Assembly (NCBI RefSeq): GCF_000016605.1
Contig: NC_009440.1
Location: 496,001-560,000 of the forward strand
Reading direction: 5' to 3'
Source of the DNA: Metallosphaera sedula DSM 5348
GTDB taxonomy: Archaea > Thermoproteota > Thermoprotei_A > Sulfolobales > Sulfolobaceae
Length of the DNA stretch: 64,000 nt
The position numbers and the translations under genes were made by a program. The first letter of the stretch is position 1, and the number at the start of each line of letters is the position of its first letter. Under the pieces are notes generated by a model. That model made no database searches and was not told the DNA's origin. It saw only the letters and a program-made list of their open reading frames with translations. Shown piece after piece: positions 1-64,000 of this stretch.

Positions 1-797
1 CCGTAAGCTGGTCTCATGTCTGGCGTCCCCTCACAGAACTCTCCGGCCGTGTAAAGGGGATGAAGAGATCCTAGTCTCTCCCTTGCCCTGTCCAAGACTT
101 CATTCTCGTCCACAGGAATCCTTCTCCCAGGGGGAGACTCTATGGCCCTTCCGTCCCCCACAATGGCTATTCCTGTTCCAAGACCCAGGAGAGGTCTAGA
201 GTAAAACCCTTTCTCATAGTCATATATGAAGTGGTTTCCCAATTCCTTGACCCCGCTGGCCACAAGGGTCGCCCAACAGTAATAGCTCTTCGTCTTCACC
301 CCAAGGAGACATGGGTTCCACGGTCCCGCAACTACTAGATACTTATCGGCATGAATCTCCTTCCCATCCAAATAGACTTTCTCCTTAAGTAGGTCAATCT
401 TAGCCTTTCCCCTCACAAACGGAACTGAGGATATTAGCCTTGAGATGTAAACAAGCCTATCTCCGCCCCTCGCAACTATACCATTAGCTTTGAGCCAGCT
501 CACGTGTTCCTCCCTTATCTCTACGCCTGCTCTTTCCCAGGAATTCAGGATTTCACTGTCGACCTTACCAAGGGTTATTGAGATGAACTCCTTCATCGGG
601 ACTGAAAACTCTCTGTAGAAATCCAGGCTCATCCTCGCAAGCTCAATGTCCCTGTCCTTAAGAAGTAGGGAATGTATCAGACTAGGGAAGACTCTCCTTT
701 CTCCTGACTCTATCACCTTGACCTCGTGACCTTTTCTCCTCAATAGGTGATAGAGTGAGCTTCCCAGAATACCTCTTCCAACTATTACGATCTTCAA
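1..797 (-). CDS. FAD-dependent oxidoreductase (DAO-like), 3' end cut by window edge
   Basis: About 265 codons are visible; the C-terminus lies beyond base 1. The N-terminus reads KIVIVGRGILGSS, a GxGxxG-type Rossmann nucleotide-binding loop, followed by an acidic residue ending the second strand (KVIES), as in FAD proteins of the D-amino-acid/glycine/sarcosine oxidase group. A later VVAGPWNP segment fits the second nucleotide-contacting strand of that family. The best start is TTG at 797, because no ATG or GTG precedes the Rossmann strand in frame. It is divergent from the gene at 831 with only 33 bp between. The substrate cannot be told from sequence. Confidence 0.75.
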   Translation of the reverse strand, partial: MKIVIVGRGILGSSLYHLLRRKGHEVKVIESGERRVFPSLIHSLLLKDRDIELARMSLDFYREFSVPMKEFISITLGKVDSEILNSWERAGVEIREEHVSWLKANGIVARGGDRLVYISRLISSVPFVRGKAKIDLLKEKVYLDGKEIHADKYLVVAGPWNPCLLGVKTKSYYCWATLVASGVKELGNHFIYDYEKGFYSRPLLGLGTGIAIVGDGRAIESPPGRRIPVDENEVLDRARERLGSLHPLYTAGEFCEGTPDMRPAY

Positions 798-830
798 CGA
801 GTTTTTGAAACCCTTGGAAGATATAAGATT

Positions 831-1646
831 ATGGAAGTCTTTGAGGGCTTCATGCTTGAGCACAGGGATGTTATCTGGTCGGTTAAGGGATGCTACCATC
901 CCGACGGTTACGCTGTTGCAACGCCCAGGTACTTTCAAGGAAGGAAAGTGAAAACATTGAGGGAGGGAATGGAAATAGTGAGGACTTACTTTCCAAGTTA
1001 CCTACGACACGTAAGCGAAATAGGATTCGAGGTCCCTCTAGTGCCATTAAGGGAGAGCAAGGTCCTGAACCCCTTTACTAAGAGGGTGGATGACAAGTTA
1101 TTGCGGGAGTTCTTGGCTTTCTTTCGGAATACTGGAGTCACTGGTAGTTACCTCTACTTAGGGGAGGGGAAAGACTTTGACCTGTTGAGCACCAATCTGG
1201 AGAACTACCAAGTTCTAGCTGAGCTTAGAAGGAGGAGGGTTACAACATCCTTGGATGAACTCAATCCCACGGAGGTAGAGGGACTTAACCCTCAGGACTT
1301 CGTCAACCTAAAGCTACATAGGGTACTGGAAGGGAAATTCAAGGGGCGACCTTACACCTTCAAAATAGTGGAATGTGAGGATTTTGGTGAAGTGACACAC
1401 ACCGAGAGATTTGATAATGTGCTCAGGGTAGAGAAGGCCTTAAAGCCGTTTTCCCTTCCTGCGAAATACCTGGCTTCAGAGGGAATAGTTCTGACTAGCT
1501 TTAGAACCAGGTTCACTGAAATACCAGAGGGTACAGTTCTCAGGGTGAGGGGGTTCCTCCTCCATAGAAGGGGTTTCCTAGACCTGGACCTTGACCTTGC
1601 GAAGGAGGTGAAAATACTAGAGTTTGGGAAAGGGAGTGCAACCTAG
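831..1646 (+). CDS. Conserved archaeal protein, predicted nucleotidyltransferase-like (COG1665 type)
   Basis: This 271-aa soluble protein begins with an acidic, aromatic segment ending WSVKGCYHPDGYAVATPR. I associate that opening with the archaeal COG1665 family (predicted nucleotidyltransferases); this is recall, not a search. No signal peptide or membrane segment is seen. The ATG at 831 sits just downstream of the AT-rich stretch gatataagatt, so little or no leader is expected. Its last 107 bp overlap the convergent membrane-protein gene that ends at 1540. The biochemical function is not established. Confidence 0.6.
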   Translation: MEVFEGFMLEHRDVIWSVKGCYHPDGYAVATPRYFQGRKVKTLREGMEIVRTYFPSYLRHVSEIGFEVPLVPLRESKVLNPFTKRVDDKLLREFLAFFRNTGVTGSYLYLGEGKDFDLLSTNLENYQVLAELRRRRVTTSLDELNPTEVEGLNPQDFVNLKLHRVLEGKFKGRPYTFKIVECEDFGEVTHTERFDNVLRVEKALKPFSLPAKYLASEGIVLTSFRTRFTEIPEGTVLRVRGFLLHRRGFLDLDLDLAKEVKILEFGKGSAT

Positions 1647-2193
1647 ACACCATGAATCCGAAGGTGAAACCATTGGTAATGATTGTGAGTATTTCCATAC
1701 CCACTTGGTCTGGAACATATTTGCCTCCCAGACCCAGTTGACTTTGAAGCAACATGAGGTTCCTTATCCTGCTATATTCCCCTCCTAAATAATAGGTGAG
1801 GGGGATGATGTTCAGAAAGGGTACTTGATTAATGACCGAAAACACCAACAATACTAGGAACATCTTCAATTGGTTATCCCGTGGAGGGGTCAGAATCCTC
1901 AGATTCTGGTATCCATACAGGTAGACAGGGGAGTTCACAGGGTGCGACTCCACGTAAGTCCTAAACTTCTCCAAAGTGGAGGAGTAAATAGAGTTTGCCT
2001 CCATCACTGTTACATATGTTTCATGTACCATTACAATACCTGATATGAAATAGATGGCCAAGAATAGGCCCGCCAGCGACGAGATCTTGCCAAGCGTGAA
2101 GCCACCGAGTAAGGAAAATGGAATGCTTAACAACGCCAATAGTCCTGATACCGAGTGTACGATTCCAAGCAATATTACGGCTATCTTGTTCAT
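1540..2193 (-). CDS. Hypothetical multi-pass membrane protein
   Basis: The 217-aa product has about four hydrophobic segments: residues ~5-30, ~32-54, ~112-130 and ~168-182. A loop rich in Tyr, Ser and Glu separates the second and third. The C-terminal tail is rich in Gly and Pro (GQGPGLGNPFYGGGTPSP) and is probably disordered. I do not recognise a family. The 3' end overlaps the convergent gene at 831-1646 by 107 bp, so the tail-coding region is shared on both strands. It is divergent from moaB. Confidence 0.6.
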   Translation of the reverse strand: MNKIAVILLGIVHSVSGLLALLSIPFSLLGGFTLGKISSLAGLFLAIYFISGIVMVHETYVTVMEANSIYSSTLEKFRTYVESHPVNSPVYLYGYQNLRILTPPRDNQLKMFLVLLVFSVINQVPFLNIIPLTYYLGGEYSRIRNLMLLQSQLGLGGKYVPDQVGMEILTIITNGFTFGFMVSRLHSLSQTLVFSPPSQGQGPGLGNPFYGGGTPSP

Positions 2194-2233
2194 AATCCTT
2201 TTATGGAGTTGATGGGTATTTAACTTGATTCCA

Positions 2234-2776
2234 ATGACCCATGCACACGAGAGCCATAGGGAAATGGCTCCAAAGAAACTCGGCTTCTATGTAATCACCG
2301 TAAGTACCTCCAGGTATCAGAAAATGTCTAGAAAGGAACCAGTTGTAGACGAGTCTGGAGATAAAATCAAGGAACTTATCATCTCCCACGGACATGAGTT
2401 GAAAGGTTACGCGCTAGTACCAGACGACAAGGTGAGGATATTGAAGGCAGTAATAGATGCCGTTCTGACCGAGGGAGTAGACGTGATAGTCTCCACTGGG
2501 GGCACTGGATATACCCCGTCTGACGTGACAGTTGAAAGTGTCAGGGGAATTTTAGACAGGGAAGTTGAGGGTTTTGGAGACGTGTTCAGAGCCTTGAGCC
2601 TCTCGGATCCAAAGGTGGGTCCAGCATCTTACCTAACGAAGGCTAGCGCTGGGATCCTCCGCGGGAAAATAATATATATGCTTCCAGGTTCCCCAGATGC
2701 GGTGAAACTAGGCATGGAAAAGCTAATTCTCCCAGAGGCACCTCACCTAACGTTCCTGGCCAGATCTAGCCAGTGA
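2234..2776 (+). CDS. moaB: Molybdenum cofactor biosynthesis protein MoaB/Mog family
   Basis: The protein is about 180 aa and has the MoCF/MPT-binding fold. [10 protein letters not shown] opens the first strand, [17 protein letters not shown] is the family's Gly-rich pterin/nucleotide-binding loop, and MLPGSPDAV is the second conserved loop. MoaB/Mog proteins adenylylate molybdopterin before metal insertion; archaeal versions serve tungsto- or molybdopterin enzymes. ATG at 2234 is preferred over the in-frame TTG at 2225. No other cofactor gene is adjacent, so it appears to be a single-gene unit. It ends one base before the convergent gene at 2777. Confidence 0.92.
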
Positions 2777-4609
2777 TTAATCACTGAAGGTTTTCTTTAT
2801 TTCCTCCATTAGAATAGATTTTATCTCATCATCGTTCAAAGCATTCTCTTGTACTAGCTTAACGTAAATCTTAATGGCTGTTGCCGGATCCTTCCCTGTA
2901 ACAAAGTTCCTCAAAAGACCCTTGACGAAATCCACCCTCATGTTGTCATCTAAACCTTCGTACCATGTTAGGTCCTCAAGAATCGCCTTGTTCTTATCAA
3001 GAAGGCCAGAGATTTCCTCCACGAGTTTGTCGACATCCTCCTCTTTCACGTCTCCAAGCTCATCAACATAACTTGGTATACCAAGCTTCTTAGAGGCTAA
3101 TGGACACAGGGTTACCTGAGAGGAGACAGGAGACTTGATGGAGGGCTCTCCATTCAACATTTCAAGGAAGGCAAAGCTACATCTTTCATCTCCGTTCACA
3201 TTCCCCTTATACATGCACGTTTTGTGAACCTTTTTTCCGAGGATTCTGGATTTAATCTCGTTGGGTAAAACATCGAAGAGGAAGTTGACGTCTGTCACGC
3301 TCTTGGGCTTGGATGAAAGAAGGTATAGGCGCTCTTCAGGGGTTAATACGTAGAGCTCCTCAACCCCCTCTGGAAGTTTTAATTCCTTGCCTCTTATTAG
3401 CTCATCTAGTGAAATATTAAGCGTGAGCAACCCAAGCTTAATCCCTTGTCCATAGAAGAAACCTATTACCTTGATTGCACTTTCCATTAAATCCCTTGAG
3501 ATTGGCGTTATGACTATAGACTTCCTGCTTGGTAACGAGAGCGATAAATCAAGGGATACGTTTCTAAATGTGGCCTTTTCTCTCAATTTCGGCACTATGT
3601 CTAACGAGACTGGACAGACATCGTCGCATCTACCACAAAGGTGACAGTTAGCGTACTCCTTACTCATCCCAGACACGAAAAAGCCTAGGGGAGAGTAATC
3701 CTTATCCCCTCTCTGAGCAACGTGGGGGCAAACACTAACACACTTCCCGCAAAGTATGCAACCTGAGAAAAGGTCCTGGGAATTCTCGTCAGAGAATGGA
3801 TCAAGGGTCAAGGAGGATAGGTCAAGTGGTTTATTGGATAGTGCCACAAACTTGGTAACATCCTTTCTGATGAATAGGATAAGTTCCTCCACGTCGGGGA
3901 AAATGGAATAATCCAGGTCCATCGTCTTGACGCTCCCAAAGTACCTGAACCTATAATTACCCATGGAGAACGAGTAGGGCCTGCTGGGAGACATGTCTTC
4001 CAGTTTATCTCTTAAAAGTTCTTGTCTAGCTAACGGAAAGGCAACTTGAAGGATGGATGAATTCCCCTTCTTCATCACGGTAATATCACGAAATGGTGGT
4101 ATCCCTGTGCTAAACCAATACTTCACCCTGTTGATCACGAAGTCAAAGCTCCTTTCTAATTTCATATATGAAAGAGGCCTCGGATCCTTTCTGATAATAA
4201 CTGCCGATATTATTCCGCCCCTGAATAGACCACGATATTCCTCGCCATTCATGACTGCCTCAACCTCAACCCTTCTCCTTATGGGACCAAATTCATTGAA
4301 GCCAAATCCTGCATCCTCAAAATGGACTGACCCACCCACCGATGCTTCCTCTAACCCAAAGACCTCAATGTTATACTTTAGGAGATCGGACCAGGGGGTT
4401 CCAGGTAACACCCTCACCCTGTCTCCCAGATCCTCAACTCCCCTCTGATCTACTAGGTCCAGTATTATGTCCCCCTGTTCCCCTCTAAAGTACTCATATC
4501 TGGGCGTTCCTCCGCTTAATAGATCCTGGACTCCCGTAACCCTTATTACCTTCTTGGGTTGGGCACCCCTCTTGGTCCGAGACAGCGCTGAGTAAATAAC
4601 ACCTGGCAC
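2777..4609 (-). CDS. FAD-domain / 4Fe-4S fusion oxidoreductase, divergent GlcD-GlcF-like
   Basis: This 610-aa protein starts with GTG at 4609. Residues ~20-250 resemble a degenerate FAD_binding_4 (GlcD-type) domain: VRVLPGTPWSDLLKYN followed by EEASVGGSVHFEDAGFG, with a shortened substrate-binding part. Two 4Fe-4S motifs follow, CILCGKCVSVCP near residue 283 and CHLCGRCDDVCP near 320. The C-terminal ~260 residues keep a few cysteines (HKTCMYKG, TLCPLAS) but not clean CCG repeats. The family resemblance suggests a 2-hydroxyacid dehydrogenase-type electron carrier. Loss of the usual FAD-contacting glycines makes the flavin role uncertain. Confidence 0.7.
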   Translation of the reverse strand: MPGVIYSALSRTKRGAQPKKVIRVTGVQDLLSGGTPRYEYFRGEQGDIILDLVDQRGVEDLGDRVRVLPGTPWSDLLKYNIEVFGLEEASVGGSVHFEDAGFGFNEFGPIRRRVEVEAVMNGEEYRGLFRGGIISAVIIRKDPRPLSYMKLERSFDFVINRVKYWFSTGIPPFRDITVMKKGNSSILQVAFPLARQELLRDKLEDMSPSRPYSFSMGNYRFRYFGSVKTMDLDYSIFPDVEELILFIRKDVTKFVALSNKPLDLSSLTLDPFSDENSQDLFSGCILCGKCVSVCPHVAQRGDKDYSPLGFFVSGMSKEYANCHLCGRCDDVCPVSLDIVPKLREKATFRNVSLDLSLSLPSRKSIVITPISRDLMESAIKVIGFFYGQGIKLGLLTLNISLDELIRGKELKLPEGVEELYVLTPEERLYLLSSKPKSVTDVNFLFDVLPNEIKSRILGKKVHKTCMYKGNVNGDERCSFAFLEMLNGEPSIKSPVSSQVTLCPLASKKLGIPSYVDELGDVKEEDVDKLVEEISGLLDKNKAILEDLTWYEGLDDNMRVDFVKGLLRNFVTGKDPATAIKIYVKLVQENALNDDEIKSILMEEIKKTFSD

Positions 4610-4667
4610 GAATTCAACTTGTTACCTGATAGTTAAAATAATCTACTTAAAAGATTGAAAAGGCTGG

Positions 4668-4874
4668 TTAGTGTCCATTCCTGAGCTCCAAGGTCAACTT
4701 GAAAAAGCCGTTGGGAAGATCCTCGGCATCAATTAGAGCGTAGTTATATTTCTTGATAACCGGAATACAGGTTGTGATAAGACCACTATCAACCACAATG
4801 GTTAGCCTTGGTTTTCCTCCTTCCCTCTCTAACAGTGAGGCCAGATCCCTTTCGTTGGTTACTATTTCTGACAT
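4668..4874 (-). CDS. Small conserved-looking hypothetical protein (68 aa)
   Basis: Read from ATG at 4874 this is a 68-aa acidic protein, with DLASLLEREGGKPRLTIVV leading into a strand-helix-strand pattern and one Cys (TTCIPVI). An upstream in-frame ATG at 4910 would overlap the start of the helicase gene on the other strand and would translate its promoter, so the internal start is preferred. It lies 58 bp downstream (in its own reading direction) of nothing obvious and shares a divergent promoter region with the helicase. The function is unknown. Confidence 0.5.
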   Translation of the reverse strand: MSEIVTNERDLASLLEREGGKPRLTIVVDSGLITTCIPVIKKYNYALIDAEDLPNGFFKLTLELRNGH

Positions 4875-4908
4875 GCTTTTTAGCTGTGGTTGTTGACTTA
4901 TAAAGTAC

Positions 4909-7131
4909 ATGGAATTTCTCGAGAGAATCTCAGAATCTTTAAAGGTATTTGGTGCTGATATAGCTCACATTTACACTGAGACGGCGCTCGATCCTGAGAT
5001 GGGGCCCGTAGTCGCGGAGAGCTCCCTTGATTCAAGGATTATAAATAGTTTGAGGGAGGCCGGCATTGAGAGGTTTTACAAGTACCAATGGGAGTCCATG
5101 GAGGCAATATTCAACCGCGAAAATCTTGCCATCATCTCAGGCACAGGGACAGGTAAGACGGAGGCCTTCTTCGTTCCCCTACTACAACTGGCGCTCAAGG
5201 GGGAGAGATCCGTCCTTGTGTACCCTACTAAGGCCCTGGCAAGAGATCAACTGGTCAGAATGAGGTGGCTAACCAAGGATCTCCTAGACGTTAGGATCGC
5301 GGTCCTAGATGGGGATACGCCCCAAAGGGTGAGGGAGGAGATATATGAAAATCCGCCCGAGATCTTGATCACAAACCCTGATATGATCCATTTGGGGCTT
5401 TCGCTCTCCCCTAGATTTAGGTCACTCGTCAGGGGAGCGGACCATTACGTAGTGGATGAAATGCACGTGTATGACGGTGTTTTAGGCTCTCACCTACGTA
5501 GGATCTTAGATAGGATAAGGGAACTTAATCGAGAGATCCACGTTATTGGTGCCAGCGGAACTGTGGAAGCTACACCCCTGCTCCTTAACGAGCTATTTGG
5601 CGTTGAGGGGAAGGTGATTAGAGGGGTTCCGAGAAGGCGAGGGATGGCGATTCATGCCCTCGTGGCGTCCAACGGTGTAAGTAGATGGACCCTTTCGGCT
5701 TACCTAGCAGGCTTAATGGTGAAGGAGGGGTTGAAGACCTTGATTTTCGTGGACTCCCAGCAGATGGCAGAGAGACTGGCAAAGATGGCAGAGAGGTTTG
5801 GGGCCAACCTAGCGGTTCATAGGGCTGGTATCTTGGCTAACGAGAGGGTTGAAGTTGAGGAGAAACTGAGAAAGGGAGAACTTCAGGGAGTAGTAGCTAC
5901 CCCTACCCTGGAACTGGGGATTGATATAGGTAGCCTGGACGTTGTGATAATGAGCGAGAATCCGCCCAGTTACCCCAAATACTTGCAGAGGGCAGGAAGA
6001 GCGGGAAGAAGGAACAAGCTAGGCCTAGTCTTCACAGTGATGGGGGATAATCCCATTGATTCCTATTTCCTTAGGAGGCCTCATGAGTTCTTCAATAGGA
6101 AACTCACTCCCATAACCTTCGATAACACCAACCTCGAGGTCCTTAAGGTCCACGCTGCAGCTTACCTTGTCGAGAAATACGCTGTGAAGAGAGATGAACT
6201 TCCAGCCCTATGGGTGAAGGCCCTTGACGAACTGGCAAAGGAGAAGGTTATAACAGAGAGAAAGGGAACTTATTACGCTACTCCAAGAACCACGTCCTTC
6301 GTCAGGTCGAGTTCCCTTAGAAGTGCGGGTCCTGTGGTGGACATCGTTGAGAACAGGAAAATCGGCGAGAGGGAGCTCCCTGCAGCTCTATTTGACCTGT
6401 ACCCTGGTGCGACCTACCTGGTCTCTAAGAGAAGCTATCAAGTGAAGAGTCTAGACTTGAAGAGTCTAGAGGCAAAGGTAGAGAGGACTAAGGATGAACA
6501 GGACTACTATACCAAGCCCCTCTACAAGGTAGACATGAAGGAGTTCAGGGAAGTTGAGAGCAGAAAGGTACTTGGATTGCCGGTAAAATACGGGGAGATT
6601 AAGGTCACGGTTTCAGTGGTGGGCTACGTGATCTTTGACTACTACTCAAAGAGGGAGAAACCAAGGGCTGAGGTGGAGTACGATGACCCCATAGAGTTCA
6701 CTTACGATACTAAGGGCCTTGTGATAAAGCATCCTATCCTGGAGGATTGGGATCTCCTCTCATCAATGGAGGCATATCACGCGACTGAGCACGTTCTAAT
6801 AGCAGCCGGGAGGGTCGTGGCGGGTGGTTCAATCACTGACCTATCTGGGATAAGCTATCCCTCAGGACATGTGGTGATTTACGACTCAACCATAGGGGGT
6901 AATGGGGTCTCACGTCTCCTATATCAGCGCCTGGAGTCGGCCTACGACATTGCCCTAGATATAGTGAGAGGTTGTGATTGCGAGGACGGATGCCCTAAGT
7001 GCATATTTGACCCGTACTGTGGAAACAACAACAAAGTTCTCTCCAAGAAGAAGTCCATGAGATTGATTCAAACAGTGATGGAAGGTGAAGACACCGAGTA
7101 CACCCCACCAGATGGGGAGAGCGTGAGGTAG
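4909..7131 (+). CDS. DEAD/DEAH-box helicase with C-terminal DUF1998 zinc-binding domain (MrfA/Hrq1-like)
   Basis: This 740-aa superfamily 2 helicase has Walker A SGTGTGKTE at residues ~77-85, TNPDMIH (motif Ib region), a DEMH Walker B near residue 183, SGT motif III, and motif VI in QRAGRAGRRNK. The C-terminus carries CDCEDGCPKC with a further Cys (DPYCG), the four-Cys signature of DUF1998. Members such as MrfA and Hrq1 unwind DNA and act in repair of crosslinks and bulky lesions. The C-terminal Cys box links this protein to that group. It is transcribed alone. Confidence 0.9.
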   Translation: MEFLERISESLKVFGADIAHIYTETALDPEMGPVVAESSLDSRIINSLREAGIERFYKYQWESMEAIFNRENLAIISGTGTGKTEAFFVPLLQLALKGERSVLVYPTKALARDQLVRMRWLTKDLLDVRIAVLDGDTPQRVREEIYENPPEILITNPDMIHLGLSLSPRFRSLVRGADHYVVDEMHVYDGVLGSHLRRILDRIRELNREIHVIGASGTVEATPLLLNELFGVEGKVIRGVPRRRGMAIHALVASNGVSRWTLSAYLAGLMVKEGLKTLIFVDSQQMAERLAKMAERFGANLAVHRAGILANERVEVEEKLRKGELQGVVATPTLELGIDIGSLDVVIMSENPPSYPKYLQRAGRAGRRNKLGLVFTVMGDNPIDSYFLRRPHEFFNRKLTPITFDNTNLEVLKVHAAAYLVEKYAVKRDELPALWVKALDELAKEKVITERKGTYYATPRTTSFVRSSSLRSAGPVVDIVENRKIGERELPAALFDLYPGATYLVSKRSYQVKSLDLKSLEAKVERTKDEQDYYTKPLYKVDMKEFREVESRKVLGLPVKYGEIKVTVSVVGYVIFDYYSKREKPRAEVEYDDPIEFTYDTKGLVIKHPILEDWDLLSSMEAYHATEHVLIAAGRVVAGGSITDLSGISYPSGHVVIYDSTIGGNGVSRLLYQRLESAYDIALDIVRGCDCEDGCPKCIFDPYCGNNNKVLSKKKSMRLIQTVMEGEDTEYTPPDGESVR

Positions 7132-7237
7132 ATCACCGTTCACGTCACCACGGGGTAACTGAACAACCGCACCGTTAATCGTGACGCCCATTTAGTTAAA
7201 GTTAAATCGTGAGCCTCACATTCGGGTTAGATCACCA

Positions 7238-8647
7238 GTGTGTAGCGTAACAGGAGTTCTTATCATGGACCCCAGCAAATACGCTGAAGTTAATCAGAAG
7301 TTAAAGTCGATCCTGATCAGGGCTGAGGATAGGGGTAGAGACAGTTTTGGAGTTATTGCCGTTGAGGAGGACGGACATGTTAGGTCTGTCAAGTCGCTTG
7401 GGAGACCCTCACTTAACCAGGAGAAACTGGATGGAATAATCACCGAGAAAACTAGGGTTCTGGTGGCAAATAACAGGGCAGAGCCAACTACCGAGTTCGT
7501 TAGGTTCAAGATGGAGAGGGATATCCAACCTTTCCTTGGGGATAGATTCATCGTGTCCCACAACGGCATCATTGCAAACGACAAGGAGATTGAGAAAAAG
7601 TATGAAATAAAGAGACTCACCACGATTGACAGTGCCATCCTCCCTCCTCTCCTTGATAAGAAGTGGGATGGTAAACTTGAAACCCTTAGGGACATCCTGA
7701 AGGAATTGAGGGGGAGCTACGCTCTGGTCATCGCTGACAGGGAAAGGCCTGACAGAATATTCCTGGGACAGAACTTTAAACCCCTGTACATGGCCTATGA
7801 CGTAGATTTGAACGCTGTGTTCTTCACCTCGCTTGATGACTATTTTGACGTTAAGCCCTTCGACCACGTTAACGTTAGGAAGCTAGAACCATACTCGGTG
7901 GTGGAGGTAACACTGAACAAGGAATTCAGGACACTGTCCCTTTATGCACAACCTAGGAGGAGGGCCCTCGTTATAGCCAGCGGTGGTCTAGACTCTACCG
8001 TCGCTGCAACCAAGATGATCAGGGAAGGTTATCAGGTCACACTCCTTCATTTCAACTACCATCACAAGGCAGAGGAAAAGGAAAGGGAAGCAGTCAGGAA
8101 GATAGCCTCATACCTCAACGCGGATCTAATGGAGATAAACACGGATCTATTTTCCTTGATCGGGAATGCCACCCTACTCAAGGGAGGAGGGGAGATAGTC
8201 AAGGACAGGAAAGGAGAAGAGGGGGCTGAGTTCGCCCACGAGTGGGTTCCAGCAAGAAACGCGATCTTCTTCACAGTTGCCATGGCCATAGCTGAGGCCA
8301 AGGGTTACGACGCCATAGTTTCAGGGATAAACCTTGAGGAGGCTGGAGCTTACCCAGATAACGAGATGGAGTTCGTGAGGATGTTTCAGAGGCTTTCTCC
8401 ATATGCCGTAGGTCCAGAGAAACGGGTCGACGTATTAATGCCCGTGGGGAATCTGGTGAAGCACGAAATAGTCAAGTTAGGGCTGGAGATAGGTGCACCA
8501 CTTCATCTAACCTGGAGTTGTTACGAGGGAGGAGAGAAACATTGCGGAAAGTGCGGTCCATGTTACATGAGAAGGGTAGCATTCGAGATAAATGGAGTTA
8601 AGGATCCTGTAGAGTACGAGTCACTTGATGATCAGAGCAGGCACTAG
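7238..8647 (+). CDS. GAT-QueC: glutamine amidotransferase-QueC fusion, predicted archaeosine synthase
   Basis: The first ~210 of 469 residues are a class II (Ntn) glutamine amidotransferase. Cys2 would be the nucleophile after Met removal, which fixes the GTG at 7238 (GTG-TGT) as the start. A QueC domain follows, with PP-loop ASGGLDSTV near residue 247 and a C-terminal zinc site ([15 protein letters not shown]). In Crenarchaeota lacking ArcS, GAT-QueC fusions are implicated in converting preQ0-tRNA to archaeosine at position 15; that is family knowledge. An AT-rich ttaaagttaaat box at 7196-7207 predicts a leaderless transcript. The last 27 bp overlap the convergent DUF1634 gene. Confidence 0.88.
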
Positions 8648-9004
8648 GAATATTGCTATCATAATGTTGATAAGTACGATCAACGACAGTATCGTGTAGA
8701 GAACGTCCTTGTTCTTGGCAAAATCTCCTATGAGAAGTGCAACTCTTATCACTGGTGTGGCTATGAGAATGATGAGACCCATGTAAATGAAGGAGAGGCC
8801 ATCAAGCTTGGGTATTCCCTGGATCACCTTCTCAGGCGTCGTGGTGGAGGTGTTAACGAGGGAATGAACACTCCCAATCTGTTCCAGGGTTAGACCCTGT
8901 GCTCCTCCCTGTATGAAGATGAGGGCCACCCCCGTCACCACGAAGGCTATACTTATCACCACTCCCGCAATTAACGTGTAACTTATTACGTCCTCTATCT
9001 CCAT
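8621..9004 (-). CDS. DUF1634 family membrane protein
   Basis: This 127-aa protein has three membrane segments (~9-31, ~68-90, ~103-124). The first is followed by a short outside loop, and the second carries [19 protein letters not shown], typical of DUF1634. Its start ATG overlaps the stop of the TauE gene by one base (positions 9004), so the two are translationally coupled. DUF1634 proteins commonly accompany TauE/SafE permeases and probably act as small partner subunits. The 3' end overlaps the convergent GAT-QueC gene by 27 bp. Confidence 0.85.
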
Positions 9005-9858
9005 CAGAACACCCCCAACCCCCTAAGGATCATTTGTATTCCAAGGAACGCCAGTATTACCAGGAACACAGCCCTGATCCTCTTGTTCTTCAGCCTGACA
9101 AGAACCCTAGTCCCCACCAGGGAGCCTATTAGAACCCCTATGGCAGTTGGGGCAGCTAGAAAGGGCTGAATGTAACCCAATGCCCAGTAAATTCCACTCC
9201 CAGTAGCAGCTGTAACCCCTATCATGAAGTTACTCGTAGTAGTTGTGACCTTCATGGGCAAATTCATGGCGTAGTCCATTCCTATTACTTTGAGAGCACC
9301 AGAACCTATTCCCAGTAATCCAGATATGAACCCAGCGAAGAACATCACGATCAGGCCGAGCCACCACCTAACTCCCCAGTACTTGACGGTAGTGTTATTT
9401 GCAGGGTCGAAATACTCCCCGTAAAGGTTTAGGAGCTTTGTGGTCCAATCCGGTGGTTTAGGAGTTGGGAACTCACCCTTCATCTTCTTGAGCGTGGGAT
9501 ATATGGAGAAAAGGAGAACTATTCCAAATACAATATAAACTAGGTACTGAAGATGTAAAGAGTAAATGTAAGCCACAGTCAAGGAACCGACAATTGACCC
9601 CGCGGTAGTTGCGATCTCCAGTGAGATCCCTATTCTAACGCTAGTGATCCTCTCCTTAACATATGCCGAAGCGGAACCGCTGGACGTGGCTATTGTGGAG
9701 ATCAGACTAGAACCAGTTGCGTAAATAATGGGTATTCCCAGGTAGAGAGTTAGGATCGGTACCAGGACCGTCCCTCCACCCAACCCAGTAAGTGACCCTA
9801 GAAAACCCGCTAGGATGCTGAAAAGAAGGATTGACAAAAAAGTCAGTATGACACTCAT
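9004..9858 (-). CDS. TauE/SafE family anion permease (sulfite/sulfonate export type)
   Basis: This 284-aa polytopic protein has the two-fold pattern of the TauE/SafE family: GSLTGLGGGTVLVPILTLY near the N-terminus and SGLLGIGSGALKVIGMDY in the second half, with about eight membrane segments. Family members export sulfite, sulfoacetate or related anions. Export of sulfite would suit a sulfur-metabolising thermoacidophile, but the substrate is inferred. It is the first gene of a two-gene operon with DUF1634. The minus-strand tttaaaaat box at about 9886-9896 is a likely TATA element. Confidence 0.88.
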   Translation of the reverse strand: MSVILTFLSILLFSILAGFLGSLTGLGGGTVLVPILTLYLGIPIIYATGSSLISTIATSSGSASAYVKERITSVRIGISLEIATTAGSIVGSLTVAYIYSLHLQYLVYIVFGIVLLFSIYPTLKKMKGEFPTPKPPDWTTKLLNLYGEYFDPANNTTVKYWGVRWWLGLIVMFFAGFISGLLGIGSGALKVIGMDYAMNLPMKVTTTTSNFMIGVTAATGSGIYWALGYIQPFLAAPTAIGVLIGSLVGTRVLVRLKNKRIRAVFLVILAFLGIQMILRGLGVF

Positions 9859-10053
9859 AATAATCGTGATTCATCACTATTCGCCATTTTTAAAACCAAC
9901 CACCTATTCTTACGGTAACATTGCAATTTAAACTCTAAGGGGGTTAATTTTTATCTTCTTACTAGATTATAGTTATGAAAATCTGAAAGAAGAGGCCACA
10001 AAACTAAGCAAACGCTAAGATATATTTAATACCTTTCTCTCGCAATTTGTAAT

Positions 10054-10332
10054 ATGGATGGAATAACTGCAGGTTTCCTTAAACTCAAGGAATTAGTGGG
10101 AGAGGCCAGGGCATTCAAGCTCGAGGACCAATACACGTTGGTTGGAATCAGAAAATTGAGTTGCAAGGAGAAGTCCAAGATAGTGGATAGGGTACTGGAC
10201 GAAGTTTACAAGTACGGAGATAGTTTCAATTTAACAATACTTCTCCTAGGAGAGGATGGATTAGAGAAGGTTAAGGATAGCCTTGGGGAGGACATAACTC
10301 AAGAACTCGTAGCAAAACTGGAAAAGTCGTAA
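10054..10332 (+). CDS. Hypothetical small protein (92 aa)
   Basis: This is a 92-aa soluble protein rich in Lys, Glu and Leu, predicted alpha/beta (FKLEDQYTLVGI, FNLTILLLGE, then an amphipathic C-terminal helix). I do not recognise it. A TATA-like atatattta at 10019-10027 lies about 27 bp before the ATG, so the mRNA is probably leaderless. The last 34 bp overlap the convergent PhoU-AbrB gene. Confidence 0.6.
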   Translation: MDGITAGFLKLKELVGEARAFKLEDQYTLVGIRKLSCKEKSKIVDRVLDEVYKYGDSFNLTILLLGEDGLEKVKDSLGEDITQELVAKLEKS

Positions 10333-11231
10333 AGCCTTACACTCTTGTTAACGGCGTTATCCATCATGGCTATGCAGTAAGAGCCCATCCTCACCAATTC
10401 CTTTCCTGCCTCGTTTTTAGGCGCTCCTTTTTCCAAGTTCCTGAATCCCTCCCTGATCTTTCCCATGGGTGATAGATCCTCTGTAAGAAACATGTTTACT
10501 GCTAGAATGAAGATCTCCCTCAACGTCTTGAAGTTACTGGCCATACTCTCTAGTTCTTCCCTTTTAATTTCCCTCAGGAAGAACATGAGATGGGTGATGA
10601 ACCTTCCGAGGTCTCTCATGGCTATTGCAAACAATATCACGTCCTTAGGATATAACTGGAAATTAATCTCGTCGTCCCTCTGCACTCCGACTGCAATCAT
10701 CCTTATGAGAAGCCTGTAGTCCTTGTTTAATATGGAAATCCTAGCTAGAAGATCCTCCCTCATCTCATTCGTGAAATTACCGAGAAGAAGTTCTACGTCG
10801 TTCAGAATGTTTTCTATCTTAGTGATGAACTGCTTCATGGATTCTATGAGGTTCCCATTCAGGTTTACGTTTACCCTGAACGTGATACTATCGAATGACT
10901 CTGACTCGACCTCGAGTCCGTAACACTGTAACTGTAGTTCCCTTAGTTCCTTCTTCACTTCAAGGGGTATTACCGAGCCTGATTTTACCACTATCCTGTC
11001 AAGTCCCTGCATGTAATAGGTGACTATGAGGTACTTCGTTGTCTCAAGGTCGCCCAACTCAATGACCTTCTCAAGGTTAGGCTTCACTGGAGGCCTTATC
11101 TTGAGACCGTCATAGACCTCGTAAACCTTCAATCCGCTCTTAACATCAAGTTTCATCTTTCTTACCCAATCACTAGGAAGAGAGATGATGTAGCTTCCTC
11201 CCTTGATTTTCTGCAATCTCCTTACATTCAT
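10299..11231 (-). CDS. PhoU domain protein with N-terminal SpoVT/AbrB DNA-binding domain
   Basis: This 310-aa protein has an AbrB swapped-hairpin domain at residues ~1-45 (VRRLQKIKGGSYIISLPSDW, WVRKMKLDVKSGLKVY). All-helical PhoU repeats follow across ~95-305 (KQFITKIENILNDVELL and later helices). Archaeal proteins with this layout are predicted phosphate-uptake regulators that bind DNA through AbrB. No phosphate transporter lies next to it, so the target is unknown. A minus-strand TATA-like box near 11257-11264 predicts a leaderless mRNA. Confidence 0.87.
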   Translation of the reverse strand: MNVRRLQKIKGGSYIISLPSDWVRKMKLDVKSGLKVYEVYDGLKIRPPVKPNLEKVIELGDLETTKYLIVTYYMQGLDRIVVKSGSVIPLEVKKELRELQLQCYGLEVESESFDSITFRVNVNLNGNLIESMKQFITKIENILNDVELLLGNFTNEMREDLLARISILNKDYRLLIRMIAVGVQRDDEINFQLYPKDVILFAIAMRDLGRFITHLMFFLREIKREELESMASNFKTLREIFILAVNMFLTEDLSPMGKIREGFRNLEKGAPKNEAGKELVRMGSYCIAMMDNAVNKSVRLYDFSSFATSS

Positions 11232-11327
11232 TATTTATAGACATGAATATTTGTTTAAAAGATTATGCATTAAATGAAAAGGGTATATATGGCTTTAGAT
11301 GAATATACAGTAATATAGAACGTCATC

Positions 11328-12338
11328 CTATACAAAGATTCCTTCAGGATCAAGAGCTGACTTTAGCCTAAGAAACGATTGAGTGGGTTTAGGCAAGCAC
11401 TCCTCCTCACATCCCTTCTCCCCTAGGACCTTGAGACCCCTCGCCCTAAGTTTACCCATGTCCTCTCCGTTGTAGACTCTAGAGTATCCTGAACCATAAT
11501 AGGAAACTATGCACTCCGCCTTTACCTCCTTCACTGACTCCCTCTCAAGGCCCCTTGTGGAGATGATGGAGTAAACCCTCTCCCCCGAGCATTCTGGAAC
11601 CTCCGCTTGCCTGTAGTCCTTGGTAACCCTTCTCACGTAGTTAGAGTGTCCCAAAAACCACGCTATCATCTGTTCATTCTCCTTCTTGTACACGGTCACA
11701 CCTACGGCACCGCGGAGAATTGCATCATTTATCTGCTCAGGTTTTATCTCCGCAGGGAAAATCTCCTCTGGCAATGGGATCACCCTCACAATCACGTCCA
11801 AATACACCCCAAGTCTACCCAGAGCCCCGGACATGGCCTTCCATATCTTGTATCCAGAGGAGAACTTCGGAGTCTTGCTTCCTGTCTTGATTACTTCTCC
11901 TAACCCCGTTAGAACCCTAGCCCCTAGAAGCCAATCTCTTGGATATCCGTGAAATAGACTGAAGTGAAACGGTAAGTTGAGGGAGGCGAATCCCCCCACG
12001 CTTCCCTCATGCACAAAGGGGATCCAGAGCCCCTCTCTCCTTAGGACTTCTAGTAATTCACGAAATGGAGTCCCAGACCTTACAGTGGCGTAAAGATCTC
12101 CTATGGAACTCTCCAACACTCCAGCGTACCTGAGGGTGGAGAGGTAAACGTCAGCACTCACCTTTTCCCCCACGTGACTTTGTCGCGTTCCAACCACATG
12201 TGCCTTTAATCCTCTCCCCCTAACCAGGTTAACTACGTCCCTGAACTCCTCCGCGGTCGCAGGTTCAACAATGACAGAGACTCTAGAGTCTTCCATTATC
12301 TTGATAGGGGCGATCTTTTCTAGATCGTCAACCCACAT
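11328..12338 (-). CDS. glcE: GlcE-like FAD-binding subunit of glycolate/lactate dehydrogenase
   Basis: This 336-aa FAD_binding_4 protein shows VSVIVEPATAEEFRDVV, the P-loop-like VVGTRQSHVGE in place of the usual GxGTS, and then VHEGSVGGFASLN and VIKTGSKTPKFSSGYKIWK. The pattern, with the shortened C-terminus, matches GlcE rather than GlcD. It is divergent from glcD-glcF with a 35-bp shared promoter region. The three subunits together would oxidise glycolate or D-lactate and pass electrons to quinone at the membrane. Confidence 0.8.
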   Translation of the reverse strand: MWVDDLEKIAPIKIMEDSRVSVIVEPATAEEFRDVVNLVRGRGLKAHVVGTRQSHVGEKVSADVYLSTLRYAGVLESSIGDLYATVRSGTPFRELLEVLRREGLWIPFVHEGSVGGFASLNLPFHFSLFHGYPRDWLLGARVLTGLGEVIKTGSKTPKFSSGYKIWKAMSGALGRLGVYLDVIVRVIPLPEEIFPAEIKPEQINDAILRGAVGVTVYKKENEQMIAWFLGHSNYVRRVTKDYRQAEVPECSGERVYSIISTRGLERESVKEVKAECIVSYYGSGYSRVYNGEDMGKLRARGLKVLGEKGCEEECLPKPTQSFLRLKSALDPEGIFV

Positions 12339-12373
12339 TACGATTTAATAGGGATACTGAACTATTTAAGGTG

Positions 12374-13756
12374 ATGAACCTACACGATGAGTTGGCCTCC
12401 ATCGTGGGAGACGAGTGGGTAATAACTGGGCAGGAGGCTAAGCTTTACTCCTACGACGGATTTACCGCAGTGGAAGGAGACCCCTCGATGGTGGTATTAC
12501 CAGGTAACGAGGAGGAGGCAATCAGAGTTGTGAGATTACTCCTTGAGAAGGGAGCGAAGTTCGTCATGAGAGGAACAGGGACCAGTCTCAGCGGAGCCAC
12601 TGTTCCCTTGGATGGGGAAGTAGTGGTTGGAATGGCTAGGCTAAACAGGGTGTACTCCCAGTCTGGCCTAGAGATTGAGGTAGGCCCTGGGATAGCAAAC
12701 GTAATGGTGACTAAGAACGCGCCTCCACACCTGTTTTACGCTCCAGATCCATCCAGTTATACCGTATCCTCAATAGGGGGTAACATATCCCACGACTCTG
12801 GAGGTGTTCACGTGGTAAAGTATGGCCCCACGGTTAACAGCGTATTGGGCGTAAGGGTGATCCTACCTCACGGGGAGGTAGAGGACCTAGAGTATGGTCC
12901 ATTTCTGTCAGCCCTACCCATATTTGTGGGCTCCGAGGGGACTCTAGGGGGGATCTTGAGAGCTAGGCTCAGGCTCTTTCCAAAGCCAGCAACCAGGAAG
13001 AGCATGTTTGCCACATTTGACAGCGTGAGAGACGCAGGGAGAGCTGTGGTCGGAATATTTAAGGCAGGAGTTATACCCTCCGCGCTGGAGATGATGGACA
13101 GGAATACCATAAGGGTAGTTGAGAGGAGTAGGTACAGGGCCAACGCTCCAGACGTGGAGGCACTCCTCCTCATAGAGCTAGATGGAAGTGAAGAGGCAGT
13201 TAACGAGCAGGAGATCCTGGTGAGCCAGGTAATCAAGGATAACAACGGAGAGAGAATATATCCAGATGACGGTGGAACAAAGCTCTGGAATGCTAGGAAG
13301 GGAGCATTCCCAGCAATGGGGGTAGTTGCCCCGGCATACCTAACCCTAGACTGTAACGTTCCCAGGGAGGCCTTACCTGATGTCCTCGCAGGTGTAGCGG
13401 AAATAGGGAGGAAAAAAGGTGTTCTAGTTGCAAACGTCTTTCATGCTGGAGACGGAAATCTTCATCCCCTCATTCCCTACTACCCGGATAAGGCTGAAAG
13501 CCTGAAGTTAGCCCTAGAAACTAGCGCAGAGATTATGAAACTTGCTCTGAGAATGGGAGGGGTGCCTTCGGGGGAACATGGAATAGGGATTGAGAAATTG
13601 AAGTACATGGACATGTATTACACCGAGGAGGAACTCCAGGTTCAAAGGAGAATCAAGAGGACATTTGACCAGGATAACCTCCTGAATCCCTGTAAGCTCC
13701 TCGGAGGGTGCAAGCCCAGGAACGAGGTTACGAGGTGGATGTGGGAATGGGACTAG
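12374..13756 (+). CDS. glcD: GlcD-like FAD-linked 2-hydroxyacid dehydrogenase subunit
   Basis: This ~460-aa protein has the full VAO-family layout. The FAD pyrophosphate loop is FVMRGTGTSLSGATVP, the second FAD region is SSIGGNISHDSGGVH, and the C-terminal cap carries NVFHAGDGNLHPL and SGEHGIGIEK. The GlcD family oxidises glycolate or D-lactate. ATG at 12374 is preferred over the GTG one codon earlier. The short divergent spacer to glcE contains the only promoter. It overlaps glcF by 10 bp. Confidence 0.9.
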   Translation: MNLHDELASIVGDEWVITGQEAKLYSYDGFTAVEGDPSMVVLPGNEEEAIRVVRLLLEKGAKFVMRGTGTSLSGATVPLDGEVVVGMARLNRVYSQSGLEIEVGPGIANVMVTKNAPPHLFYAPDPSSYTVSSIGGNISHDSGGVHVVKYGPTVNSVLGVRVILPHGEVEDLEYGPFLSALPIFVGSEGTLGGILRARLRLFPKPATRKSMFATFDSVRDAGRAVVGIFKAGVIPSALEMMDRNTIRVVERSRYRANAPDVEALLLIELDGSEEAVNEQEILVSQVIKDNNGERIYPDDGGTKLWNARKGAFPAMGVVAPAYLTLDCNVPREALPDVLAGVAEIGRKKGVLVANVFHAGDGNLHPLIPYYPDKAESLKLALETSAEIMKLALRMGGVPSGEHGIGIEKLKYMDMYYTEEELQVQRRIKRTFDQDNLLNPCKLLGGCKPRNEVTRWMWEWD

Positions 13757-14766
13757 AGGATGCATGCGTGCATTGTGGTTTCTGCCTTGAAGCTTGTCCC
13801 ACCTACGTGGTTACAAGGTCAGAGATTCACTCACCACGTGGAAGGATAACCTCAGTGAGGTTGGGAATCTCCAGTGAGGGGATAGAGACCTGCATGTTCT
13901 GCAGGAGATGCGAACTGGCCTGCCCCAGTGGTGTAGAGTATGGAAAGTTGATACATAACGTGAGGCAGGAGAATGCCGCGAAAAAGGCCCTAAACCTAGT
14001 CATGGAGAAACCCTACCTTGCTTATAGACTCTTCAAGTCAAGTAAGGGATTGAATTCTCGCCTAGTCAGGAGGATTCACGAGCTCATACCCAACATGGAT
14101 GAACCTCTAGAGTACAGAGAGGAGAGTCCAGAGGTTATACTTTTCCCTGGATGTCTCATGTCAGTAGCGTTTAGGAAAACAGTTGATAACGCGCTTCACT
14201 TCATTAAGTCTCGAGGATACAGGGTTGAGATCGTGAACGGGTGCTGTGGTCTGTCACATTACAGTGAGGGAGATAAGGCAAGAAGCAATGCCCTGATCCA
14301 ACAGCTCAATGAGAAGTTCAAGGGAAAGAGAGTGGTTTCCCTATCCTCAAACTGCAGTGCCCATATGCGCGAAATGGGCCTCGAGATTGAGGACTTCTCT
14401 GAGTTTGCCCTATCGGAGCTAAGGGATGAGAGGAGGGAACTCATCGTCACAGTTCACGATCCCTGCCACGCCAATCTCCTTGGAATAACCAAGGTTACAA
14501 GAAAGGTCGTGGAAAAACTAGGAATAAGGGTGGTGGAGATGGACGAACCATCGTTCGAATGTGGAGCGGGAGGAGGATACTTCATTCATCACCCCGAAAT
14601 AGCTGACAAGGTCATGGAGGTTAAGGCTGAAAAGGTGAAAAAATCAGGGCAGAAGCTCGTTCTGTCCACAAATCCAGCCTGCTCCCTTGCACTAGCGTTT
14701 AAGGGATTTAAGCCCGTGCATCTAGCTGATGTGTTGGAGGGAGTTGAGAACCTCAATCCTAGCTAG
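13747..14766 (+). CDS. glcF: GlcF-like iron-sulfur subunit with CCG repeats
   Basis: The protein is about 340 aa. Two ferredoxin-type clusters are present, CVHCGFCLEACP and CMFCRRCELACP. Two CCG-type repeats follow, FPGCLMSV...NGCCGLSHYSEG and HDPCHANL...ECGAGGGYF, with a final ACS. This arrangement is that of GlcF/LldE/HdrD-type subunits that carry electrons from GlcD to the quinone pool. ATG at 13747 overlaps the end of glcD, and GTG at 13741 is an alternative. The 3' end overlaps the gene at 14722 by 45 bp. Confidence 0.9.
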   Translation: MGLEDACVHCGFCLEACPTYVVTRSEIHSPRGRITSVRLGISSEGIETCMFCRRCELACPSGVEYGKLIHNVRQENAAKKALNLVMEKPYLAYRLFKSSKGLNSRLVRRIHELIPNMDEPLEYREESPEVILFPGCLMSVAFRKTVDNALHFIKSRGYRVEIVNGCCGLSHYSEGDKARSNALIQQLNEKFKGKRVVSLSSNCSAHMREMGLEIEDFSEFALSELRDERRELIVTVHDPCHANLLGITKVTRKVVEKLGIRVVEMDEPSFECGAGGGYFIHHPEIADKVMEVKAEKVKKSGQKLVLSTNPACSLALAFKGFKPVHLADVLEGVENLNPS

Positions 14767-15204
14767 GTTGCTCTCCTCCATTAGATCTAAGCCACTTTCC
14801 TGAATTGTCTGAATCACTTCGTCGCCCAAGTTTGGTTTCACATATATTCGTGGACAATCCCTGACCTCTGCTAAATCCTCTAGATCCTTACCATTCTCCG
14901 AAATCCTTACCGAGATTCCCCAGTCGCAGTTAACGCATATCTGTCTCCTTGTGGGTCTCGGTATCACGTAAAGCTGAACCTCTGGCCTAGCTATGGAACC
15001 AGAGGGATGGAACCACTTGATGGCCTCAAGCCCTAGCCTAAGAAAACCTGCCCCTATGTTCTTACCTGCCACAGGGTAAGGAAACCTTTCTGCCAAATAC
15101 ATTCCCGCTATTTCATCGGCATCCAGTCCTCTTCCCATCACGAGCCTGGAAAACCATTGGGCCTCGAAATAGGCCTTCACGAATTCCCGATCCAGTTGAA
15201 GCAT
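14722..15204 (-). CDS. Hypothetical protein (160 aa)
   Basis: This soluble mixed alpha/beta protein has a helix-rich N-terminus (VKAYFEAQWFSRLVMGRGL) and a central CVNCDWG pair of cysteines. I do not recognise a family. It is divergent from segA across a 131-bp AT-rich spacer. A TATA-like atatatat on the minus strand near 15227-15237 suits a leaderless start at 15204. It overlaps glcF by 45 bp. Its neighbourhood with segAB may or may not be meaningful. Confidence 0.6.
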   Translation of the reverse strand: MLQLDREFVKAYFEAQWFSRLVMGRGLDADEIAGMYLAERFPYPVAGKNIGAGFLRLGLEAIKWFHPSGSIARPEVQLYVIPRPTRRQICVNCDWGISVRISENGKDLEDLAEVRDCPRIYVKPNLGDEVIQTIQESGLDLMEESNLARIEVLNSLQHIS

Positions 15205-15304
15205 GTTTATACACTTTAAACAAGGGATATATATACATTATGGTAGTTTAACTTATTTTAATTATTTTAACTATTTAATTGGCCGTATTACTGCCCTTGG
15301 TCCC

Positions 15305-15335
15305 TTTTATAGAGTATTCAGGGAATAGTCTAGAC
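15305..15335 (+). promoter_or_regulatory. segA promoter with TATA box and overlapping GTCTAGAC palindrome
   Basis: TATA-like tttatagag at 15305-15313 predicts a start of transcription around 15334. That coincides with the ATG of segA at 15336, so the mRNA is expected to be leaderless. The 8-bp palindrome GTCTAGAC occupies 15328-15335, directly on the predicted start site. A protein bound there would block initiation. As I recall, Sulfolobus SegB binds a TCTAGA-centred palindrome upstream of segAB, so autoregulation is a reasonable inference. Confidence 0.65.
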
Positions 15336-15998
15336 ATGATTGTGACAGTAATCAATCAAAAGGGAGGAGTAGGGAAGACAACAACGGCAGTGAATCTAGC
15401 GTATGCCCTGTCCAAGGGAAGAAACGTGGGTCTTCTTGACATTGATCCTGAGGGGGGTACTTCTTTCTCCTTTGGCATAAGGAGGGATAAAAAGGAGTTT
15501 CCCCTGGGAGGAAAAAGCGTGAATATCTTTAATATCGAGATCTTCCCTGCCCACCTAGGGCTATTGAAACTGGAACTGGGTGGAGAAGTTGAGGAAGTAG
15601 TTAAATCGATAAAATCGATTGCAGAAGGTTTTGACGTTTTAGTGATAGATACCCCGCCCAACTTAGGAACACTGGCAGTTGCTTCCATGATAGCTGCGGA
15701 CAGGGTTATTTCACCCGTGACGCCACAACCCTTGGCCATAGAGGCGGTGAGAAATCTAGACTCCAGGCTCCAGAGTCTAGAGAAAAGGGCCATAGCCTTC
15801 GCCAGCATGTCAAAGAAGCCGATGGATATAGAACTTAGGGCTGTGAAGTTTGTCCAGATCTACGTTCCACCGTCAAAGCTCTTCTCTGAATCCTCTAGAC
15901 TCGGTGTTCCCGCCTCTAGATATGAGGAAGTAAAGCTGAAGAAACCCAAGATAGCCAAGATCTACGAGGAATTGGGAAAGGTGGCTCTGAGTGAGTGA
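15336..15998 (+). CDS. segA: SegA, ParA-family chromosome-segregation ATPase
   Basis: This ~220-aa protein begins MIVTVINQKGGVGKTTTAVN, a deviant Walker A (KGGVGKTT) at the very N-terminus. LLDIDPEGG (motif A') and VLVIDTPPNLG (Walker B) follow. ParA ATPases of this minimal type bind DNA nonspecifically and drive partition with a centromere-binding partner. The start at 15336 puts the Walker motif at the usual place; a TTG at 15279 would add an unlikely leader peptide. It overlaps the next gene by 8 bp, as expected for a segAB operon. TCTAGA sites occur within the gene at 15755, 15776, 15894 and 15915. Confidence 0.88.
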   Translation: MIVTVINQKGGVGKTTTAVNLAYALSKGRNVGLLDIDPEGGTSFSFGIRRDKKEFPLGGKSVNIFNIEIFPAHLGLLKLELGGEVEEVVKSIKSIAEGFDVLVIDTPPNLGTLAVASMIAADRVISPVTPQPLAIEAVRNLDSRLQSLEKRAIAFASMSKKPMDIELRAVKFVQIYVPPSKLFSESSRLGVPASRYEEVKLKKPKIAKIYEELGKVALSE

Positions 15999-16809
15999 GC
16001 TAGATTTTTTGCTGAAGAGAAAGAAGAAGACCGAAGGAGTTCAGGGAGGAGAGAGTGGAGGGCAGAGAGTAGAGAGTAGAGTTCAGGGAGGAGAGAGTGG
16101 AGGGCAGAGAGTAGAGAGTAGAGTTCAGGGAGGAGAGAGTGGAGGGCAGAGAGTAGAGAGTAGAGTTCAGGGAGGAGAGAGTGGAGGGCAGAGAGTAGAG
16201 AGTAGAGTTCAGGGAGGAGAGAGTGGAGGGCAGAGAGTAGAGAGTAGAGTTCAGGGAGGAGAGAGTGGAGGGCAGAGAGTAGAGAGTAGAGTTCAGGGAG
16301 GAGAGAGTGGAGGGCAGAGAGTAGAGAGTAGAGTTCAGGGAGGAGAGAGTGGAGGGCAGAGAGTAGAGAGTAGAGTTCAGGGAGGAGAGAGTGGAGGGCA
16401 GAGAGTAGAGAGTAGAGTTCAGGGAGGAGAGAGTGGAGGGCAGAGAGTAGAGAGTAGAGTTCAGGGAGGAGAGAGTGGAGGGCAGAGAGTAGAGTCCATA
16501 CAGATCTCTCCAGAGACTGATAGTCATCAGAACGGAAATACGGAGCAAACCACACAGACAGTTACCCAAACTTCAGTAGATCAGACCAGTCTTGAACAAC
16601 TAATGGAATCACTCCTGGATAAGGATCCTAAAATAGGAGTTTGGAGCTATCCGGGCTACGCGGTACTACAGTACCTGTATCATACAAAGCCTGGGTTTAG
16701 AATGAGTAAGGTAGCCAAAGACGCACTAGAATTAGGATTAAAACAGCTTTATCCAGATCTCTACTCTAAAGCCGAGTCCTTAGCTAGACAGAAGGGACTA
16801 ATCAAATGA
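15991..16809 (+). CDS. segB: SegB-like centromere-binding protein with 11-fold tandem-repeat linker
   Basis: The 272-aa protein starts at GTG 15991, overlapping segA. After a basic N-terminus (DFLLKRKKKTEG) come eleven consecutive copies of the 14-residue unit VQGGESGGQRVESR, occupying residues ~17-168. A Thr/Gln-rich stretch follows, then a ~70-residue C-terminal domain (IGVWSYPGYAVLQYL, then FRMSKVAKDALELGLKQLY) that fits a ribbon-helix-helix fold like SegB. Known SegB is about 110 aa, so the repeat block roughly doubles the protein. The linker is hydrophilic and surely disordered. The SegB identity rests on operon position and the C-terminal pattern. Confidence 0.7.
   Translation: MSELDFLLKRKKKTEGVQGGESGGQRVESRVQGGESGGQRVESRVQGGESGGQRVESRVQGGESGGQRVESRVQGGESGGQRVESRVQGGESGGQRVESRVQGGESGGQRVESRVQGGESGGQRVESRVQGGESGGQRVESRVQGGESGGQRVESRVQGGESGGQRVESIQISPETDSHQNGNTEQTTQTVTQTSVDQTSLEQLMESLLDKDPKIGVWSYPGYAVLQYLYHTKPGFRMSKVAKDALELGLKQLYPDLYSKAESLARQKGLIK
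16039..16494 (+). repeat. Tandem repeat, 42-bp unit, 10 full copies plus a 36-bp partial
   Basis: The units begin at 16039, 16081, 16123 and so on every 42 bp to 16459, and appear identical at every base by eye. The unit is strongly purine-biased on the plus strand (35 of 42 bases) and contains the heptamer GTAGAGT. Because 42 is divisible by three, copy-number change keeps segB in frame. Perfect identity means recent expansion or homogenisation. Long open frames on the minus strand here are a by-product of the period. Confidence 0.97.
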
Positions 16810-16832
16810 GATATTTTGAAACGATAAACCAA

Positions 16833-16849
16833 AGCGGATAATTTCCGCT
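16833..16849 (+). terminator. Short hairpin after segB
   Basis: AGCGGA (16833-16838) and TCCGCT (16844-16849) form a 6-bp stem with a TAATT loop, 24 bp after the segB stop. It may help end the segAB transcript or stabilise its 3' end; no clear T-run follows on the plus strand. Confidence 0.3.
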
Positions 16850-16876
16850 GAATAGGTTTACTTCCCTGTTTCTCTT

Positions 16877-16895
16877 CAGTCTAGAACCTAGACTG
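16877..16895. promoter_or_regulatory. Perfect inverted repeat CAGTCTAG-N3-CTAGACTG between convergent genes
   Basis: Two 8-bp arms, CAGTCTAG and CTAGACTG, are separated by AAC. The arms equal the half-site of the palindrome seen at the segA start and elsewhere nearby, pulled apart by three bases. The site lies in the 168-bp noncoding gap between segB and the SQR-like gene, which are convergent, so a promoter role is unlikely. It could be a SegB-binding (centromere-like) site or a hairpin terminator. Confidence 0.5.
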
Positions 16896-16977
16896 GAGAT
16901 ACGTATTACATCCCTTGCCATTTCACCTATAGAATAAAACCCGTGGTCAATTACTTTCTAAACTGGAGATCGCCTAA

Positions 16978-18054
16978 TCACGGAAATGTCCCCTTCAATG
17001 AAGTCCAATACAGGTGGGTGAATGCTTTCTTCATTTCGTAAAATAATGAAGACGCTCCATAAATTGAACTTTTCTCAAAGTTCATCCTGACCAGATATCC
17101 TTTCTTTGAACTTGCGTAGACAGCACAGATTGCGCTTCCATCATATACCTTTCTGCTACCTGCCTGTGTCATGGAAATGATGTTATCCGACACAACTTTA
17201 GCCTCATAATGCGCCTTGGAGCCTGTCTTGGGCGGTGTCATTATATTATTGGCGTCACCTATCACGAACACGTTATCGTAATTCTTGTACCTTAGGCTGG
17301 TTCTATCCACTGGAATGAAACCGCTTTGATCCGTCATCTCCTTGAACTCGTTACCCACAGTGACTGGAGGATCAATCAATGCCAGGTCGTACTGGACTTT
17401 CTCTCCGCTTTCAGATTCTATCACTTTCTGCTTCTCATCTACCTTGGCTATCCTGAAGCCTCTCTTGATCTCGATCCCTAGTTCCTTGGCCCTCCTTCCA
17501 AAAGCCTCTGACATGGGCCTCTGGATCTCTGGCGGATTGGAGACAGGGTTAAGCAGAGTCACCTTGGCCTTAGGGAACTTCTCCTTGAGAAGGAAGGCAA
17601 ACTCAAAGGGGGCAGCAGGACACTTAATAACACCCGAATACCCCACAACTATGGAGTTCCCCGTGAACGCGTTCACCAATTCCCTGAGCTTCTTTCCCTC
17701 CTCTAGGGTATGCCAACCCATGGTTCCCTCAATCTTCTTGCTCACTGCACCGGGAGACAGTACTAGGTAATCGTAGTCCAATCTCTTGTCCCCAACCATG
17801 ACGTAATGATCCTCAACCACTACCTTAGTAGCTCTTCCCTTCACCCACTTAACCGGTAACAGAGAGTCTAGACTCTTCACTATGGACTCTTCCCTTTCAT
17901 GTCCCAGGACATAATCCACAATACCTGGTTGATAGAGGTGGGTATCAGAAGGCTCAACGACAGTCACGTCCAGTCCCTTCCCGTGAAGCCTATTGGCCAC
18001 CACGAGCCCGCCATTGCCTCCTCCTACAATGACTACTTTACTCATAGTTAACAT
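16978..18054 (-). CDS. FAD/NAD(P)-dependent oxidoreductase, sulfide:quinone oxidoreductase-like
   Basis: The 358-aa protein opens with VVIVGGGNGGLVVANRL (FAD-binding Rossmann loop). It has HLYQPGIVDYV, the SQR-type tyrosine-proline loop, and FVIGDANNIMTPPKTG near the C-terminus, the second FAD motif. Cysteines at about residue 145 (VIKCPAAPFEF) and about 308 (SAICAVYAS) occupy the places of the two redox cysteines of SQR. The usual first cysteine is absent. The C-terminus is amphipathic, suiting monotopic membrane attachment. The likely reaction is oxidation of sulfide to polysulfide with quinone reduction. A 14-bp palindrome (AGAGTCTAGACTCT, 17863-17876) lies inside the gene. Confidence 0.8.
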   Translation of the reverse strand: MLTMSKVVIVGGGNGGLVVANRLHGKGLDVTVVEPSDTHLYQPGIVDYVLGHEREESIVKSLDSLLPVKWVKGRATKVVVEDHYVMVGDKRLDYDYLVLSPGAVSKKIEGTMGWHTLEEGKKLRELVNAFTGNSIVVGYSGVIKCPAAPFEFAFLLKEKFPKAKVTLLNPVSNPPEIQRPMSEAFGRRAKELGIEIKRGFRIAKVDEKQKVIESESGEKVQYDLALIDPPVTVGNEFKEMTDQSGFIPVDRTSLRYKNYDNVFVIGDANNIMTPPKTGSKAHYEAKVVSDNIISMTQAGSRKVYDGSAICAVYASSKKGYLVRMNFEKSSIYGASSLFYEMKKAFTHLYWTSLKGTFP

Positions 18055-18110
18055 CGTTTATCTTGCAGAAAGAATATTTAAGATAATCCCTAATTATTCA
18101 ATTGATTCAA

Positions 18111-18602
18111 GTGAGGCTTGAGAGCGCAGTGATTATGGCTGGGGGTAAGGGAACCAGGCTCTCCCCGCTGAAGCCCGTGATGGAAGTATGCGGGAAGCCC
18201 ATGATCCAGTGGGTAGCGGAACTGGCCATGAGATATGCGTCACAGGTTTACATTGCAACGGTGAAGGGACATCCAGCAGAGGAGAAACTAAGGAAGATAC
18301 ATAGGGTACTATATACCTCGGGCCTTGGTTACGAGAATGACGTTGTAGAGGCCGTTTCCTCGGTGAAGCTACCGGCACTTGTTCTTCCGAGCGATGTACC
18401 CTTCCTGGATGGGGATACCATTGAAATCTTGATCAGGGAGTGCAACTCCTCCATATGTACCCTCCTAAGTCAAGGGAAATTCGTCGGTGTTAGCCTTTGG
18501 AGGGCTCTCGATTTGGAGGACTATCAGTCGATTGACTACCCCAGAAAGATCGTTAATGTGAATACATGGAATGACCTTACGGAAATAAATAAATTATGTT
18601 AA
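18111..18602 (+). CDS. cobY: NTP transferase, CobY-like adenosylcobinamide-phosphate guanylyltransferase
   Basis: This ~164-aa MobA-like nucleotidyltransferase has IMAGGKGTRLSPLKPVMEV, the nucleotide-binding signature, and LVLPSDVPFLDGDTI, the metal-binding Asp region. Its small size suits archaeal CobY, which transfers GMP to adenosylcobinamide phosphate in cobalamin assembly. The DUF1614 gene that follows 12 bp later often accompanies cobalamin genes, which supports this over MobA. GTG at 18111 is the better start; TTG at 18102 is possible. Confidence 0.75.
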   Translation: MRLESAVIMAGGKGTRLSPLKPVMEVCGKPMIQWVAELAMRYASQVYIATVKGHPAEEKLRKIHRVLYTSGLGYENDVVEAVSSVKLPALVLPSDVPFLDGDTIEILIRECNSSICTLLSQGKFVGVSLWRALDLEDYQSIDYPRKIVNVNTWNDLTEINKLC

Positions 18603-18614
18603 GGAATAAATTCC

Positions 18615-19346
18615 TTGATATACTTGCAACGAATTCTCATAGTATCCCCAGTTAGGGGAGTAATATTCCCCATATACCTCATCCTTAGCCTTCTTCTCCT
18701 CGTCATATCAATTAGTTACTTCAAGGACCTTCTAGTCTACGCTGGGTTTCCCCCTGGTTTAGGCTACGCGCTGGCTGTGGAGATCTCATTTCTCAGCCTA
18801 GCCCTCAGTCCAGTCAACGTGGTGGTAAAGGAATTTAAGACTCCTGCTATCGTGCCGGAATACGATGTTGTTTACATTTTTGGTTTTCCCGTGTATCTAC
18901 CAAAGCTGGAGAGGACTTACCTTACGACCTTGCTGGCATTTAACTTGGGAGGAGCTGTAATTCCCCTGCTCCTTTCTCTCACGCTCCTTTACCTTTCCCC
19001 TGGCAAATTACTCATTCTCCTGGACGTCGTTGTCATTATCGTTGTATCGAAGCTGTTCTCAAGAGTTGTAAATGGAGTTGGAGTGGTGATGAATCCGCTT
19101 ATAGCGCCAATCTTCTCTGTCCTGGTAAGCTACATCTTGTTCTTTCACCAGCCGATCCTTATCCCTCTCTCCGCATACGTGAGCAGTGTTATTGGAACTC
19201 TCGTGGGGGCAGATCTTCTGAACATAAGGAAGATTCTAGAGGCTAGACCACAGGTCATCAGTGTAGGCGGTATGGGCACGTTTGATGGTATATTCATTTC
19301 TGGATTACTATCGATCTTTCTAGGCCAGTTATTAATATCGCTATGA
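18615..19346 (+). CDS. DUF1614 family membrane protein
   Basis: This 243-aa protein has seven or so hydrophobic segments and the family-typical C-terminal signature SVGGMGTFDGIFISG. It follows cobY with a 12-bp gap in what looks like one operon. A role in cobalamin or cobalt handling is inferred only from this pairing. TTG at 18615 is the only start that keeps the first membrane segment complete. Confidence 0.8.
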   Translation: MIYLQRILIVSPVRGVIFPIYLILSLLLLVISISYFKDLLVYAGFPPGLGYALAVEISFLSLALSPVNVVVKEFKTPAIVPEYDVVYIFGFPVYLPKLERTYLTTLLAFNLGGAVIPLLLSLTLLYLSPGKLLILLDVVVIIVVSKLFSRVVNGVGVVMNPLIAPIFSVLVSYILFFHQPILIPLSAYVSSVIGTLVGADLLNIRKILEARPQVISVGGMGTFDGIFISGLLSIFLGQLLISL

Positions 19347-19354
19347 GCACATTA

Positions 19355-19364
19355 ACACCGGTGT
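19355..19364. terminator. 10-bp perfect palindrome ACACCGGTGT after DUF1614 gene
   Basis: The palindrome sits 9 bp after the DUF1614 stop and is bordered by TTA and a near-matching TAA side. It could be a terminator hairpin or a binding site; no T-run follows directly. Confidence 0.25.
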
Positions 19365-19495
19365 GATAAGGCGTCGTTTCTTAGGAGTTTGCTTATCAAT
19401 ACGACTTATATGTTAATAATTAAAAAAGGAATTTTTATGTAAAATTTACGAAAAGTTTTTATGTAGAAAACGCCATGATAATATATAGATTTAAA

Positions 19496-19906
19496 ATGAA
19501 CAAATCGATTACTATTAATACATCACATGATCGGCAGTCTCTACTCATTATTCTATCTGACCCAAAATTCGTACTTCCTAAACTATTTCCGCCCATCAAG
19601 GAGGTTGAGGTTGAGAATGATTCATTCAATGCTCACGGTAGGTTTATGGCTATGTCATTTAATATGCATGGGAACGTTCTTCGTGGAGCCGATTTAGTAT
19701 ATGCATTTTATCTCTCTGCTGGAGGAGGAATGGGACAAGGAAAACTGACTATGAGAATTAAGGAGAGAGAAATTAATTTAGAATTCGAATATGATGGTTG
19801 GATGGAGAGAATGTCTGGTATATTTTTCATGGATAGGTGGTTCTCCGGTTTTGCCCGAAGACTTGATGAGGATGTAAGAATGGAAAGAATAAAAAGAAAG
19901 ATCTAA
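19496..19906 (+). CDS. STK_08120-like (START/Bet v1-fold) protein, copy 1
   Basis: The ~136-aa protein from ATG 19496 has SLLIILSDPKFVLPKLFPP, a central VYAFYLSAGGGMGQG, and FFMDRWFSGFARRLDED in the C-terminal helix. These match the Sulfolobales-specific STK_08120 family as I remember it, which has a lipid-binding-type helix-grip fold without a known ligand. It is a tandem paralogue of the gene at 20068, with about half the residues identical. The DNA here is clearly more AT-rich than its neighbours. The box tttttatg at 19455-19462 is a plausible TATA. Confidence 0.7.
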   Translation: MNKSITINTSHDRQSLLIILSDPKFVLPKLFPPIKEVEVENDSFNAHGRFMAMSFNMHGNVLRGADLVYAFYLSAGGGMGQGKLTMRIKEREINLEFEYDGWMERMSGIFFMDRWFSGFARRLDEDVRMERIKRKI

Positions 19907-20067
19907 TATATTTATCATGTATCGAGTAAAATGATTAATTGAGATGAGATTTACCCAACTAGGGATATGCAGATTCATGTGGAATACTTCAACCTCAAGA
20001 TGTGATCCATTACATCGATACAAAGGTAAGTAAATTTTTTAAGAAGACATCTTCAATCGATTTTGAA

Positions 20068-20478
20068 ATGGAAAGATCTATCACAATAACTACAACTTAT
20101 GATAAAAGATCATTAATTTCTATACTCTCCGACCCTACCTTTGTTCTTCCAAGGCTCTTCCCACCTATAAAGAGTGTAAGTAGAGGAGAGAACTCCTTTG
20201 ATGGAGAAGGAAGGTTTATGACCACAAAATTCCACATGCACGGAACAGTAATCGTGAGGGACGATATTGTATACGGCTTCTATCTTTCAGCAGGAGGGAG
20301 CCAAGGGAACGGTAGGCTCATATTCACGTTTAACAATAACGAGATCAACCTTAAGCTAGAGTATCAGGGAAAAATGGAGAAATTATCGGGACTATTCTTC
20401 ATAGACAGGTGGTTCTCTGATTTCGCATCGAAATTGAACGAGGAAATAAAAGCTGAGGTAATTAAACGAAGGCTTTAG
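20068..20478 (+). CDS. STK_08120-like (START/Bet v1-fold) protein, copy 2
   Basis: The ~136-aa protein starts at ATG 20068. It keeps the same landmarks as copy 1: LISILSDPTFVLPRLFPPIK, VYGFYLSAGGSQGNG and FFIDRWFSDFASKLNEE. TATA-like ttttttaa at 20035-20042 lies ~27 bp before the ATG, which predicts a leaderless mRNA separate from copy 1. The 161-bp gap between the copies holds no recognisable gene. The pair arose by tandem duplication; identities are spread evenly, so it is not recent. Confidence 0.72.
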   Translation: MERSITITTTYDKRSLISILSDPTFVLPRLFPPIKSVSRGENSFDGEGRFMTTKFHMHGTVIVRDDIVYGFYLSAGGSQGNGRLIFTFNNNEINLKLEYQGKMEKLSGLFFIDRWFSDFASKLNEEIKAEVIKRRL

Positions 20479-20495
20479 CGTAAAGGAGGCCTTGA

Positions 20496-20741
20496 TTACT
20501 TTCCTCTCCTTGCTCTTATTTTATTTCCCTTAACGAGAGCCAGCCCAATTTTCCCATCGTGTTTTATCACGACTCTTCCCCTTTCGAAACGGCCGTACAA
20601 AAACGTGTACTTGCCCTCATGAATTTTGTCATAATAGTTTAATCTACCTAGGTTAAACTTCTCTGCAACTTGCTCTAACATGGTTATGTCTCTCCTCTCA
20701 TCCTCTCCTGAAGGCAAAGAAAAGACATGAAGCGCCTTCAT
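20496..20741 (-). CDS. Small basic hypothetical protein (81 aa)
   Basis: The protein ends in a strongly basic beta-rich half (FLYGRFERGRVVIKHDGKIGL, ending RARRGK), and the first half is helical. The basic charge suggests nucleic-acid or ribosome binding, but I recognise no family. It is convergent with the second STK_08120-like gene (18-bp gap) and divergent from the ThiN gene. Confidence 0.55.
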   Translation of the reverse strand: MKALHVFSLPSGEDERRDITMLEQVAEKFNLGRLNYYDKIHEGKYTFLYGRFERGRVVIKHDGKIGLALVKGNKIRARRGK

Positions 20742-20780
20742 TAATCATTATTTATGATCTCAGAAGTTATATAATTAATC

Positions 20781-21320
20781 ATGGACGAGGAAAGAAAGTC
20801 AATCTTGGATGAATTAGACAGAGCAGTTAAGGAATTTGTTTCCCATGAGCTGACATACCTCTTGATACCGGAGGTGAGGACCAACGTGGGTTACGCGATT
20901 AGAAACGCCAAGGATGCAAGTGACGTGGCGGCCATCCCAGGGAGAATAACCACAGCTTTCCAAAGGGCAATCTACTGCCTTCCGCCAGCCTTCGGTGCGT
21001 CTGATCACATAGCGAGAGTTATCCTCACCGCGATGAAATATAATCCTGAAACGAGAAGCGCCATTAATCTCGCGTATTACCCACAATTCCTAAAGTTAAA
21101 CCCCTACATTTTTGACCGTTCTCAGGAACCGCCAGGACAGAAACCAGTGGAGAGAAAGACCATGAACTTCATGATAGAGAAGGCTGTACAAGACACGGGA
21201 AGAGTACCTGAATTCATTGTGGATAAGGGAGATTTTGGCAAGGAACCTGGACTGTTCATTCTAGGAGGAACTCCCACTGAGGTGATCAGCAAAGCGATTC
21301 ATCTACTCTCGTTACTTTGA
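20781..21320 (+). CDS. thiN: ThiN-type thiamine-phosphate synthase domain protein
   Basis: This 179-aa protein consists of one ThiN domain: VGYAIRNAKDASDVAAIPGR near residues 32-52, and FIVDKGDFGKEPGLFILG plus PTEVISKAIHLL at the C-terminus. ThiN joins hydroxymethylpyrimidine phosphate and thiazole phosphate, and in archaea is usually fused to ThiD or to a DNA-binding domain. Here it stands alone with a ~25-residue N-terminal helix, so a biosynthetic role is more likely than regulation. It overlaps the PadR gene by 22 bp at its 3' end. Confidence 0.75.
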   Translation: MDEERKSILDELDRAVKEFVSHELTYLLIPEVRTNVGYAIRNAKDASDVAAIPGRITTAFQRAIYCLPPAFGASDHIARVILTAMKYNPETRSAINLAYYPQFLKLNPYIFDRSQEPPGQKPVERKTMNFMIEKAVQDTGRVPEFIVDKGDFGKEPGLFILGGTPTEVISKAIHLLSLL

Positions 21321-21763
21321 GACTCCAAGATCCTCTCAATCTTAGCACGACACTCTAAAAGGGCTGAGCTTACCTGGTTGTATACCTTTTCATCAAACAT
21401 TTTGTCCCTGTAACTGTAAAGAACCAGACTGATATCAAAGAGCATGCTTACCAGCTTCTTGTAATCCACAGGGGTTGAAAGTATGGAATTTATGTTAGCT
21501 TTAGCCTCAGTCCATTTCTTGAGACCTTCGTCAGTTAGACTGTATACTTTCTTACCGTCACGTTCTTCCACCTTAACTAGCCCCTCCCTGATCAAGTTTT
21601 TGAGTACAGGATAAAGGGAACCAGGACTTGGCTTATAGACTCCATTGAACTTACCCTCTATGGTCTTCATGATCTCATATGCGTGCATAGGTTTGTGATG
21701 AAGTGCGTCCATTATGAGAAACTTTAACGCCCCCCGCCTCAGCCTCTCTAAATTCATCTTCAT
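21299..21763 (-). CDS. PadR family transcriptional regulator
   Basis: The 154-aa protein has an N-terminal winged helix at residues ~8-85, with AYEIMKTIEGKFNG leading into the PadR signature PSPGSLYPVLKNLIREGLV, then the wing DGKKVYSLTDEG. A C-terminal helical dimerisation part follows. PadR proteins commonly repress nearby transporters; the ABC exporter at 22.8-24.5 kb is the nearest candidate. ATGs at 21763 and 21757 are equivalent candidates for the start. Confidence 0.88.
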   Translation of the reverse strand: MKMNLERLRRGALKFLIMDALHHKPMHAYEIMKTIEGKFNGVYKPSPGSLYPVLKNLIREGLVKVEERDGKKVYSLTDEGLKKWTEAKANINSILSTPVDYKKLVSMLFDISLVLYSYRDKMFDEKVYNQVSSALLECRAKIERILESQSNESR

Positions 21764-22030
21764 GAGAACAGTGTATTTGATTGGAGTAAAATAATTCTAT
21801 GTGTAGTTGAGCTAGTCCAGGCGTGAGCCCAGAGGTAAATTTGAGATTAAGATCATGTTATTTCTCTCTCCTTTTATTTTGTTTTTGAAATATTAATTAG
21901 CTAGAGAGTTGGAAAGTTGACACGGTATTGAATCCTCCTGGATCCTGGATACAGAGTCCTACGCATGACGTGCCCTAACTTAAGGTCTAGCAACTCATAA
22001 CCTTAAAATTACGCACCCTATACATCAACC
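21764..22030. other. Noncoding gap between PadR and crotonase genes
   Basis: This 267-bp stretch has no convincing gene on either strand. It holds the divergent promoters of the two genes: ccttaaaat near 22000 lies about 27 bp before the ATG at 22031. A pyrimidine-rich patch occurs at 21861-21886. The clamp around 21820-21840 (caggcgtgagccc) is not strong enough to call an RNA. Confidence 0.5.
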
Positions 22031-22795
22031 ATGGATGTTATCCTTGAAAAGAGAAAGGGATATCTACTCCTCACATTTAACACAGGTGGCAGATACAACG
22101 TTTTCACAACTAGGTTCATGATAGAAATGATAGATACTCTGTCTGAGGTAGAGAAGATTAGAGATCCTCACTATTTGGTTATTAAAGGAGAGAATGGAAA
22201 TTTCGGGGCTGGCGCTGACGTCAAGGAGCTTCTGAAGGCCAACGGCGATAAGGAATATGCAAAAGTCTATTTCGGACACATGAAGGACCTGTTTGTGAAA
22301 ATGTTATCCCTCAACAAGGTCACAATAGGACTTATTGAGGGGGTTGCGTATGGCGCGTCCATGGAACTACTCCTTGCTCTTGATATAGTAATTGCGAAGA
22401 GAGGGACAAAGTTTGCCGCCCCAGGAGGAAAGTTAGGGGTTTTCCCACCAGTTCTAGTCTCCATAGGGCCCTATCTTCTAGGACATAGGACATCAAGGAA
22501 GTTGGCTATGTTGGGAGAGGAGCTGGATACTCAAGGAGCCATAAACGCAGGTCTCATAGACTACGAGGTAGACGACCTAGAAAAGGGTCTTCTGGAACTA
22601 CTGAACAGGCTGAAGGTCATGTCGCCATCAGCTCAGGTGAGAATGAGAAAACTGATACTTCAAAGCCTTATACCACATCTCGAGAAGGCGTTCGATGAAC
22701 TGGCTACACAGGTCACCTCTGACGAGGCTAGGGAGGGGATAAGTTCCTTCTTCTCGAAAACCTCTCCCTCATGGTCCTCAGTCGGTTTCTCGTAA
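22031..22795 (+). CDS. Enoyl-CoA hydratase/isomerase (crotonase) family protein
   Basis: The 254-aa protein has the oxyanion-hole loop FGAGADVKELL near residue 57 and the second loop GVAYGASMELLLALD near 104, with one of the two usual catalytic glutamates (SMEL) in place. The position that holds the second Glu in true hydratases reads GGKLGVFPPV, without a Glu. The enzyme may therefore be an isomerase or another crotonase-fold activity. The leaderless promoter described in the preceding gap serves it. Its 3' end overlaps the ABC permease gene by 18 bp. Confidence 0.83.
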   Translation: MDVILEKRKGYLLLTFNTGGRYNVFTTRFMIEMIDTLSEVEKIRDPHYLVIKGENGNFGAGADVKELLKANGDKEYAKVYFGHMKDLFVKMLSLNKVTIGLIEGVAYGASMELLLALDIVIAKRGTKFAAPGGKLGVFPPVLVSIGPYLLGHRTSRKLAMLGEELDTQGAINAGLIDYEVDDLEKGLLELLNRLKVMSPSAQVRMRKLILQSLIPHLEKAFDELATQVTSDEAREGISSFFSKTSPSWSSVGFS

Positions 22796-23773
22796 TCTCA
22801 TTAGCCTTCCTCCCACATATACTAAACCCACTGTGAGAACTGCAATGTAACCTATGTCAAACAGGGGAGGTAGAACGTTATATACGACAAGATCCCTAAT
22901 GACGTCATTTATTATGGAAAGGGGTTGATAGGCTACTATGGGCTTGAGGAGAGGTGGAAATGCACTGAGGCTGAAGAAGGCATTACTTAGAAACATTAGG
23001 GGAAAAACTAGGACGTTAGCCGCGGTCTGAGCCACAAACAGCTTGTCCTTTGGGCTTAGGCCAAATATAACTGCACCCAGACCGGCAAACATTAGCGTAG
23101 AGATGGCTAGGAATGCCACGAACGATACACTGATAAGGGGTAGAAATCCAAAGGCGAGGCCCAGGAGAAGGATGGGAACGGTGGAAATTAAGGTTATTAC
23201 GATCTCGTAAATTATGAGACCCATAACCCACTCGTAGCTCTTGAGAGGAGACGCAGCTATCCTATCAACCAGTTTATCCCTATAATATCCTGCGGCTACT
23301 CCCGTGACCCCAAATACCCCATTTGAAAGGGAAATAACTCCTATCATGCCGGAGATCACGTAATCGTAATAGGTAAATCCCTGTTGTGATAAGATATTGA
23401 AGGAGACCGTATTCGTACCGGAGAGGTAGTCCTGGATTATGGCCTCAAGGGAGGGCACCAGGTAGTTATCCTCTTGTGGGTAAAATATGCTTACCTTACT
23501 TCCGTTCACTTCTACGTAAATGTAATTGTGGATAAGGGCTTCTCTCTCGTTTGACCCAACAACGCCCGTAAACAGTTCGGTATGATTTAGGTAGCCCGCG
23601 AGGGAATTGTTTCCATTGACCACAACCACCACATGGGGTTCAGCCGCAGCACCAAATCCTAGCGCGAAAATGAGGGTCAGGAAAAGCGGGAAGAAGATTA
23701 CGAAGAACAGGGTAGTTTTACTGCTCAGGTTATCCTTTATAATGGCCCAGGCAGTAATCAGTGCATTCCTCAT
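22778..23773 (-). CDS. ABC-2 type transporter permease
   Basis: This 331-aa protein has an N-terminal membrane segment (TLFFVIFFPLFLTLIFALGF), an external domain of ~120 residues, and then five membrane segments ending near residue 320, the layout of DrrB/NatB-like ABC-2 exporters. It directly follows the ATPase gene, overlapping by one base. The substrate is unknown; drugs, lipids or surface molecules are typical. Confidence 0.88.
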   Translation of the reverse strand: MRNALITAWAIIKDNLSSKTTLFFVIFFPLFLTLIFALGFGAAAEPHVVVVVNGNNSLAGYLNHTELFTGVVGSNEREALIHNYIYVEVNGSKVSIFYPQEDNYLVPSLEAIIQDYLSGTNTVSFNILSQQGFTYYDYVISGMIGVISLSNGVFGVTGVAAGYYRDKLVDRIAASPLKSYEWVMGLIIYEIVITLISTVPILLLGLAFGFLPLISVSFVAFLAISTLMFAGLGAVIFGLSPKDKLFVAQTAANVLVFPLMFLSNAFFSLSAFPPLLKPIVAYQPLSIINDVIRDLVVYNVLPPLFDIGYIAVLTVGLVYVGGRLMRLRETD

Positions 23774-24498
23774 TACACATCACCTAGAGATTCCATGAGT
23801 GCCAGATACGCCTCCTCGAGGGACTGTTTTCTGAACTCTTCCATCAGTTCCCCAGGAGTGGATAGTCTAACGATCTTCCCGTTAAAGATAATTCCAATTC
23901 TGTCAGATAACTTCTGTGCCTCATCTAGGTAATGGGTTGTGAGAAGTACAGATATACCCCTCCTTTTGACCTCGGTTATCAGGTTCCAGACGTCCCTCCT
24001 AGACCTCGGATCCAGTCCGACCGTTGGCTCATCCATGAAAAGCAACTTTGGATCTCCTGCCAAGGAACATGCAATTGCAACTCTCCTCTTGTAACCTCCA
24101 GAAAGGTTTCTGAACCTTGTCTTCCTATATTCTAGAAGATCGAGAGTCTTCATGAGCTCCTCAACCTGAGATTCCTCTCCACGGTAGAGCTTCACGAAAT
24201 ATTTGATGTTCTCCTCTACGGTGAGATCAGAGAAACCTTGAAATTCCTGTGGCACAACCCCAACTCTTTCCCTTACCTTACTACACTGATCGGGAACGCT
24301 GTATCCCATGACCTCAACCTTCCCGCTAGTTGGCTTGGATATACAGGAGAGTATCTTCACAGTAGTGGTCTTACCTGCCCCGTTAGGTCCTAGCAGGGCA
24401 AAGATCTCACCACTTTCAACGTGAAAGCTTATCCCCCTCAAGGCCTCCTTGCGCCTGTTGTAAACCTTCCATAAGTTCTCGACGTCGACTATTCTCAT
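23773..24498 (-). CDS. ABC transporter ATP-binding protein, exporter type
   Basis: The 241-aa protein has Walker A GPNGAGKTTT near residue 34, signature LSGGYKRRVAIA near 134, Walker B LLFMDEPTVGLDP and switch His in TTHYLDEA. The DrrA/CcmA-like sequence pairs with the ABC-2 permease that follows. The two form a two-gene operon reading away from the FoxG-like gene. Confidence 0.93.
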   Translation of the reverse strand: MRIVDVENLWKVYNRRKEALRGISFHVESGEIFALLGPNGAGKTTTVKILSCISKPTSGKVEVMGYSVPDQCSKVRERVGVVPQEFQGFSDLTVEENIKYFVKLYRGEESQVEELMKTLDLLEYRKTRFRNLSGGYKRRVAIACSLAGDPKLLFMDEPTVGLDPRSRRDVWNLITEVKRRGISVLLTTHYLDEAQKLSDRIGIIFNGKIVRLSTPGELMEEFRKQSLEEAYLALMESLGDV

Positions 24499-24608
24499 GA
24501 GTCGATATATCTGAAAAAGGGAAAGTAATTAATTTATCGTAAATCCGTAATTAAAGAAAGGCCATATCACAGTAATGGGGTTGTTGGATTTAGCGCGTCA
24601 AGAACAAC

Positions 24609-24626
24609 TAACTCACGCATGAGTTA
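24609..24626. promoter_or_regulatory. Inverted repeat TAACTCA-N4-TGAGTTA upstream of the FoxG-like gene
   Basis: Perfect 7-bp arms with a CGCA spacer lie about 18 bp upstream of the TATA-like ttttttaag (24646-24654) that precedes the ATG at 24684. The distance suits an activator or repressor of the respiratory gene. It is also ~110 bp from the divergent ABC gene. Confidence 0.45.
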
Positions 24627-24683
24627 ATGATCTCTTGGAAAAAGTTTTTTAAGAAAGTGGATTAATTTTATTTTGGGATTATA

Positions 24684-26609
24684 ATGGACTACTTGCCGAT
24701 TTTTCTCGCTGTTGCCTCCCTGATGACTGCGTTCTCCATTTACCTGATTTACTTAGTGAAGAAGGGTATAAATGGAATTGGCTTCCTCCTGGTACTCTAC
24801 CTCAGCGGTAGTATGGTGGTGATGTTTGCGTCCCTCTCTGTGTTTTTCTCGTCGCCCAATCAGACCACCGAGGCATTGGCACTAGCTTCCAACTCCGCCT
24901 ACATGATATTTGGGCTCATCCCAATCCTCTTCAGTATAAACAAGAAACCTAACGCGAGAAGATGGTATACAGTCCTACTTTTTGCCGTGAGCATGGCCGT
25001 CTCAGAGGCGTTGATGGGTGAGACCTTTGACTCGATTCTAACTAAGCAACTGGGTAACCCACTTCTGGGAGTTCAGAGCTATTGGTACTATGGCGTTATG
25101 ATCTCTGAGATGGTCTTCACCCTTGTCTACTCGCTCAAGGGCATGGATAGAACCCTCAGGAATTACCTGATTGTGGCCCTTCCCATAATGGGGATCTCTC
25201 CCATGATTTTTCCCAGTAACCCTACGTTCGTGACTGACGCCACGTGGCTAAATGCCAGCCTGATGATAGTTGCAACCATCCTGATCTATGAAACCTTGTA
25301 CAGGGATAGGCTAAAGAGAACGCAAGAGACCATGACATCCCTTGAGATGATGCTAGTGTTTACTTTAATGATGGCTGGTTTGTTCACCTATTACTTGACG
25401 GGGAGCTGGTACGTCTTCGACTTCTCTATGCTAGCTGGAATGTCGTGGTTCATTTACAGGGCAATTGAGGGGCCAAGTCACTTGAAGGGAAACTACTTGA
25501 GGGATGCTACCTGGACTTTCTCCTTCATCCTTGTGACGTTCATCATGGAATGGTTCATGGGTGGAGTTCTAGATTTCGTTACTGGAACGTTCTCCACAGG
25601 GATATCAGGGTTTATTTCCTCCCTACCCCTAGGATTTGTGAGCCCGACGAGGGACTTTGGACTTGGGGCCCTGTTTAACTTCCTTTCCATCTTCGGGGCC
25701 GTAACAGGTTCCATCTGGTTTCTAATCATGATGGGTACGGAGATGGGAATGCTTGCTGTGTTCAGGATAGGCCAGGTAAAGCTGAGGGAGAACAAAATCA
25801 GGCTAGCGCTCATGGTATCTGCGTACGCGATTTACACGATTTACCTGCCCTCATTCTCTCCCCTGGCCTCCAAGATTCCTTACATACCCTACATGTGGAG
25901 CATGGGACTGGGCACGCTAGGTCCAGTTTCGAGCCATTACTTGATTCCAGGAATAGTGGGGACTTACGTAGTAAGTGCAATTCTCTCCTTCCTCTTCGGG
26001 TCGAGACAGATCTGCTCCGTGACCTGCACTGCACCTACAATGTATCAGGGCACTTTCTACGACTCGTTAAAGAGCTTTAACAGAACGTCAAAGCTAGGAA
26101 GGAAAACTCTCGGTAGTAGATTGAGGCCTTGGTACAAGGTTATTGCCCTAACTGTCTGGGCCTCTCTCCTAGCCTTTGCAGTGGTATCCTTCCTGGACCA
26201 GAAAGGCCTACTCAACTTCACGATTTTTGGGAATGACCCCACGGTATTTCTCTACTCCTTCTACTTTAACTTCCTTTGGTACGTCGTGTTCATTTCCATC
26301 CCGTTCATGGGCACTTACGCATGTGCAACCCAGGGGTGGTGTTCATGGGGAACCTTTAACCAGTTCTTTGGAGGACTTGGATTATTCAAACTCAAGGTCA
26401 AGGATCCAGACCTCTGCGTGAAATGCGAGACCAAGGCTTGTGCGGAGGCTTGTCCAGTTGGTAACACCGACCTTCCTGGAAACTTCATAAGGAGTGGGCA
26501 GTTCAAGTCCATGAGATGTATTGGCGTGGGTGACTGCGCTGAGGCTTGTCCCTACAACAACATCTCGTTTTATGATATAAGATCATGGCTTAAGGAGAAA
26601 TTAAAGTAA
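24684..26609 (+). CDS. Polytopic membrane protein with C-terminal 4Fe-4S clusters, FoxG-like
   Basis: This 641-aa protein has roughly a dozen membrane segments over residues 1-570. A CSVTCTAP motif lies near 442 and CATQGWCSW near 546. The cytosolic C-terminal ferredoxin part has CVKCETKACAEACPVG near 578 and CIGVGDCAEACPYNN near 612. It resembles FoxG of iron-oxidising Sulfolobales, a proposed membrane electron carrier. The heme-copper oxidase subunit I follows 122 bp later on the same strand. The FoxG label is from memory of the fox cluster. Confidence 0.7.
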   Translation: MDYLPIFLAVASLMTAFSIYLIYLVKKGINGIGFLLVLYLSGSMVVMFASLSVFFSSPNQTTEALALASNSAYMIFGLIPILFSINKKPNARRWYTVLLFAVSMAVSEALMGETFDSILTKQLGNPLLGVQSYWYYGVMISEMVFTLVYSLKGMDRTLRNYLIVALPIMGISPMIFPSNPTFVTDATWLNASLMIVATILIYETLYRDRLKRTQETMTSLEMMLVFTLMMAGLFTYYLTGSWYVFDFSMLAGMSWFIYRAIEGPSHLKGNYLRDATWTFSFILVTFIMEWFMGGVLDFVTGTFSTGISGFISSLPLGFVSPTRDFGLGALFNFLSIFGAVTGSIWFLIMMGTEMGMLAVFRIGQVKLRENKIRLALMVSAYAIYTIYLPSFSPLASKIPYIPYMWSMGLGTLGPVSSHYLIPGIVGTYVVSAILSFLFGSRQICSVTCTAPTMYQGTFYDSLKSFNRTSKLGRKTLGSRLRPWYKVIALTVWASLLAFAVVSFLDQKGLLNFTIFGNDPTVFLYSFYFNFLWYVVFISIPFMGTYACATQGWCSWGTFNQFFGGLGLFKLKVKDPDLCVKCETKACAEACPVGNTDLPGNFIRSGQFKSMRCIGVGDCAEACPYNNISFYDIRSWLKEKLK

Positions 26610-26613
26610 CCTG

Positions 26614-26637
26614 GTTTATTTAGTTTTTTATTTTATT
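26614..26637 (+). terminator. T-rich terminator after the FoxG-like gene
   Basis: The stretch tttatttagttttttatttt starts 5 bp after the stop codon, in keeping with the U-rich terminators of Sulfolobales. Confidence 0.5.
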
Positions 26638-26731
26638 AAATTTCTATCAATTATTTCTTGTCAGAGTAAATGGACTAATTTTAACTTTTATAAGACAAAC
26701 GTATATATTGGTTATCCCCGATAATCATGGT

Positions 26732-28372
26732 ATGGAAACTCCTATAAGTGGACTGGTAAACTTCGTTAAACAAGTATTCCAGCTGGACAAGGATTGGCTA
26801 TCTAGGATAACCATGGCAATGATTGTGATGAGCCTCATTTGGGGGATGTTAGGGATAATTGATGCCCTCATGGCCAGGATACAAGAGGCGGTCTGGGCAA
26901 CCTCCTCAAACTTCATACTCACGTCACAGGAATATTATGGATCCATCACCCTTCATGGTGCCAGGGATCTATTCGGGTTCGCGGTTCAGCTGGAGATAGC
27001 GGTGTTCGCGTTCTTGTCTCTTAGAATTTTGAAGTTAGAGCCTAGGGCTAAGTGGTTCATGAACCTTTCCTTCATCATCTTCAATATCTCCTTCATGCTA
27101 CTTGAGGGGCCCATAGTTCTTTACCCGACCTTCAATGACAACTACTTCTCTGCGGGCTCTTGGTATTACTTAGCTCCCCTAGGTTTGCCCAACTACTCAC
27201 AGTACGTCCTTAGCCCCCTCTGGTATGTGGGGATGGAGCTCCTGGACATTGGTACCTACATGTTTGTGATCTGGCTGATTTACCACTTCTACTTGGCCTC
27301 TAAGACCACGAAGGAGAAGTTACCCATCTTCACAGTTTACGCCCTAATGACTGCGCTAATGATAGCGATTGGGTGGAGCGGTGAGGCAGCAGCCAACACG
27401 TGGGACCTCCTCGCAATTGCCGGAATCACTGGAATGAACGTAATCGCCAACCAGATTGCCTTCTGGATTCTGGGTCACTCCATAGTGTACATAGTCTGGA
27501 TGCCCGCCATAGCGTCGATGTACTATCTTATCCCACTTCTGGCTAACAAGCCACTTTACAGCGATAAAATGGCAAGGATAGCTGCACTCATGTACTTGAT
27601 CTTTTCCAACAATGTTCCGATTCACCACCTCTACATGGTAAACTTCCCAGTCTCGGTTAAGGTGATGCAGGAAGTGCTTACCTATGCCGTGGTTGTGCCC
27701 TCCATGCTAACGTTCTTCAATTTATGGGCCACCGTGAAGGGGGCATCAGTTAAGATCAACTTGATCTCCATGTGGATAAGTATAAGTTTCGCTGGGGCTA
27801 TTGCGGCAGGCGTAACGGGAATCTCTAACGCCAACATAGCCTTTGACTCAATCATTCATAATACCATGTGGATTCCGGGACACTTCCATGCAATGATATT
27901 CTACTCCATCGTTCCTGCCGGTTTTGCCACTCTCTATTACATGGTACCCATGCTGACGGGGAGGATGTGGTTCTCCTCTAAGATTGGATGGCTACACATG
28001 GTAGGATACATGATAGGAACCACAATGGTTGTGTACGGATTTGATGCTCTTGGCTTAGCAGGGCTCACCAGAAGGGCTGAGGTGTTCCCGAGAACTCCCG
28101 TGTACGTCACCCCCGAGATAATATCTGCCCTGGGTGCACTCATTGCTGATGCTGCAACATTGGCCTGGCTAGGGAATCTGGTGTTGACACTCCTTAAGGG
28201 AAGGACTGCCAACCTGGAAGGTCTTTCCATGGGTGAGGCAATAAATACTGTAGCGTTGCAACTGGAAGCTCCAGAGCTCTCTGGTTTCAGTGCTCCGAGC
28301 GTTATAGGACTAATAAGAGCTGAAGAGAACAAGATAAAGAGCTTCTTCACCAAGGCAAAAGTGATCAAATAA
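26732..28372 (+). CDS. Heme-copper oxidase subunit I, DoxB/FoxA-like
   Basis: This ~546-aa protein has about twelve membrane helices. Metal ligands are visible: a low-spin heme His in TLHGARDL (~75), CuB His with the neighbouring Tyr in GHSIVYIVW (~248), the CuB His pair in NVPIHHLYM (~297-298), and both heme His residues in IPGHFHAMI (~383-385). All catalytic ligands are thus present. It is closest to DoxB/FoxA-type oxidases. No CuA-bearing subunit II gene is adjacent. ATG 26732 follows a TATA-like tttataag at about 26687. Confidence 0.85.
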
Positions 28373-28373
28373 G

Positions 28374-28613
28374 TTAGGCCACTTGTTTTTTGTTGGCAAT
28401 TTCTTTTAGAACTTCCTCAACTTCTGGAAACCTTTTCAGTTGGTATCTTGAGAGCTTAAGTTCCCCATCCACGTAGACGTCAAAGATACCGTTCTTTCCC
28501 TGTTCTAGCTCCACCTTGACATCATCAAAATATGACAGAACTTCCCTTGAAACTTCCAGGGCCCTATCCAGATAACCGCAGGGCCTACAGTAAACTATCT
28601 TAACTGAGTGCAT
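28374..28613 (-). CDS. Rdx/SelW-SelT-like thioredoxin-fold protein
   Basis: This 79-aa protein opens with VKIVYCRPCGYLDRAL, the beta-strand followed by the CxxC redox motif and helix of the Rdx (SelW/SelT/SelH) family, and has the typical short C-terminal helix (FPEVEEVLKEI). It probably handles thiol redox in the cytosol. It is convergent with the oxidase gene (1-bp gap) and divergent from the radical SAM unit. Confidence 0.82.
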   Translation of the reverse strand: MHSVKIVYCRPCGYLDRALEVSREVLSYFDDVKVELEQGKNGIFDVYVDGELKLSRYQLKRFPEVEEVLKEIANKKQVA

Positions 28614-28691
28614 GAGATGATCAAGTTTGCATCAGTTAAATAGTTAACTATCTAAATAGATTAATAATTCAAATTTATTAGGAGTTTCTAG

Positions 28692-28784
28692 ATGAAGAAC
28701 ATTGACGTTAAAGCGAGTGATCCTCAAGGTACGCTAACTCTAGCGTCTATACTACAATTTTTAAGCGAAATGTTTTCACCATGA
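28692..28784 (+). CDS. Candidate 30-aa peptide ORF coupled to the radical SAM gene
   Basis: The frame runs from ATG 28692 to TGA 28782-28784, and that stop overlaps the ATG of the radical SAM/SPASM gene (ATGA). An AGGAG stretch lies 8 bp before the ATG. The peptide is acidic-to-neutral in its first half ([13 protein letters not shown]) and amphipathic or hydrophobic in the second ([14 protein letters not shown]), with no Cys, Tyr or Trp. A leader-core layout can be imagined. A good TATA-like tttttaag at 28758-28765 inside the ORF could instead drive the downstream gene alone, making this ORF fortuitous. Confidence 0.35.
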
Positions 28785-29842
28785 CTGTGCTTTGGTTAAT
28801 CTTTACTTCAGGTAAGTGCAACTTAACCTGCGATTACTGTGGAGGTTCCTTTGAGAAAGATGTAGTGCCCTGGAAGGTTAAGTACGACGTCAATAAATTG
28901 AGGGAGCTTATTTCCAGGGACCCTGACCCCACGGTTATCTTCTACGGTGGGGAACCCCTATCCAATCCGAGATTCATTGCCCAGTTCATGGACACCGTGA
29001 GGGCCTCTAGGTTCGGTATACAGACCAATGGAACTATGGTGAAGCTCCTTCCAGAGAGTTACTGGAGGAGAATGAATCTAGCCCTTTTGTCCATAGACGG
29101 GAGAAAGAAGATCACGGACAAGCATAGAGGCAGGGGAATCCATGACAGGGTGATCGCCAACGCTAGATACCTCAAGTCCTTGGGCGTGGAGACCATAGCT
29201 AGGATGACAGTTACTCAAGATAGTGAAATTTTTGAAGAAGTCACATACTTGCTTAATGCAGGAGTTTTCGACAAGATTCACTGGCAACTTAACGTGGTCT
29301 GGACTGATAGATGGAACGTGGAGGAATGGGCAAAGAATAGCTACCTCCCAGGAATAAGGTCCCTCGTGAAGTTATTTGAGGACTCGCTTAAGGAGGGGAA
29401 GATCCTGAAAATCATCCCCATCCTTGGAGTTATAAGTGCGTACTATTTTGGAGGCTACAGGGGATCACCCTGCGGGGCAGGTTATAACTCAGTCTCGGTT
29501 ACCACTGACGGTAGGATCATATCATGTCCCATTGCCGTCAGGGAGAAATGGGCTGAGTTGGGTAACGTCAACACGGGCTTCAGATTACTTGAGGAACCTC
29601 TGCCCAAGGAATGCCAAACTTGTGAGTTCAACAGGGTTTGTGGTGGGAGATGCCTTTATGCCTCTCAGGAGAAGTACTGGGGAGAAGAAGGTTTTAAGGT
29701 AGTTGACGACATTAACAAGGAATATCTCAGAACCGTGCTCTCCCTCATTCCAACGGTAAACTCCCTAGTTCAGAAAGGAAAAATCTCGCTTCGCGATTTA
29801 TATTACGATCCAACAAAGGACTCTACAGAAGTAATACCTTAA
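28781..29842 (+). CDS. Radical SAM/SPASM enzyme, putative peptide-modifying (AF1577-like)
   Basis: The 353-aa protein has the radical SAM cluster motif CNLTCDYC near residues 13-20, then [10 protein letters not shown] (GGE motif), and a C-terminal SPASM region with [39 protein letters not shown] members carry extra 4Fe-4S clusters and mostly modify peptides or enzymes. I associate this archaeal form with the AF1577 family of putative peptide-modifying enzymes. ATG 28781 or GTG 28787 may be used. The only short ORF adjacent is the 30-codon one just upstream. Confidence 0.82.
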
Positions 29843-29845
29843 TCT

Positions 29846-29867
29846 CTTTGTGAAGAACACCACAAAG
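29846..29867 (+). promoter_or_regulatory. Hairpin between radical SAM and leuS genes
   Basis: CTTTGTG and CACAAAG form a 7-bp stem with an 8-base loop, 4 bp after the radical SAM stop and 31 bp before the leuS ATG. It could terminate the upstream mRNA or act in the leuS leader. Confidence 0.3.
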
Positions 29868-29897
29868 TAATAAAGGACCTGCCCATGTATTATCACT

Positions 29898-32714
29898 ATG
29901 GATTCAGCATTCTTCAACGAGGTCGCAAAAAAATGGCAAGAAAAGTGGGAGAACAACAAGGTATTTGAGGCAAATCCCTCTAACTCCGAGAAGTACTTTA
30001 TTACTGTTGCATTTCCCTACACCAACAGTCCCCTTCACATAGGTCACGGAAGGACATACATCACTGCGGACATTGTGGCAAGGTATCAAAGGATGATAGG
30101 GAAGAATGTGCTATTCCCCTTTGCTTTCCAGTTCACTGGAACTCCGATTCTCTCGATCTCAGAGTCGATTAAGAGAGGAGACAGTGACATAATTTCCGAT
30201 TTCATTAACCTCTACAAGATTAGCCCAGAGAAGGTGAGGGAGTTTGAGGATCCCCTAAAGCTGGCCGAGTACTTCAAGGAGGACATGAAGAGGATGGCTA
30301 AGGCCCTGGGTCTTAGCGTCGACTGGAGGAGGGAATTCACGACCATTGACCCGAGGTTTGGACAGTTCATCAAATGGCAGTTCAGGAAACTCAAGGAGAA
30401 GGGTTTCATCACGACCGCCACGGATGCCGTGGGGTATTGTCCAAACGATAATTTCCCGGTGGGGATGCACGACACTAAGGGGGATGTGGAACCCGAAGTC
30501 CAGGAGATGGACGTGATAGAGTTTGAGGGTAACGACGTGGTATTTCCCACTGCCACATCTAGACCAGAGACCGTGTTTGGTGCAAACGCGGTCCTAATAA
30601 ATCCTGAGGCCACCTACGTTTTAATAAGGGGTTCCAACTGGGTCCTTTCCAAGGAAGCCTTCAGAAAACTCAGTTATCAGAGGGAGCTAGTACCGGAGAG
30701 GGAGGTTCAAGGGAAGGACCTAATCGGACTTACAGTGAAGAACCCGATCTCAGGAAAGGACGTGAAAGTCTACGGGAGTAAGTTTGTTGATGCGAAAATG
30801 GGCACTGGTTCCGTTATGGCTGTCCCTGCCCATGAACCTCTGCATTATCTTGGCCTATCTGAAGTCCTGAGTGAAGTTGAGGTTATCCCAGTCATCAGCA
30901 CAGAGGGCTATGGCGATTTCCCAGGACCCGAGGTGCTCGCGCTAGCCGGGACCAAGAACCCGGCAGAGCTCAAGGACTACATAGATACCCTGTACCGAGA
31001 AGAGTACTATAAGGGCGTCATGAGGGAGGACATAGTTGACCTAGTTCCAGATTACATGAGATCCATTGTCAAGGATAGGATAGCAGGGAAGAGGGTACCA
31101 GAGGCTAGAAGGGAGACCGTGGAGCTCCTGAGAAGCCTAGGGAAGCACGACTTGATATACGAGATATCCAACGGACCAATCTACTGTAGATGTGGGGCAG
31201 AGATAGTTGTGAAAGTTATCAGGGACCAATGGTACATAACTTACGATAACCCATTATGGAAATCGTGGACCATGAAGGCCTTGGACAGAATCAGTATAGT
31301 CCCAGAGGAAGCAAGAAGGGATATGGCCAAGGCCATATTCTCCATGAAGAGGCGGGCGTGCTCCAGGAGCAGGGGACTTGGGGTTAAGTTGCCCTGGGAT
31401 GAGTCCCAAATAATAGATAGCCTGAGCGATTCCACGATTTACACGGGGTTCTACACTGTGGCGCATAAACTGAGTCATGACCCCTCTAAGCTAAATGACC
31501 AATTCTGGGACTTCGTCTTACTTGGAAACGGAGATGCCTCAGAGGTCAGCAAGGTCACGGGGATTAGTGTTGAGGAGCTCAAGGATCTCAGAAACGAGTT
31601 CTCATACTGGTATCCCCTGGACTCGAGGCACAGCGGGAGGGACCTTGTTCAGAACCATCTCCCCTTCCTGATTTACAATCATCTAGCCATATTCGGGGAA
31701 AGCCTCCTCCCAAGGCAGATTGTGATTAACGGGTTCGTAAGGGTTGGCGGAAAGAAAATGAGTAAGAGTTTCAGAAACATTTACCCGCTCTACAAGGCAG
31801 TGGAAGAGTATGGAGTGGACCCCGTAAGGCTAGCCCTGACCATATCCTCTGAACTTCTGGAGGACACAGATTTCGACGTGAACACAGTAAAGGCTGTGAC
31901 AGATCAATTGCGCAGGATGTACGACTTGGCCGTGAACTTATCTAAGTTAAGGGAAAACGAGAGTACGGGTCTCCCAGAAAAGTGGTTGTTATCAATAATC
32001 CACTACAAGGTGAAGGAGGTCTCTGACCTGATGAACTCGCTGGACTTGAGAAAGGCGTTCAACATTATCTTGTATGAGTACTATGAGATCCTCAGGGACT
32101 ACCTCAGCATGGTTAGTAACCCAAACACAAGCGTACTGAGAAAGGCGATCGAAATTTGGGCTAGGTTAATATCGCCAGGTGCTCCGCATATTGCCGAGGA
32201 GATATGGCACATATTCAATGAAGGTTTCGTCTCTTTGACCAGATATCCTGTGCCCGAGGAGCTAGAGGTGGACGGACAGGCCGTAATACAACTGGAATAT
32301 ATTAGGCATCTGATAAACCAGGTGAAAGAGATATCCTCTATGGCGAATAAGCAACCCGAGAAACTAATCATTTACGTTTCGAACTCTGACGAACTCGGAA
32401 TTCTAAGGGCAGTGTTGCGAGGTTTAAAGGAGAGGAAGAACCTAAGGGAATTGAGCTCTATTACAGGCCAACGGGAGGAATACCTTAGGAGCCTTGTGGA
32501 AAGGGTTCAATCCTTGCCCCCAATCTTACGAGAGCTTATTGTAACGTATCCACTAGATGAGTTCAAGACAATCACGGATAACCTCAATTTCCTAGTTAGG
32601 AGGCTCGACGTAGATGAGATCCAGGTATATAGGTCTGACGAAGCTAACGCCCCGGACATAAAGGGAAAGAAGAGTAATGCCCTGCCCCTACTTCCTGGCA
32701 TCGTGATAATCTAG
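29898..32714 (+). CDS. leuS: Leucyl-tRNA synthetase, divergent copy
   Basis: This 938-aa class I synthetase of archaeal type has PLHIGHGRTY (HIGH) near residue 45, the CP1 editing insert with SRPETVFGANA, and KKMSKSFRN (KMSKS) near 620. It is unusual in several places. The CP1 motif reads VPAHEPLHYLGL, where archaeal LeuRS normally has an Asp in the position of the His. The residues after KMSKS are FRN rather than KGN, and the catalytic-core segment SMKRRACSRSRGLG departs from the usual form. Sulfolobales are known to carry a second, weakly aminoacylating LeuRS; this may be it. Confidence 0.88.
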   Translation: MDSAFFNEVAKKWQEKWENNKVFEANPSNSEKYFITVAFPYTNSPLHIGHGRTYITADIVARYQRMIGKNVLFPFAFQFTGTPILSISESIKRGDSDIISDFINLYKISPEKVREFEDPLKLAEYFKEDMKRMAKALGLSVDWRREFTTIDPRFGQFIKWQFRKLKEKGFITTATDAVGYCPNDNFPVGMHDTKGDVEPEVQEMDVIEFEGNDVVFPTATSRPETVFGANAVLINPEATYVLIRGSNWVLSKEAFRKLSYQRELVPEREVQGKDLIGLTVKNPISGKDVKVYGSKFVDAKMGTGSVMAVPAHEPLHYLGLSEVLSEVEVIPVISTEGYGDFPGPEVLALAGTKNPAELKDYIDTLYREEYYKGVMREDIVDLVPDYMRSIVKDRIAGKRVPEARRETVELLRSLGKHDLIYEISNGPIYCRCGAEIVVKVIRDQWYITYDNPLWKSWTMKALDRISIVPEEARRDMAKAIFSMKRRACSRSRGLGVKLPWDESQIIDSLSDSTIYTGFYTVAHKLSHDPSKLNDQFWDFVLLGNGDASEVSKVTGISVEELKDLRNEFSYWYPLDSRHSGRDLVQNHLPFLIYNHLAIFGESLLPRQIVINGFVRVGGKKMSKSFRNIYPLYKAVEEYGVDPVRLALTISSELLEDTDFDVNTVKAVTDQLRRMYDLAVNLSKLRENESTGLPEKWLLSIIHYKVKEVSDLMNSLDLRKAFNIILYEYYEILRDYLSMVSNPNTSVLRKAIEIWARLISPGAPHIAEEIWHIFNEGFVSLTRYPVPEELEVDGQAVIQLEYIRHLINQVKEISSMANKQPEKLIIYVSNSDELGILRAVLRGLKERKNLRELSSITGQREEYLRSLVERVQSLPPILRELIVTYPLDEFKTITDNLNFLVRRLDVDEIQVYRSDEANAPDIKGKKSNALPLLPGIVII

Positions 32715-32722
32715 GTGAGATT

Positions 32723-33430
32723 GTGGAGTTGATTGAGACTCAGGAAGTATTTGATAGAGTTAGTCAACTAATAAATTCCGCGACGGAGAGGCTGATTGTC
32801 CTAACAGATAGGATAAGGGACTCTATTGCCCAAGATCTTCTGCGGAAGGCTGGAAGCGGAGTAGATGTTAAGCTAATCACATCAGACCTTAACTGGGCGA
32901 GATGGCTGGAGAACAGGGCTAAGGGTTATATGAAGGATGAAGAGGAAAAGATCTCCCAGGAGGTTCAGGAGCTGTCAAATAAGATCGAGTTTTTCAATAG
33001 GGTACCCTGGATAGCTCTAGTTGTTGTGGGAGCAGTCTGGATTGTCCTCCTTGTGAGGGGGCTAAGAGGTTTAGAAATGATACCAGCATTACTTGTGGGA
33101 TTAGGAGTTATTTACTACATCATGTATTATTCCTACAAGAGAAGAAGGAGTTACAGGGAAGAAATTGCTGTGAAGGCTGAGAACAGGGAGAGGATAGCTG
33201 AGGAATATAAGGGAGTTAGGGAGAGCCTCTCGAAACACCTCCACGTTATCGAGATTGATTTTGAACTGAGTTTTAGTGTAATAATATCAGACACTAGTGC
33301 CATCATAACTTCTACTCCACTGGAGACGGAGAAAGAAAGAGGTTATCACGTGTTTACTGAACTGGAAGTCGAAGAAGCAATGAAAATAGTTGATTCGATC
33401 ACGTCTATACAATCCTTGAAACGGCCTTGA
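32723..33430 (+). CDS. Membrane protein with split PLD-like domain
   Basis: In this 235-aa protein the first ~60 residues (RLIVLTDRIRDSIAQDLL, then GVDVKLITSDLN) and the last ~60 (HLHVIEIDFELSFSVIIS) together look like one half of a phospholipase D-like fold without HKD motifs. Between them are two membrane helices (~93-111, ~117-134) flanked by charged coiled-coil-like helices. Both ends should be cytosolic. GTG at 32723 starts 9 bp after leuS, so it is co-transcribed with it. The function is unknown. Confidence 0.55.
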   Translation: MELIETQEVFDRVSQLINSATERLIVLTDRIRDSIAQDLLRKAGSGVDVKLITSDLNWARWLENRAKGYMKDEEEKISQEVQELSNKIEFFNRVPWIALVVVGAVWIVLLVRGLRGLEMIPALLVGLGVIYYIMYYSYKRRRSYREEIAVKAENRERIAEEYKGVRESLSKHLHVIEIDFELSFSVIISDTSAIITSTPLETEKERGYHVFTELEVEEAMKIVDSITSIQSLKRP

Positions 33431-35741
33431 GAATCTCTATTCCCTGTCTTATCCCTTTTTCCGCACCCTTTATTGGATTGGCCTCGAAGAATCTCTCCAC
33501 TTCCTCTACCCTGCCTATCCCGAGGAGAGGTATTACATCTGCCATAACTCTGCCGAATATTCCGGTCCCCTGGTAGATCTCCGCAACCTTCTTGGAGTGT
33601 ATCTTTATCCATTCCCATACGGCATCTCTAACGTTGGGATAGAATAATGAGTACTGGAGAGACCTGATGATGTCCTGTTTTTTCATCTCCCCGGTGAAGA
33701 CCATACTAAGGACGTTAACTACCGAGTGTGGGGAATTCATGGAAAGCAACGCATTGAGGAGCCTGGTCTTATCCTCATCAAACTTTGACTGTCTATACAT
33801 GGTCAAGAGTTGATCAAGCGCTTGCGATCCTGCGGACACGGCATAGGCTATTGCAACCGCGCTCTTCAGGTCCCCGTCAAGTTGGTCATACTGGCTGAAT
33901 TGGGCTGAAAGGGATGTAGCAAACTTGGGATCCATCTTTGAGAGGTTCATGGCCAGCGTGGAGTAAGTCCTTCTACCCACTGGATCCTGCCTAGTACTCC
34001 ACTCCTTTACCTGCTTGGAATGGAACTCCCTCGCTATCTCCCCGTACTTCTGGCTATTTACGGCATACAAAAAGGAGAGCTGGTCAGCAAGCTCTAGAAC
34101 GGGGAGGTGATGCTTAGCGCTCATTAAACTCCTCACTACCTTGAAGTACTCATCCCGGGACACCTTACCTGCAAGGAGGAAAGCGAAATAATCGTTGGCT
34201 AAGCCCCATTGCTCCTCAGGTGTTAGCTCGGATGCCAGGACAGGTCCCAGATCAAAGTACATGACCCTGTAGAATCCGGCCTTATCCAAGTTAACCTTGA
34301 GCTCGTTTACGTGGCCCACCTCGATTCTGACGCTCTTCCCTTCCATAACTAGGTCTTTCTTCTCTCCGTTGACCATGAGAGTTATGGGTATGGGATAGGT
34401 CTTTTCTGGAACAGGGTGAAGTCCAAACCTCTCCTGTGTAAGTTCAAGCTGGTTGCCGACTATCTGAACCTTAACCATGGGGTATCCATCCTCCAATACC
34501 CAGTGGGGCATTATCTTGGAGACTGGCTTACCAGAAGCCTCCTCCAAGCTGTTCCATAGGTCTTTTCCCTCGGCGTTTCCGTAACTGAACTTCTGCAAGT
34601 ACTTGGAAATCCCCCTTCTGAATTCATCCTTGCCAATGTAGGACTCTATCATTCTCAGGATTGACGCACCCTTCCCATAGCTTATATCGTCAAAGATTTG
34701 TTCAACCTCCTCCGGAGAATTCACCTTGGTCTCAATGGGATGGGTAGTGGGAATGGAATCCTTCAGGAGTGCACCAGCAGTCTCGTCCAGTAGGAACTCC
34801 CCCCACATGTACCATTCTGGATGTAACATGTCTATTATCTTGTAGCTCATGAACGTGGCAAAGCTCTCATTGAGCCATAGATCGTTCCACCATTTCATGG
34901 TAACTAAATTCCCAAACCATTGATGGGCCAGCTCATGTGCTACTACCTCGGCTACGCGTCTAATGTTGGAGAAGCCAGATTTTTCGTCTGCGAGAAGGGC
35001 AGTTTCCCTAAAGGTGATCGCGCCCCAGTTCTCCATTGCGCCAAAGGCGAACTCTGGAACCGCAATGAGATGAACCTTAGGTAGTTGGTACTTTATGCCA
35101 TAATACTCTTCATATTTCCTGATGAAATCCCTCGCAAACTCAGCCGGTAACTTCGCCTTGCTAATCTTTCCTGGAACTGTGGCAACGATTATCTCGGGAA
35201 CGTTTTGCAATCTAAATTCCTCGAATTTACCCACTCCCACGTATAGAAGGTAAGTAGACATGGGAGGAGTTTCGTGAAAAACGTAGGTAACCTGATCCCC
35301 TTCCTCCCTGGTCTCCTTAACGGGCATGTTAGAGATTACCTGTAGTCCCCTATCTACCGTTACTGATAGCCTGAACTTGGCCTTGTATGCTGGATGGTCC
35401 ACGCACGGTATGAATTCCCTTGCATGACTTGATTCAAATTGGGTTGAGAACATGTAACTTCCGTTGTAGGGGGCCCTGTATATCCCGACGAGGGTATCCC
35501 TTACCTTGCCTGAAAAGGTTACCCTCAGGTCCCCAGAGAACTTACCCGTTTTTACCTTCACCTTGTTGTCTTCCAGTTTGAAGTCAGCTGATCTTCCGTC
35601 AATCTCCACCGAGTGGATCTCTAGTCCTACCGCATCTAACTCTACCCCGTCCTCAGTATCCAGGTTAATGATCTCGGTTCCCTTGTAGGTAGATTCCTTG
35701 AAATTGAAGATCACATGAATATCGTACGAGTTTATCTTCAT
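33405..35741 (-). CDS. M1 family aminopeptidase (tricorn-interacting factor F2/F3-like)
   Basis: This 778-aa protein from ATG 35741 has the exopeptidase motif FGAMENWGAITF near residue 231, zinc site HELAHQWFGN near 265, and the third ligand in NESFATFMS ~19 residues on. The N-terminal beta domain and C-terminal helical ERAP1-like domain complete the family layout. It trims peptides in the cytosol after the proteasome. A longer frame from 35843 adds an improbable 34-residue leader. It overlaps the gene at 32723 by 26 bp. Confidence 0.93.
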   Translation of the reverse strand: MKINSYDIHVIFNFKESTYKGTEIINLDTEDGVELDAVGLEIHSVEIDGRSADFKLEDNKVKVKTGKFSGDLRVTFSGKVRDTLVGIYRAPYNGSYMFSTQFESSHAREFIPCVDHPAYKAKFRLSVTVDRGLQVISNMPVKETREEGDQVTYVFHETPPMSTYLLYVGVGKFEEFRLQNVPEIIVATVPGKISKAKLPAEFARDFIRKYEEYYGIKYQLPKVHLIAVPEFAFGAMENWGAITFRETALLADEKSGFSNIRRVAEVVAHELAHQWFGNLVTMKWWNDLWLNESFATFMSYKIIDMLHPEWYMWGEFLLDETAGALLKDSIPTTHPIETKVNSPEEVEQIFDDISYGKGASILRMIESYIGKDEFRRGISKYLQKFSYGNAEGKDLWNSLEEASGKPVSKIMPHWVLEDGYPMVKVQIVGNQLELTQERFGLHPVPEKTYPIPITLMVNGEKKDLVMEGKSVRIEVGHVNELKVNLDKAGFYRVMYFDLGPVLASELTPEEQWGLANDYFAFLLAGKVSRDEYFKVVRSLMSAKHHLPVLELADQLSFLYAVNSQKYGEIAREFHSKQVKEWSTRQDPVGRRTYSTLAMNLSKMDPKFATSLSAQFSQYDQLDGDLKSAVAIAYAVSAGSQALDQLLTMYRQSKFDEDKTRLLNALLSMNSPHSVVNVLSMVFTGEMKKQDIIRSLQYSLFYPNVRDAVWEWIKIHSKKVAEIYQGTGIFGRVMADVIPLLGIGRVEEVERFFEANPIKGAEKGIRQGIEILKAVSRIV

Positions 35742-36048
35742 GGAACAATGTGAATAACGTTCAACTAAAAAACTTATGGAACTTGACAATTCATGTTTAT
35801 GTCTCTCCTTAAACCTGAACTCTATGAAAAACTGAAAGTGCATAACCAGAAGATTTTGAGATTAATGGTTCCAAATACCTAGCTAACTACCTTAGGAGAT
35901 TACATGAGACTCTGATCTATCTCAACTCCCATAATCAATTTTTATAGTTAGTCCACAAGTCCCCACTGTTGGACAGTGATGAGAAACGACATTCCGAGAG
36001 TCCCCGAAGTCTCCCGTTGGAGCTAACAGGAAATGCCTTGAGGTCATA
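35742..36048. other. Spacer between aminopeptidase and NSUN genes; promoter and short ORFs
   Basis: This 307-bp region holds a strong TATA-like tttttata at 35939-35946 that predicts transcription from about 35970. The first start codon after that is ATG 35979, which opens a 15-codon frame (MRNDIPRVPEVSRWS) ending at 36026. The downstream NSUN frame is open from about 35984 without a start. A 29-codon ORF at 35793-35882 has no good promoter. A GTGATGA at 35976 resembles a C box, but matching D boxes are missing. Confidence 0.5.
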
Positions 36049-37113
36049 GTGAGGGCCCTGAAATATCTAAATTCGTCTTCCCTCGAATCCAGTTTCAAGA
36101 GGGGCATTAAGGAAGTTGGCGAAAGCGTCCCTGGATGCTTCGAAACCTATCGGAATGTGGTTTGGGCCTTACCGCACGTGAAGCGCATCTACCCTTTAGT
36201 GGATCCGAGCTCGCTAGAGGCAGTGGAGATAGCCCTTACCCTAGGCCCTGATCCCTTCTCCCTTCCAAAATGGATTCTCGATAGGGTAAGGCCTTTACTC
36301 GGGGACGAGGGCCTGCGAAATCTCTTGAGGAGGAAAACGTGGGTCAGAATAAACACCCTAAAGAAAGGTTTACAGGAAATTCTAGATGAGCTGAAGGGGA
36401 AGGGGTACTCCTTCGTACCCGACCGAGACTTCAATTACCTTGTGGAATGGATCTTCCCCCAGATCTCCTCCATTCCCGAGTTCAGGCAGGGACTCCTGAT
36501 ACCTCAGGACAAGGCTAGCGTCATGGTGGTTAATGTTCTAGATCCCAAACCTGAGGAAACTATCCTGGAGATAGGCGGGGCGCCTGGTACAAAGACCTCT
36601 CTTATACAACAGCTCACACACAACAAATCCTACGTTATCTCGGTGGACATATCCGCGAGGAGGGTAGAGGCTCAGAGAAGGCTTCTTGCTAAGTGGGGTG
36701 TAAGTAACGTTGAGCTTGTGATCGCTGATGCAACGGAGCTGAAGGTTACTCACGCAGATAAGGTCCTCGTAGATGCTCCTTGTAGCAACTCCGGAACTAT
36801 GAACGTCGATCCATCCATACCTCTACGTCTAACCAAGGCGGAACTCCTTAAACTGGTCAGGATTCAGAAAATGATATTGAAAAGAGCCGTCTCGCTTGGC
36901 GTTCCTGTGGTGTACTCCACATGCTCATTATTCCCAGAGGAGGGGGAAAAACAGGTGGAGGAATTCTCGAGATACCTAGTTAAGATAACTGACGATCCCC
37001 TACACATGGGTTATAGAAAGTCAAAGGTATGGATGAGGGTCATGAGGACCTATCCTCACTTGGACTATTCTGAAGGTTTCTTCATCTCTAAGATAGAGCC
37101 TAGCCCATCCTAG
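36049..37113 (+). CDS. NSUN/RsmB-type RNA (cytosine-5) methyltransferase
   Basis: The protein is at least 354 aa. A NusB-like helical N-terminus is followed by a SAM-binding core: ILEIGGAPGTKTSLIQQL (motif I), VDAPCSNSGT (motif IV, Pro-Cys) near residue 245, and YSTCSLFPEEGE (motif VI, catalytic Thr-Cys) near 292. It methylates tRNA or rRNA cytosines. GTG 36049 is the only standard start in frame. However, the frame is open upstream and encodes a helix-like NRKCLEVIV directly before it, so the real protein may begin earlier. Confidence 0.85.
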   Translation: MRALKYLNSSSLESSFKRGIKEVGESVPGCFETYRNVVWALPHVKRIYPLVDPSSLEAVEIALTLGPDPFSLPKWILDRVRPLLGDEGLRNLLRRKTWVRINTLKKGLQEILDELKGKGYSFVPDRDFNYLVEWIFPQISSIPEFRQGLLIPQDKASVMVVNVLDPKPEETILEIGGAPGTKTSLIQQLTHNKSYVISVDISARRVEAQRRLLAKWGVSNVELVIADATELKVTHADKVLVDAPCSNSGTMNVDPSIPLRLTKAELLKLVRIQKMILKRAVSLGVPVVYSTCSLFPEEGEKQVEEFSRYLVKITDDPLHMGYRKSKVWMRVMRTYPHLDYSEGFFISKIEPSPS

Positions 37114-37115
37114 TT

Positions 37116-37475
37116 TCATAGTAACGACAGGCCCAATCCTATCGCTGCCAGTATAACCAGGATAATCATCGTGATCACGAAGGCAACTATCGCTATGCCC
37201 AGCGAGCTTAACCAACCTACGTCGAAAATGGTCTTGAATACCCACAGTACAGCTATGAAACCCACAATCAAGGCAATAAGATGACTGAATGGGCTGATCA
37301 GTCTATCTAAGATCAAGAATGCCAATATTCCAACAAAGGTAGCGACCATGGCCTTTCCTAGGCTAGCCTTTGAAGAGAATAGCTTAGCTGATAGCCACAC
37401 AGGTACAGACGCTATAACCCAAGCAATTATCAAGGATAAAATAAAAATCAAAATTCCAATTAATGGATGAGCCAT
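37116..37475 (-). CDS. Small hydrophobic membrane protein (119 aa)
   Basis: Four hydrophobic segments cover nearly the whole protein, with few charged residues (RLISPFSH in the middle, KTIFDVG). I do not recognise a family. It is convergent with the NSUN gene (2-bp gap). It may share a transcript with the NifX-like gene 39 bp upstream. Confidence 0.6.
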   Translation of the reverse strand: MAHPLIGILIFILSLIIAWVIASVPVWLSAKLFSSKASLGKAMVATFVGILAFLILDRLISPFSHLIALIVGFIAVLWVFKTIFDVGWLSSLGIAIVAFVITMIILVILAAIGLGLSLL

Positions 37476-37514
37476 CTAAACCCTTGTTATATCCTTAAGC
37501 ATGTTTTAAAAAGG

Positions 37515-37868
37515 TTATTCGGGATAGGCCTCTGCATACATTTCTTCGTCTAGGTCTTCCCTAATTCCTTTCTTTACCTCTTCTAGATGCTCGAGAATTT
37601 CATCCAGGGTGTTATAAGTTGTTGGAATATACTTTATTCTTCCGTAGCTCATCATGTAAGAGCCTGGGCAAAGGAACTGATTCTTGACTATTATCGCCTC
37701 AGGTTCCAACTCCAGAATTGCAGCCATTGTGGCTTCCTTGCTCATGGCGTAGGCAGGATTCTCGTATTGCTCCACTTCCCTCTTTTCTTCATCAATAATA
37801 GCAATTATTTCCGATTCCTCCAACGGTTTTAGATTTCTCTCCTTATCATATGTGAGAGCTATTCTCAT
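37515..37868 (-). CDS. NifX/NifB-like (dinitrogenase iron-molybdenum cofactor) family protein
   Basis: The ~117-aa protein begins MRIALTYDKERNLKPLEES and has IIAIIDEEKREVEQYENP, the strand pattern of the NifX RNase H-like fold. The segment EAIIVKNQFLCPGSYMMSYGRIKYIPT corresponds to the second half (written here across its natural break at PGSY). Archaeal stand-alone members are of unknown role and occur without nitrogenase. ATG 37868 is preferred; the box ttttataag near 37898-37906 is its likely TATA. Confidence 0.55.
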   Translation of the reverse strand: MRIALTYDKERNLKPLEESEIIAIIDEEKREVEQYENPAYAMSKEATMAAILELEPEAIIVKNQFLCPGSYMMSYGRIKYIPTTYNTLDEILEHLEEVKKGIREDLDEEMYAEAYPE

Positions 37869-38012
37869 TTGGATCAAAATAGGTTCAACTCATGGCTTAT
37901 AAAATAGTGTATAAATCCAATGATCTAATGCTTGAGATAATAAAGATACAAAGAAGCGCAATGTAACAAACCAAAGCAGAAAAGAAAAAGAAATATTTCA
38001 TCAAAAGGGTCT

Positions 38013-38201
38013 TTACTTCTTGCCTATCATGTTCAGTAGTTCCTTAGGGGCGTCCTTCTCGCTAACGGCTCCCCTTCCGGTCTTGCCGTTGTCGTCGTAG
38101 GTGAAGGACACCATCTTGCCTACTTTCCAGACCTTCTTTACTTTGCTTATGTCTACCTCTAGATCTTGACCCTTATACTTGAACTTTATTTTGGTTGCCA
38201 T
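38013..38201 (-). CDS. Sul7d/Sso7d family chromatin protein
   Basis: This 62-aa basic protein opens [20 protein letters not shown] and continues [32 protein letters not shown]. It matches Sso7d/Sac7d closely, including the DNA-intercalating Val and Met of the WKVGKMVSF strand. It binds the minor groove and kinks and stabilises DNA. The family is confined to Sulfolobales, which anchors the taxonomic call. The minus-strand TATA tttataaa at 38225-38232 is ~27 bp from the ATG, giving a leaderless mRNA. Confidence 0.98.
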
Positions 38202-38224
38202 TGAATGTTAATACGCTATCAACG

Positions 38225-38232
38225 TTTATAAA
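38225..38232 (-). promoter_or_regulatory. TATA box of the Sul7d gene
   Basis: TTTATAAA is centred ~27 bp upstream of the ATG at 38201 with no room for a leader. A further inverted repeat, TCCCTTT-T-AAAGGGA at 38283-38297, lies ~50 bp upstream of the box and may regulate this highly expressed gene. Confidence 0.65.
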
Positions 38233-38340
38233 CCTTACGATACTAAGGTAAGTAGTACTCATGATAATACCTTAATTAAAAATCCCTTTTAAAGGGACCA
38301 AATTTTATCGAGAGAGATTGGATAACAACTCGTAATGAAT

Positions 38341-38357
38341 AAAAAAAGGTTTTTATT
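38341..38357 (-). terminator. Oligo-T terminator candidate after the secreted-protein gene
   Basis: Seven A residues at 38341-38347 read as T7 on the minus strand, about 95 bp after the stop of the gene at 38443. This is in keeping with a U-rich terminator. Confidence 0.35.
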
Positions 38358-38442
38358 TATAGTCAAAATGTAGCTACTTTCCATTGGTAATACTAATAAA
38401 TGAGAGACGATTAAAGAAAAGAAGTGTTAAGAAAAGATCGCT

Positions 38443-39318
38443 TTAAAGCCTGTCCACAATGTACTCAAACGCCTGGAAGTTTTGACTTGGCTGAGCCTGA
38501 ACAAGTATTACGTACTCTCCCTTAAGTCCAACATAGTAGAAAGTTTGCCCAAAGGTCCCGTTCACGGAAAGATTGAAGTACTTGATCCCATTTAGGGATC
38601 CGTTCACCGCAAGCGACGATCCCTTGATTGAGCCATTTGAGGGTATTAGAGTTGTGGAATAAAGGTAGTTATATAGCGCCGTGGAGTTTGGACCATGTAA
38701 TATGTCAACCCCCAAGGATTCCCCACTTGTCGATGTAGTACCCAGATAATACGCTGAATATTGGGTGAAGTTCCCCTGTTGAGAAGTTAGGTTGCTGACT
38801 GCGAACTCAACTAGGGGTAAAGATGAAGTGCTAGGATACATGAAGCTTGGAACTGATAGCTTAGTTCCATTTCCACCTGTGAGATCAGCTTTAGCTAAGG
38901 CTAGAAAGCTCTCTTGGATAGTTGGAGAAACGTTGCCTGTAGCATTTACCTCAACCAAGTAATGCCCTACTACAGCATGTGGAAGACTAGTTGTGCTGTT
39001 AGGCTGACCTGAATAGGCAACGATGGAAATGGATATTACCGTTGAATTGGAACCTGCAAGCTCTACATATTCCTGGTAAAGTGAAAGGGCATTGGGGTAC
39101 ATCCCGGAAAGTAACTGCGATGAGTTGATCTCACCCATGGAAATTATCTTCCAATTTCCAGCAATGCCCTGACTTATCTGGCTCTGAGTTGGCAGGGTTG
39201 GCTCGCTCGAGGCAGAGGCAAGATTTGATGGGGCACGGTGAAGTTCCTGGAAGGCTAGAAGTCCAGCAAGTGCTATTACAACTACCGCTATTATACCTAT
39301 GACGATGTTTCTATTCAT
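38443..39318 (-). CDS. Secreted or membrane-anchored protein, Ser/Thr/Asn-rich
   Basis: The 291-aa protein has an N-terminal hydrophobic helix (IVIGIIAVVVIALAGLLAF) as signal anchor. A long extracellular part is rich in Ser, Thr and Asn, with many N-glycosylation sequons (NST, NSS, NLT, NGT, NLS). There are no cysteines and no recognised domain. It probably sits at the outer face of the membrane. The gene is monocistronic as far as can be seen. Confidence 0.65.
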   Translation of the reverse strand: MNRNIVIGIIAVVVIALAGLLAFQELHRAPSNLASASSEPTLPTQSQISQGIAGNWKIISMGEINSSQLLSGMYPNALSLYQEYVELAGSNSTVISISIVAYSGQPNSTTSLPHAVVGHYLVEVNATGNVSPTIQESFLALAKADLTGGNGTKLSVPSFMYPSTSSLPLVEFAVSNLTSQQGNFTQYSAYYLGTTSTSGESLGVDILHGPNSTALYNYLYSTTLIPSNGSIKGSSLAVNGSLNGIKYFNLSVNGTFGQTFYYVGLKGEYVILVQAQPSQNFQAFEYIVDRL

Positions 39319-39361
39319 TAGCTATTGCTCTGGCTTAGCATAAAAAACTCTTTCATTACCC

Positions 39362-39985
39362 TCACAAATCAAGGGCTTTAATCACGTTGCAGGGACTATC
39401 CACAAGAGCGGCTCCCTGACTCGCTATCCAAGACAGATCCAAGCCCAACTCTCCCTTCAGAATGAAGATCCTACCAAGACCTGCTCCCTTAAACGCGTGA
39501 AAATCGTGAAGTGTATCACCTACTCCCACGCTAACCTCAGGCAATGCTCTAAGCCTTTGGAGTGCCAAAACAACTGGGAAGGGATCGGGCTTGCCCTTTT
39601 CCACGTCGTCCCCAGCTATTAGTAAATCTGGGGTCACGCCTATAGCCCCTAAACTCTTAGAGGCTGACCTTCTCAGTGACGAGGTAACCACAGCTATGGA
39701 ATATCCCTTTGATCTTGCCCTTTCAACCATCTCCCTAGCACAGGGCAAAGGCATCGCCTTCCTTGCTACCAGCTCATCAAATATGTCATTTTTAACCTCG
39801 AAAAGCTCCTGGTACCTTTCACCAGCTAGAGTTTTCGCTATGTCCAGAGTCCTCTTTCCCATGAGCAGATCAAGATTTACGTTTGCGTTAATTCCCAACC
39901 TTTTCATGGCCAGTTCCCAAGCTTCCTTGTGAAGAAGGGCTGTTGTGGCGAGAGTTCCGTCAAGGTCAAGTATCATTGCCTTCAC
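39362..39985 (-). CDS. HAD superfamily hydrolase
   Basis: The ~207-aa protein has motif I MILDLDGTLATT, motif II VVTSSLRRSAS, and motif III/IV in GKPDPFPVVLALQ and GVGDTLHDFHAF. A helical cap lies between motifs I and II, as in phosphoglycolate phosphatase-type enzymes. GTG at 39985 overlaps the stop of the bax1 gene (GTGA), showing coupling in the xpb-bax1 operon. The substrate is unknown. Confidence 0.85.
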   Translation of the reverse strand: MKAMILDLDGTLATTALLHKEAWELAMKRLGINANVNLDLLMGKRTLDIAKTLAGERYQELFEVKNDIFDELVARKAMPLPCAREMVERARSKGYSIAVVTSSLRRSASKSLGAIGVTPDLLIAGDDVEKGKPDPFPVVLALQRLRALPEVSVGVGDTLHDFHAFKGAGLGRIFILKGELGLDLSWIASQGAALVDSPCNVIKALDL

Positions 39986-41427
39986 TTTGTGATCACCGCG
40001 TCTGCAATGTTTATCCACTTTATCTTATATCCTAGCTTATCCAAGACCTCGGTTATGAAATCTCCTCTCTCCTTCACGACTTCCTGAAGTTTTCTACCTG
40101 AAAAATTCTCCCTGGAGAGTTGTTCCATAAGCTTCTGGCTTACGTAGTAGTTTTTGAGAAGAACGTAACCTGGAAATTCCCTCAGATTTTTTCGGAGGAG
40201 ATTCTCAGAGATACCATACTTCATCGCCAGCTCCTTTATGGATATTACGTCACTCCCATCTAGCTCATATTCAACCTTCTTAGTTGGGAGCGACTGCTCA
40301 ATTTCCCTTAAAACACGGTAAACTTTGGTTGGATCAATCTTTCTCTTAAAAGTAATAACTGGTAAATCGCCTATCTTCCCGGATCCAAGTTCCTCACTCA
40401 CAATGGGTATAACGAGAGCTTGAGTTCCCTGAAGCTTCTTAACCTTCTCCCTCAGGTATTCCTCTGTCCAAAAGCCCACAACCTCAAGGTAGACCCTTAT
40501 CTCGTCCTTGATAGCTAGGAAATCGGGGAGGAATATCCTGCCGTTGACCACGAGCGGTCCAGGTTCCCTTTCCAGTTTCCAATCCTTGATTGTTCCCCTG
40601 AAGTTCCAGTAGAAGTCCTCCTCCACTGAACTATCAAAGAGCTTTCCCTGTTCTGGCCTTCCTCCAATCCATTCGTTGTTGCTTACCTTCATCTGGTAAA
40701 CCCTTCTCTTCCTCTTTCCTAGAATGATTTCAGCCTCAATGCTCCATCCTCCAGTCCCAATCACGTAAGGAACCAGGATAGCCAGATTCCTTCCGTATTT
40801 CTCTGAGGGCTTCAGAAGGGTATAGGGACCCATCACCTCTATCCTCACGGGGTTAGAGTACGCAGTATACATCAACCCAAGTCTCTTTACAGTTCTCAGA
40901 AGTTCCTTCCAGTTCCCCTCAGTGGTCAAGGTTACCTTGTACGACCTGAAAAGTATTGTCTGCAGTAGGGAAAGGTTATACTCCTTAACTATGTCCTCCG
41001 GAGGCGGTATCTCAACCCTGGAGATTACCTTGCTCTCATCCATATCCCCAAACATGAACCTCTCAGCGTCTACCCCTAGCCTTTCGCTTACCTCCCTTAG
41101 TCTCCTTTCCCTTTCCTCTGGAGTCAGGGCAGGTCCCTTAGCAAAGAGCTCCTCCCTTATCTTCCTGGGATCCACGGGAGATTCACCAGATAGGGTAAGG
41201 TACCTCGAGATGACCCTATGAAGACCTCTCACCAGCTTAGCTCCCTGAGTCGTCTTACCGTACATCCTTTCCATGAGTTTTACGTTCTCCTCAACCTCAC
41301 CGTACGTGATCCCAACCTTATAGAAGGGAATCATCTCCTTGACTAGTTCAACTTCCCTTTCCCCAGCGAATGAGGGATAGATAACGTCTCCGTAAATCCT
41401 GAACCTGGCAAGTTCACTTGGTAGCAC
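39982..41427 (-). CDS. bax1: Bax1 (DUF790), XPB-associated nuclease
   Basis: This 481-aa protein has the DUF790 N-terminus (MLPSELARFRIYGDVIYPSF). The C-terminal nuclease-like region has FLPDFLAIKDEIRVYLEVVG followed by FWTEEYLREKV, a PD-(D/E)xK-like arrangement. Bax1 binds archaeal XPB and cuts DNA at bubble or fork junctions in repair. It follows xpb with a 14-bp overlap, the conserved pairing of these genes. Confidence 0.9.
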   Translation of the reverse strand: MLPSELARFRIYGDVIYPSFAGEREVELVKEMIPFYKVGITYGEVEENVKLMERMYGKTTQGAKLVRGLHRVISRYLTLSGESPVDPRKIREELFAKGPALTPEERERRLREVSERLGVDAERFMFGDMDESKVISRVEIPPPEDIVKEYNLSLLQTILFRSYKVTLTTEGNWKELLRTVKRLGLMYTAYSNPVRIEVMGPYTLLKPSEKYGRNLAILVPYVIGTGGWSIEAEIILGKRKRRVYQMKVSNNEWIGGRPEQGKLFDSSVEEDFYWNFRGTIKDWKLEREPGPLVVNGRIFLPDFLAIKDEIRVYLEVVGFWTEEYLREKVKKLQGTQALVIPIVSEELGSGKIGDLPVITFKRKIDPTKVYRVLREIEQSLPTKKVEYELDGSDVISIKELAMKYGISENLLRKNLREFPGYVLLKNYYVSQKLMEQLSRENFSGRKLQEVVKERGDFITEVLDKLGYKIKWINIADAVITK

Positions 41428-42745
41428 TGGATCTCCTCCTGCTCAAGTTATGATCAGTGGTACCCTTGGTCACAATCTCTATGAGAGTGGCAACCTTTCC
41501 CTCTTTTTTCCTCAAGATCCTCCCTAACCTTTGCATCATCTGCCTAGATGTTCCGTAACCGCCTAAAACTATACCCACACTTGCGTCGGGAACGTCTACA
41601 CCTTCATCAAAGACATTGGATGCAACTATCACCTTGTAATCACCGTTCTTGAACTTGGAAAGGATGTCCTGCCTTTCGTCCTTCGACGTGAGGTAGGTAA
41701 CCGCGGGAACCAAGAACTCCCTAGAGACCCTGTAGGCCATGTCCACATCCCTTGTGAAGATGATGATCTTCTCATTGGCGCGTTCCTTCAGGATCTCCCT
41801 TAACTTGATCAGTTTACTTTCCGAGTTCACAGCAAGCCTCAATGACTCGTTCCAGGCCAGTAGAGCCTCCCTAGCTTCCTTATCCCTTCCAGCCATGAAG
41901 ATGAATCTCTGAAAGTCCCTAGGGCCGGCCATCCTTATTTTTCTCTTTCTTAGAAAGGAGGTAAACCTGTTCCTTAGCTTCTCGTAAATTTCCCTCTCCT
42001 CCGGGGTTAGCTCCACATAAATCTTCTCGACCTTGAACTCTGCCAGGTACTTCCCTGCTAGCTGTGATGGAGAGAGCCTGATTAGGATGGGACCCACTAC
42101 CTCCCTCAGGAGGACATGCCTACCATCTTCCCTCTCCGGAGTAGCAGTTAGTCCCATCCTGTAAGGCGAGGCCATCAACTCCCCTATGTTAATGTAACCT
42201 GTTGAGGGGAGATGATGCACCTCATCAAATATTACGAGAGGAAACCTGTTACCCAGCTTCTCCACCTTTGTGTAGGCAGAATCGTAGGTAATCACGGTAA
42301 TTCCCTGAATGTTCTCCTCTCCTCCTCCCACAATTCCCGGTTCAACGCCCAGGGACTCCCTAATCCTATCACCCCACTGATGAAGTAACTCTATCGTGGG
42401 AACCACTACGAGCGTTGCCACCCTAAGATTGGCAATAGCCTTTATGCCCAAGGCCGTTTTACCTGCACCCGTGGGTAATACCAAGACTCCCCTCTTCTTG
42501 GCCATCCAAGCCTTCATGGCCCTTTCCTGATAATCCCTAAGTTTCAGGGAGTCCTTCACGAGAGGAAAGGGGATGGGGTCCATTACCTCATCCTTTACCT
42601 CTATCCCTCCCTGTCGGAAGTACTCAAGCACCTGATAATACCTGTAGGCTGGGGCAATGTAAGCCTTAAACTCCTCGTTCCAACTCAGTGATGGCGCGTA
42701 GTGATCGGAGATGAGCAGACCCCTAAAATATTTCAGATGTACCAA
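41414..42745 (-). CDS. xpb: XPB-family SF2 DNA helicase
   Basis: This 443-aa protein has a damage-recognition-like N-terminus and helicase motifs: LPTGAGKTALG (Walker A, ~92), VIFDEVHHLP (DEVH, ~170), LTATPERED with the RED element, and QRLGRILRKKEGK (motif VI). It is compact, as archaeal XPB proteins are. It is expected to act with Bax1 in nucleotide excision repair or lesion processing. It heads a three-gene operon, divergent from the UPF0282 gene. Confidence 0.95.
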   Translation of the reverse strand: MVHLKYFRGLLISDHYAPSLSWNEEFKAYIAPAYRYYQVLEYFRQGGIEVKDEVMDPIPFPLVKDSLKLRDYQERAMKAWMAKKRGVLVLPTGAGKTALGIKAIANLRVATLVVVPTIELLHQWGDRIRESLGVEPGIVGGGEENIQGITVITYDSAYTKVEKLGNRFPLVIFDEVHHLPSTGYINIGELMASPYRMGLTATPEREDGRHVLLREVVGPILIRLSPSQLAGKYLAEFKVEKIYVELTPEEREIYEKLRNRFTSFLRKRKIRMAGPRDFQRFIFMAGRDKEAREALLAWNESLRLAVNSESKLIKLREILKERANEKIIIFTRDVDMAYRVSREFLVPAVTYLTSKDERQDILSKFKNGDYKVIVASNVFDEGVDVPDASVGIVLGGYGTSRQMMQRLGRILRKKEGKVATLIEIVTKGTTDHNLSRRRSSATK

Positions 42746-42806
42746 CCTTGATTCTGATTTAATACTTGACCTAAAGTTAAAAATTATTTGATGTTATCAC
42801 TACACT

Positions 42807-43736
42807 ATGAAAATAGAGCCAATAGCATTTGAGAGTCTAGGGGTTAGGTCACAGGCAACACTTGTGGAGACTAAGGACGTGAGAATTCTCATAGACCCCG
42901 CAGTGTCTCTAGCTCCTAGGAGATATGGGCTACCTCCCCATAGGATCGAGGTTGATACCCTTGTGGAACTTGCCAAGAAAATTACGGAGAAGGCCAGGGA
43001 GGCAGACGTATTGATAGTAACGCACTACCATTACGATCATCACGATCCAGGCTACGTCGTTCCAAAGGAGATATACAGGGATAAGGTGGTCCTGGTCAAG
43101 AACCCTGAGTCCTACATTAACCCAAGTCAGGGCAAGGTCAGGGCACCTAAGTTCCTGAGGGCGATAAAGGGCCTGCCCAAGGAGATATCTTACGCAGACG
43201 GCAAGGAATACAGGTTCGGTAATACTAGAATCCTGGTCTCGCATCCAGTTCCGCATGGAGCTGACGTGAGGCTGGGTTACGTTATCCAAGTTTTCATTAA
43301 GGATGGTGACTCCTCTGTCCTCTTCACTTCTGACGTCGAGGGAGTCCCTAGTGAGGAGCATGTAAAGTTCACCCTTGACACCAAGCCCAACTTCCTTGTT
43401 ATAGATGGACCCCTCAGTTACCTGGTTGGCAGAGCCCTTACCGAGGATCAGTTACAGGTCTCGGTGAAGAACATGGAGAGGTTAGCGAAATCAGGGCTGG
43501 AAACCATGGTAGTGGATCATCACGTTCTCAGGGACCTAAAATATAGGGAGGTACTCTCAGGGTTGTATGACGTAGCGAAATCCTCTGGAGTAAAGGTGAC
43601 CACGGCCGCTGAAATACTGGGGAGGGAGACCCTTCAGTTGGAGGCCAAAAGAAGGGAGCTCTTCGCCCAGGATAACTCACCTGCTAAAATACCCAGAAAC
43701 CTTGCCTCGCTTCTCAGAATAGACCAGGAGGGATAG
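42807..43736 (+). CDS. UPF0282 family metallo-beta-lactamase-fold protein
   Basis: The 309-aa protein opens [20 protein letters not shown] and has the metal-binding run [11 protein letters not shown] near residue 72, then LFTSDVEG and [10 protein letters not shown] supplying further ligands. UPF0282 is an archaeal MBL-fold family with unproven hydrolase activity. It is divergent from xpb and overlaps the convergent transporter gene by 23 bp. Confidence 0.88.
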
Positions 43737-44457
43737 TAAATACCAGGGAAAGCGCGTATCCCGCCAAGTAACTTCCTATCAAGGCTAGGAGCCCTGTGGC
43801 TATCTGTTCCATCGCCCCTCTCCACTTGGGTAAACCAGTGTACTTAGTCGATGCGGAACCAAACACGCTGAGCGTTATCAGAATGAGAGCCACCGACAAA
43901 ACCACAGCCACATCGAAACCTATCTTGAACATCAAGTCTATTCCAAAGGGAACTAGGGGTATTACACCGCCTATCACAAGGTAGATAGCCATGATTAACC
44001 CAAGCTTAGCCGGTCTCTCAAATTCCTCTGGAAAGATCTTCAATTCATGAATCATCATTTCGTTAAGTACCACATCCTTGTTCCTCATGAGTATATCAGC
44101 TATTTTCTCGGCCTCTTCCCTAGAGAATCCCTTTTCCTCGTAGAAGGTGATCAGTTCGCCTTTTTCCTTCTCTGGAAAATTTTGGATCTCGTAATCTTCC
44201 TTCTTTATCTCGTTGTTGAACACCTGCATTCTCACCCTGGTGGAGATGAACTCACCCACGCCCATAGAAAAGGCCTGCGCTATTGTAGCTATGAGGCCAG
44301 TAACCAGGACAAGAAGCGAATCGTGGGAGAAACCAGCTGCGCCAAGGGCAATGCTTCCTACCCCTATTAATCCATCTTGAACGCCGAAGACCTTGGTTCT
44401 GAATACGTCAGCCTCTTCTGTCCTATGCTGTACCTCCTTAGGTTCCATAACCCTCAT
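43714..44457 (-). CDS. VIT1/CCC1 family iron/manganese transporter
   Basis: In this 247-aa protein [20 protein letters not shown] is the first membrane segment with the family's DG pair, and [10 protein letters not shown] is the second, metal-path segment. A cytosolic loop rich in Glu ([19 protein letters not shown]) is the metal-binding region. Three further membrane helices follow. These transporters move Fe(II) or Mn(II) out of the cytosol. ATG 44457 or 44448. Confidence 0.88.
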
Positions 44458-44489
44458 TTATTCTAATTCATTTAAAAGAGTTGCTTGAA

Positions 44490-44969
44490 TTACGATTTAT
44501 CGTAGTTCACCTTATATGTATCTTCATCTACCCTGGAGATCAATCCCGAGTACACACCCCATTCAAGCAGAATCAATTGAAGTTCATACTTTCCTTCAGG
44601 CTTATTGTACGCCTGAACTCCCTTCTTTTCCAGGGCCTCCATGAGGGTGTCTAGCGTGAACTCTCCGAGTTCAACTGCGGTCATGAAGGGCTCGGTCTTA
44701 ACCAAGCTCTCCTTGAGAATCTCCTTCCTTCTTCTGATGTTGGACTTAAGAAACTCTGCACCCTTGTCCGTTATGATGATGTCACCCTCACCCACGGTGG
44801 CAAAGCCCATGGAGTTCGCTGCATAAACAATGGGCATTAGGTCGTCTACGTCTACCTCCATCTCCTTCTCTATTTGATATAGGTCTGCCTTTCCACCAAA
44901 TATATTCTGGAGAATCGAAAGTAATCCAAGGAGATCCGCTATTCTAGCATCGGAGCTAATTACGTTCAT
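44490..44969 (-). CDS. AAA-associated C-terminal domain protein (NitT/nitrate ABC-associated type)
   Basis: The ~159-aa protein has ARIADLLGLLSILQNIFGGKADLYQIEKE, a winged-helix-like domain (shown here as two adjoining parts, ARIADLLGLLSI and GGKADLYQIEKE), and TTVGEG-like linker DIIITDKGAEFLKS. This pattern fits PF09821 (AAA_assoc_C), usually found at the C-terminus of nitrate-type ABC ATPases; here it stands alone. ATG 44969 gives the family-typical start; a TTG at 45002 overlaps the upstream gene. It may be a transcription regulator. Confidence 0.65.
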   Translation of the reverse strand: MNVISSDARIADLLGLLSILQNIFGGKADLYQIEKEMEVDVDDLMPIVYAANSMGFATVGEGDIIITDKGAEFLKSNIRRRKEILKESLVKTEPFMTAVELGEFTLDTLMEALEKKGVQAYNKPEGKYELQLILLEWGVYSGLISRVDEDTYKVNYDKS

Positions 44970-44998
44970 AACTACAACCTTATGTAAAGCTGAATATT

Positions 44999-45391
44999 TC
45001 AATCTTTCTTAGCTTGTTCAAGCATCCCTCGAGATCTCCTAAATACTCTATCCTTAACCCAGAGCGAAATATAGGCAATGGGGAAAACATAGAAGCCCAT
45101 CACCATGAGTATATCTAGGAGTGTTATACTAGGAGAAGAACCTAGTTGTGAAAGGGCCTGTAGATGGGCCTGGGACAAGGATGAGGAGAGTATGGCCATG
45201 ATACCCAAGATTACCCCTAGATTTAGGGCCCATGTAATCCCCCTCTCAATAAGATACGAGAGGATCAAGAGAACTAATACGACCACGTAGGTGGACACGG
45301 ATAGCAGGGAGGGTACAGTTCCTAGCAGGAGATATCCTCCGATAGCTAGGCAAACGGCAGAACCTAGGAGGAGAAGGGAGTAAATCTTCAA
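44999..45391 (-). CDS. Hypothetical membrane protein (130 aa)
   Basis: Four membrane segments are visible: ~4-24, ~28-47, ~54-69 and ~88-110. A basic C-terminal tail (DRVFRRSRG) should be cytosolic. I do not recognise a family. It precedes the AAA_assoc_C gene closely, so the two may form an operon. It is divergent from the amino acid permease. Confidence 0.6.
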   Translation of the reverse strand: MKIYSLLLLGSAVCLAIGGYLLLGTVPSLLSVSTYVVVLVLLILSYLIERGITWALNLGVILGIMAILSSSLSQAHLQALSQLGSSPSITLLDILMVMGFYVFPIAYISLWVKDRVFRRSRGMLEQAKKD

Positions 45392-45479
45392 CTCAACTTT
45401 ACTTGTACCACCAAGAAAATAATGTTTTCTTGAGATAGTTATCAGTACGATTTATATTGGAGAGCCTGATCTAGATCAT

Positions 45480-46784
45480 ATGGCTAGCCTATCCAAAAGG
45501 CTCAAAATAAGGGAATCCTCGCTACCTGCCTACCTAGTTTTCAGTCAGTCCTTGGCATCCATTGCTCCTCTAAGCTCGACGGCGGCTTACCTAACAGCTA
45601 CTCTTCTCCTGGCTGGAACCTCTAGTGGTATTGCCTCAATACTGGGCGTGTTGATGTACTCCCTTTGGGTCTATGTGGGATATCAGCTCTCGAGGTTTTT
45701 CCCATCTGAGGGAGGGACCTACACCTTTTCTAGACATATGTACCCTGAAAGGGTTGCAACTATTCTGGGATGGATGTACTGGGGGAGTTACATGTTTTAC
45801 CTGATATCTACCTCAACTTACGCTACCGGAGTGCTTCTCCCTCTTCTAGGAGCACCGATTTCCATAGACCGGTTAATGGAGGTTGTGCTTCCATCAGCTA
45901 TAGTACTGCTCATGATTACCGGGATCAGGCCACCGCTTTACTATAGTCTAGTAACTTCACTGGTGGAGATTGCCGTAATCGTGGTTCTGGGCATAACGGT
46001 GATTGCACATAGGGGGCTTTCCCTAGTCCCGTTAACGCCCTCCGCGGGACTGTCTCAGGTGTTAAGCGGGGCCATGGCCACCTCTTTCTCGATAGCTGGT
46101 GGTGGTGCTGCCTTCTTCCTAGGGAAGGAGGCCAGAGGAAAGGGAAAGACTGTAAGCAAGTCTTACCTGTTGGCATTTCTCCTTGCCTCCGGAGCCATAG
46201 TGTTCTCCTCGATTTACCTCGTAACAGCTGGAGGTTCAACTCAGGGAGTTGAAAACCTAGCCAATACTGGCTTTCCCGGTCTTACTGTCGCGAATCAGTA
46301 CATGGGAGAATCCTTTGCCTCAGCTATGCTACTACTTACTGTGAATAGTTTAATTGGTTCTCTAATTGCAGCCTACGTGGCCTTATCTAGACTGACCTTT
46401 TCCCTGCTTAGAACTGACTTACCAAAGTCTACCCTTATTGTGGGTTCCCTCTTCCTGGGAATCAACGGGGTAATAGCTGGGCTGGGGAATCTAGTACAGT
46501 GGTATCAATACTTTTTCCTGGGCTCGTTAACCGCACTCTTCATCACACATGCCTCGCTTTCCCTAGGCCTTCCCAAGATCAGGAATAAGCTAGCCTTAAG
46601 CCTTCTCAAGTCCTTTCCGGGGATTCTCTCAGCCCTTCTCATGATGGTAGGCCTTTACTCCATTTACCTTGAGGTTGGAGAGGAACTGGTTGTGGGGATC
46701 TTAGCGTGTATAGTTCTCGTCATGGTAGGAGTGATTCAGGGCCTAATATCCCGAAGAGGGGAGGGAAAGAGTAATATTTCATGA
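45480..46784 (+). CDS. APC superfamily amino acid permease
   Basis: The 434-aa protein has about twelve membrane segments. The N-terminal unwound-helix motif (SQSLASIAPLSSTAAYL) and RFFPSEGGTYTFSRH correspond to the APC substrate-binding helix 1 and loop 2 region. Amino acids or polyamines are likely substrates. TATA-like cgatttatattgg lies at ~45451-45460, close to 27 bp before the ATG. Confidence 0.87.
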   Translation: MASLSKRLKIRESSLPAYLVFSQSLASIAPLSSTAAYLTATLLLAGTSSGIASILGVLMYSLWVYVGYQLSRFFPSEGGTYTFSRHMYPERVATILGWMYWGSYMFYLISTSTYATGVLLPLLGAPISIDRLMEVVLPSAIVLLMITGIRPPLYYSLVTSLVEIAVIVVLGITVIAHRGLSLVPLTPSAGLSQVLSGAMATSFSIAGGGAAFFLGKEARGKGKTVSKSYLLAFLLASGAIVFSSIYLVTAGGSTQGVENLANTGFPGLTVANQYMGESFASAMLLLTVNSLIGSLIAAYVALSRLTFSLLRTDLPKSTLIVGSLFLGINGVIAGLGNLVQWYQYFFLGSLTALFITHASLSLGLPKIRNKLALSLLKSFPGILSALLMMVGLYSIYLEVGEELVVGILACIVLVMVGVIQGLISRRGEGKSNIS

Positions 46785-46821
46785 TCCCTCTTATAAGATC
46801 CTGCCATTCAACTATATTTAT

Positions 46822-47250
46822 GTGAAACTACCCGAAGCGATAATTGAAATTGGGAAGGAGGCTCGAAACGAAGCCAATGATGCGCTTGAGGGAAAACTGG
46901 ACGTCCAGGAAATCGTGAAGATACGACTAGATACCGCTGAATTTTACGTCGAGCAGGCCAGAGAAACACTAAAGGCCTCTCATGTTTTAGCTAGCGAAAT
47001 GTTGTTCAAGGCAATAGTTGAGGGCATTAAGGCCTTGGCAGACTACTTCGGGATAAGAAAGGAACTAAGGGAACTTCCGATGTACTTAGAGGACATCCTT
47101 GGCGAATGGATAGGAAATGCATGGGAGATTGGAAAAAGGCTACACTATGACGGGTATATATTCGAGTTCCTTCAGCAGGATGATGTTCAAGAATATCTAA
47201 AATATGTGAAGGAGTTCGTAAATAACTGCAAGATAGCTGTTCTTTATTAA
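46822..47250 (+). CDS. PaREP1/HEPN-like helical protein
   Basis: This 142-aa all-helical protein has FYVEQARETLKASHVLASEM and IKALADYFGI, resembling PaREP1 proteins (HEPN-type four-helix bundles). The HEPN catalytic RxxxxH is not evident. A TATA-like cttataag at 46789-46796 predicts a leaderless mRNA from GTG 46822. No nucleotidyltransferase partner lies next to it, so a toxin-antitoxin role is not supported. Confidence 0.65.
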   Translation: MKLPEAIIEIGKEARNEANDALEGKLDVQEIVKIRLDTAEFYVEQARETLKASHVLASEMLFKAIVEGIKALADYFGIRKELRELPMYLEDILGEWIGNAWEIGKRLHYDGYIFEFLQQDDVQEYLKYVKEFVNNCKIAVLY

Positions 47251-47660
47251 TCGTCATGCTCTCCTTGGTATACAATGGACAAGTTAATACTTTGTTCCAG
47301 TTGCGTTTTTGTCACATTGCCGTTAGCTATTCCCGTAACGTAAAATTGAACTTCGTATATTCCCTTATGAAGCTCCACCAAATCTGACGGTGACGATAAA
47401 GTTAGTACGACGGTCCTATGATCTCCCTTTGACAGGTCTAGTATCGCAATAACATAAAGGGACTTTATTGTACTGTTAGTGCTCAATTTCAGTAGATATC
47501 TTCCAGAATGGTCCACAACAAACGTTTCGGTGAAATTGAGATTGAAGGGGTGGCCTTGAGGTGTTGAAGTCGGGGTCGTCGTGGAAATCAATTTCACCGA
47601 GGAGAACACTGTAAAACCTAGGGAAATGGCCAAGAGAACAATCACAATGAGGGTTCTCAT
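47247..47660 (-). CDS. Secreted/membrane-anchored protein, last gene of the surface locus
   Basis: The 137-aa protein has an N-terminal hydrophobic segment (LIVIVLLAISLGFTVFSSV) as signal or anchor. A beta-rich extracellular domain follows with N-glycosylation sequons (NFT, NST, NVT, NLS). Its ATG overlaps the stop of the winged-helix gene by 4 bp, so the two are coupled. It overlaps the convergent PaREP1-like gene by 4 bp. No known family. Confidence 0.65.
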   Translation of the reverse strand: MRTLIVIVLLAISLGFTVFSSVKLISTTTPTSTPQGHPFNLNFTETFVVDHSGRYLLKLSTNSTIKSLYVIAILDLSKGDHRTVVLTLSSPSDLVELHKGIYEVQFYVTGIANGNVTKTQLEQSINLSIVYQGEHDD

Positions 47661-48379
47661 TTTGCACCACCTTTTATCACGTACTTAACCTTTCCCCTCT
47701 CCCTGATCTCCTCCACGAGTCCTAGTGTTACTAGTTTCTTCACCCTCCTATACACCGTGGTTCTCGGGAGGAGTGACAACTCTGATATCTTATTTAGGTT
47801 ATCAGCACCTGCCCTTATGGCATCGAGTATCTTCATGTCCCTATCATCTAGCTCGTTGGGAGGGGTAATTTGAGGGGATGGTCTTCGTCTCCAAAGCAAA
47901 TAGGCCAAGTAAGCTGTTACTCCACTGCTCACTCCCGTGGTATAAATGTAAGGGTTTAGGAATGGATTCTGATCCATGACGTAGTACAGGACGGTAACAT
48001 TACCACCACTGAACGTGATATTTACGTATTGTCCCTCCTCATTGAGGGATATTGGAGTAGGGGACATATAGGTGATCTTGGAGTTCAAGGGAAGAAGTAC
48101 CGAGACTGAGGATATATTGGGTTGAGAGATCTGTATAACTCCCTTGGTCTTAACGTGAAACTCGATCTCCGAGGTATTAATAGGGTAGACGTATTGCCCC
48201 TTTTCCACTACTCCCTGTGATGTGGCGAGGGTCCAATTGCTTGGGATGAGAATCCATTCGGGCTTGTTAAAATATAGTATGACTGTACCGTTATAGTAGA
48301 ATGTTGCACTGACTTGTGAAATTGCAACTGGTAATAATGCCAAGACCATCACCAGCAGGAAGATTACCCTCTGAGACAT
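47657..48379 (-). CDS. Membrane-anchored winged-helix protein with extracellular sensor-like domain
   Basis: The 240-aa protein has a signal peptide (~1-25), an extracellular beta-rich domain with sequons (NGT, NWT, NTS, NIS, NIT, NVT), and a membrane segment at ~142-162 (YTTGVSSGVTAYLAYLLW) ending in RRRP. The cytosolic C-terminus, ~175-238, is a winged helix (DDRDMKILDAIRAGADNLNK, then LLPRTTVYRRVKKLVTLGLV). Topology follows the positive-inside rule. This looks like a one-component transmembrane regulator whose gene lies in the operon of surface proteins. Confidence 0.75.
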   Translation of the reverse strand: MSQRVIFLLVMVLALLPVAISQVSATFYYNGTVILYFNKPEWILIPSNWTLATSQGVVEKGQYVYPINTSEIEFHVKTKGVIQISQPNISSVSVLLPLNSKITYMSPTPISLNEEGQYVNITFSGGNVTVLYYVMDQNPFLNPYIYTTGVSSGVTAYLAYLLWRRRPSPQITPPNELDDRDMKILDAIRAGADNLNKISELSLLPRTTVYRRVKKLVTLGLVEEIRERGKVKYVIKGGAK

Positions 48380-48507
48380 GACAGTAACACCGCTATCCCA
48401 GTCAGGGCGATGATGGCAAAGTAGAATAGAAATGCAAGTACCACGGATAGGCTAGGATACGCTGGAGCTATAAATGCCATAAGCTTTAGCAAGTACTCAG
48501 CTGCCAT
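48364..48507 (-). CDS. 47-aa hydrophobic membrane peptide of the surface locus
   Basis: Read on the minus strand from ATG 48507, the frame encodes 47 residues: MAAEYLLKLMAFIAPAYP, a hydrophobic run (VVLAFLFYFAIIALTGIAVL), and a short CLRG tail. One or two membrane segments are expected. It starts 36 bp after the large surface-protein gene and overlaps the winged-helix gene by 16 bp, so it fills an otherwise empty operon gap. The operon context is the main support. Confidence 0.55.
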   Translation of the reverse strand: MAAEYLLKLMAFIAPAYPSLSVVLAFLFYFAIIALTGIAVLLSCLRG

Positions 48508-48542
48508 GAATAAAAATAGAAATTATAAGATAAAAAATGTTG

Positions 48543-51134
48543 TCACTTCTTCCTTCTGAGCAAAATTAGAACAACTACAATGATTATAATCACTACAACA
48601 ATGGCAATGTAAAATGCAGGGTTCTGGACGATCACTGATGTCAACGGAGGCGTTACAGTGACGAAGAAGTGATCATTTTGAACGAATGGGACAAGGGATC
48701 CTGTCTGGTTCCAAACTAGTGTCAGCGTCAATGGATATGAACCAACAGATGCTCCTCCGCTTACGTCGACCACGTAAGTAACGTTAATCTCTTGTCCAGG
48801 ACCTATATCACCTAAACTCGACTCAGACGCGGTCAAGCCCTGTAAGGGATTGGATGAACTCACGTGAGGATATATTACGTCAGAAGTTCCAAGTATCGCC
48901 TTAACATTCTTGGCAGTTGCGTTACCCACATTCTTAACAATCAAGGTAATGGGGACTTTAGTATCACCTGCCTGTAAGGATGGATATATTACTTTAACTA
49001 TTGTTAGATTGGCCTTAGGATATACTGTCAAGGAGTAAGATTTGGTGTAACTCCCACCATCGTAGAATACTGTGAAATTAAGGTGGTACTGCCCTGGGCT
49101 GACCGAGTCTGGTACGTTAATGAGGAAGGACACATTTATGGGCACACCGGGAGGGATAGCCCCAATAGTCAAGTTATTTTGAGAAATCACTGGGAAGGGC
49201 GACTGTAGTAGGACATACGAGTTCTGTGCCGCGGCAGTTCCGTAATTGGTGATTACACCTTCAACCCTCACATCATAAAATCCTGGAAATACCTGAGGTG
49301 GCACGGTGAAAAGTGAGAGAGCTATCTTAGGTGGGTAAACGGTAACCGGAACGTACTCAGTTACATTAACTTGACTATAATGCATAATCACTGGTATGTA
49401 ATACGTCCCAGGCGTCGCGTTGGGATATACGTTCACGGTTATTGTACCCTCGTTAATCTGACCTGCTGGAACTATCCCTATCATAAGAGAATTCTGGGTG
49501 AATTGAATGGGGAACTCCGAACTACTGACGTATAGCGAAACGTTGAGCGCATTTACATCCCCTAGGTTTCTCACAATGAAGGTTAAGGGAAGATTAGTTT
49601 GACCTGGTGCAGCGGTCAAGGGTGAAGAGGTGGATCCCCAGACGCTGGATACGGAGAAAGTCTCGTAACCAACTATGGGAACAGTGATGAAGGTACTGAT
49701 CACCTCCTTCCCTGAGAAATACTGGATTTGGGCGGGGACCTGGTATACTCCCGTGGTCGCGTTGGGGTAAACCGAGGCATAGGTTGTGACCTCAATGGGT
49801 TGTCCTGGCGGTAAGTAGCCTATGTTGAGGTAGTTCTGCATGAACTTGATGGGGTAGGTTGAGGTTAGGAGAAGAGAGGCGTTGGACATCTCCACGTTGC
49901 CCTGGTTGTCTATGATGAGTGTTATGGGAACGTTGTTGTCACCAGGTGCGACCAGTTGAGGTGAGGAGGGAGAACCCCAAACTGCCTGAACTGATGCCCT
50001 GGTGTAGCCTAGGATGGCGACTGGTACGTAAATGGTTTGCTTCTCGTCAAAGTAGTTTATAGTTCCCTTGACATAGTACACGCCAGGAGAGGCGTTAGAG
50101 TACACCGAGACAGTCAGCGTAGTTTCTGAGTAAAGTCCTGCAGGTATTATGCCAAGGTAACCGCTAGTTTGCAGGAAATGTAATGGGAACTCGTTCTGAG
50201 GGAAGGTAATTGAAACGTTGTCCACATTGACGTCGCCCAGGTTGTTGAGTATTATGGTGAGCGGAAGCCTAGCACTCCCAGCTCCGGCCACTAGGGGATT
50301 AGATGTGCTTCCCCAGATTGTAGTGGCGGAGAAATTAGCGTAACCAGTAATTGGAATAGATATCGTAGTAGTTATCCTGGAATGTGAGAAATACTGGATT
50401 TGGGCGGGGACCTGGTATACTCCCGTGGTCGCGTTGGGGTAAACCGAGGCATAGGTTGTGACCTCAATGGGTTGTCCTGGCGGTAAGTAGCCTATGTTGA
50501 GGTAGTTCTGCATGAACTTGATGGGGTAGGTTGAGGTTAGGAGAAGAGAGGCGTTGGACATCTCCACGTTGCCCTGGTTGTCTATGATGAGTGTTATGGG
50601 AACGTTGTTGTCACCAGGTGCGACCAGTTGAGGTGAGGAGGGAGAACCCCAAACTGCCTGAACTGATGCCCTGGTGTAGCCTAGGATAGCAACAGAGGCA
50701 TTAACAGTCTCATGGAATTTGTGAAATATCGAAATTGGTCCTGCGACCTTCAGGCTTATATTATAGACTCCGTTAGAGGCGGAGGTATTAATATTGTAGT
50801 AGTAAATTACGTTGATTACCTGCCCTGGATTCCATTGAAGTATTGATGTATTTTGTGTATTATTGTAATAATTTATAAGGGTGAAGGGATATACGCTAAA
50901 TGCTGAGATATTAACATCATACAGTGCAAAATTGTTGGCATTAATCAAAGTGAAGTTGATTGGGACATCCGTCATTCCAGGAGCCAATGGTTCCTCTAGG
51001 GGTCTGGCGTACATTATAAAGTGCAACTGAGGAGAGGAAATTCCTATTCCAAAACCAACTGAAACAGTCGCGAAAAATGTTCCAAGAAGCAATAGTCCGG
51101 TTATTAACGTAATGTACAAAGACCTTGATGTCAT
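48543..51134 (-). CDS. Large cell-surface protein with repeated CARDB/NEW3-like Ig domains
   Basis: The ~863-aa protein has an N-terminal membrane segment (LYITLITGLLLLGTFFATV), about seven tandem beta-sandwich units of ~110 residues, and a C-terminal anchor followed by LLRRKK. Each unit contains a phrase like PGDNNVPITLIIDNQGNVEM and ends in a VYPNATTGVY-type strand, as in CARDB/NEW3 adhesive domains. It should be anchored with the repeats outside and is rich in N-glycosylation sequons. Two units are identical at DNA level. ATG 51134 is preferred over 51170, which would translate the TATA region. Confidence 0.8.
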   Translation of the reverse strand: MTSRSLYITLITGLLLLGTFFATVSVGFGIGISSPQLHFIMYARPLEEPLAPGMTDVPINFTLINANNFALYDVNISAFSVYPFTLINYYNNTQNTSILQWNPGQVINVIYYYNINTSASNGVYNISLKVAGPISIFHKFHETVNASVAILGYTRASVQAVWGSPSSPQLVAPGDNNVPITLIIDNQGNVEMSNASLLLTSTYPIKFMQNYLNIGYLPPGQPIEVTTYASVYPNATTGVYQVPAQIQYFSHSRITTTISIPITGYANFSATTIWGSTSNPLVAGAGSARLPLTIILNNLGDVNVDNVSITFPQNEFPLHFLQTSGYLGIIPAGLYSETTLTVSVYSNASPGVYYVKGTINYFDEKQTIYVPVAILGYTRASVQAVWGSPSSPQLVAPGDNNVPITLIIDNQGNVEMSNASLLLTSTYPIKFMQNYLNIGYLPPGQPIEVTTYASVYPNATTGVYQVPAQIQYFSGKEVISTFITVPIVGYETFSVSSVWGSTSSPLTAAPGQTNLPLTFIVRNLGDVNALNVSLYVSSSEFPIQFTQNSLMIGIVPAGQINEGTITVNVYPNATPGTYYIPVIMHYSQVNVTEYVPVTVYPPKIALSLFTVPPQVFPGFYDVRVEGVITNYGTAAAQNSYVLLQSPFPVISQNNLTIGAIPPGVPINVSFLINVPDSVSPGQYHLNFTVFYDGGSYTKSYSLTVYPKANLTIVKVIYPSLQAGDTKVPITLIVKNVGNATAKNVKAILGTSDVIYPHVSSSNPLQGLTASESSLGDIGPGQEINVTYVVDVSGGASVGSYPLTLTLVWNQTGSLVPFVQNDHFFVTVTPPLTSVIVQNPAFYIAIVVVIIIIVVVLILLRRKK
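49713..50015. repeat. 303-bp perfect direct repeat, copy A
   Basis: Identical by eye to 50385-50687; the two are offset by 672 bp (224 codons, two domain lengths). It lies wholly within the surface-protein gene and encodes one Ig-like unit from GYTRASVQAVW to the VPAQIQYFS strand. Confidence 0.95.
50385..50687. repeat. 303-bp perfect direct repeat, copy B
   Basis: Second copy of the block at 49713. The intervening domain and all others diverge strongly, so the identity marks recent conversion or duplication. Confidence 0.95.
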
Positions 51135-51222
51135 GGTTGCTAAAGATATATCTTTAGTATTTAAAGTCATGTAATGGTAAATGTTTCAGACGATTAGAGG
51201 AAGAGACAGGAAATACTTTGGT

Positions 51223-52098
51223 CTATTTACCCTTGAGTTCCCAGTAAGCTCTTTCGAAGGCTTTGTTTACAACGTCAAGGTAACGGGTAAGGTTCTTCAT
51301 TTCATCAAGCCTTATCATAACTAGGAAAACATTAGTTGAACCGTTCTTGTTATAGAATGATATCTCCGGTGGCTGGGCCTTCATACTCTTGAACTCGTCC
51401 TCGATGAGGTTGCGTGCTTTCTCCAACAGAAGGTTACCTGGCACGTCAGCATTAACCGTGAGTTCGTAGGGATAGGAAAATGACCCATCCTCCTTTAACT
51501 TGGTGAACACGGTGTTTCCAAGGAATGCCGAGTTCGGAACCTTAACCAAATTTCCCGAGATAGTCCTAACTTCTGTAAAGAGAAGGGTGACCCTTTCGGC
51601 CTCTCCGACTATGGGTGGAGACCAAATCCACGACTGTAGTATAACCGCGTCTCCAGGTCTCAAGGTTCTGCTTGATGTGACCATAACCCCAGATAGAATG
51701 TTGGAGACAACAGTTTGAGCAGCTAAACCTATGGCCACACCGCCCACCGCACCGCCTATGGCTGCACCCGTTAGATTCACCCCTAGGGCTGAGAGGATTG
51801 CCAACACCAAGAGAGTGTATAGCACGAGATCTACGACAAGAGATACGGTCCTCATGGTCACCTTATCGGCTCTTGAGGCCAAGTAGTTCTCCAAAGCGTA
51901 TTTGATGATTCTAATGACAATGTAGCCTCCTATTCCTACGAGAGCAGCATCCAATCCGAGCTGCACATCATTAACATATGGCACCAATTTGGAATTAGAA
52001 GCGATGAATGCTGATAAAATAACATGAAGAATGTAAACTAAGGCTCCAATTATTATTAGCAGAACAAGGATTCTTATTAGTGGTCTAGTAGAACTCAT
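51223..52098 (-). CDS. MscS-family mechanosensitive channel
   Basis: In this 291-aa protein three or four N-terminal membrane segments lead to the pore helix AAIGGAVGGVAIGLAAQTVV (small residues at close-packed positions), followed by SNILSGVMV and the beta domain with LRPGDAVIL and VRTISGNLVKVPNS. It protects against osmotic downshift. Its gene is 88 bp upstream of the surface-protein gene, in the same direction; co-transcription is possible. Confidence 0.9.
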   Translation of the reverse strand: MSSTRPLIRILVLLIIIGALVYILHVILSAFIASNSKLVPYVNDVQLGLDAALVGIGGYIVIRIIKYALENYLASRADKVTMRTVSLVVDLVLYTLLVLAILSALGVNLTGAAIGGAVGGVAIGLAAQTVVSNILSGVMVTSSRTLRPGDAVILQSWIWSPPIVGEAERVTLLFTEVRTISGNLVKVPNSAFLGNTVFTKLKEDGSFSYPYELTVNADVPGNLLLEKARNLIEDEFKSMKAQPPEISFYNKNGSTNVFLVMIRLDEMKNLTRYLDVVNKAFERAYWELKGK

Positions 52099-52281
52099 GG
52101 GTAATACACTAAGCTAGCATTTCATTTATTTTTTACTACCTTTTAGGCATGCCTCGATCAGTACATGGTTATAGTGACACCGAAACATTTCTACGGAATA
52201 ACTCGATAATTTAAGAGTTGAAAGGATCTGCTACATGACCAGAACAAGTAATTTTTTCTACTTTCGGTTGGTTGGCATCGA

Positions 52282-52878
52282 GTGAAATTTATTAAAATGC
52301 CAAAACGGGAAAGGGACATTCACGTAGCCCTTGAAATTTCATCAGAGATCTTCTCGTCAGCCCTGGGAAAGTCCCTTGGCCTTCCAATTAACGAGGTTGA
52401 GCTAGTTAAATTAGACGATGGTAGATACGGCCTCTCCATGGATCGTCTAGAGGAATTTGAGGGAAATAACGTTACCAATCTTTTCGAGCTAGGGATGGCC
52501 TTACCCTTTGAAGAGTTTCTTCTGAATGTGGATCTCAAGAGGGAACATGTGATGGCTAAGGATGGAAAAGGTCTAATCATAGACCACGGTCATACCTTAG
52601 ACGCCTGGAAACCACTTTACTATGTGGAACAGATACTCTATAACCCCGTAACAAGGTTTGATCTTTGGGCAACAAGGGACTCACTACAGGAAGGGGTGGA
52701 AATAGTTAAGGGTATTAACGTCGATGAGGTCTCTAAGACGCTTAGAGAAGCAATGACGCGGGTAATGGATACTGGTATATGTAGCCTTTTCACCAGGCAG
52801 GTAATGGAGGAACATTTGCAGATATCCACAAAGATCCTGAGGCACAGGAAGGCCATAGTCCCAAGGTTTTACATCTAA
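52282..52878 (+). CDS. Compact HipA/PI-kinase-like protein
   Basis: The 198-aa protein has ALGKSLGLPINEVELVKLDD, then FEEFLLNVDLKREHVMA (compare the kinase loop NxDRHxxN) and GLIIDHGHTLD (compare the metal-binding DHG/DFG). This matches the C-lobe of HipA or phosphatidylinositol-kinase-like proteins. It lacks the usual N-lobe, and the catalytic Arg-His pair of the loop reads LK-REH. It could be a small protein kinase or a degenerate relative. GTG 52282 suits the TATA-like aattttttc near 52249. Confidence 0.5.
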   Translation: MKFIKMPKRERDIHVALEISSEIFSSALGKSLGLPINEVELVKLDDGRYGLSMDRLEEFEGNNVTNLFELGMALPFEEFLLNVDLKREHVMAKDGKGLIIDHGHTLDAWKPLYYVEQILYNPVTRFDLWATRDSLQEGVEIVKGINVDEVSKTLREAMTRVMDTGICSLFTRQVMEEHLQISTKILRHRKAIVPRFYI

Positions 52879-52950
52879 ACATCTGTCTTGTTTATTTAGA
52901 TCCTATTGTTACTTTAATGCTTTATAACGAATGTTACCAATATTCTACCT

Positions 52951-53421
52951 ATGGAGTGCGATGCGGCAGTAGTCTTGATTTTCAGGGATGATGGGAGATT
53001 CCTCTTAATTAAGAGGGCTGATCAGAAGGGAGATCCTTGGAGCGGACACATGGCGCTTCCAGGCGGGCACAGGGAGGTAAACGAAAGCTGTGAGACTACC
53101 GCTGTGAGGGAGGCGCAGGAGGAGGTAGGAATTACGCCCACAAACTTGAGCTATCTTGGAATGTACTCTCCACACAACAGGGAAATGCGCGTTGCTGTGT
53201 TCGTTGGACATACAACCTCTCCCCAGGTAAAGATAGATGGGGAGGTGGACAAGTGGTTTTGGGTTCATCCCAGCGAATTAAAGGAGGAAAAGGATCATTT
53301 TGTTTACCAGAGCTATATCATTTGGGGAATGACCTACAGAATACTAAAGGACTTCCTTTCAGCCCGGCAACGATCAAGTCATCAAGTCCAAGCCGTCGAC
53401 CAGTCATCACTTAAGGAATAG
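52951..53421 (+). CDS. Nudix hydrolase
   Basis: The 156-aa protein carries the complete Nudix box: [21 protein letters not shown] followed by VG (Gx5Ex7REUxEExGU), near residues 38-60 (GGHREVN ... REAQEEVGI). CoA-diphosphatase-like or NTP-cleaning roles are typical. The C-terminal tail is basic and Ser/Gln-rich. It overlaps the convergent TIP49-like gene by 15 bp. Confidence 0.9.
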
Positions 53422-54765
53422 GTTCTCATACTCCTTTACATATTTAACGCTTCTCTTCAAGTCACTGAATAACCTAGATGCCTCCTTGACGTCTTCTGCC
53501 TTGACTATACCCCTCCCGGCCTTCCTTGCTATCACCTGTGATGGCTCGAGTAGCTGGATAGAGTATCTGAGGCTTTCCTCAGCAGCCATGCTTGTGAGCT
53601 CATCTAGCGCAGCAGGTTCCAGCTCGATGTCTAATTCCTCTGCACGTATGGAAATGATTTCCCTGCTCTCTTCCTTACTGTACGGCCTAGTTGTTATAAT
53701 GAGAAGCCTGTCAAGCAGATCCAGGGGCATGCCGTGAGGTGCCTCAACGTCCGTACCCCTTATCTTAGTTGTCCCCCTATTCGTGGCTAAAACTAGGATG
53801 GGAGCCAACTCCGCTTCCAGAGCCTTAGTGAGGAACGAGAAAGTCTCTATATCCAGCATGTGCGCGTCGTCTATGAACAACACCCCAGGTATGAGCTCGG
53901 CTGTACCCTTGTTAATCATGTCCTTCACGTAGGCATCTACCTGTTTCCTGATGTCCTGGCTCACCTCCCTCTCGCTCCAAAGGGAAAACAACGCTGTAAT
54001 GGAGATGCTCTGGGCTGCGAGGGTTAGATCCAGGTCATAAAGGGTGAACGTATTAGTGAGTTCCTTCTCCTTCTTGACCGGTCCACTGGGGATCTCTACT
54101 GTCCTTGCGGTATCTATGTCAAAGGTCTTAGCTCCCTCAACGTCCTTAGCCTTTCCCACCTTGACTACGTTTCCTGTCTCCGCATCTATCCATATTACGT
54201 CGCCTTTCCTTATTCCCATCTTGCTAATCTGTTCAGCAATCGTTTCCCCAGCAGTGAGAGTCCTCTCCTCGTCCTTTGTGGCAAGCTTCAATTCCACCTC
54301 CCTAGGAATCTGAACGTAGGGATTTATCCTGCTCCTGGCAATCCTCATCTTAACGTCCTTTACTACTCCCTCGTAAACCATCCTTCTTTGTCTCACTCTC
54401 ACGCCTATGGACTTCCTTAACGCTTGAGTGAGAACCTCGGTCTTCTTCAGGTCTACAGAGTAAATTTCCGAAGCGTTGAGGGTGTTGAAGGGCGTATCCT
54501 CACCCAATTCCTTGGCGATGCCCACGGCGAGAGCCGTCTTACCAGTTCCCGGTGGCCCCACGAGGAGGATGCCCTTACCTGCCATTTTACCCTGCTTTAT
54601 TAACTGCACAACTACCCAGGCAGCTTCCCTAGCCTCGAGCTGTCCCACTAGGCCATCTGCCTTGAACTTAGCCTTTCCATTCTCGTCCACACCTAGACCT
54701 GTAATATGACTATGTATACTTGCTCTTCCAGTCTCAACTTTCCTAACTTCCTTTATCTCGGCCAT
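53407..54765 (-). CDS. TIP49/RuvB-like AAA+ ATPase
   Basis: The 452-aa protein has Walker [11 protein letters not shown] near residue 68 and a beta-barrel insertion (~120-230) typical of domain II of RuvBL1/2. Walker [11 protein letters not shown] lies near 292, with sensor 1 [12 protein letters not shown]. It is the single archaeal homologue of the eukaryotic RuvBL pair, which forms hexamers and assists remodelling complexes and snoRNP assembly. A C/D box sRNA candidate lies directly upstream, read in the opposite direction. Confidence 0.93.
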
Positions 54766-54871
54766 GGGACATCTACTAGTTCTTTACGTCGATATTTTTG
54801 AATTTAACTTTTGAAGTTGCGTAAATGGTCTGGCGAGAATTTCTAGGAAGTGGGTGAAGGGTGAGGGAAAC

Positions 54872-54879
54872 CTTATAGT
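54872..54879 (+). promoter_or_regulatory. TATA box for the C/D sRNA / pfkB transcript
   Basis: The box cttatagt is centred about 26 bp before 54901, so transcription should begin at the base just before the C box of the sRNA candidate. Confidence 0.6.
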
Positions 54880-54900
54880 CTAGCCAACAACCTTTTTCCC

Positions 54901-54955
54901 TGTGATGATAACCTTTGGGGCAGAAATGTGAAGAGGTGGCGGCTAACTGACTACA
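54901..54955 (+). ncRNA. C/D box guide sRNA candidate
   Basis: Box C GTGATGA at 54902-54908 is exact (RUGAUGA). A 12-nt guide TAACCTTTGGGG (54909-54920) is followed by D' CAGA (54921-54924, one mismatch) and a 3-nt spacer. C' GTGAAGA (54928-54934, one mismatch) leads to a second 12-nt guide GGTGGCGGCTAA (54935-54946) and exact D box CTGA (54947-54950). Both guide lengths and the spacer are those of archaeal dual-guide 2'-O-methylation sRNAs. The 5' end predicted from the TATA box fits. Predicted targets would contain TTAGCCGCCACC and CCCCAAAGGTTA; I cannot place them. Confidence 0.75.
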
Positions 54956-54991
54956 CCAGTTCACCTTTCAGTAGGAAGGCTTAACGTTGAC

Positions 54992-55801
54992 GTGATAGTG
55001 AAGGCGGATAGAATACCTGAACCGGATCACCCATTCTACACTGACACCATGGGTATCTTTCCTGGGGGAGCTGCAACTAACTACGCCCTGAGTGCACACA
55101 GGTTGGGTCACGGTTCTAAGATACTGGCCAAGATAGGGAGATCCCCCATCGTGAAATCATTGATGACGCAATTGGCAGAGGAGGGAGTTGGACTGGACTA
55201 CGTGGAAGAGGTGGACGTTGAACCAAATCTGACCATCATCTTTTTGAGAGAGGATGGGAGGATATCCATGATCCGAAAGAAAAGCCACTCACTAATACCA
55301 ACGGCCGAGGACGTAAGCAAGATGAGGGGAATGTTTGACGTTGTTCATTTCGCATCTGTTCCCCCAACGTCAGTTGTGTATGACGAGGGCTCTAAACTGG
55401 TCAGCTATGACCCTGGGCCTTACGCTGCAGAGTACGGTGGGGAGAAGGTTGATATAATTTACACTAACGAGGCTGAGTACAAGAGACTAGGATCTAGGGT
55501 TAATGCTAAACTGGTGGTGATAAAGCGAGGAAGTAAAGGAGCCACAGTATTGGGGGACGGAGTTGAATGCGAAGCCAATGGCCTTAGGGTTAGCGTTGTT
55601 GACACAACGGGAGCGGGCGACGTGTTTGACGCAGCATTTAACGTAAAGTACTCCCAGGACGAGCCTGTGGAAGACGCGTTAAGATTTGCAATCACGGCTT
55701 CAGCCCTTAAGGTAGAAAGGCTTGGTGGAACTGGCTCACCAACACTCGAGCAAGTTGAAGAAAGACTAAAAAAGAGTGAAGTAAAAGTAATTTGTAGATG
55801 A
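54992..55801 (+). CDS. PfkB/ribokinase-family carbohydrate kinase with unclear 5' end
   Basis: From GTG 54992 the protein is 269 aa. [17 protein letters not shown] is the substrate-binding signature and [14 protein letters not shown] holds the catalytic Asp near residue 212. The start is a problem: the family's first strand ([14 protein letters not shown]) is encoded in frame upstream to about 54950 but has no ATG, GTG or TTG. Farther up, the same frame has TAA at 54944 and TGA at 54929 before an ATG at 54905, all inside the sRNA candidate. GTG 54992 would delete half of the first strand. Its stop overlaps the Dpo4 start by 4 bp. Confidence 0.8.
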
Positions 55802-56847
55802 TTGTATTATTTGTTGACTTTGACTATTTCTTTGCTCAGGTTGAGGAGATCCTCAATCCCTCGTTGAAAGGTAAGCCCGTGGTTGTTTGCGTCTACTCAG
55901 GGAGGACGAAGGACAGCGGAGCAGTGGCAACGTCCAACTACGAGGCGAGGAAATTGGGAATTAAGGCTGGAATGCCTATAATCAAGGCCAAGGAGATCGG
56001 GAAAGATGCCGTGTTCCTTCCCATGAGAAAGGAAGTATACCAGCAGGTATCACGAAGGGTTATGAACATAATTTCGGGGTACGGGGATAAACTGGAGATA
56101 GCCAGCATAGACGAGGCCTACCTGGATATAACCAGGCGGGTGAAGGACTTTGACGAGGCGAAGGAGCTGGCGAGGAAGTTAAAGGCTGAAGTACTGGAGA
56201 AGGAAAGGCTCAGGGTAACCGTGGGAATAGGCCCCAACAAGGTTGTTGCAAAGATAATTGCAGATATGAATAAACCAGATGGGTTGGGAATTATCTACCC
56301 TGAGGAGGTTAAGGATTTCCTCTATAACCTTGACATATCCAAGGTACCTGGAGTAGGAAAAATAACTGAAGAGATCCTGAGAAAGGTCGGAATCAATAGA
56401 CTAGGCGACGTCATCAATAAATCGGGGGAACTCGTCAATCTTGTGGGGAAGAGTAAAGCCAATTACCTGTTGAGCCTGGCAAATAACACGTATCATGATC
56501 CAGTTGAATCTAGGGAGATAACCCATAGGGGGAGATACGTCACCTTACCTGAAAATACCAGAGACCTAAATAGGATACTTCCATCGTTGAAGAGGTCCAT
56601 AGAGGAGGCCTACTCCAAGGTGGATGGTATTCCCATGGAGATTTACGTTGTGGCGATCATGGAGGACTTGGATATAGTGAGCAAGGGGAAGAGTTTCAAG
56701 TTCGGGGTTTCCCAGGATAGGGCACTCTCTGTGGCTCAGGAGTTGTTAAACAAGATTCTCGAGTCCGATAAAAGGAAACTGAGAAGGGTAGGGGTAAGGC
56801 TGGGGAAGATAACTAAGTCCTCAACCCTAGAGGACTTCCTCCACTGA
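55798..56847 (+). CDS. dpo4: Y-family DNA polymerase IV (Dpo4/DinB)
   Basis: The 349-aa protein has catalytic Asp7 in [13 protein letters not shown] and the Asp105-Glu106 pair in [11 protein letters not shown]. HhH motifs ([12 protein letters not shown]) lie in the thumb and the little-finger domain is at the C-terminus. The final TLEDFLH is a plausible PCNA-interaction motif. It performs translesion synthesis. ATG 55798 overlaps the PfkB stop, so the two are coupled. It overlaps the next, convergent gene by 21 bp. Confidence 0.97.
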
Positions 56848-57264
56848 AAGAGTTATCAAACCCTCAAGCTTCCTTGGATCAGGCTTCCCAAATCTGTTCA
56901 CGTAGTTGAGATAACCCCTCACTCCCCTGTCATCTCCCTCTATCCTTGCGTCGATCCTAGGGTTAAGTATTAGAGGAACGTTTTCTGTGACCCTCGACCT
57001 CTCTATCCTCATGGCCTTGGACAGTTTATCCATGTCCTCCCTTACACCCTCTGCCCTTACCATGACCTTATCTCCCTCCACCAACTTGATGCCATTCGCC
57101 TCGCCGTATTTGTCCTCTACTAGGACAAACCTAGCGAGTCTGCCACCCTCCACATCCTCATAGAAATTCAGTCCAAGGAGATACTTTCCACTCACTGCAA
57201 GGGGAATGACCACGAGCCTTTCGTGACCAGCGAGGTTGGCTATAGGCTTTATTTTGACCTTCAT
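56827..57264 (-). CDS. Hypothetical protein (145 aa)
   Basis: The protein is beta-rich and soluble: [20 protein letters not shown], then [14 protein letters not shown] and [16 protein letters not shown] do not recognise a family, though the strand pattern is protein-like throughout. It is convergent with dpo4 (21-bp overlap) and divergent from rtcA, whose promoter must lie inside its 5' end. Confidence 0.6.
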
Positions 57265-57276
57265 GAATCTACTTTC

Positions 57277-58281
57277 GTGCTCGAGATAGATGGGTCTTTC
57301 GGTGAGGGCGGTGGACAGATCCTGAGATCCTCGTTAGCCCTGTCATCCCTCACGGGGAAGGGGTTTAGGATAAGAGGGATAAGGGCGAAGAGGAAGAATC
57401 CAGGCCTTCAACCTCAACATCTGACTAGCGTGAGGGTAATGAAGATGCTCACCAACGCCAGGGTCAGCGGAGATTACCTTGGATCCACGGAGCTTGAGTT
57501 TGAGCCTGGTGAGGTTGTGGAGGGGAGTTTCACCGTGGACGTGGGGACTGCGGGGAGTGTATCCCTAATAGCCATGACCGCTATTCCACTGATGATTAAC
57601 AGGAGGATCTCCCTTAGAATTAGGGGTGGGACTGACGTGCCCCTCTCTCCCCCAGTGGATTACATGCGACTCGTTTTCATCCCCCTCTTGGAAAAGATGG
57701 GTATCACTGGGAAAATTGAGGTAAAGAGGAGGGGCCACTACCCCGAGGGAGGGGGAGAGGTCGAGGTTTACGGTTTCAGGGGAGAGCCCAGGGACCTGGT
57801 GCTAGATAGCTTTGGCGAATTGAGGGAAATTACAGGGGTCTCGCACGTTACCTCCCTCCCCGCGCACATAGCGAAGAGGCAAATTCAAGGTGTAATGGAA
57901 GTCCTAAGGGAGTTTAACGTGCCTGTAAAAGTAGAGGAGGAGGTAAGTAATGAAGGAAGTAGAGGCACAGGAATAGTGCTGTCAGCGCACGGTCTTTCAA
58001 TCATGGGGGCCAGTAGCCTAGGGGAGAAAGGAATTACCGCAGAGAACGTAGGTAGAAAGGCAGGCACAGAGCTACTTAAGGAGTTGAAGACTGGAGCTGC
58101 CGTGGACTCCCACATGGGAGATATGCTGGTGACCTTCTCGGCCTTCGCGAATCTGGAGTACACGGGATCCTTGTTGACACAACACACTGAGACTAACATA
58201 GAGGTGATCAGGAAGTTCCTAGAAATTGACGTGAAAATTGAGGGCAGGTCTCCCTTCAAGCTTAGGTTGAAGAGGAAGTAG
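57277..58281 (+). CDS. rtcA: RNA 3'-terminal phosphate cyclase
   Basis: The protein is about 334 aa from GTG 57277. It has [15 protein letters not shown] at the N-terminus, [12 protein letters not shown], the cyclase signature [12 protein letters not shown] near residue 152, and the C-terminal HTETN bearing the adenylylated His. It converts RNA 3'-phosphates to 2',3'-cyclic ends. The box ctttatttt near 57247-57255 puts transcription at the GTG. It overlaps the alcohol dehydrogenase gene by 20 bp. Confidence 0.94.
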
Positions 58282-59242
58282 GATAAATCACGGCCCTTCC
58301 CACGATTCTCCCCTCCATTAAATCCATAATGGCCTGGTTTACCTCGTCTAGAGGGTAAGGTACCGTTAAGGTCTTCAGCTTACCATCCTCAAACAACTTT
58401 ACCACATCCACTAGATTCTTCATAGTACCGTAAAGTATTCCCCTCACCCTGAGTCCCCTGAGAACTAGGAGCTGATCTGGGATAGATAGTTCCCCGCCAA
58501 ACTCGCCAACTACCCTCAGCTCTCCCATCCTCCTCAACAGCCAAGGCAAATCCCTCAACGTGAAGTCGCTTCCCACGTAGTCCAGGATAAAGTCGAACTT
58601 CCTCAACCCCACCGAACCGGAGAGATCCGTTGAATATTCCCCCTTAGTGAAAACTATCTCGTCGGCCCCCAATTCCCTAGCCTTCTTCAGCTTCAGTGGG
58701 TTCCTACCCACAACCCACACCTCGGAATTGAGGTTCTTGAGAAGTTGAATTGAAAGTAAAGCCACTGCTCCCGTACCAATTACCGCGACCCTGCTTCCCT
58801 CAGTTATTCCCTCCACAGAGCTCATCGCCGTCACACCGGCGTCAGCCAGGGGGGCAACCTCAAGGGGTGAACCCCTAACAGGGACAAGGGGAAAACCAGT
58901 GACGTCAACTCTCTCCGCAAATCCGCCATTTCTTTGAATGCCTAAAACCTCAACCCTCTCACAGAACTGTGGAAAACCGGATCTGCATTCCCTGCAGGTA
59001 CCGCAACCCTTGGCGTTGTAAACGAGAAATGTATTTCCAGTCTCATCCACCACTGATATCTCGTGCCCAAGGACTAGGGGTAACCTAGTTTGAACATCCC
59101 AACTCCATTGACCTGTGAGGACGTGTAAATCCCCGTGACATAGACCTGTAGCCCCCACCCTCATGGAAACGCTTGGAGGAGGAACGTCCACCAGGACTAG
59201 GGGTCTACCGAACTCTTTAAGAACTGCAGCTCGCATTACCAT
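58262..59242 (-). CDS. Zinc-dependent medium-chain alcohol dehydrogenase
   Basis: The ~326-aa protein has catalytic zinc ligands in GLCHGDLHV and LGHE, the structural zinc Cys set in [16 protein letters not shown], and Rossmann motif [12 protein letters not shown] near residue 160. Substrates could be alcohols or sugars. Its start overlaps the stop of the glutamine synthetase-like gene (ATGGTAATG), so the two are coupled. The pairing suggests a shared pathway, perhaps amine or alcohol catabolism; this is inference. Confidence 0.9.
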
Positions 59243-60552
59243 CCTGCCTTTAGGTAGGCGTCCCTCTCCCACTGCGTTACAAATGATTCATACTCGTCTA
59301 TTTCTCTTGTTTTGAGATCAAGGAAGGCCCTTATTAGCTCTTCACCTAGGGAATACTTAAGGGAGGTGTCGCTTTCTAGGTTGCTCAAAGCCTCCCTCAA
59401 GTCTCTGGGAATGCTCTTTACGACGTTATTGACCTCGGCGTCTAAATTCTTCTCAATGCCCTCAATCCCAGCCATGATGATAGCTGACAACAGCAAGTAA
59501 GAGTTGGTTAAGGGATCCGCAAGGCGAAACTCTATTGCCTTTTGCTCCTTTATATTACTGGGTATCCTAAGGAGGAAGTGCCTCTCTGAACCCATACCAC
59601 CTAGGTTCGGAGTTACTAACTCCTTGAACCTCTTGTAGGAATTTATCGTGGGAGAGGCTATAGCCAAAATTGATCCCAGGTGCTCCAGAATTCCACCAAA
59701 GAACGCATAGGCTGTTCTACTCAGCCCCACTCCCTTGGGGTCGTTGGGGTCCAGCATGGCATCGGAACCGTCTGACTTAACCAACTTAAGGTAAATGTCC
59801 ATGCTACTTCCAGGTGTATTGGCGAAGGGCTTCGGCATGAATGTTGCCATCTTCCCGTGAAGTTTAGCAACGTCCCTGATTACTTCTCTCGCCGTTATCA
59901 GGTAATCCGATGCACTCATCACATCTGCAGAGGAGAAGGTTATCTCGTATTGCCCAGGACCATAATGCTTGTTTATCATCTCAACTTGTACGCCCACCAT
60001 TTCAAGGTGTTTGATTACATCCTTCAGGAAATCTTGCTGATCCATTAACCCCTCCGGAGAAAATGCCTTTCCCATGTCGGCAGTCTCCCAGTTACCCTGA
60101 TTATTCTTAAGCAGGTAGAAGGTGGGTTCAAATGAGGTTTCCAACCTGAGACCGTGCTCCTCTAGTTTATTTACTGCCCTCTGCAGAAGGCTTCTTGTAC
60201 AGAAGGGTAATGGGGAACCGTCTGGTGAGAAGAGAAAGGAGAGCACTCTTGCTGTCCTCTCAAGGTAGGGAATTATCACAAAGGACTGCGGGTCAGGAAC
60301 GGCTATCATGTCCTCGTATCTTGACTTTAATGGTCTGTCTTGAAAATCTAGCATGACTAGTGACTCGGCGTAGGGAACTCCAAGGTCTTGGGCCATGACT
60401 CTCTCAAACTCTGCCCTTCGAAGAGACCTTCCTCTAACATGGCCTAGGATGTCTATGAACTCCACTCTAACATAATCGACCCTGCCAGACTTAAGGGTCT
60501 CAATGAGATCTGTCCTTGACAACTTAATCTGCAGTTTACTGATCCGGCTCAA
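59236..60552 (-). CDS. Glutamine synthetase-like enzyme, non-canonical
   Basis: The 438-aa protein has the GS fold: [18 protein letters not shown] (beta-grasp), [13 protein letters not shown], and [13 protein letters not shown]. Key sites depart from true GlnA. The ATP-site segment usually GSGMHxHxS reads [11 protein letters not shown], and the Arg-rich RIP loop is [15 protein letters not shown]. The enzyme is therefore likely to ligate glutamate or another acid to a different amine. TTG 60552 or TTG 60522 may be the start. It is coupled to the alcohol dehydrogenase gene. Confidence 0.78.
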
Positions 60553-60604
60553 ATAAAAGCATTAGGTGAGACAATAGTTAATACCTTCTGATTCAATATA
60601 ACTC

Positions 60605-60829
60605 ATGGACCTCGAGGAACTGGAAATAATGAATCTCGGGGTCATTGCTTGCCAAAGAAGGGTGATTAGAATAGGAAATTACGAGATTAACTTCTCCAGG
60701 CAGGTTTCCGATGACGCCGTATACCTAGTTGAAGTCAAGTTCAGAGGGCATTTGAAGTCCAGAGGTGTCTTCACGGATTTCAGAAACGCTACCCTGTTCG
60801 CAGGTTCGTGGATTAAGAGCCTAATATGA
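60605..60829 (+). CDS. Hypothetical small protein (74 aa)
   Basis: This 74-aa alpha/beta protein (CQRRVIRIGNYEINFSRQ, AVYLVEVKFRGHLKSRG) ends directly before the convergent methyltransferase gene with no gap. It is divergent from the glutamine synthetase-like gene. No family is recognised. Confidence 0.5.
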   Translation: MDLEELEIMNLGVIACQRRVIRIGNYEINFSRQVSDDAVYLVEVKFRGHLKSRGVFTDFRNATLFAGSWIKSLI

Positions 60830-61600
60830 TCAGGTGTTCTTCCTTATGTCCAGGATCACGTGATACTTTCCGGGGTTAACGCTCCTCACCACCCTACCTT
60901 CCACCGCCCCTGGAAAGGAGGCCATAGCCTTACTCACAGGGTCCTCATCCCGGTTTGCCTCCACTTCGGCGAAGAGATGGAGATGGCCTCCAGGTTTTAG
61001 CCTTGACATGGAGAGTTCATATGCCTCTCTGTCCCTCTCGGGTAGCGGGGAGATTATCCTGTCCAGGGGTTCAAGTTGGTTCAGCCTGACAAAGGCGTCG
61101 CCGTACATGGGTATTACCCCGTAAGCGCTATTGAGCTCTACATTAACCATCATGAAGTAGTAGGCATATGGATTAATGTCAATGGAGTAAACAACTGCAG
61201 GTTTCCTCAGCTTATAGGCTAGAATAGAGATTGGACCAAATCCTGAGAAGAGGTTAGCGACCCTCTCGCCTGGTCTAACCTTTTCAGCTATCCTCTTGTG
61301 CTCATAGGATAACTTCTCCGAGAAGAAGACCTTCCTCAAGTCTAGGTAATAGGAACATCCATGTTCCCTGTAGATAGTATCACTCCTGTTCTCTCCAGCA
61401 AGGTGGACGTATGTGGGAAGTCTGTATATCCCAGACACATCCCTCTTCCTACCCCACACGGACTTGACCTTAGTCTTTCCCATTACCTCGTCAGCGTAAG
61501 CCCTAAGCTCGTTCATTTCGAAATCAAAGGGTATGGGAATTACCGCTATATCTCCCACTATCTCAATTCTTTTCCAGATGCGACCTCTCTCCAAACTCAT
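60830..61600 (-). CDS. Trm5/TYW2-family tRNA methyltransferase
   Basis: The 256-aa protein has SAM-binding motif I NLFSGFGPISILAYKL, motif II VVYSIDINPYAYY and the downstream SPLPERDREAYE at the catalytic-loop position. A small N-terminal domain is present, without the D1 domain of longer Trm5 proteins. Family members methylate G37 of tRNA or transfer the aminocarboxypropyl group in wyosine synthesis. The exact step cannot be assigned. Its start overlaps the amidohydrolase-like gene by 38 bp. Confidence 0.8.
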   Translation of the reverse strand: MSLERGRIWKRIEIVGDIAVIPIPFDFEMNELRAYADEVMGKTKVKSVWGRKRDVSGIYRLPTYVHLAGENRSDTIYREHGCSYYLDLRKVFFSEKLSYEHKRIAEKVRPGERVANLFSGFGPISILAYKLRKPAVVYSIDINPYAYYFMMVNVELNSAYGVIPMYGDAFVRLNQLEPLDRIISPLPERDREAYELSMSRLKPGGHLHLFAEVEANRDEDPVSKAMASFPGAVEGRVVRSVNPGKYHVILDIRKNT

Positions 61601-62684
61601 TGATAATCTCCTGGACCTCCTCTATGTCCTTGCTACCTACGTTAAGGGGAACAGTTCCGTCAAGAACTGGCTCGCCACCCACAATTACAGTCTCTGGTAC
61701 TCCGGTAGAGAAAAGTAGGGTCTCGTACGGCGATGTCAAATCAAGAGGGTAGAATGGTGGTTCATTCACCTGGTAAACCACTAAGTCTGAGGTCGACCCT
61801 ATCTCTAGCGGATAATTCATGAGGAGTTGATTGTAACCCCAAATTGTTGCTGACTTGAAGGCCTCATCCGGGGTAAGAAGTAGCCTAGAAACAGCAAATC
61901 CTAGTTCTGCCCTTGGATCATATCTCAAACTAAGATCTAGGGCAATAGAAGGAGAATAGGACCCTAACGTGAATTTACATACCTCCACTGACGGGAGAAA
62001 TGACAGGCCAAAACCGCGTTGCCTTATTACAGACAGGTCCCCCCTAGATCCGCCTCCTAGGGCTATGACTTTGTTTGGCGTGTTCCCCGAAAGGCTGACA
62101 GACCTATCCATAAGAACAGGAACCTTGAACTCGTTGGATAAGGCAACTACCTCGTCCAAATCATCGTCACTACATACCTTGAGAACAACCCTAGTTTCTC
62201 CGCCACTCCACTTCTCTCGAAGGACCTTAAACTCCCTCTTCCAGTCAGATGGACCCCAGCTACAACCCACGTTCACGGCAATTATGGGTCTAATCCCTAC
62301 CTTAATCATGGCTCTTGCCACGCTTTCAGGATAGGGATCTGCCGTTACCGCGCTGGTAACACCAACCCTCAAAAGATGATAGGCACCTAGAATTGCGAAA
62401 TGGTAAGCGTCACTTTGAGTCATAGAGGACACTATCTCATTGGCGTTCCTTTTGCCAGAGACAATTGAATACCTAAAGGGGTAAAGCGAAAGGATGGTAT
62501 GAGTTGAGATAAGTCCAGGCGAGACAATTCTATCCCTTCCCCCTAAAACTAGTTCAGCATCTTCAAAGTCTTCTGGCTCTTCCTTCGTCATTGCTACCAG
62601 CTTGGATCCATCTATTCCTAGGTGGACATCCCTCAACACGCCAGTCTTACCATACGCAATTCCCGCCTTAATCGAGATTTTCAA
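61563..62684 (-). CDS. Amidohydrolase-like protein lacking the metal-binding HxH
   Basis: The ~373-aa protein from TTG 62684 has the composite small beta domain (GIAYGKTGVLRDVHLGIDG) and the C-terminal return DLVVYQVNEPPFYPL and VIVGGEPVLDGT of cytosine deaminase/ATZ-type amidohydrolases. At the place of the first-strand HxH it reads GLISTHTILSLYPF, with a single His. Later metal His/Asp positions are also not evident. It is probably a non-metallo or inactive relative. It is divergent from the SIS gene. Confidence 0.7.
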   Translation of the reverse strand: MKISIKAGIAYGKTGVLRDVHLGIDGSKLVAMTKEEPEDFEDAELVLGGRDRIVSPGLISTHTILSLYPFRYSIVSGKRNANEIVSSMTQSDAYHFAILGAYHLLRVGVTSAVTADPYPESVARAMIKVGIRPIIAVNVGCSWGPSDWKREFKVLREKWSGGETRVVLKVCSDDDLDEVVALSNEFKVPVLMDRSVSLSGNTPNKVIALGGGSRGDLSVIRQRGFGLSFLPSVEVCKFTLGSYSPSIALDLSLRYDPRAELGFAVSRLLLTPDEAFKSATIWGYNQLLMNYPLEIGSTSDLVVYQVNEPPFYPLDLTSPYETLLFSTGVPETVIVGGEPVLDGTVPLNVGSKDIEEVQEIINEFGERSHLEKN

Positions 62685-62818
62685 GACTCTTCCTTGAGTT
62701 GAGTAAAGCTCGCTTGACTTATAAACATAAGGAAAGAGACGAACACCAAGGAGGAGGCTAGGCACTTTCTCAGCAAGACAAAACCACTTTTAACTCAGAA
62801 ACCCTATTTCAATACGCC

Positions 62819-63637
62819 TTGTTTATTGAGGCTCTTGAGGAGGAGGCCAAAAGGATTCGTGACGTGAGGCCAAATGTATCTATCAGCCTTGAGGACGGAG
62901 TAATAACTGGAGCTGGAGATTCCTACGCCTCATGCCTAGCACTAGAAGGTGTATCCAGGGGGAGGTTCAGGTGCGTCGATCCCTATGACCTACTGGAGTG
63001 GGACCCTCCTCACATTCTTGTGATAGTGTCCGTGTCTGGCAGGCCAATCGTTTACCAATGGTTGCTGGAGAAATTTAGCGGAAGAAGCAAGATTTACGTG
63101 GTCACAGCCAACACGGAGTCGCGTATTGCCAACCAGGCCAATGAAGTGGTGGAGATACCTTACACCTCAAAGATACAGCTCCCCGGAACTCTTTCCTTTG
63201 TCTCAACCCTCAAAACCCTGTATGCCCTAGCTGGTATTGACGAAAGGGATGAAAAAGGTGCACCGCTTTCCCTAGGTCATGAACCATTCTTCGTGGGAAG
63301 GGCAGGAAATTACGGAATCGCCTACTTCGCGTCCCTGAAAATGTTTGAAATCTTCGGGGAAGTTAGTAACGCAGAGAGGTTTGAACAATTCCTTCACTCG
63401 CCTATATTCTCCACTGAGAATAGGATGGTAATACTACTCAGTTCAGGAAATGATAGGGAGAAAAGGCTCACAAGTGAAATGAAGAACGTATCCTTAACTG
63501 AGTGTACTACACTACTGTGCAACACTGAATCTGTAATCCTGTCCTTGATCCAGGAGATGAGGGTCAGGAAGTGGGACAGAATCTACTACCTCGAGAACAA
63601 AAATATCTTAAGGACCAGTTCCAACATGATATATTAG
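62819..63637 (+). CDS. SIS-domain protein (sugar isomerase-like)
   Basis: The 272-aa protein has ITGAGDSYASCLALEG, the first SIS loop, then ILVIVSVSGRPIVYQWL, the Ser-rich phosphosugar-binding loop, and VYVVTANTESRIAN-type strand (KIYVVTANTESRIAN). A second, weaker half follows. Bifunctional phosphoglucose/mannose isomerases have this form. TTG 62819 lies ~28 bp after TATA-like cttttaact and is likely leaderless. Confidence 0.78.
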   Translation: MFIEALEEEAKRIRDVRPNVSISLEDGVITGAGDSYASCLALEGVSRGRFRCVDPYDLLEWDPPHILVIVSVSGRPIVYQWLLEKFSGRSKIYVVTANTESRIANQANEVVEIPYTSKIQLPGTLSFVSTLKTLYALAGIDERDEKGAPLSLGHEPFFVGRAGNYGIAYFASLKMFEIFGEVSNAERFEQFLHSPIFSTENRMVILLSSGNDREKRLTSEMKNVSLTECTTLLCNTESVILSLIQEMRVRKWDRIYYLENKNILRTSSNMIY

Positions 63638-63646
63638 GTGCGGAAA

Positions 63647-63889
63647 ATGACCGATGAGGTAGATCTAACAAAACAATCTGGGGGCTGTGGGGCTAACTCG
63701 CCGGCTGTCACCTTGATGAAGTTCTGGCTAGAGACTGGGGGTAATCGGGATATCAAAGTGTTTGCAACACCGGGAGTTCAGGCTGATCAGGTTGACATGT
63801 GGGCCATGGCGATGAGTGACCAAGGGGTTAAGATACTAAAGAAGGACAATGAAGACGGTAAAGTTGTTTACATAATACACTTGCCGTGA
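63647..63889 (+). CDS. TusA/SirA-like small sulfur-carrier protein
   Basis: The 80-aa protein from ATG 63647 has EVDLTKQSGGCGANSPAVTL, a divergent TusA Cys-x4-Pro type motif, then an amphipathic helix, IKVFATPGVQADQVDMWA and VKILKKDNED, matching the beta-alpha-beta order of the TusA fold. If correct, the Cys would carry persulfide sulfur. It follows the SIS gene by 9 bp. Confidence 0.55.
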   Translation: MTDEVDLTKQSGGCGANSPAVTLMKFWLETGGNRDIKVFATPGVQADQVDMWAMAMSDQGVKILKKDNEDGKVVYIIHLP

Positions 63890-63895
63890 TGGTCA

Positions 63896-64000
63896 ATGAA
63901 TTTCCTTAAGCTTGGTGAAGTTGTAGGCATTGCCCTACTTTTCTTCTCTGCCGTGATATACATTTTAGGCGATCCACTTCTCAGACTGATCTCCTATCAG
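63896..64000 (+). CDS. Start of a membrane protein, cut by the window edge
   Basis: From ATG 63896, 35 codons are visible: MNFLKLGEVVGIALLFFSAV begins a membrane segment that continues to the edge. It is 6 bp after the TusA-like gene, so probably the same operon. It may be a component of the sulfur or redox system with TusA, but too little is seen to name it. Confidence 0.5.
   Translation, partial: MNFLKLGEVVGIALLFFSAVIYILGDPLLRLISYQ

Follow-up and report, generated by a model that had tools for sequence, protein, structure and literature searches.

The analysed window is a stretch of 64,000 nucleotides from Metallosphaera sedula DSM 5348 (positions 496001–560000 of a single-contig genome of 2,191,517 bases), and positions given without a locus label refer to it. 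Four genes lie on its minus strand and are read in the following order: SURF (48543–51134), which encodes a surface protein with NEW3/CARDB-type repeats and a C-terminal membrane helix; a gene for a 47-aa membrane peptide (48364–48507); P0003 (47657–48379), a transmembrane winged-helix protein recognised by Pfam, predicted structure, and family comparison; and P0004 (47247–47660), a protein of family c1 with an N-terminal membrane anchor and a small extracellular domain carrying four sequons. P0003, P0004, and SURF are used here as gene labels. The long SURF frame reaches position 51170, and the start at 51134 is preferred. The peptide and P0003 genes overlap by 16 nt, and P0003 and P0004 by 4 nt, so that the start and stop overlaps of the last three genes are exact, as had been read from the sequence in the original prediction. 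A convergent PaREP1 gene overlaps P0004 by 4 nt at the other end, and immediately upstream of SURF, co-directional with it, is a gene of the MscS channel family (51223–52098, minus strand), a neighbour kept in genus g2 and in all but one of the six Metallosphaera genomes.

For the comparison we used 31 Sulfolobaceae genomes, six of them placed in the genus of the window and called Metallosphaera below and 25 others; genera are labelled g1, g2, g4, and so on. The order SURF–peptide–P0003–P0004, predicted as a run of four genes in one direction, was repeated in all six Metallosphaera genomes, and the genes are therefore not chance reading frames. A search of viral contigs with two profiles found no relatives, so a viral or mobile origin was rejected, and a search with guessed Msed locus tags found no publication on this locus.

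P0003 is built from an N-terminal hydrophobic stretch or signal peptide (residues ~1–25), an ectodomain (26–142), a membrane helix (145–163), the tripeptide RRR, and a winged helix (177–235; window positions 47675–47851, minus strand). The winged helix is certain: the TrmB and HTH_IclR profiles score above the Pfam cut-off, four HTH profiles match all 30 P0003 relatives, the AlphaFold model has a pLDDT of about 87–93 per ten-residue block over residues 181–230, and the structural neighbours of the domain are MarR/ArsR-like. Its recognition-helix region, TTxYRRxKKL, is nearly invariant among the relatives. Elsewhere the model has low confidence and that of the ectodomain is too weak for use; neither this ectodomain nor the P0004 domain showed detectable homology to known sensors or lipocalins.

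The orientation of the protein can be read from the distribution of sequons and charges in the 30 relatives. The ectodomains contain 197 sequons in 3709 residues (5.31 per 100 aa, where shuffles lead us to expect 70), as against 15 in 2536 residues (0.59 per 100 aa) in the C-terminal cytosolic part, and the share of K+R rises from 4% in the ectodomain to 22% in the C-terminal part. This pattern places the winged helix inside and the ectodomain outside; the topology check proposed with the original prediction comes out in its favour, and a winged helix outside the cell is rejected. The reading of P0003 as a one-component regulator that spans the membrane and senses outside the cell is supported. 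The membrane helix is the weaker part of the predicted layout: its Kyte–Doolittle value is 0.83–1.17 in the six Metallosphaera orthologues, below the usual thresholds, and 1.55–3.0 in the 24 members outside this orthologue group, where the helix is strong. The unusually polar helix (window positions 47891–47947) is a feature of the Metallosphaera orthologues only. RRR directly follows it in five of the six genomes, and the N-terminal hydrophobic stretch may be cleaved.

The companion protein, P0004, had been called secreted. An extracellular location fits our data, but the protein seems to be anchored in the membrane and not freely secreted, as no consistent cleavage motif follows the N-terminal hydrophobic stretch in its family. 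The predicted model is beta-rich, of low confidence (mean pLDDT of 49), and too weak for use, and searches gave no PDB match and no Pfam match, TasA/camelysin-type domains included, apart from scattered marginal Pfam matches in single relatives. Some members of the family carry long Ser/Gly/Asn-rich tails. Among the genomes searched, the family was found in 31/31 Sulfolobaceae and in 1/166 other genomes of the order. A second family of small secreted proteins, c3, is homologous to it (hhalign probability of 96.9%, E = 1.7e-10).

Full-length P0003-like proteins are likewise present in all 31 Sulfolobaceae genomes, and the genes of the two families travel together. Of the 36 P0004-family genes, 32 have a P0003-like gene within 5 kb, where chance would give ~0.65% per gene, and for 22 of them it is no more than 500 bp away; these counts, like the motif counts below, were taken over related genomes, so that the trials are not independent and common descent inflates the linkage. 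Genes of c3 are found beside P0003-like genes in many genera; about half of them (25/49) have a P0003 relative, full-length or short, within 5 kb, and in five loci a c3 gene directly adjoins a short relative that has the membrane helix and the winged helix without the ectodomain; the ORFs are intact in four of these five split loci. The conserved unit is the pair of P0003 and P0004, the latter being the constant companion of the former. An adjacent P0004-like gene is missing beside four group-A copies in genus g6 and in both g8 genomes. In Metallosphaera and in g5, P0004 follows P0003 co-directionally with a 4-nt overlap, and a divergent arrangement is frequent in other genera. The family tree of P0003 has two old paralogous groups, and that of P0003 includes the g5 pairs. 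The design of ectodomain, helix, and winged helix reaches families beyond Sulfolobaceae, and no P0004-type partner was seen beside the two examples inspected there.

The genome of the window has a second P0003/P0004-type copy (L100, 8281–15579), in which a Rieske/cytochrome b-like gene stands between the two genes and a divergent type IV pilin/T2SSE operon adjoins the copy. Type IV pilin and T2SSE genes also occur near the short P0003 relatives.

The peptide, P0003, and P0004 genes seem to form a unit with its own leaderless promoter, judging from a putative TATA box, TTTTTTAT (48530–48537, minus strand), whose centre is about 26 nt before the ATG of the peptide gene; four other Metallosphaera genomes have a T-rich element at a comparable position. 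Shine–Dalgarno-like motifs on the same strand precede the two downstream genes: GGTG inside the peptide gene for P0003 (48388–48391; GCGGTG in four of the six Metallosphaera genomes and ACGGTG in the other two) and GGTGGTG inside P0003 for P0004 (47665–47671). The gene overlaps together with these motifs suggest that the three genes are translationally coupled. In other genera, the divergent P0003/P0004-type promoters have repeated, paired G[GA]AAC boxes in common (11 pairs versus 0.06 in shuffles), as would be expected if P0003-type regulators control their own genes. The P0003 locus of Metallosphaera showed no such boxes.

The first gene of the four presents a different picture. SURF matches NPCBM_assoc/NEW3 (PF10633) with 71.3 bits against a Pfam cut-off of 24.4, which bears out its description as a repeated surface protein. 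Within it, two segments of 300 nt on the minus strand, copy A (50385–50684) and copy B (49713–50012), are 100% identical at a distance of 672 nt, with unrelated flanks. Paired segments are likewise exact over 297–312 nt within each of the six Metallosphaera genomes, yet they differ by 15–26% between species, which points to continual homogenisation of the repeats, that is, to strict concerted evolution within one gene. Exact repeats of 84–248 nt occur in the Saccharolobus-like and Sulfolobus-like SURF genes (L149–L155), and one SURF relative (G119; L159, 7054–9975) consists in part of about five identical 336-nt tandem units. Elsewhere in the window, an ORF after a ParA-like gene (15991–16809) has about ten near-identical repeats (VQGGESGGQRVESR). 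SURF resembles the COG1361/NEW3 (PF10633) repeat proteins in its match far above the cut-off and its C-terminal anchor, and differs from them in its long Sulfolobaceae form, its own putative operator, and its self-identical modules.

The SURF promoter has a TATA box, TTTAAATA (51158–51165, minus strand), that is identical in the six Metallosphaera genomes and is directly followed by a perfect 18-bp palindrome, CTAAAGATATATCTTTAG (51140–51157), a putative operator that is unique in the genome at up to three mismatches. The whole stretch GACTTTAAATACTAAAGATATATCTTT is identical in the six genomes, and it is not coding, since one of them (L104) has an in-frame stop there. Across the family, 26/26 SURF promoters have the core GATATATC immediately behind the TATA box, with 0.025 expected per window, and the combined pattern TTAAATA-N3-6-GATATATC has 19 matches in the 31 genomes, 17 of them at SURF. 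A looser site with GATATATC (24504–24511) stands just upstream of the start of an ABC exporter ATPase gene (23773–24498, minus strand), and looser sites also precede two MFS transporter genes elsewhere in the genome, suggesting a putative exporter regulon. The best-matching literature for GATATATC and Sulfolobus does not contain the motif. Since the motifs at SURF and at P0003-family promoters differ, SURF is probably under a regulator other than P0003; motif comparisons did not support P0003 as the reader of the palindrome. SURF and the last three genes appear to have separate promoters, so that the four genes need not be a single operon.

Conservation of the gene order, which the original prediction had named as its check, held for the six Metallosphaera genomes and failed beyond them: the 25 remaining Sulfolobaceae genomes have SURF and P0003-like genes at separate places. 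In two g2 genomes (L147, L148, L135, L136), the flanking order of a VIT1-like gene, a permease, PaREP1, SURF, MscS, and further genes is kept with SURF, while the P0003/P0004-type pair lies elsewhere. On this basis the pair either came to SURF in the Metallosphaera line or moved away from it in g2, the first being the simpler course, and the synteny rules out SURF as part of the same ancient unit as P0003 and P0004. SURF and the 47-aa peptide make up a separate, older pair, with peptide relatives sharing a P-x-Y motif found directly downstream of SURF in four genera (g1, g2, g4, and g5). Six loci from three genera (L142, L144, L145, L146, L157, L158) have MMPL transporters next to or near a SURF relative, an MFS transporter is divergent from SURF relatives in two loci, and an ABC-FtsX operon includes a SURF-like paralogue (L127). 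These exporter neighbours do not point to an adhesin, and an exporter-associated extracellular role for SURF is as plausible as adhesion; the Pfam search matched no adhesion domain.

Our main reading, to which we give a probability of roughly 60%, is that P0003 acts as a transmembrane one-component regulator and P0004 as its co-encoded partner outside the cell, in the manner of the bacterial ToxR/ToxS type with the domains reversed. P0003 would be exported so that its ectodomain lies outside, one helix spans the membrane, and the winged helix remains in the cytosol, a step well supported by sequence, and P0004 would be anchored beside it with its small domain outside. From the constant gene linkage and from the split forms, which pair a P0004-like protein with a relative lacking the ectodomain, we infer that both outside domains jointly detect some state of the envelope or environment, P0004 supplying, stabilising, or gating the sensing. 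The signal would then alter dimerisation of the winged helix or its access to DNA and so control the pair's own locus and probably also nearby surface genes, such as the type IV pili near the second Metallosphaera copy. In Metallosphaera, the pair would have come to lie beside the older SURF–peptide pair; P0003 might control SURF, but nothing points to it. A wider version is more tentative, with odds somewhat short of even: a cocomponent system of the whole family Sulfolobaceae, in which reversed-order transmembrane winged helices share sensing with small extracellular proteins, or in the split forms receive it wholly from them, and control envelope and pilus genes.

We consider it unlikely that the P0004-like proteins are instead the regulated output, a surface or filament component whose production P0003 controls on another cue. 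The frequent divergent arrangement with common promoter boxes would suit such a role, as would the long Ser/Gly/Asn-rich tails of some members, which are typical of exposed surface proteins; but the split loci put the P0004-like protein directly before a winged helix that has no sensor of its own, and the 4-nt overlap after P0003 in Metallosphaera and g5 is typical of partners in a complex. The view that all four genes are one system, in which P0003 senses the surface and directly controls SURF in attachment or envelope remodelling, comes closest to the original prediction and seems to us rather doubtful. It can draw on the gene order kept throughout Metallosphaera, on a palindrome that suits a dimeric winged helix, and on two g5 loci (L107, L110) where an unrelated secreted protein also precedes the P0003–P0004 pair. 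Against it, the operator core is present in all SURF promoters, including those of genomes with distant P0003-like genes, it precedes the ABC and MFS exporter genes in Metallosphaera, the promoters of the P0003 family have a different motif, and g2 retains SURF with its neighbours without the pair. The proposed tie of P0003 to SURF as a sensing or attachment system is not supported, its linkage being confined to Metallosphaera, with a putative operator of SURF's own and exporter neighbours.

Improbable as we judge it, a further alternative is prompted by the polar helix: Metallosphaera P0003 may be held loosely in the membrane, acting after proteolytic release of the winged helix or depending on the 47-aa peptide or the P0004 helix to remain in place. 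In its favour, the one genus in which the peptide gene overlaps P0003 is also the only one with a markedly less hydrophobic helix. Against it, the stop-transfer RRR stands after the helix in five of six genomes, and the distribution of sequons and charges still agrees with a protein that spans the membrane.

Signalling from membrane to DNA is poorly known in archaea. As all the Sulfolobaceae genomes searched have a regulator of this kind with a putative partner, the question can be put directly to the test in a tractable model. The prediction from the split forms is that the small extracellular protein itself belongs to the sensor. SURF, for its part, is a clear example of one gene with a putative operator common to the family and of strict homogenisation within its own sequence.

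In ToxR-type proteins the DNA-binding domain comes first. P0003 differs in being archaeal, with signal peptide and ectodomain first and the winged helix last, and membership of the ToxR/ToxS type by descent is not claimed. Among membrane-bound one-component regulators of Sulfolobales, it can be set beside ArnR/ArnR1 of Sulfolobus acidocaldarius, and some P0003 relatives have type IV pilus genes nearby. In ArnR the HTH is N-terminal, together with a HAMP-like and sensor domain, the two membrane helices are at the C terminus, and no co-encoded partner is given (PMC6396743); P0003, whose winged helix is C-terminal after one membrane helix, has the wrong domain order for this group. Of the transmembrane regulators that we saw given as studied in the review PMC10269533, ArnR is the sole archaeal one. 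The same review sets out the cocomponent concept (ToxR/ToxS, TcpP/TcpH, VtrA/VtrC) and reports a lipocalin-like partner fold for many cocomponents, though not all. Set against its definition, P0003 has a recognisable DNA-binding domain, and its transmembrane region is clear in the 24 other members and marginal in the six Metallosphaera orthologues; the adjacent gene for a small extracytoplasmic partner is present as P0004. What the archaeal pair would share with ToxR/ToxS is a DNA-binding domain predicted to be held at the membrane, an extracytoplasmic domain, and, next to it in the genome, the gene of a small anchored extracytoplasmic partner.
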